Assembly: GCA_937135995.1 (NCBI GenBank)
Contig: CAKZOF010000721.1
Coordinates: forward strand, 1-19,046
Direction: 5' to 3'
Origin: an uncultured Pyrinomonas sp.
GTDB lineage: Bacteria; Acidobacteriota; Blastocatellia; Pyrinomonadales; Pyrinomonadaceae
DNA: 19,046 nt
Program-made: the position numbers and the translations under genes
Shown: piece by piece, positions 1-19,046 of the stretch
Layout: every line of letters begins with the position of its first letter
How positions within the stretch are numbered: the stretch's first letter is position 1
Notes under the pieces: generated by a model
Told to the model about the DNA's origin: nothing
The model's database searches: none
What the model saw: only the letters and a program-made list of their open reading frames with translations

Positions 1-1073
1 CTCACCGACCTGCCATACTGCTGTTGGAACGCGCGATACGAGAGCTTTTCCATCTTGACGACCCGGCCCAGCGCCAGGACACGGTTGGCCAACTGCCCGT
101 GTAGCGTCTTGCGGTGCGCCGCCTCGCAACGAAGCAGCTCCGCCAGTTGGTCCTGGGTCTGACGCTGGCGGTTCGACGCCGCCCATCGTTTCGGGCCGGG
201 TTTGATTCCCCCGTCGGGCAAGTAGTTGTCCGGATTGTTCGCCCGACGCTGGCGGTCCAGCTTTCGCTGTAGCCTGTGGATTGTCCGGTGCTTCCGAACC
301 ACCTCTTCGCAGAACAGCTCCAGGAAGGCGGCATCCTCCCCAACCGCCGCAATGGTGGAGGGACCAATGTCCAAGCCCACCTCGCCCTTGCCAATCCGAT
401 GGCGCGGCTTTCGATACGGGACGCCTTCACAGACGAGTTGAACGTAGAACCTATCCCGGCCCTTCATCTTCCGGCGGACCAGCCGCACGTATTTCACCCG
501 GCTGCTCAGCGCATAGGCAATCACAGGGTCCTTGGGGTTGAGGATGGCCGGAAGGTTGAGCCCGAACCATTCGACGTGATCATCACGCCAGCGGATGCCC
601 GCGTGGTTCGACTTACCCTCCACGGTGTCCAGCTGGCGGTATCCTTTGAACCGGGGCCGTCCACGCTTTCCAAGCAGCCATGCGTCAGCCGCCGCGAAGG
701 CGCGGGAGGCGAGCTTCTGCGCAACATGCACGTCGAGGTGCTCCTTGAACGCACGCTGGCGGAGATGAACGGCGTAATGCTGCAACGCCCCGTCGGTAAA
801 CCCGACCGACTGCCGGACTTCCTTGAACGCGGTAGTCCGCTCCTTGCCCTTAGAAAGGCGCCGTGCCGCTTGGTATGCCTGCCGCTCACGCAGCAGCCGT
901 GCCCGCCCAAGCGCCTCGTCCAGGCAGGCGTTGTAGATCTGCCGCGCTGCCTCCAGACGGCTGTTCAGGATGCGCGCCTCAGCCGAAGTGACCCGCAGGG
1001 GAAGCTCGCAGACGAACGACGGAGTGCGTTCAGACCCGCTTTTGGTTTTCGATGTATTGCTTGATGACTGCAA
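1..1073 (-). CDS. tnpB: TnpB, RNA-guided endonuclease of IS605-type element, C-terminus missing
   Basis: The minus-strand frame is open from about 1073 to the window edge and gives 357 residues. It carries the TnpB N-terminal region (ELPLRVTSAEARILNSRLEA, residues 24-43) and a KRGRPRFKGYR motif near 136. The first RuvC-like aspartate is in GLDIGPSTIAAV (D235) and the RuvC glutamate is in VVKMEKLSYRAF (E342). The zinc-ribbon and last catalytic aspartate would lie past base 1. TnpB proteins of this family cut DNA guided by an RNA from the element's right end. No ATG exists near the N-terminus. I chose TTG at 1073 because a strong Shine-Dalgarno (AGGAGG) sits 8 bases upstream, inside tnpA. That makes a 44-base overlap with tnpA and suggests translational coupling. 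The family assignment is firm; the start is less sure. Confidence 0.88.
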   Translation of the reverse strand, partial: MQSSSNTSKTKSGSERTPSFVCELPLRVTSAEARILNSRLEAARQIYNACLDEALGRARLLRERQAYQAARRLSKGKERTTAFKEVRQSVGFTDGALQHYAVHLRQRAFKEHLDVHVAQKLASRAFAAADAWLLGKRGRPRFKGYRQLDTVEGKSNHAGIRWRDDHVEWFGLNLPAILNPKDPVIAYALSSRVKYVRLVRRKMKGRDRFYVQLVCEGVPYRKPRHRIGKGEVGLDIGPSTIAAVGEDAAFLELFCEEVVRKHRTIHRLQRKLDRQRRANNPDNYLPDGGIKPGPKRWAASNRQRQTQDQLAELLRCEAAHRKTLHGQLANRVLALGRVVKMEKLSYRAFQQQYGRSV

Positions 1074-1428
1074 GCGGGGCACCTCCTACTGTTGCGACGA
1101 AGTAACTGTTGGTCCACAACGTTGGCAATCGACTGCGCAACCATGGGAATTCCTGTCGGAGCAGATGTGATGAGCGTCCCTTCAAGAGACGCACCATCCG
1201 ATGGATTCCGAACTGGGGATCGACCAAGACCAACAAATGCACATGATCGGGCATAACCTCCATTTCGATGATCTCAGCCCGTCTCTCCGCAGCAACCTCC
1301 CGGAGGATGGCTTTAAGACGCTCATCCACCCCGTTGATTAGGACCCGCCGCCGGTACTTAGGGCACCAGACGACATGGTACTGGCAGGAGTACACCACGT
1401 TGCGGTTGGACTTGAACTGCCTGGCCAT
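1030..1428 (-). CDS. tnpA: IS200-type transposase TnpA (Y1 HUH single-strand transposase)
   Basis: The product is 132 residues, the normal size for IS200/IS605 TnpA. It has the HUH metal-binding motif in MPDHVHLLV (H62 and H64) and the catalytic tyrosine in IKQYIENQ (Y125). The N-terminal NVVYSCQYHVVWCPKYRR is also typical. Such enzymes act as dimers that cut and rejoin single-stranded DNA at hairpin-marked ends ('peel and paste'). I chose ATG at 1428 over an upstream in-frame start at 1464, because the MARQFKSNRN start matches the family and the upstream part would run through the predicted promoter. There is no Shine-Dalgarno before it, and a -10-like TACAAT ends 6 bases upstream, so the message could be leaderless. 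The 3' end overlaps tnpB. Confidence 0.95.
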   Translation of the reverse strand: MARQFKSNRNVVYSCQYHVVWCPKYRRRVLINGVDERLKAILREVAAERRAEIIEMEVMPDHVHLLVLVDPQFGIHRMVRLLKGRSSHLLRQEFPWLRSRLPTLWTNSYFVATVGGAPLAVIKQYIENQKRV

Positions 1429-1434
1429 GAGTGG

Positions 1435-1464
1435 ATTGTACCATATCGAGCGGTATAATCCCAA
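1435..1464 (-). promoter_or_regulatory. Possible sigma70 promoter of tnpA
   Basis: On the minus strand TTGGGA (1464-1459) and TACAAT (1440-1435) are separated by 18 bases. The -10 matches five of six consensus bases and the -35 four of six. Transcription would begin about at the ATG at 1428, so the mRNA would have little or no leader. Assigned by inspection only. Confidence 0.4.
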
Positions 1465-1480
1465 GCGACGGGCGGCTTAT

Positions 1481-1501
1481 CCCCAGCCCTGAAGGGCGGG
1501 G
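1481..1501 (-). repeat. Left-end hairpin of the IS605-type element
   Basis: CCC, a mismatch, then GCCC pairs with GGGC, a mismatch, then GGG around a TGAA loop (arms 1482-1489 and 1494-1501). A GC-rich imperfect hairpin with a small loop, 50-75 bases upstream of tnpA, is where IS200/IS605 transposases recognise the left end as single-stranded DNA. The mismatch within the stem is common in this family and helps strand discrimination. Confidence 0.6.
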
Positions 1502-1502
1502 C

Positions 1503-1919
1503 TTGCGCCGCCAAGGTTTTGGTCACCTCTATGTTGAACTTTCCGAAGAACGTGTGCGCCGCCGCGACCGGACGATGCGAGCACTCTGCGAGCGCGCTTG
1601 GTTGATCGCCAGCGCGACGGCCACACGCAGCGATCTTCAAACATAGACGAACCGCGAGATCATCCGGTTACCGGACTTTCGCCCGCTTGCTGCGGCAATC
1701 ACCTGCCGATCCGACTCCTTTTGTCGGCGCTCTTTTGCGCACCGTCGAAAGCCCCCCCCCGAAGCTCTCCACGAGGGGATCTTTGCGGAATCGCGTTCGT
1801 GCGGGTCGCGGGCTTTCAGCCCCCCCTCTTTCTCCAGAACGGAATCGTCGCGATTCCCGAGCGGCGGCGCTGGTCGATCAGCTCTCGCCTGGCACTCTTT
1901 TGGCGGAAGCAACCGAGCC
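1503..1919. other. Gene-free region rich in short hairpins and C-runs
   Basis: I see no convincing gene between the IS left end and the murI stop. Small ORFs exist on both strands but have low-complexity, arginine-rich translations with no recognisable domain. The region contains several short perfect inverted repeats: TCCGG/CCGGA (1663-1675), CGGCA/TGCCG (1693-1708), CCGAC/GTCGG (1711-1727), GCGC/GCGC (1727-1740), GGGCT/AGCCC (1810-1822), GGAATCG/CGATTCC (1841-1857) and a near-palindrome at 1870-1883. It also has a run of nine C (1752-1760) and one of seven C (1820-1826). It could be a structured RNA, a decayed repeat element or the murI downstream region. Confidence 0.4.
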
Positions 1920-2744
1920 TCATAGCTCCACCGCTTCTAGCACCGCCGGTGCCTGACCCAGAAACCTCTCGGCGACGCGCGCGAAACGTTCCGCCGCATC
2001 CGTCACGTAGAAGTGGTCCAGATCGTCGCCCAACCGCCGCTCCCGTCCGCTGCGTCTGGCGCAGGCCGAAAGCGACCGCTCTTGCAGCAGCTGCGCCACT
2101 TCTTCGGCCACTGCCTCGCCCGATTCGATCAATTGAATCTCTTCACCAACCACTCGTTGAATCGTCTGCCGCAAGAGCGGATAGTGCGTGCACCCGAGCA
2201 CGAGCACATCGATGCCCGAAGAGCGCAGATCTCCCAAGTACTCTTCGGCAACCAATCGCGCGACCAACGTATCGGCCCATCCCTCTTCAGCCAACGGCAC
2301 GAAGAGCGGACAGGCCCGCTCGATCACGTGTGCGTCCGGCGCCAATCGCGCGATGGTCGCGGCGTAGGCTCGGCTTCGAACCGTCGCTTCGGTGGCGATG
2401 ACGCCGATGCGCCGCGTCGAACTGCGCCCCACTGCGAGGCGCGCTCCCGGTTCGATCACGCCGACCACTGGGATGCTCACGGCGCGCCGCACGGCAGGCA
2501 GCGCCAGCGCCGACGCCGTGTTGCACGCGACGACGAGCAACTTCGTCCCGTGGCGCGCGAGGAAACGCGCGTTCTCCACGGCGTAACGTTCCACCGTCGC
2601 CAGCGATTTCGTCCCGTAAGGGACGCGTGCCGTATCGCCCAAGTAGACGAATCGTTCACCCGGCAATCGCTCATGGAGCGCGCGATACACGGTCAAGCCG
2701 CCGACGCCGCTGTCGAAGATGCCGATTGGTAGCCCTTGGGTCAT
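1920..2744 (-). CDS. murI: Glutamate racemase
   Basis: MurI interconverts L- and D-glutamate in the cytoplasm, supplying D-glutamate for peptidoglycan. The 274-residue product has the family's opening IGIFDSGVGGLTVYRAL (D11 and S12 in the active site). It has both catalytic cysteines, in VACNTAS (C74) and LGCTHYPLL (C185), and also YLGDTARVPYG and VIEPGA. ATG at 2744 was chosen because the family begins about eight residues before the FDSGVGG motif. The frame extends upstream to 2870, but that stretch resembles no known extension. The Shine-Dalgarno is weak. The gene diverges from the HD-domain gene with 206 bases between. The last 30 residues are less conserved, as is usual. Confidence 0.96.
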   Translation of the reverse strand: MTQGLPIGIFDSGVGGLTVYRALHERLPGERFVYLGDTARVPYGTKSLATVERYAVENARFLARHGTKLLVVACNTASALALPAVRRAVSIPVVGVIEPGARLAVGRSSTRRIGVIATEATVRSRAYAATIARLAPDAHVIERACPLFVPLAEEGWADTLVARLVAEEYLGDLRSSGIDVLVLGCTHYPLLRQTIQRVVGEEIQLIESGEAVAEEVAQLLQERSLSACARRSGRERRLGDDLDHFYVTDAAERFARVAERFLGQAPAVLEAVEL

Positions 2745-2935
2745 CGCGCGCAGAAAGATTGGCTTTAGCACGTTTCGATGCGCTCGATCAAGCGCCCCCC
2801 GGGTCGCAAACTGCAACACACGGCGTTCTTGCCGAAAACGCAAGGTCTCCATAGCGAACGGCTTTCGCAAACGGCGCTCCTTCTGCGCCTTGCCGCCAAG
2901 ACGATTCGCTGTGCGCGCTGCTGCGACGAGTGTGT

Positions 2936-2941
2936 TAGACT
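2936..2941 (+). promoter_or_regulatory. Possible -10 element of the HD-domain gene
   Basis: TAGACT lies 9 bases before the ATG at 2951 and no Shine-Dalgarno is present (TTGCCCGCGT precedes the ATG). This arrangement is typical of a leaderless transcript starting at or near the start codon. No convincing -35 hexamer is visible at 16-18 bases, so the call is weak. The rest of 2745-2950 shows no other feature. Confidence 0.25.
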
Positions 2942-2950
2942 TGCCCGCGT

Positions 2951-4240
2951 ATGGCGGAGAGGATCTACCGCGACCCGTTGCACAATATCATTCGCCTGCG
3001 CACGGACTCGAGCGAAGGGCGTTTGATGATGCAGCTCATCGACTCGTTCGAGTTCCAACGCCTCCGTCGCATCAAACAACTCGGTCTTGCGCTCTACACC
3101 TACCAAGGAGCTGAACATTCGCGTTTCGCCCATTCGCTCGGCGTGTTCCACCTGATGACGCGCGTTCTCGAACGCCTGCAAGAGACGCATCCCATCAGCG
3201 AAGAGGATCGCACGGCGGCGCGCGCCGCCGCCCTCTTGCACGACATCGGCCACGGCCCCTTTTCGCACGTCATGGAAAAGGTGCTCGGCTTCCATCACGA
3301 GGATTTGACCGTGCAGGCGATCCGCAGCGACGAAACCGAGGTGGGCCAGATCTTGCGCGCCTATCGAACCGAACTGCCCGACCGCGTCGCGGCGATCATC
3401 GAAGGCGATTTCAAACCATCTTTCATTTCGCAACTCGTCTCTTCGCAACTCGACGTCGATCGCATGGATTACCTTTTGCGCGACTCTTTGATGACCGGCG
3501 CAAAATACGGCATCTACGATCTCGAGTGGATCATCAAAGCGCTCGCCGTCGATCCTGACAACGATCGCATCTACGTGACGGCGCGGGGTCTCTACGCTGT
3601 CGAAGAGTATCTGCAAGCGCGCTACTACATGTTCCGTCAAGTTTACTACCACCGCACGTTACGCTCGGCCGAAGTGGTTTTGCGCGCGACGCTGGAACGC
3701 GCGCTGGAACTGACGGCGCAAGGCGCCGAGATCTGGTATGCGCCGGGAACAGCCTTTGCCAAGCTCTTGTGCGGCGAACAATTGTCCCTGAGCGACCACA
3801 TGGAGATGGACGATTCTGATCTTCTTTTTCACATCAAACAGTGGCAGCGCGCATCCGACCCGATCCTGCGCGACCTGAGCCGACGGTTCGTCGGCCGAAG
3901 GCTCTTCAAAGCGATCGATCTCGACATGCCCGAAGAGGAAAGGGGTGCGTTTCTCGAGGCTGCTCGAAGGGCGGTCACCGAAGCTGGATTCGATCCGCGC
4001 TACTACTTCATCGAAGATCAAGCCGGTGATACGCCATACAGCGCCTATCCGGGGAAACATGCGGAGCCGAAAGCACGCATCTACGTGGAAGATAGCTACT
4101 CGCGCCGACGCCTGCGCGAGATCACCGAGGTGAGCGACGTCGCCCGCGGACTCGAACGCGGATACGAGATCCGCCGCATCTGCTTTCCACCGGAAGTCAA
4201 AGAACGCATCTACGCGCTCTATCACGACGAAGAACGGTGA
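2951..4240 (+). CDS. HD-domain phosphohydrolase, SAMHD1/YwfO-like dNTPase family
   Basis: The 429-residue protein begins with [12 protein letters not shown], the usual opening of the COG1078 family. It has the metal-binding HD signature: H61 in SRFAHSLG, H97-D98 in [13 protein letters not shown], and the distal aspartate in [14 protein letters not shown] (D168/D170). The helical region after it ([19 protein letters not shown]) also matches. Relatives hydrolyse dNTPs to deoxynucleosides and triphosphate, often as allosteric oligomers, and may act in nucleotide-pool control or phage defence. The exact substrate cannot be read here. Length fits the family. There is no Shine-Dalgarno before the ATG. 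The downstream TonB-domain gene starts 7 bases after its stop, so they are probably co-transcribed. Confidence 0.92.
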
Positions 4241-4247
4241 TCGGGCA

Positions 4248-5171
4248 ATGCGGCGGTTGAACACAGCGCGCGCCCTTTTGTTCATCCTTCTCGCCTTCTC
4301 GCGCTTCGCGCTCGTTTCGCCGAGCGGCCTTTCCCGGACACAAGAAGACACACGATTTCGGGCGCGCATCGCCACGCTCGACTTCGGATCCGACGCCACA
4401 GGGAAACAGCTGGCCGACGAACTTCACGCCGCGCTCTCCGTGGAGGGTGAATTCGCGCTCGTCAACCGCGATCTGGCGCGCGCCGCAGCCAAGGGCATCG
4501 GCTACAACGGCTCGCTCAACATGACGCTCGCCGAAGCGCGCGATCTCGGAATGGCCATCGGTTGCGATCTGTTCATCACGGGCGACGCGCAAGTGGTTCG
4601 TCGTTCACCATCGAGCGGCGCGATCTACTTTGAATCCTACGCCTCGATCTTCGTCGTTGACGCTCGCAGCGGCGCGCTCGTTCGGTGGGATCGCCCGAGC
4701 TTCCAAGCGACAGACGCAGCAGAGGCGTTGGCGATGCTGCGAGCGGAGCTGCGTCGGCGCGCGCCGCTCTATGCCGCGACCATTCGCCGCACGCTCGCGG
4801 AACAGATCCGACGCGCGGCGACCGCCCCGCCGTCCGGCGAAACCGAAGGCGATTATCTGGACTTGACGCGCGACGAAAGCGCTCGCGAAGACCTCATTCC
4901 GCCACAGCCCTACCGGCGTCTTCAACCCGCTTACACGGAAGAAGCGGCGCGTGCCGAAGCGGAAGCGACCGTGGATGCTCTCGTGTGGATCGATGTGGAA
5001 GGCACAGTGCGTCGGGTCGAGATCGTACGTTGGGCCGGTTTCGGACTGGATGAAGCAGTGGCGCAAACGGTCAAGCGTATGTTCTTCCGGCCTGCCCTAC
5101 GCGACGGACATCCTGTTCGCGCGCTGGTGTTGCTTCGCTACAATTTCCGCCGAAAACCTACCCGCAACTAA
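4248..5171 (+). CDS. Exported TonB C-terminal-domain protein with N-terminal CsgG/FlgO-like region
   Basis: The 307-residue protein starts with a basic and hydrophobic segment (RRLNTARALLFILLAFSRFA, residues 2-21), a signal peptide or single membrane anchor. Residues about 40-190 (IATLDFGSD, then a segment with EGEFALVNRDLARAA, then AIGCDLFITGDAQVV) resemble the periplasmic fold of CsgG/FlgO-type proteins that open with an (I/V)AxLxF strand. Residues about 222-303 are a TonB C-terminal domain (PYRRLQPAYTEEAARAEAEA, WIDVEGTVRRVEIVRWAG, VKRMFFRPALRDG). There is no long Pro-rich TonB linker, so a role as an energy transducer is not certain; many such proteins are stand-alone periplasmic ones. 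It follows the HD gene by 7 bases, with no strong Shine-Dalgarno. Its TAA stop lies in the loop of a hairpin. Confidence 0.85.
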   Translation: MRRLNTARALLFILLAFSRFALVSPSGLSRTQEDTRFRARIATLDFGSDATGKQLADELHAALSVEGEFALVNRDLARAAAKGIGYNGSLNMTLAEARDLGMAIGCDLFITGDAQVVRRSPSSGAIYFESYASIFVVDARSGALVRWDRPSFQATDAAEALAMLRAELRRRAPLYAATIRRTLAEQIRRAATAPPSGETEGDYLDLTRDESAREDLIPPQPYRRLQPAYTEEAARAEAEATVDALVWIDVEGTVRRVEIVRWAGFGLDEAVAQTVKRMFFRPALRDGHPVRALVLLRYNFRRKPTRN

Positions 5172-5203
5172 GGTTGCGGCATCCAGTGCACCGGTGCTGC
5201 CTT
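5162..5203. terminator. Possible bidirectional terminator between convergent genes
   Basis: CCGCAAC (5162-5168) pairs perfectly with GTTGCGG (5173-5179) around the loop TAAG, which contains the stop codon of the TonB-domain gene. Eight bases further is a perfect 10-base palindrome, GCACCGGTGC (5188-5197), followed on the plus strand by TGCCTTTTG. On the minus strand the first hairpin is followed by GGTAGGTTTT. The T-tracts are short, so factor-independent termination is plausible but not clear. The position between two converging genes supports it. Confidence 0.5.
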
Positions 5204-5240
5204 TTGAAGAGCGGTGTCGCTTTGGCTCGTTCATTCCATT

Positions 5241-6113
5241 TCAGCGCGATGCCGTGTCGCCAGCCAAAAGGCTCGCTTCGCGTCCGATCTCACGCAGACG
5301 CTCGGGATCGATGCCGGTCTCGATTCCCAACTCCGCCATCATGCAAACGACCCTTTCGGTGGCCACGTTGCCGGGCGCGCCTGGCGTAAACGGACAGCCG
5401 CCCAAACCACCCACCGCCGCATCGAACACGGCGACGCCTGCCTCCATCGCCGCCTTGATGTTGTCGAGCGCCATGCCGGTGGTGTCGTGTAGATGCGCAG
5501 CAAAAGAGATGTGGGGCCACCGCGCGCGCGCTTCGGCAAAGAGGGCGCGCGTTCGGTCTGGCGTCGCCCGCCCCGTGGTATCGTTGAAAGAGATCTCGTC
5601 GGCTCCGGCAGAAATCATTTCGGCCGCGATATCGAGCGTGCGCGCCGCGGGTACTTCGCCCTCGTACGGGCAGACCCAAGCGACGCCGATCGAGCCGCGC
5701 ACTCGCACGCCGTCACGTTTGGCCCGCTCGATCACGCGGCACGCCAACTCCAACGCTTCGCGCAAGCCCATGTTGGCGTTGCGGCGGTTGATCGCTTCCG
5801 TGGCGGCGACCACGTAGCAGAGCCAATCGACCTGCGCGGCGAGCGCTCGCTGGTAGCCGCGTTCGTTCACCGTCAAGGCCATGTACTGCGTCGCGCCGTC
5901 GCGCGGCACACGCGCCATCAGCTCTTCAGCGTCGCTCATCTGCGGCACCCAACGCGGGCTGACGAAAGCCGTCGCTTCGATGCGCCGGATGCCAGCGTCG
6001 ATCAGACGCCGGATGAGCGCGAGCTTTTCTGTGGTGGGAACCAACCGCGCCACCGACTGCAAGCCGTCACGCAAAGCGACCTCGACGATCTGGACGCGAC
6101 GGACTCGATTCAA
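5241..6113 (-). CDS. Hydroxymethylglutaryl-CoA lyase family protein
   Basis: HMG-CoA lyase splits HMG-CoA into acetyl-CoA and acetoacetate. The 290-residue TIM-barrel protein has the complete active site: R15-D16 in ALRDGLQ, H207 and H209 in AAHLHDTTG, the catalytic cysteine C240 in GGLGGCPFTPGAPGNVATE, and N249. All are offset by 26 from the human enzyme's R41, D42, H233, H235, C266 and N275. The start is TTG at 6113, with GGGAGG 9 bases upstream; an upstream ATG is out of frame. It is the last gene of the minus-strand operon, 91 bases after the CoA-transferase gene. In this context it may cleave a different 3-hydroxy-3-methyl or similar acyl-CoA; the substrate is an inference. Confidence 0.9.
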   Translation of the reverse strand: MNRVRRVQIVEVALRDGLQSVARLVPTTEKLALIRRLIDAGIRRIEATAFVSPRWVPQMSDAEELMARVPRDGATQYMALTVNERGYQRALAAQVDWLCYVVAATEAINRRNANMGLREALELACRVIERAKRDGVRVRGSIGVAWVCPYEGEVPAARTLDIAAEMISAGADEISFNDTTGRATPDRTRALFAEARARWPHISFAAHLHDTTGMALDNIKAAMEAGVAVFDAAVGGLGGCPFTPGAPGNVATERVVCMMAELGIETGIDPERLREIGREASLLAGDTASR

Positions 6114-6204
6114 CTCTTCTTCCCTCCCCCTTTCATGCGCACAGCTTGCAAGAGCGCTCGCTCAAGACGAAGTTACCTGCTCGGCTGCGGGCCGAAATGC
6201 ATTC

Positions 6205-7419
6205 TCAAATGACGCCGGCCTCTTGCAACCGCCGCAGTTCGTCTTCGCTCATTCCGAGCAATCCGCGGTAGATCTCGTCGTTGTGCGCGCCGAGCGGCGG
6301 GCCCGGCCAATCCGTGCCCCCCGGCGTCGATGTCAGTTTCGGCACGACGCTCGGTATTTTGACCTTGTCTCCGTCGCCGAGATCCACTTCTTCGAACATG
6401 CCGCGCGCAATGTAGTGTTCGTCGCGCACGATGTCGGCGATCGAGTAGATCGGACCACATGGCACTTCCGCTTCGGTCAATCTCTGAAAGACTACCTCGT
6501 AAGGATGCCGGCTGGTCCATTCTTCGATGGCTCGGTCGATCATCTCTTCGTGCGCGACGCGGCCATCGTTGTGCGCCAGTCGAGGATCGTCGGCGAGATC
6601 TGGGCGCTCGATGGCGTTCATCAACCGCTTGAAAATCGAATCGCCGTTGCCGCCGATGACGATGTACTTGCCATCGGCGCAGCGGTAAGTCGAAGTCGGC
6701 ACGATCCCTTCGAGCTTCGGTCCGGTCCGCTCGCGCACGTAGCCGAGCTTGTCGTATTCGGCGAGCATGGATTCCATCATGTTGAAGACCGCTTCGTAGA
6801 TCGCGACATCGACCACCTGTCCTTGTCCTGTTCCGCGCACATCGCGGTGATAGATGGCGACGAGCGCGCCCAATGCGGCATGCAACCCGGCCAACGTGTC
6901 GCCGAGCGACACGCCGGTGCGCACCGGGGGGCGGTCCGGATAGCCGGTCGTGTAGCGTATTCCCCCCATCGCTTCGGCGACGTTGGCATACCCTGGACGG
7001 CTCGCATATGGTCCGGTCTGGCCCCATCCGGACACGCGCACCATGATGAGCCGCGGGTTGAGTTCGCGCAGCGCGTCGTACGACATGCCCCACCGCTCGA
7101 GCGTCCCTGGCTTGAAATTCTCAAGCAAGATATCGACTTTGGCCGCCAAACGGCGCGCGATCTGCTGCCCTTCGGGGCGCGTCAGGTCCAACGTGATCGA
7201 CTTTTTGTTTCGCCCGAGCGAAAGCCACCACAGCGAGGTTCCGCGGTAGATCTTGCGCCACGTGCGAATCGGGTCGCCCGTGCGCGGACGTTCGATCTTG
7301 ATCACCTCCGCGCCGAAACCGGCGAGCATCGCCGAGGCAAATGGTCCGGCGAGGAGCTGTCCCATCTCCAACACCTTGAGTCCCGCAAGCGGACGCTGTT
7401 GCACGCTCTGTCCGTTCAT
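6205..7419 (-). CDS. CaiB/BaiF family class III CoA-transferase
   Basis: The 404-residue protein has the family N-terminus (LAGLKVLEMGQLLAGPFASA, residues 11-30), then GAEVIKIERP, LGRNKKSITLDL and LLENFKPGTLERWG. The likely catalytic aspartate is D174 in TGVSLGDTLAGLHAA. Class III transferases move CoA between carboxylic acids through aspartyl anhydride and thioester intermediates. ATG at 7419 was chosen over an upstream frame extension to 7494, because the family begins close to the LAGLKVLEM motif and GGAG lies 7 bases before this ATG. It starts 4 bases after the stop of the isochorismatase-family gene, indicating tight coupling. With a lyase gene downstream, it probably activates a dicarboxylic or hydroxy acid before C-C cleavage. 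Confidence 0.93.
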   Translation of the reverse strand: MNGQSVQQRPLAGLKVLEMGQLLAGPFASAMLAGFGAEVIKIERPRTGDPIRTWRKIYRGTSLWWLSLGRNKKSITLDLTRPEGQQIARRLAAKVDILLENFKPGTLERWGMSYDALRELNPRLIMVRVSGWGQTGPYASRPGYANVAEAMGGIRYTTGYPDRPPVRTGVSLGDTLAGLHAALGALVAIYHRDVRGTGQGQVVDVAIYEAVFNMMESMLAEYDKLGYVRERTGPKLEGIVPTSTYRCADGKYIVIGGNGDSIFKRLMNAIERPDLADDPRLAHNDGRVAHEEMIDRAIEEWTSRHPYEVVFQRLTEAEVPCGPIYSIADIVRDEHYIARGMFEEVDLGDGDKVKIPSVVPKLTSTPGGTDWPGPPLGAHNDEIYRGLLGMSEDELRRLQEAGVI

Positions 7420-7423
7420 CTCC

Positions 7424-8083
7424 TCACTCCGATTGACCGCCTGGATCGCCGAACCGTGCAAGATAGTCCAACGCTTCGTCGAGCGAGACGACATCGCCGT
7501 ATTTCGCGTCGATGTCGAACAGATTCGCTTCGTGCGGCGCCGGCGCGCGATCGCCTACCGCTTCGCGCACGACGATGGCGCGAAAACCGTGCTGGCAAGC
7601 GTCTACTGCCGAGGCGCGCACGCACCCGGACGTGGTGCACCCGGTGATCAATAGAGTATCTACGCCCGCTGCCGTCAGAGTCGCGGCGAGCGCCGTGCCG
7701 AAGAACGCGCTCGCATACTTTTTGCACCACACACACTCGTTGGGCAGCGGCCGCAATCGCTCATCGATCTCCACGAGCGGGTCGCCTGCGCGCAACAGCC
7801 CCAGACTCGGCACCTTGCAGATGAAAAGTCCGGCGTCGGTGTGGCCTTCGACGTAGGCAGTGGTCGTAAAGTGAACGCCGATCTTCGCCGCACGCGCCCT
7901 GTCGAGCAGACGGCGTGTTGCTGCGATCACCTCTTCGAGATCGCAACTGAGCGGAGAACGCGGATCGGTGAAGGCGCGAATCAGATCGATGATGAGAAGC
8001 GCCGGACGCGCGCCAAATCCAACGCGGCCACGAAAACCGCGCTCGACATACAGGCGCACAAGATCCGTCTCTTGTCCGTCCAC
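7424..8083 (-). CDS. Isochorismatase-fold amidase, N-carbamoylsarcosine/maleamate amidohydrolase type
   Basis: The 219-residue protein shows the cysteine-hydrolase triad of this fold: D33 in LLIIDLIRAFTD, K121 in WCKKYASAFFGT and the nucleophile C154 in GCTTSGCVRASAVDA. The cis-peptide-associated region before the cysteine and the C-terminal APHEANLFDIDAKYGDVVS are characteristic of the N-carbamoylsarcosine amidase / maleamate amidohydrolase subgroup rather than of true isochorismatases. These enzymes hydrolyse linear amides or carbamoyl compounds and release ammonia. The start is GTG at 8083, preceded by AAGGGGG. It lies 59 bases after hyuB and 4 bases before the CoA-transferase. Inference: it removes ammonia from the opened ring product of HyuAB or the hydantoinase. 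Confidence 0.9.
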   Translation of the reverse strand: MDGQETDLVRLYVERGFRGRVGFGARPALLIIDLIRAFTDPRSPLSCDLEEVIAATRRLLDRARAAKIGVHFTTTAYVEGHTDAGLFICKVPSLGLLRAGDPLVEIDERLRPLPNECVWCKKYASAFFGTALAATLTAAGVDTLLITGCTTSGCVRASAVDACQHGFRAIVVREAVGDRAPAPHEANLFDIDAKYGDVVSLDEALDYLARFGDPGGQSE

Positions 8084-8142
8084 GCTCGCCCCCTTCGGTG
8101 CTGACGCTGGGCGACATAGTTTGTCCCCTGCCGGCCGCGTTT

Positions 8143-9975
8143 TTAGACGTGTGCCGGTTCATCACTTTGCGTCAGCGCCCGAGTGCTCCGCCATTCGCGC
8201 ACGACGCCGATCGGCTCTGGTTCAGGCCCGAAGGTGAAGATCGGCACATCGCCTCGCTCGCGCTTCTTGCGCGCGCGCTCGCTTTCGGTCCGTTGTTGAT
8301 CGACGGCGAGTCGGCCATCCTTCTCGACGATGATGACGCCGTAATCGCGCGCAGCCTTTTCGCGCGACACGAGCCCGTTGCGCACGTCCTTGAGCACCCA
8401 CTCCACAGGCCGGTCCAGCGGATCGCGCCATCCGCCGCCGCCCGCCGTTCGGTAGATAAGGATGTCTCCCTTGCGAACGGCAACTTGCGAAATCTTCGAG
8501 GGCAACGGTTCTGCTTTGCCATCGGCGCGCACCAGCAGCTTCGACGAAGACTGGCCCGGCAAGCCGCCCAGAATGCCCCACGGCTGCGACCGCTCGCGAT
8601 CGTCGTGAACAGCAATCTCGCCATCCACCTCGAAACGATAAACTTTGTGTACACCGTTGCCGCCGCGATGGTACCCGGCACCGCCTGAATCCGGCAAGCT
8701 GCCGTATTCGAGCACGGTGATCGGGTAGTAGCTCTCCAGATACTCGGTCGGGATGTTCTCGAAAAGCGGCCACCAAGAATGCGCATCCATGCCGTCGCCA
8801 AGCGGCCGCCCCGGAATGCCGCCGTAGGTGATCTCCATCAGGTGGAAGAATTCGCCGTTTTCGTCGTAGCCGTTGTAGAGCAGGTACGGTGACGTCCCGT
8901 AGCCAGCAGCGGTCGACAGTTCCGGCGCTTGCCGCCCCAGCGCCCCACCGAGAACGTCAAACAGACGCGCCAGCGCGTGCGTGCGGCAACCGAGCGCCGC
9001 CGGAAAGCGCGGCTGCAATAGACTCCCTTCGGGGATTTTGACTCTGAGCAAAGGATAGAAGCCATCGTTGAAGAGTATCTGCGGGTCGAAGACCATGATC
9101 AGATAGACGCCGATGAACATCTTGAACATCTCTTCGTTCAGGAGGAAGTTGATCGGACCGGGCGCTTGCGGATCGGTGCCGGTCCAGTCAAAATAGCCGA
9201 CGTTGCCTTCGCGCCAGATAGTCAACTTCATCTTGAACGGGCCGTTGCCGCGGCCATCGTCGTCTACGTAGTCTTCGAAGGAGACCGGTTCGGTCGGCAA
9301 GTTCTTTTCGATGAGCGCGCTCATCGCACGATAGGTGCGGTCGAGCAACGCTTCGCAGGCGGCCAGATAGGTCCGCTTGCCGAAACGGTCGCACAACTCG
9401 CGCACGCGCTTGTCGGCCGTGCGACAAGCGGCGACGATCGCCATCAGGTCGAAATAGTTCATCACGGGCACGCGCGTGTTGGTCAAGATCAGATCGAGCA
9501 CGTCCTCATTCAACTTGCCGCGATCGAAGAGCTTGACCGGCGGAATGCGCATCCCTTCGCCGAAGATGGTGGTCGCATCGGTCGGCAAGCTGCCCGAGAC
9601 GGGGCCGCCGACATCGACCGTGTGACCGAACTGCGACCCCCAGCCGACCAACTCACCGTCGTAAAAGATCGGCAACAGCACCATCCAATCGTTGATGTGC
9701 GAGATGGCACCCCGGCACGAGTACGGGTCAGAGACCAGAAAGACGTCGCCCTCGGCAATACCCCGTCTCCACTGCTGGATGAAACCGGCGATGTAAGAGC
9801 CGAACTGACCGACGACCATGCGTCCTTGCGGATCGCAGATCATCGGAAAGCCGTCGTGCTGCTCGCGGATCACCGGCGACATCGCTGAGCGAAAGAGCAC
9901 GGCATCCATCTCGTGGCGCGTGTTGCGCAGCGCGTTCTCGATGATGTCGAGCGTTATCTTGTCAAGATCGGCCAT
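8143..9975 (-). CDS. hyuB: HyuB-type subunit of ATP-dependent hydantoinase/oxoprolinase family
   Basis: The 610-residue protein is a hydantoinase B/oxoprolinase family subunit. It begins LDKITLDIIENALRNTRHEM and continues with DAVLFRSAMSPVIREQHDGF, VSDPYSCRGAISHINDW and QFGHTVDVGG, which hold likely metal ligands (D83, H93, D96, H118, D121). The usual spacing GGxHLxD is slightly altered to CRGAISHIND. Near the C-terminus are GGAGYHRGGNGVHKVYRFE and RTAGGGGWRDPLDRP, both typical. Family members open N-methylhydantoin, 5-oxoproline or caprolactam rings, or carboxylate ketones, together with HyuA. ATG at 9975 was preferred over GTG at 9987, which overlaps the hyuA stop as GTGA; MADLDKITLD matches the family start. 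The two genes are 8 bases apart. Confidence 0.95.
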   Translation of the reverse strand: MADLDKITLDIIENALRNTRHEMDAVLFRSAMSPVIREQHDGFPMICDPQGRMVVGQFGSYIAGFIQQWRRGIAEGDVFLVSDPYSCRGAISHINDWMVLLPIFYDGELVGWGSQFGHTVDVGGPVSGSLPTDATTIFGEGMRIPPVKLFDRGKLNEDVLDLILTNTRVPVMNYFDLMAIVAACRTADKRVRELCDRFGKRTYLAACEALLDRTYRAMSALIEKNLPTEPVSFEDYVDDDGRGNGPFKMKLTIWREGNVGYFDWTGTDPQAPGPINFLLNEEMFKMFIGVYLIMVFDPQILFNDGFYPLLRVKIPEGSLLQPRFPAALGCRTHALARLFDVLGGALGRQAPELSTAAGYGTSPYLLYNGYDENGEFFHLMEITYGGIPGRPLGDGMDAHSWWPLFENIPTEYLESYYPITVLEYGSLPDSGGAGYHRGGNGVHKVYRFEVDGEIAVHDDRERSQPWGILGGLPGQSSSKLLVRADGKAEPLPSKISQVAVRKGDILIYRTAGGGGWRDPLDRPVEWVLKDVRNGLVSREKAARDYGVIIVEKDGRLAVDQQRTESERARKKRERGDVPIFTFGPEPEPIGVVREWRSTRALTQSDEPAHV

Positions 9976-9983
9976 AACGCTTC

Positions 9984-12044
9984 TCACCGTCCTTTGCCGT
10001 CGGGATAGATCAGGATGTTGAGGTACTCATCGACCTGCCCGTAGTGTTCGGGCAAGATGACCGTGGTCGCATCGCGCTGCGTGATGACAGCCGGCCCGCG
10101 CACGATGTGCCCAGGACGTAACCGGTCGCGGTCGTAGATCGGCGTCTCCATCGCTTTGCCGCCGAAATAGGCGCGGTGCGTCTCCACCATCGCCTCTTCG
10201 AGACTCGTCCTGTCCGGCGCGACACGCTGCAATTCGACTTTGCGGACTAGACCGATGCCGACCACGCGTAAGTTGACGATCTCGATCAGCGAGTCGATGT
10301 TGAAGCCGTAATTTCTCTCGTGAATCTCTTTGAAGTCGGCTACGAACTTCTCTAAGCCCTCTTCGGACGCGAACTGCCGCGGGTGGACGCGCACCGGAAA
10401 TTCGTACCCTTGCCGGTGATAGCGCACATCTATCTGGTAATCCAGCGCCTGCCGTTCGGCAGGGATGCCTTCGCCCTCCAACCACCTGCGTGCCTGCTCA
10501 TCCAACGCGGCGAAGATTTGCGCGAATTCGCTCGCGTCAATGCGGTCGAGCGTGCGGATTACCGTCTGCGAAAACTCGTTGCGGATGTCCGAGTGGAGGA
10601 AGCCAAGCGCCGAGAGCACGCCCGGCGTCGGTGGAATGATCGCCGGCCACGCGCCCGAAAGTTGCGCCAAGGCGTTGGCATGAAGCGGGCCGGCACCGCC
10701 GAAAGCGACCAGCGCAAAATCGCGCGGATCGTAGCCGCGCTGCACCGAGACGAGCCGCAGCGCGCCGAACATGTTCTCGTTGACGATGTCAATGATCCCT
10801 TGGGCTGCCTCTTCAACTGACAGTCCGAGCGCGTCGCCGATTCTGGCCACGGCGCGGCGCGCCGCTTCGACGTCGAGCTGCATCTCGCCGCCGAGCAAGC
10901 GCGGCGGCAGGCGGCCCAGCACGACGTTGGCATCGGTCACGGTCGGCTCCGTTCCGCCTGCGCCGTAGGCAGCCGGCCCTGGTTCGGCCCCCGCTGATTG
11001 TGGACCGACGCGCAAAGCGCCCGTGATCGGCACGTGCGCGATGGAACCGCCGCCAGCGCCGACGCTGCGCACGTCCACCGCGGCGGCCTTGACCGGATAG
11101 TAACCGATACGCGTCTCGCGCACGATGCGCGGCTCGCCGCCCGTCGAAATCGCCACATCGGTGGAAGTGCCACCCATGTCAAAGGACAACACGTTCTTGT
11201 AACCGGCGAGTTCACCGATGTAACTGGCCGCGACCACGCCGCCCGAAGGGCCGGAGAGCAGCGTGTTGACGGGTTTCGCGCGCGCGCCATCGAGCGACAT
11301 CACGCCGCCGTCAGAACGAACGATGTTGACCGTCGGCGCAAGACGCGCGTCGTGCAACTTGCGCTCGATGCCGGTTAGATAACGGCTCATCACCGGCCGC
11401 ACGTATGAGTTCATCACAGTCGTCAGCGTCCGCTCGTACTCGCGAAACTCCGGCAAGATGTCGGTCGAGATAGTCACCGGCAGGTCCGGGCAGATCTCTT
11501 GAGCGATGTCGCGGATACGCCGTTCGTGAGCTGGATTGGCGAACGAGTTGATAAGCGACACGGTCAGGGCCTGAATTCCTTCATCACGCAGTTCGCAAAT
11601 CAACCGACGCACTTCTTCTTCGTCGAGCGGGACAAGTTCCTCGCCGCGCGCATTCATGCGCGCCGACACGCCGCGCGTGAGATGGAGCGGCGCGAGCGGA
11701 TCAGGCTTCTGCATGATGATCCAGCCAGCAAGCGGTCCCGGCGTCTGCGACCGCGCGACGTGCAGTATCTGCTCGAAACCGCGCGTCGTGATCAACCCGA
11801 CGCGCGCTCCCTTCTCTTCGAGCACAGCGTTGGTCGCCACTGTGGTTCCATGAAGCACCAGGTCTATCTCTGCTGGATCTATGCCGGCCAGCGCAGCGAC
11901 CTTCTCGATGCCGTTGAGCACGCCGATCGACTGATCCGCTGGCGTTGAAGGCACTTTGGCGAGCACCATGCGTCCGGTCTCCTCGTCGAAAAGGAGCAGA
12001 TCCGTGAACGTCCCGCCGACGTCGATGCCGAGTCTGTAACCCAT
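9984..12044 (-). CDS. hyuA: HyuA-type ATP-binding subunit of hydantoinase/oxoprolinase family
   Basis: The 686-residue protein has the acetate/sugar-kinase-like ATP site GYRLGIDVGGTFTDLLLFD (residues 2-20), HGTTVATNAVLE, the second nucleotide motif LLSGPSGGVVAAS (262-274) and SFDMGGTSTDVA (287-298). AFGGAGPLHANALA and the C-terminal domain RGPAVITQRDATTVILPEHY are also present. HyuA phosphorylates the amide or carbonyl oxygen of the substrate so that HyuB can open the ring or carboxylate it. ATG at 12044 was chosen because GGAGG lies 5 bases upstream; the in-frame TTG at 12056 would sit on that site. It follows the exported-protein gene by 30 bases. Substrate could be N-methylhydantoin, 5-oxoproline, a lactam or a ketone; the sequence does not decide. 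Confidence 0.95.
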   Translation of the reverse strand: MGYRLGIDVGGTFTDLLLFDEETGRMVLAKVPSTPADQSIGVLNGIEKVAALAGIDPAEIDLVLHGTTVATNAVLEEKGARVGLITTRGFEQILHVARSQTPGPLAGWIIMQKPDPLAPLHLTRGVSARMNARGEELVPLDEEEVRRLICELRDEGIQALTVSLINSFANPAHERRIRDIAQEICPDLPVTISTDILPEFREYERTLTTVMNSYVRPVMSRYLTGIERKLHDARLAPTVNIVRSDGGVMSLDGARAKPVNTLLSGPSGGVVAASYIGELAGYKNVLSFDMGGTSTDVAISTGGEPRIVRETRIGYYPVKAAAVDVRSVGAGGGSIAHVPITGALRVGPQSAGAEPGPAAYGAGGTEPTVTDANVVLGRLPPRLLGGEMQLDVEAARRAVARIGDALGLSVEEAAQGIIDIVNENMFGALRLVSVQRGYDPRDFALVAFGGAGPLHANALAQLSGAWPAIIPPTPGVLSALGFLHSDIRNEFSQTVIRTLDRIDASEFAQIFAALDEQARRWLEGEGIPAERQALDYQIDVRYHRQGYEFPVRVHPRQFASEEGLEKFVADFKEIHERNYGFNIDSLIEIVNLRVVGIGLVRKVELQRVAPDRTSLEEAMVETHRAYFGGKAMETPIYDRDRLRPGHIVRGPAVITQRDATTVILPEHYGQVDEYLNILIYPDGKGR

Positions 12045-12074
12045 CTTCTCCTCCAACTCGTTCGTTGTCAGCGC

Positions 12075-12842
12075 TCACCTGTCGGGCGGAGCGAACAACG
12101 CATCCGGCAGCGGCCGGTTGTATCGAACCTCTTCCCACCACACGTCGAAGAGCTTGTGCCCGGCGAAGATGAGCCGCACGTGACGCGCTTCCTTGACTCG
12201 GTCGCGCGCATCGTACGACCAGTAGATCCGTTCGTGATGCCCGAGCGGCGTATCGAATTCGACCTTGTGGATCAGGTGCGTCATACGGTCGATGGCAAAA
12301 TGCGTCGTGCGTCCTTCGACGTCGGTGATCGCCACCCGATACGCGGGCCGTCCCTCAACTTCGCCATCGGGCAACCGGTCGAGGCGAAAGCCGGGAGCAT
12401 CGGCAAAACGGATGATGCCGAAACCGAAATGGCGATCCAGTCGCAAGTAGTCGGCGATGGGACGCGCCGCCACGCTCAATTGCGACCAGGCTCGTTCTCC
12501 GTCAAAGCCTTCGCGAAAGAAGAGGTGCCCACCGCTCCACGCTTCCACCAACACCTTGCCGTTCGGCCGCCGGGCGCGTTGGCTCTCTTGCGGGATGACG
12601 CGCGCGATGCGCAAACGCTCGATCTCGATGGCCGGGCCACCATCGCGCGGGTAATAGACGGCGCGCCCGCAAAGTTCGAGCGTCTGCGGACGACGAAACG
12701 TTTCGCCACCATGCGCCGCAATCGTGCGCCGGATGATCTCCACCGCCGATGGCGCTCTCCACTGCGCAACGGCGGCGGCGCCAAGCAACGCAACCGCCGT
12801 GCACAGGGCCGCAGGGCATCTTTTGCGTCGCCATTTAGACAT
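12075..12842 (-). CDS. Exported LolA-like protein of unknown role, first gene of hyu operon
   Basis: The 255-residue product begins with a clear signal peptide (basic MSKWRRKR, then a hydrophobic core, cleavage likely after AAAVA near residue 26). It continues with AVEIIRRTIAAHGGE, a start seen in periplasmic LolA/LppX-like beta-proteins of the 'outer membrane lipoprotein-sorting' type, and later AYRVAITDVEGRTTHFAID and RVKEARHVRLI. No lipobox is visible at the cleavage site. ATG at 12842 was chosen because the promoter at 12870-12898 implies a transcript start near 12863, excluding the earlier start at 12908. No Shine-Dalgarno is visible. It is odd for an exported protein of this kind to lead a cytoplasmic catabolic operon; it might bind the substrate or be an unrelated passenger. 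Confidence 0.75.
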   Translation of the reverse strand: MSKWRRKRCPAALCTAVALLGAAAVAQWRAPSAVEIIRRTIAAHGGETFRRPQTLELCGRAVYYPRDGGPAIEIERLRIARVIPQESQRARRPNGKVLVEAWSGGHLFFREGFDGERAWSQLSVAARPIADYLRLDRHFGFGIIRFADAPGFRLDRLPDGEVEGRPAYRVAITDVEGRTTHFAIDRMTHLIHKVEFDTPLGHHERIYWSYDARDRVKEARHVRLIFAGHKLFDVWWEEVRYNRPLPDALFAPPDR

Positions 12843-12869
12843 AAATTTATGACAATTAAGACGCAGCAC

Positions 12870-12898
12870 AATATACTTTCCTCGCTTTTCTGTGTCAA
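12870..12898 (-). promoter_or_regulatory. Near-consensus sigma70 promoter for the minus-strand hyu operon
   Basis: On the minus strand TTGACA (12898-12893) and TATATT (12875-12870) are separated by exactly 17 bases. The -35 matches consensus perfectly and the -10 five of six. The expected transcript start is near 12863, about 20 bases before the ATG of the exported protein. The region is AT-rich compared with its surroundings. Confidence 0.8.
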
Positions 12899-12900
12899 GA

Positions 12901-12914
12901 TTTTTCACGAAAAA
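12901..12914. promoter_or_regulatory. Inverted repeat between divergent promoters, possible operator or UP element
   Basis: TTTTTC, two bases, then GAAAAA forms a perfect 6-base inverted repeat (TTTTTCACGAAAAA). It lies just upstream of the minus-strand -35 and 5 bases before the plus-strand -35, where a regulator or the RNA polymerase alpha subunit could act on both operons. Position and symmetry are seen; function is inferred. Confidence 0.4.
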
Positions 12915-12919
12915 GGTAC

Positions 12920-12948
12920 TAGACTTATGCTAAATTTCCGTGTATCAT
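12920..12948 (+). promoter_or_regulatory. Possible sigma70 promoter for the acyl-CoA synthetase operon
   Basis: TAGACT (12920-12925) and TATCAT (12943-12948) are separated by 17 bases, with four and five matches to consensus. Transcription would start near 12955, inside the 8-base palindrome GAACGTTC (12952-12959), leaving about 13 bases of leader before the ATG at 12968. It is weaker than the opposing promoter. Confidence 0.5.
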
Positions 12949-12967
12949 CCCGAACGTTCAAACGGTC

Positions 12968-14626
12968 ATGCGAGCCACGACGGCAATGACGCAAGCGACA
13001 ACCTCTCGGTCGTTCCTTTTCGGCGGGCTTTGCGGCGCCGGCGATCTCGTGCGACGCAACGCGCGCGTGCTCAGCAAAGCTGAAGCGCTGGTTTTCGGCG
13101 ACGTTCGCCTGACGTGGCGCGAGGTCAACGCGCGCGTCAATCGTTTCGCCCATGAGCTACGCCGGATCGGCATCGGCCGTGGCGACCGTGTTGCCCTCTA
13201 CGGGCGCAACTCGCACCAGTGGATCGAAGCGCTCTTCGCCGCGGCCAAGCTCGGGGCTGTCGCGGTCACGGTCAACCATCGTCTTGCGCTGCCCGAGATC
13301 GAGCACATCGTCGCCGATGCAGGCGTATGCGCTTTTGTCTGCGGCGCGGGAGAGAGCGAAGCAGCGCGCAGCATCGCCTCCAAAGCGCGCGACGTGCGGG
13401 CGATCGTCGTCATCGGTGGGGAGGCGAAGGATCTGGAAGATTACGAAGCGATGGTGGCGCGCGGCGACGAAAGCGAGCCAGTGCTGGACCAACCGATCAC
13501 GGCCGATGATCCGCTGTTGCTGCTCTACACGAGCGGGACCACAGGTTTTCCCAAGGGAGCGATCTACACGCACGCGAGCACGCTCATCGGCATGTTCGTC
13601 CACGTCCACGCCATCGGCAGTCGGCGTACGCACCGCGTGATGCTCCCTTCGCCGCTCTACTCTGCCGCTGGCATCGCCGGCATTTTCTGCGCCGTTTACG
13701 TCGGTTCTTTCATCGCGCTCATCAACTTCGATGTCGCAACGGCGCTCCGGACGATCGAACGCGAACGGATCACTTTCACCAATCTCGTGCCGACCACGAT
13801 TCAGCTCTTGTTGGAAGATCCGGCGAGCGAGCGGGCCGATCTTTCGTCCTTGCAAACGCTGCTTTACGGAGGCGCGCCAATGCCCGAACCGCTCGTGCGC
13901 CGAGCGATGCAGAGGCTGCCGCACTGCGGTTTTCGTCAGACCTTTGCCACCACCGAGACGGGCTGCGCGGGCACGGTGCTCGAACCAGCGGAACATCAGT
14001 TGGCGCTGAGCGCACCGCGCCATGCCAAGCTCCTTCGCTCGTGTGGGCGCGCGCAAGTCAACGTCGACGTGGCCGTCGTCGATGAAAGTTGGGGCGAACT
14101 CCCGCCGGGCGAGATCGGCGAGATCGCCGTCCGCACCGAAGCCAACATGGCCGGTTACTGGAACAACCGCGAGGCGACTGCGGCCGTGCTTCGTGACGGC
14201 TGGGTGCGCACGGGCGACATGGCCTACATGGACGAAGAGGGCTACTTCTATCTCGTCGACCGACGAAACGACATGATCGTGACGGGCGCGCTCAACGTCT
14301 ATCCGTCGGAAGTCGAGCGCGTGCTGCACAAACACCCGGCGGTGGCCGATTGTGCCGTCTTCGGTCTGCCCGATAGGAAATGGGGCGAGGCAGTGACGGC
14401 AGCCATCGTCCGGCGACCTGACGCCAAGGTGAGCGCCGAAGAGTTGATCGTTTTTTGCGATGGCAAAATCGCCAGCTTCAAGAAACCGAAACAGGTGCTG
14501 TTCGTCGAACAGATTCCGCGTACGCCGACCGGCAAGATCTTGCGCCGAGAACTGCGCGAGCGTTTCGCGCAAAACCGCGACAAAGCCGAACAGAAGAGGC
14601 TCCGCGACGCCCCGAACAAAGCGTGA
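12968..14626 (+). CDS. AMP-forming acyl-CoA synthetase (class I adenylate-forming family)
   Basis: The 552-residue protein has the ATP-binding P-loop LLYTSGTTGFPKGA (residues 185-198), the ATTETG motif (A5-type), GWVRTGDMAYMDEEGYFYLV and DRRNDMIVTGALNVYPSEVE (hinge and A8 loop), and the catalytic lysine in PRTPTGKILRREL. These enzymes activate a carboxylic acid to acyl-AMP and then acyl-CoA in the cytoplasm. Total length fits fatty or aromatic acyl-CoA ligases; the specificity is not readable. The ATG at 12968 and a second at 12986 (MTQATTSRS) are both possible, with no Shine-Dalgarno at either. It is the first gene of the plus-strand operon, divergent from the hyu operon and 68 bases before the amidohydrolase. 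Confidence 0.93.
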   Translation: MRATTAMTQATTSRSFLFGGLCGAGDLVRRNARVLSKAEALVFGDVRLTWREVNARVNRFAHELRRIGIGRGDRVALYGRNSHQWIEALFAAAKLGAVAVTVNHRLALPEIEHIVADAGVCAFVCGAGESEAARSIASKARDVRAIVVIGGEAKDLEDYEAMVARGDESEPVLDQPITADDPLLLLYTSGTTGFPKGAIYTHASTLIGMFVHVHAIGSRRTHRVMLPSPLYSAAGIAGIFCAVYVGSFIALINFDVATALRTIERERITFTNLVPTTIQLLLEDPASERADLSSLQTLLYGGAPMPEPLVRRAMQRLPHCGFRQTFATTETGCAGTVLEPAEHQLALSAPRHAKLLRSCGRAQVNVDVAVVDESWGELPPGEIGEIAVRTEANMAGYWNNREATAAVLRDGWVRTGDMAYMDEEGYFYLVDRRNDMIVTGALNVYPSEVERVLHKHPAVADCAVFGLPDRKWGEAVTAAIVRRPDAKVSAEELIVFCDGKIASFKKPKQVLFVEQIPRTPTGKILRRELRERFAQNRDKAEQKRLRDAPNKA

Positions 14627-14694
14627 CGCGCAGCGTCGAACGATGGCGTGCAACCGGCGAATCGCGCCCAGACACATGTTCTTCGCCGAACAAA

Positions 14695-15549
14695 ATGAAA
14701 ATGGATCGTGTCATCGACATCGTCGTCAACCTGTGGACCAAAGAGGTAACCCAAAACTATACGCCCGTGCTCGATGAGTTCTGGCGTTTGGTCAAGGTCG
14801 AGCAGCAAACGCACGAGGGCATCCCGCTCGCCGAACAGATTCGGCGCATGGATGCGGCGGGCATCGAGAAAGGACTGCTCGTCGCCACCACGGGCGGCGA
14901 GATCGGATCTTCGATCTTCTTCGAAAAACCAGCGGAACTGATCGCCGAAGTAGTCGCCCAACATCCGCAACGCTTCAAAGGCGTGATCGGCATCAACCCG
15001 TCGCGCATCATGATGTGGCTCGGCAAGCTGGAGCGCGCCGTGCGCGAACTCGGCTTCGTCGGCGCGCATCTTTACCCGCACTGGTTCAAGCGCCGCCCCG
15101 ACCACCGTATCTACTATCCGTTCTACGCCAAATGCGCCGAACTCGGCGTCCCCATTCAAATTCAAGTGGGCCACTCGGCGCAACGCTTCTTGCCGACGGT
15201 GGCCCATCCGATGACGCTCGACCGCATCGCTATAGACTTTCCCGAACTGAAGATCATCGGCATTCACATCGGCTACCCGTGGACCGAAGCCATGATCTCC
15301 GTCGCGTGGAAGCATCCGAATGTCTTCATCGGATCCGATGCCCACGCGCCACGTTACTGGGATCCATCCTTCGTCCGGTTCATCAACGGGCGCGGGCAGG
15401 ACAAAGTCCTGTTTGGCACGGACTGGCCGATCGTCGAGTTCGAGCGCGCCATGCGCGAGATCGAAGCGCTGGAACTGCGCGAAACGGCCAAGAGAAAGTT
15501 CTTGTTCGAAAACGCCGTGCGCGTCTATGGACTGGAAGCCTGGGTTTGA
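14695..15549 (+). CDS. COG2159 (amidohydrolase_2) TIM-barrel protein lacking the HxH motif
   Basis: The 284-residue protein resembles the ACMSD/amidohydrolase_2 family. It has GVIGINPSR, FVGAHLYPHWF, PIQIQVGHSAQRFLP (H160), LKIIGIHIGYPW (H191) and VLFGTDWPI (D243), then the usual KRKFLFENAVRVYGL end. Family members are metal-dependent hydrolases or decarboxylases whose first strand carries D-x-H-x-H. Here that strand reads VIDIVVNLWT, so both histidines are missing (V10 and N12), and activity may be altered or lost. The start could be ATG 14695 or 14701; neither has a Shine-Dalgarno. The frame is open far upstream, but that part overlaps the synthetase gene and is out-of-frame noise. It sits between the synthetase and a small gene in the same operon. 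Confidence 0.85.
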   Translation: MKMDRVIDIVVNLWTKEVTQNYTPVLDEFWRLVKVEQQTHEGIPLAEQIRRMDAAGIEKGLLVATTGGEIGSSIFFEKPAELIAEVVAQHPQRFKGVIGINPSRIMMWLGKLERAVRELGFVGAHLYPHWFKRRPDHRIYYPFYAKCAELGVPIQIQVGHSAQRFLPTVAHPMTLDRIAIDFPELKIIGIHIGYPWTEAMISVAWKHPNVFIGSDAHAPRYWDPSFVRFINGRGQDKVLFGTDWPIVEFERAMREIEALELRETAKRKFLFENAVRVYGLEAWV

Positions 15550-15589
15550 TGCCGCCCCGCTGACGCGCAGGCGAGAAAGGAGAACCACA

Positions 15590-15829
15590 ATGGACGCAAA
15601 TGCTCGCATCGCACAGTGGAAGGAAGAAGAGCGTCGCGCGCAGGCTGAGCGTTACGAACGGATCGTCGCGGCCATGGAAGCGCTCGCGCCGGAGCGCGAT
15701 CGCTGGGTCGAAGAGTTCTTCGAGCGCATTCAAACGCGCGGCTGGTCGTTTCACGCTGGGATGCGCCGGCGCATCCCGCGCGACCAAATCCCCGAACGCC
15801 CGAACCGCCCGTGGCGAGTCGTCTGGTGA
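15590..15829 (+). CDS. Small protein of unknown function (79 aa)
   Basis: A good Shine-Dalgarno (AAGGAG, 7 bases before ATG) supports this small gene, which sits between the amidohydrolase (40 bases) and the cupin gene (45 bases). The product is very charged. Residues 8-36 (AQWKEEERRAQAERYERIVA and on) look like an amphipathic helix. They are followed by a Trp- and Pro-rich tail with RGWSFHAGMRRRIPRDQIPE and ending WRVVW. There is no signal peptide, membrane segment or cysteine. I do not recognise a family. Its position in a catabolic operon suggests a small subunit or partner of a neighbouring enzyme; this is inference. Confidence 0.8.
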   Translation: MDANARIAQWKEEERRAQAERYERIVAAMEALAPERDRWVEEFFERIQTRGWSFHAGMRRRIPRDQIPERPNRPWRVVW

Positions 15830-15874
15830 CCGGGTGGTCCGGAGAGCTTCACATCGCAGAAAGGAGTGTGATTC

Positions 15875-16732
15875 ATGGCACGACCGCACATCGAACCGTT
15901 GGACGAATCGTGGGTCCCGTGGCGCAAGCTGGACCTGCCCGGCTTTCCGCGCGGCATAGAATACCGCACGCTTTCGTTTGACGACGACACAGGCGCCATC
16001 TCCGCAGTCGCAAAATTCGAGGCCGGTTACTCACAACCGCCCGGCTTCAGCCGGTCCAGCATGGAGATCGTCGTCATGGACGGTTACTTGAAAGTGGGCG
16101 ATCGGCGTTGCGGCTTCGGCTTCTACTTCTACGTGCCCGCGGGCGTCAGCCTGCCGCGCATCGAAACGCCGGAAGGCGCGCGCGTGTTGCTCTTCTACAA
16201 CGACAGCGAACCTTCGTTCGTCGAATCGGACGCGCACGCTGACGGGATCTCGCCAGACGCTCAACCGACCATCGTCGATAGCGTCTCCGATCTCTCTTGG
16301 AGCGAAACGCACCTGTTCCCGGCGACGGAGAAAGGCTGTCTGGTAAAGATCGTCCGCTGGGACGAGGAGACGCACGCGCTGTCGTTCTTCTACACGATGG
16401 TGCCTGGTTTCTGGCAAGACAACGTCTCGTACCACGACTGCATGGAAGAAGCCTATCACATCTACGGCACGTCGTGGATCATGCAGTTCGGTTACCTCGG
16501 CACGGGCGGCTATTTCTACCGGCCGCCATACATCGGGCACGGCCCGTTTGCATGCGAGCACGGTTGCCTCGCCTTCGGTCGCACCGACGGTGAACTCTAC
16601 AACCACTTCAACTGGAACCCATTCGCCACGCCTGAAGAGAACCATCGGCGGGCGGTCGAGAAGATGAAGAAACGTCGCCCGAACATGTTCACGTGGGAGT
16701 ACCGACGAAGCGACGAGATGTGGGTTCCATGA
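15875..16732 (+). CDS. Two-domain cupin protein (DUF4437-like), unknown function
   Basis: The 285-residue protein appears to have two cupin barrels. The first (about 28-110) includes SMEIVVMDGYLKVGDRRCGF and FYVPAGVSLPRI but lacks the usual histidines: PPGFSR replaces PxHxHx. The second (about 165-240) keeps candidate metal ligands in SYHDCMEEAYHIYG (H187, E191/E192) and RPPYIGHGPF (H222). The C-terminus is Trp- and charge-rich. Cupins of this type are metal enzymes or binding proteins in small-molecule catabolism; no reaction can be assigned. The Shine-Dalgarno AAGGAG lies 8 bases before ATG 15875. It is the last gene of the plus-strand operon, and no terminator is seen. Confidence 0.8.
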   Translation: MARPHIEPLDESWVPWRKLDLPGFPRGIEYRTLSFDDDTGAISAVAKFEAGYSQPPGFSRSSMEIVVMDGYLKVGDRRCGFGFYFYVPAGVSLPRIETPEGARVLLFYNDSEPSFVESDAHADGISPDAQPTIVDSVSDLSWSETHLFPATEKGCLVKIVRWDEETHALSFFYTMVPGFWQDNVSYHDCMEEAYHIYGTSWIMQFGYLGTGGYFYRPPYIGHGPFACEHGCLAFGRTDGELYNHFNWNPFATPEENHRRAVEKMKKRRPNMFTWEYRRSDEMWVP

Positions 16733-17164
16733 CAGGTCGGCAGATCACCAGTTGTTGCGCTGGCGGCGCGGCGAAACTGGCAGCTCCATGACGAATGGGC
16801 GGAACCGTGCGACGTTCGCGACGCGACCGACGACGATCTGCTTCGCCCCCAAACCACTCGGCGAGCGCGCGAGGCGGAATTGGGAGATTTCTTGCGCGAG
16901 GAGAAAGCTCGGCCGCAGTTAACGTAGATGGTAGCACTCAACCTTTTTCTCGCGTGCGCGAGGCGGAGAGGTTGTCGGCTTGCCACCTCGAGCGTTCGAT
17001 ATCTGGTAACGGGCGGAACTTTCCCGCGCGCGAGGGGAAAGGATCGAGCGGCAGATAGCGCGCCGAAACGAGCCTTCTCGCCGGAGGTGAACACTGCTCC
17101 TTGGGCTGGATGATATACTCTATAGTGCTTTCGAGCTGATTCCGTGTTCTGGCAAAGGGGAAAG
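16733..17164. other. Intergenic region with a recurring GCGCGAGG motif
   Basis: The 432 bases between the cupin stop and the regulator start hold no convincing gene; the few ORFs give repetitive arginine-rich translations. The 8-mer GCGCGAGG occurs four times (16867, 16894, 16956, 17028), usually followed by purine-rich bases. The part after 17100 holds the regulator's likely promoter. The remainder may be a decayed gene or long leader, and no terminator is obvious. Confidence 0.4.
17114..17119 (+). promoter_or_regulatory. Possible -10 element for the GntR-type regulator gene
   Basis: TATACT (five of six consensus) lies about 46 bases before the regulator's ATG at 17165, in the partly symmetric sequence TATACTCTATA. 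No good -35 is seen at 16-18 bases, so the promoter is weak or activator-dependent. The symmetry could also serve for autoregulation. Confidence 0.35.
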
Positions 17165-17968
17165 ATGGCTAAACTGAAGACAGCGTTCGTTAGCACACGC
17201 ATCCCGCTTTACTACCAACTGGAGAACTTGCTGCGCGAGAAGATCATCAGCGGTGCGTTCGCGCCCGGCGACCGTTTGCCCACCGAGAGCGAACTGATCC
17301 AGCAGTACAAGGTCAGTCGCATCACGGTGCGCCAAGCGCTGGCCGCGCTCGCCGAAGAAGGGTTGATCGAACGGCGGCAGGGGAAAGGGACTTTTGTCGC
17401 CGAACGGCGAACTCGCCGCCGGACGTTCGAGGGAACCATTCACCTGACGGGTTCGCTCGACGAACTGATCGAGATGGGTTTGGATACTGAAGTGAAACTG
17501 CTCGAGATGAATCGCGTCGAGGCCGACCGGCACGAAGCCGAGTTGCTTCAGATCGAGCCGGGCGAACCGGTTTACCGCCTCAAACGGCTGCGCTATCGCG
17601 AGGGCAAACCGGCCAGTCTGATCATCGGTTACTTGCCGGCGGAGATCGGCGCGCGTTTCACGCGCGAAGAACTGTCGAGCGGCGCGCTGTTGCAAAAGCT
17701 CGAAACCAAATTCGGCTTGCGCTTGCGCGACGCCAAGCAGCAGATCACGGCGGAGCTAGCCGATCCTTACGTGGCAAACCTGTTGGAAACGCGCGTCGGA
17801 GCACCGCTGCTCTCCATCGAGCGCACGGTTTACACGGATGAAGGCCGGCCCATCGAGTACGTTCACACGCTCTACCGAAGCGATCTGTTCAGCTACTCGG
17901 TCTATCTGACGCGCGATCCGGAAGTGCTGGCGAGGCAGCAGCGAAGGAACCTGACGCGTATCCGCTGA
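17165..17968 (+). CDS. GntR-family transcriptional regulator, HutC/UTRA type
   Basis: The 267-residue protein has an N-terminal winged helix (IPLYYQLENLLREKIISGAF, PGDRLPTESELIQQYKVSR, ITVRQALAALAEEGLIERRQ, GKGTFVA; residues about 13-79). A UTRA effector domain follows (about 90-262), with EPVYRLKRLRYREGKPASLI, VGAPLLSIERTVYTDEGRPI and a closing EYVHTLYRSDLFSYSV. HutC-type regulators usually repress catabolic operons and release DNA when a pathway metabolite binds. ATG at 17165 was chosen because AGGGGAAAG directly precedes it; the earlier GTG at 17144 lacks support. The hydantoinase gene follows 89 bases later, so this regulator probably controls it and possibly the divergent operons. Confidence 0.92.
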   Translation: MAKLKTAFVSTRIPLYYQLENLLREKIISGAFAPGDRLPTESELIQQYKVSRITVRQALAALAEEGLIERRQGKGTFVAERRTRRRTFEGTIHLTGSLDELIEMGLDTEVKLLEMNRVEADRHEAELLQIEPGEPVYRLKRLRYREGKPASLIIGYLPAEIGARFTREELSSGALLQKLETKFGLRLRDAKQQITAELADPYVANLLETRVGAPLLSIERTVYTDEGRPIEYVHTLYRSDLFSYSVYLTRDPEVLARQQRRNLTRIR

Positions 17969-18024
17969 CCCCGAGCTTGCCGCCGAGTGCCAGGCGAGCG
18001 CGCGCCGCGAAGACTACAGAACGA

Positions 18025-18040
18025 GGTGCCCGAGGGCACC
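18025..18040 (+). promoter_or_regulatory. Hairpin just upstream of the hydantoinase ribosome-binding site
   Basis: GGTGCC (18025-18030) pairs with GGCACC (18035-18040) around CGAG, ending 4 bases before the GGAGGA ribosome site (18045-18050). There is no T-run, so it is not a typical terminator. It may be an intercistronic RNA structure that stabilises the downstream message or a dyad operator. Structure seen, role inferred. Confidence 0.4.
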
Positions 18041-18057
18041 ACACGGAGGAAGGCGAA

Positions 18058-19046
18058 ATGCGCTACGATCTGCTCATCAAAGGCGGTACCGTTGTCTTCC
18101 CGCACCAAGGGACGTTCCGTTGCGACATCGGCGTGCGCGGCGGACGCATTGCTGCCATCGCCGATGAGATACCTTCTTTCGCTGCCGACCAGACGCTCGA
18201 CGCGCGCGGGCGATACGTCTTTCCCGGCGCGGTCGATTCGCATTTCCACGTCGGCATCTACCGCCCCCATTCGGAAGATGCCGAAAGCGAATCGCGTTCG
18301 GCGCTGGTCGGCGGTTGCAGCACCATTATCAGTTATTTCCGCACTGGGCACCACTACTTGAACCGGACCGGTCCCTATCGAACCATCTTTCCCGAACTGC
18401 TGGAGCTTTCGCGCGGCCACTTCCACACGGATTACGCCTATCACATCGCCATCATGACCGCCGACCAGCTCGACGAGGTCGCGTGGCTGGTGGAAGAGGC
18501 TGGCGTCATCTCCTTCAAGTTTTACATGTTCTACAAGGGGTTGAACCTCGCCGCCGATTCGACGCGCGGTAGCGACTACACGATGGCGGAGAATTACGAT
18601 CTCGGCCACCTCTACGAACTGATGACCCGCGTCGCCGAAATGGCGGCCAAGCATCGCCCGCGAGCGCGCATTTCGCTCTCGCTTCACTGCGAAAATCCCG
18701 AATTGATTCGCGTCTTCATCGAACGCGTCCGCCGGGCGGGATTGTCCGGACTGCGCGCCTACAGCGAAGCGCGCCCGCCGTTGACCGAACGCCTGTCGAT
18801 CTACGAGGCGGCCATTCTCGCCGACGCCACCGGTTGCCCCATCAATCTGCTCCATCTCTCGAGCCGCGAAGCGCTGCAGGCCGGGATCGAAGTGCAGCGT
18901 CAGTACCCGTCGCACGACATCAAGCTTGAAACCACGCTCCACCACCTGACGCTCACCTACGACACGGCCGACGGTGTGCGCGGCAAGGTCAATCCGCCGC
19001 TGCGGTCGGCATCCGATCTCGCTTTTCTGTGGGACGGCATTCAGCG
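18058..19046 (+). CDS. Hydantoinase/dihydropyrimidinase-like cyclic amidohydrolase, C-terminus missing
   Basis: The open frame from ATG 18058 to the window edge gives 329 residues of what is usually about 460. It opens with DLLIKGGTVVFPH and has the metal-binding HxH in PGAVDSHFHV (H62, H64). SFKFYMFYKG carries the likely carboxylated lysine (K154), followed by SLHCEN (H210), LLHLSS (H266) and GKVNPPLRS. This pattern fits the hydantoinase/dihydropyrimidinase/allantoinase branch of the amidohydrolase superfamily, which opens cyclic ureides or imides in the cytoplasm. The spacing SLHCEN replaces the usual xHAEN, and a cysteine precedes the glutamate. A good Shine-Dalgarno (GGAGGA) precedes the ATG. 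It lies 89 bases after the regulator. The exact substrate is unknown. Confidence 0.88.
   Translation, partial: MRYDLLIKGGTVVFPHQGTFRCDIGVRGGRIAAIADEIPSFAADQTLDARGRYVFPGAVDSHFHVGIYRPHSEDAESESRSALVGGCSTIISYFRTGHHYLNRTGPYRTIFPELLELSRGHFHTDYAYHIAIMTADQLDEVAWLVEEAGVISFKFYMFYKGLNLAADSTRGSDYTMAENYDLGHLYELMTRVAEMAAKHRPRARISLSLHCENPELIRVFIERVRRAGLSGLRAYSEARPPLTERLSIYEAAILADATGCPINLLHLSSREALQAGIEVQRQYPSHDIKLETTLHHLTLTYDTADGVRGKVNPPLRSASDLAFLWDGIQ

Follow-up and report, generated by a model that had tools for sequence, protein, structure and literature searches.

The two halves of a gene cluster in an uncultured Pyrinomonas sp. belong together, and the cluster is, on balance, probably a dedicated catabolic island in which ring opening would be followed by deamidation, CoA transfer and C–C cleavage, with the second half preparing the ring or a side chain. 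The cluster occupies positions 5241..19046 of the window, the whole analysed stretch of 19,046 nt, which is one entire contig of a draft genome (G000:C721). Its genes are real and apparently intact except for the hydantoinase-like gene, within which the contig stops at the right edge of the window; thus, the right end of the cluster is unseen. Profile searches recovered every family named in the first-pass annotation (HMG-CoA-lyase-type aldolase, CoA-transferase, amidase, HyuAB, AMP-forming ligase and hydantoinase-like enzyme), which had listed the hydantoinase gene without noting its truncation and had omitted four genes, those for DUFx, AHY2, the 79-aa protein and the bicupin. The genes are as follows.

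5241..6113, minus strand: HMG-CoA-lyase-type aldolase (HMGL); NCBIfam NF004283, 334 bits (cut-off 246), catalytic residues kept
6205..7419, minus strand: class III CoA-transferase (CaiB); PF02515, likely start 7419
7424..8083, minus strand: isochorismatase-fold amidase (CSH) of the N-carbamoylsarcosine-amidase/maleamate-amidase family; PF00857
8143..9987, minus strand: HyuB, subunit of an ATP-dependent ring-opening hydrolase; PF02538
9984..12056, minus strand: HyuA, subunit of an ATP-dependent ring-opening hydrolase; PF05378/PF01968/PF19278
12075..12908, minus strand: DUFx, conserved protein without a Pfam match; profile search
12968..14626, plus strand: AMP-forming acyl-CoA synthetase; PF00501/PF13193
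14695..15549, plus strand: amidohydrolase-2 protein (AHY2) of ACMSD/LigJ fold; PF04909
15590..15829, plus strand: small conserved 79-aa protein directly upstream of the bicupin; recurrence in relatives
15875..16732, plus strand: DUF4437 bicupin (CUP); profile search
17144..17968, plus strand: GntR/UTRA transcriptional regulator; profile search
18058..19046, plus strand: hydantoinase/dihydropyrimidinase-like metal hydrolase, cut by the contig end; profile search

The residues of HMGL, CSH and CaiB that we take to be catalytic are conserved in alignments that include the window and in which some rows are one gene from overlapping loci: R, D, H, H and N of HMGL are kept in 25/25 rows and its C in 24/25 (T instead in G309), D, K and C of CSH in 29/29, and D of CaiB in 22/22. 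A GDTLAG motif surrounds the likely catalytic Asp of CaiB, and the SLGDT of the human HMGL enzyme reads SFNDT in the window. The CSH family takes in both N-carbamoylsarcosine-amidase and half-amidase types; the window protein scores 232 bits to the N-carbamoylsarcosine amidohydrolase 26st, against 139 bits to 3ot4/3uao, of which 3uao is presumably a maleamate amidase. The nearest solved structure to HyuA is an N-methylhydantoinase (511 bits to 7hk5), while in profile searches the best NCBIfam match of HyuA and HyuB was caprolactamase, under the cut-off.

In AHY2, whose matched ACMSD-type fold is that of decarboxylases and of the LigJ hydratase, the HxH metal motif is replaced by VxN. Among 51 rows (the window and 50 relatives) Asn replaces the second His in 51/51, while the first His is replaced by Val in 50 rows and by Thr in L041, in a sample partly selected for this motif since one of the two peptide patterns used to gather the relatives contained it. 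The bicupin retains the invariant His/Glu in its second cupin domain, and DUFx is found in 6/24 compared genomes, window included. Full-length relatives of the truncated hydantoinase-like gene are present in other genomes; the window protein is hydantoinase/allantoinase-like by profile search, its best NCBIfam score being 147.8 bits to PRK06189 (cut-off 631) and no Pfam model scored above its cut-off. The regulator, previously called HutC-type, is present but is assigned here to GntR/UTRA, with PhnF (135.9 bits) scoring above HutC (127.9 bits) and both under cut-off. When operators were sought in front of gntR and the AMP ligase gene, weak palindromes alone turned up, with no operator-like element common to both. 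In acidobacterial genomes the clusters are adjoined by CpeT/CpcT-like and DUF3598 proteins and by TonB-dependent receptors.

Both halves lie on one contig in five other Acidobacteriota genomes (G243, G302, G300, G063 and G298). In a random sample of the phylum, CUP was found in 6/297 genomes and HyuB in 9/297, with all 6 CUP genomes among the 9. The genome of the window is itself counted here, as is G204, which has a weak cupin match (26 %); when both are removed, 4/4 cupin genomes are among the 7 HyuB genomes of 295 (approximately 1e-7, calculated by hand). Likewise, in a random sample of the class of G310, CUP occurs in 3/274 genomes and HyuB in 5/274, with all 3 among the 5, and in G555 the two share one contig. 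Clade-level HyuB (54–100 % identity) was present in 19/20 AHY2-bearing genomes searched, which had been picked for AHY2 and, in two cases, also for cupin, other AHY2 loci (identity <66 %) being left out. G299, a chosen genome, is the exception, carrying cupin and AHY2, yet a HyuB of only 36 %. The HyuAB core also occurs alone, and neither CaiB nor HMGL was found near HyuB within the stretches fetched from G204, G218, G234 and G311. One linked catabolic system had been proposed in the first-pass annotation, with independent operons in a neighbourhood comparison named beforehand as its refutation; the comparison found the halves together in the five other genomes, and the cupin genomes carry HyuB. 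The gene set recurs in distant bacteria and, shortened, in haloarchaea.

The surroundings of HyuB were compared between 20 plasmid records with HyuB at least 50 % identical and a control set of 10 of 22 more distant HyuB records, drawn from annotated ones. A C–C lyase (HMGL, LeuA-like or isocitrate-lyase type) is near HyuB in 16/20 plasmid records vs 0/10 controls (Fisher p 3e-5), CSH in 12/20 vs 0/10, and LeuC/LeuD in 7/20 vs 0/10. Among the plasmid loci, CSH is missing in 8/20 and CaiB in 10/20, and no lyase is within reach in 4/20 (L118, L120, L124 and L130). In three Novosphingobium records that are near-copies (L132, L134 and L135), LeuC is located approximately 9 kb from HyuB. In four haloarchaeal loci HyuA, HyuB, CSH and one isocitrate-lyase-type gene are consecutive, with no CaiB or HMGL. 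All nine isocitrate-lyase-type proteins among haloarchaeal and Novosphingobium neighbours (9/9) contain K-[KR]-C-G-H, which we take to be the lyase motif of isocitrate-lyase/PEP-mutase-type proteins; the one that was profiled reached 230 bits to PrpB (cut-off 354). A HyuB tree, several long branches of which were flagged by the tree tool, separates a clade of 43 from the 10 controls (100/99), and the lyase type switches several times across it. Unrelated lyases stand in for CaiB plus HMGL.

The LeuCD and isocitrate-lyase-type neighbours of clade HyuB favour diacid chemistry and argue against a creatinine/ureide route, and the haloarchaeal row of HyuA, HyuB, CSH and lyase likewise fits a route from imide through malate to oxoacid better than a ureide route of the creatinine kind. 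These neighbours lend support to the earlier proposal of a cyclic amide or imide converted to a diacid, followed by CoA transfer and C–C cleavage, for which acetyl-CoA would be a candidate product. The window itself has no LeuCD or isocitrate-lyase-type gene. A second LeuCD was considered as hydratase in the window genome and is unsupported there, a single LeuC copy having been found; this lone LeuC presumably serves leucine synthesis.

That the neighbourhood is a coincidence of unrelated known pathways, such as leucine catabolism for HMGL and xenobiotic amidases, is very improbable and is already contradicted, although every family in the cluster is common by itself. Chance is discounted because other genomes carry these genes together as well, with order and co-occurrence conserved across phyla and with such neighbours at 0/10 distant HyuB loci. 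Additionally, at E ≤ 1e-25 the window genome has a single HMGL, in the cluster; of nine genomes searched, seven have a single in-cluster copy, G303 has two, both in the cluster, and the genus mate G086, which lacks the cluster, has none, so that HMGL is confined to the cluster in 8/8 positive genomes. In comparison with the HMG-CoA lyase of the leucine pathway, the family and catalytic residues match, whereas cluster-independent presence does not.

It is rather unlikely that the pathway is of ureide (hydantoin) type, with HyuAB and CSH yielding an amino acid and the CoA-transferase and lyase processing its deaminated skeleton. The best HyuA and CSH matches and the presence of a hydantoinase-like gene would fit such a pathway, as would a FAD amine-oxidase-like protein (recognized by eye) nearby in 3 genomes and a class V aminotransferase nearby in one, yet no amino-acid-oxidizing or -transaminating family is among the named families common to at least 4 of the 24 genomes. 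Moreover, a hydroxy-diacid-type C–C lyase directly follows CSH in the four haloarchaeal loci, with no deaminating gene between, and the LeuCD-type hydratases adjoining the module suit diacids. In ferulate catabolism the order is ligase, hydratase, aldolase and aldehyde dehydrogenase, and on this model the AMP ligase could activate a propionate-like side chain for processing by the CoA and lyase genes, with HyuAB, CSH and the hydantoinase separately treating the ring. This is unlikely, as plasmids of Geobacillus, Acidiphilium and Haloterrigena and two of Haladaptatus group CaiB, HMGL/LeuA-like and HyuAB–CSH genes, with no acyl-CoA ligase or AHY2 annotated in those five stretches; a Novosphingobium capsulatum stretch does contain an acyl-CoA synthetase. 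The AMP ligase adjoins AHY2 in many loci, aldehyde dehydrogenases are found in 10/24 compared genomes, and the decarboxylase and LigJ hydratase fold of AHY2 would also suit side-chain chemistry.

Creatinine/N-methylhydantoin degradation ends at sarcosine and has HyuAB and CSH families side by side, as here, but the present loci usually have CaiB/HMGL or a lyase of isocitrate-lyase type nearby, and sometimes LeuCD. Cyclic-imide metabolism, in which an imidase and a half-amidase yield a dicarboxylate, shares the logic of ring to half-amide to diacid; the hydantoinase-like gene belongs to the imidase/hydantoinase superfamily, and adjoining diacid-processing genes are likewise present (C–C lyase and LeuC/LeuD in plasmid loci). 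It differs in that an ATP-dependent HyuAB-type opener is central here and C–C cleavage genes are built in. Nicotinate fermentation ends with dimethylmaleate hydratase and 2,3-dimethylmalate lyase, resembling the LeuCD-type hydratase and isocitrate-lyase-type lyase near clade HyuAB in Novosphingobium; here, in contrast, the diacid would derive from HyuAB and the amidase, and the lyase in the window belongs to the HMGL type, which depends on CoA. An excerpt of PMC7609661 cites 2,3-dimethylmalate lyase as an isocitrate-lyase-superfamily enzyme. The cluster is undescribed among the literature matches listed, which are open-licence PMC papers and weak evidence of absence. The iaa genes for indole-3-acetate degradation include HyuAB-like ones. 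Excerpts of PMC12633357 and PMC9613470 describe an aerobic iad route with a Rieske oxygenase, an acyl-CoA synthase and a thiolase, and an anaerobic iaa route to 2-aminobenzoyl-CoA, and the words hydantoin and lyase are absent from the main text of both papers. These pathways were dropped as models, the route in the excerpts being different; no Rieske or mutase family was found among the proteins profile-searched here.

From the gene content, linkage, co-occurrence and lyase replacement, which were observed directly, we infer a step order, a substrate class, products and a role for the second half. Following the order in which the core genes usually lie, HyuAB would open a cyclic amide using ATP, the CSH-family amidase would strip the remaining amide nitrogen, CaiB would load CoA onto the resulting dicarboxylate, and the HMGL-type lyase would carry out a retro-aldol split of a β-hydroxyacyl-CoA, releasing a short acyl-CoA together with either a 2-oxoacid or a ketone. 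Malimides or maleimides, the cyclic imides of alkylmalates and alkylmaleates, would be the best-fitting substrate class; where required, a hydratase of LeuCD type or another kind would add water to the C=C. Counter to an imide, the nearest relatives of CSH and HyuA (N-carbamoylsarcosine amidase and N-methylhydantoinase) suit a ureide too. The acyl-CoA ligase, AHY2, the bicupin and its 79-aa neighbour, the hydantoinase and the GntR regulator most likely serve upstream preparation of the ring or side chain. The overall interpretation in the first-pass annotation is partly supported and largely right.

More speculatively, and with quite low probability, the module could be the missing route by which alkyl-maleimides and malimides from oxidized chlorophyll, haem and bilins enter central metabolism, with HyuAB opening the imide, CSH releasing ammonia, a hydratase acting next and a lyase, with or without CoA, yielding an acyl(-CoA) along with pyruvate or 2-oxobutyrate, and the CpeT/CpcT-like proteins, DUF3598 proteins and TonB-dependent receptors handling linear tetrapyrroles.

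If the catabolic-island reading is right, this would be a portable module for ring opening, deamidation and C–C cleavage, common to Acidobacteriota, Proteobacteria, Bacillota and haloarchaea, and in part to an actinobacterial plasmid. The filling of one step by unrelated lyases makes its chemistry approachable from genomes alone and gives a short list of testable substrates, the alkylated cyclic imides. It would also provide a function for many genes that at present bear no more than the names hydantoinase B, isochorismatase or CoA transferase, as well as for a large subfamily of amidohydrolases whose metal site has been rebuilt.

In the 3.45 Mb draft genome, the window is the entire contig C721. 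Its minus strand carries HyuA-HyuB-CSH-CaiB-HMGL (ATP-dependent ring-opening hydrolase subunits, N-carbamoylsarcosine-amidase-family amidase, class III CoA-transferase and HMG-CoA-lyase-type aldolase), with a conserved unknown protein ahead of HyuA. The facing plus-strand run is AMP ligase, amidohydrolase-2 protein (AHY2), small protein, DUF4437 bicupin, GntR/UTRA regulator and a hydantoinase gene interrupted by the contig end. The left flank of the cluster (MurI, HD hydrolase and TonB-C protein) matches, in parts, the same-genus genome G086 at 72–74 %, while HyuB, cupin and HMGL had no match there at the thresholds applied; the island thus resembles accessory DNA adjoining core genes. A mobile element is also present:

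3–1464: IS200/IS605-type element with Y1 transposase (PF01797) and a TnpB-like frame assigned by eye

The TnpB-like frame overlaps the transposase and extends to the contig end; no Pfam model matched it at 1e-3.

Both halves very likely form one system. Among 297 genomes of the phylum, own genome included, the cupin occurs in 6 and HyuB (E <= 1e-150) in 9, and all six cupin genomes fall among the nine (hypergeometric p 9e-11). Likewise, among 274 genomes from the class to which the gammaproteobacterium G310 belongs, the 3 cupin carriers are all found within the 5 that have HyuB (p 3e-6); in one, G555, both share a single contig. An AHY2 alignment run against the GTDB species collection confirmed 214 relatives, and 80 of them were retained; AHY2 is at least 66 % identical in 15 of the 80, among them L019 and L025, which fall on contigs that had already been identified as G063 and G243. 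The nearest AHY2 relative, at 93 % identity, carries the name Pyrinomonas sp., which puts the host, an acidobacterium, in or near that genus. All 20 AHY2-bearing genomes tested have a HyuB match at E <= 1e-60, and in 19 it is 54–100 % identical; the remaining one, G299, carries cupin and AHY2 (L020) with HyuB at only 36 %. All eleven genes lie inside 20.2 kb in G243, and the whole cluster inside 25.6 kb in G302. The halves are tied further by G243, G302 and G300, where hyuA is grouped with the AHY2 half and hyuB with the CaiB-HMGL half. In G298 (L100) and G307 (L107), two HyuAB pairs, their HyuB 79–80 % and 59–60 % identical to that of the window, flank one CSH-CaiB-HMGL set, which suggests that two ring substrates feed one pathway. 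HyuB paralogs in these genomes (G298:C473, G307:C105) contain one or two in-frame TAG stops, and LeuC matches (G132:C55, G243:C222) one or two TGA stops; these are possibly pseudogenes or frame artefacts.

The remaining loci of the scan, in many of which AHY2 is around 50 % identical, hold a related gene set: AHY2 and AMP ligase, often joined by an acyl-CoA dehydrogenase, a CSH-type amidase or a transporter of NMT1 type; these genes, the transporter being of ABC type, occur in varying combinations at the proteobacterial loci L030–L063. HyuAB at L034, L042, L043 and L058 is 29–40 % identical, outside the clade (HyuB at least 50 % identical to the window's), as judged from the loci themselves. 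The AHY2 subfamily (window 14695–15549; L017–L063, L066, L067, L075) is large; its HxH metal motif is lost, now VxN, and AHxYPHW and DAHx motifs are gained. QVGHS is kept in the near tier and is mostly QVGQS farther out. A conserved small protein directly precedes the bicupin (window 15590–16732 region) and its relatives, several of which end in a His-rich tail; the window copy is without it. DMSO-reductase-type molybdopterin oxidoreductases (by eye) lie inside clusters at L020:10951–14509, L029:3782–7393, L023 and L028, two of these with a TorD-like chaperone.

HMGL scores over the NCBIfam cut-off for HMG-CoA lyase, with catalytic residues kept and a change beside the metal site. In seven of nine genomes searched it is single-copy and in the cluster; two copies occur in G303, both inside its cluster and one adjoining LeuC/LeuD-like genes, and none was found in G086. 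A leftover of leucine catabolism is ruled out, as copies were found only in the cluster in all eight positive genomes. In the HMGL relative at L109 (G309), Thr occupies the expected position of the catalytic Cys.

On plasmids, the HyuAB core is found by itself. A tblastn search with HyuB gave 42 plasmid records, 20 at 50–62 % identity and the next best at <=37 %; all 20 were fetched and compared with reference proteins.

Gene arrangements around clade HyuB on plasmids
Geobacillus Y412MC52: CSH-HyuA-HyuB-CaiB-HMGL, then insertion sequence, LeuC-LeuD
Acidiphilium: LeuC-LeuD, transporter, GntR, HMGL, CaiB-HyuA-HyuB-CSH
Haladaptatus (two), Haloterrigena: CSH and CaiB, LeuA-like enzyme in place of HMGL
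Natronomonas pharaonis, Halorientalis, two Natronorubrum: HyuA-HyuB-CSH followed by a single isocitrate-lyase/PEP-mutase-family gene (Halorientalis has a formamidase-family gene after it); CaiB and HMGL not found within reach
Novosphingobium (5/8 records): HyuAB adjoining isocitrate-lyase-type lyase, LeuC and/or LeuD in the stretch, without CSH
Novosphingobium PP1Y, capsulatum: HMGL and CaiB present

Nearby genes include CSH in 12, CaiB in 10, HMGL in 6, a LeuA-like enzyme in 3, an isocitrate-lyase type in 9 and LeuC/LeuD in 7 of the 20 records. Some C–C lyase lies near HyuB in 16/20 (none in L118, L120, L124, L130) versus 0/10 more distant HyuB control loci (Fisher p 3e-5), in which CSH, CaiB and LeuC/LeuD were likewise not found. 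Among the genomes, the core genes seen in the fetched stretches are HyuAB only in G218, G234 and G311, and HyuB and CSH only in G204; some of these stretches reach contig ends, where a missing gene carries little weight.

The HyuB tree sets 43 clade members apart from 10 controls (support 100/99), with long branches flagged by the tool. Within it the lyase label switches several times, with at least three changes for the isocitrate-lyase type and two for the LeuA-like. K-[KR]-C-G-H, the mark of C–C lyases in the isocitrate-lyase superfamily, is carried by 9/9 isocitrate-lyase-type proteins. In isocitrate lyase this Cys is described as the catalytic acid, and 2,3-dimethylmalate lyase is cited as belonging to the superfamily (PMC7609661). 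A step downstream of HyuAB has thus been refilled by unrelated lyases with one shared chemistry, apparently beta-hydroxy diacid cleavage, with or without CoA. This exchange and the LeuCD-type hydratases are what chiefly favours diacid (imide) over amino-acid (ureide) chemistry.

CpeT/CpcT-like proteins occur beside the cluster (8 copies in 6 genomes, one Pfam-checked), where DUF3598, DUF1838, SnoaL and VOC proteins also recur (G243, L017, L021, L024, L028, L101–L103). Degradation of tetrapyrrole fragments, alkyl maleimides or malimides left from chlorophyll, haem or bilins, is a guess that the CpeT-like, DUF3598 and TonB receptor neighbours allow. The module is placed as a variant within known cyclic-amide catabolism.
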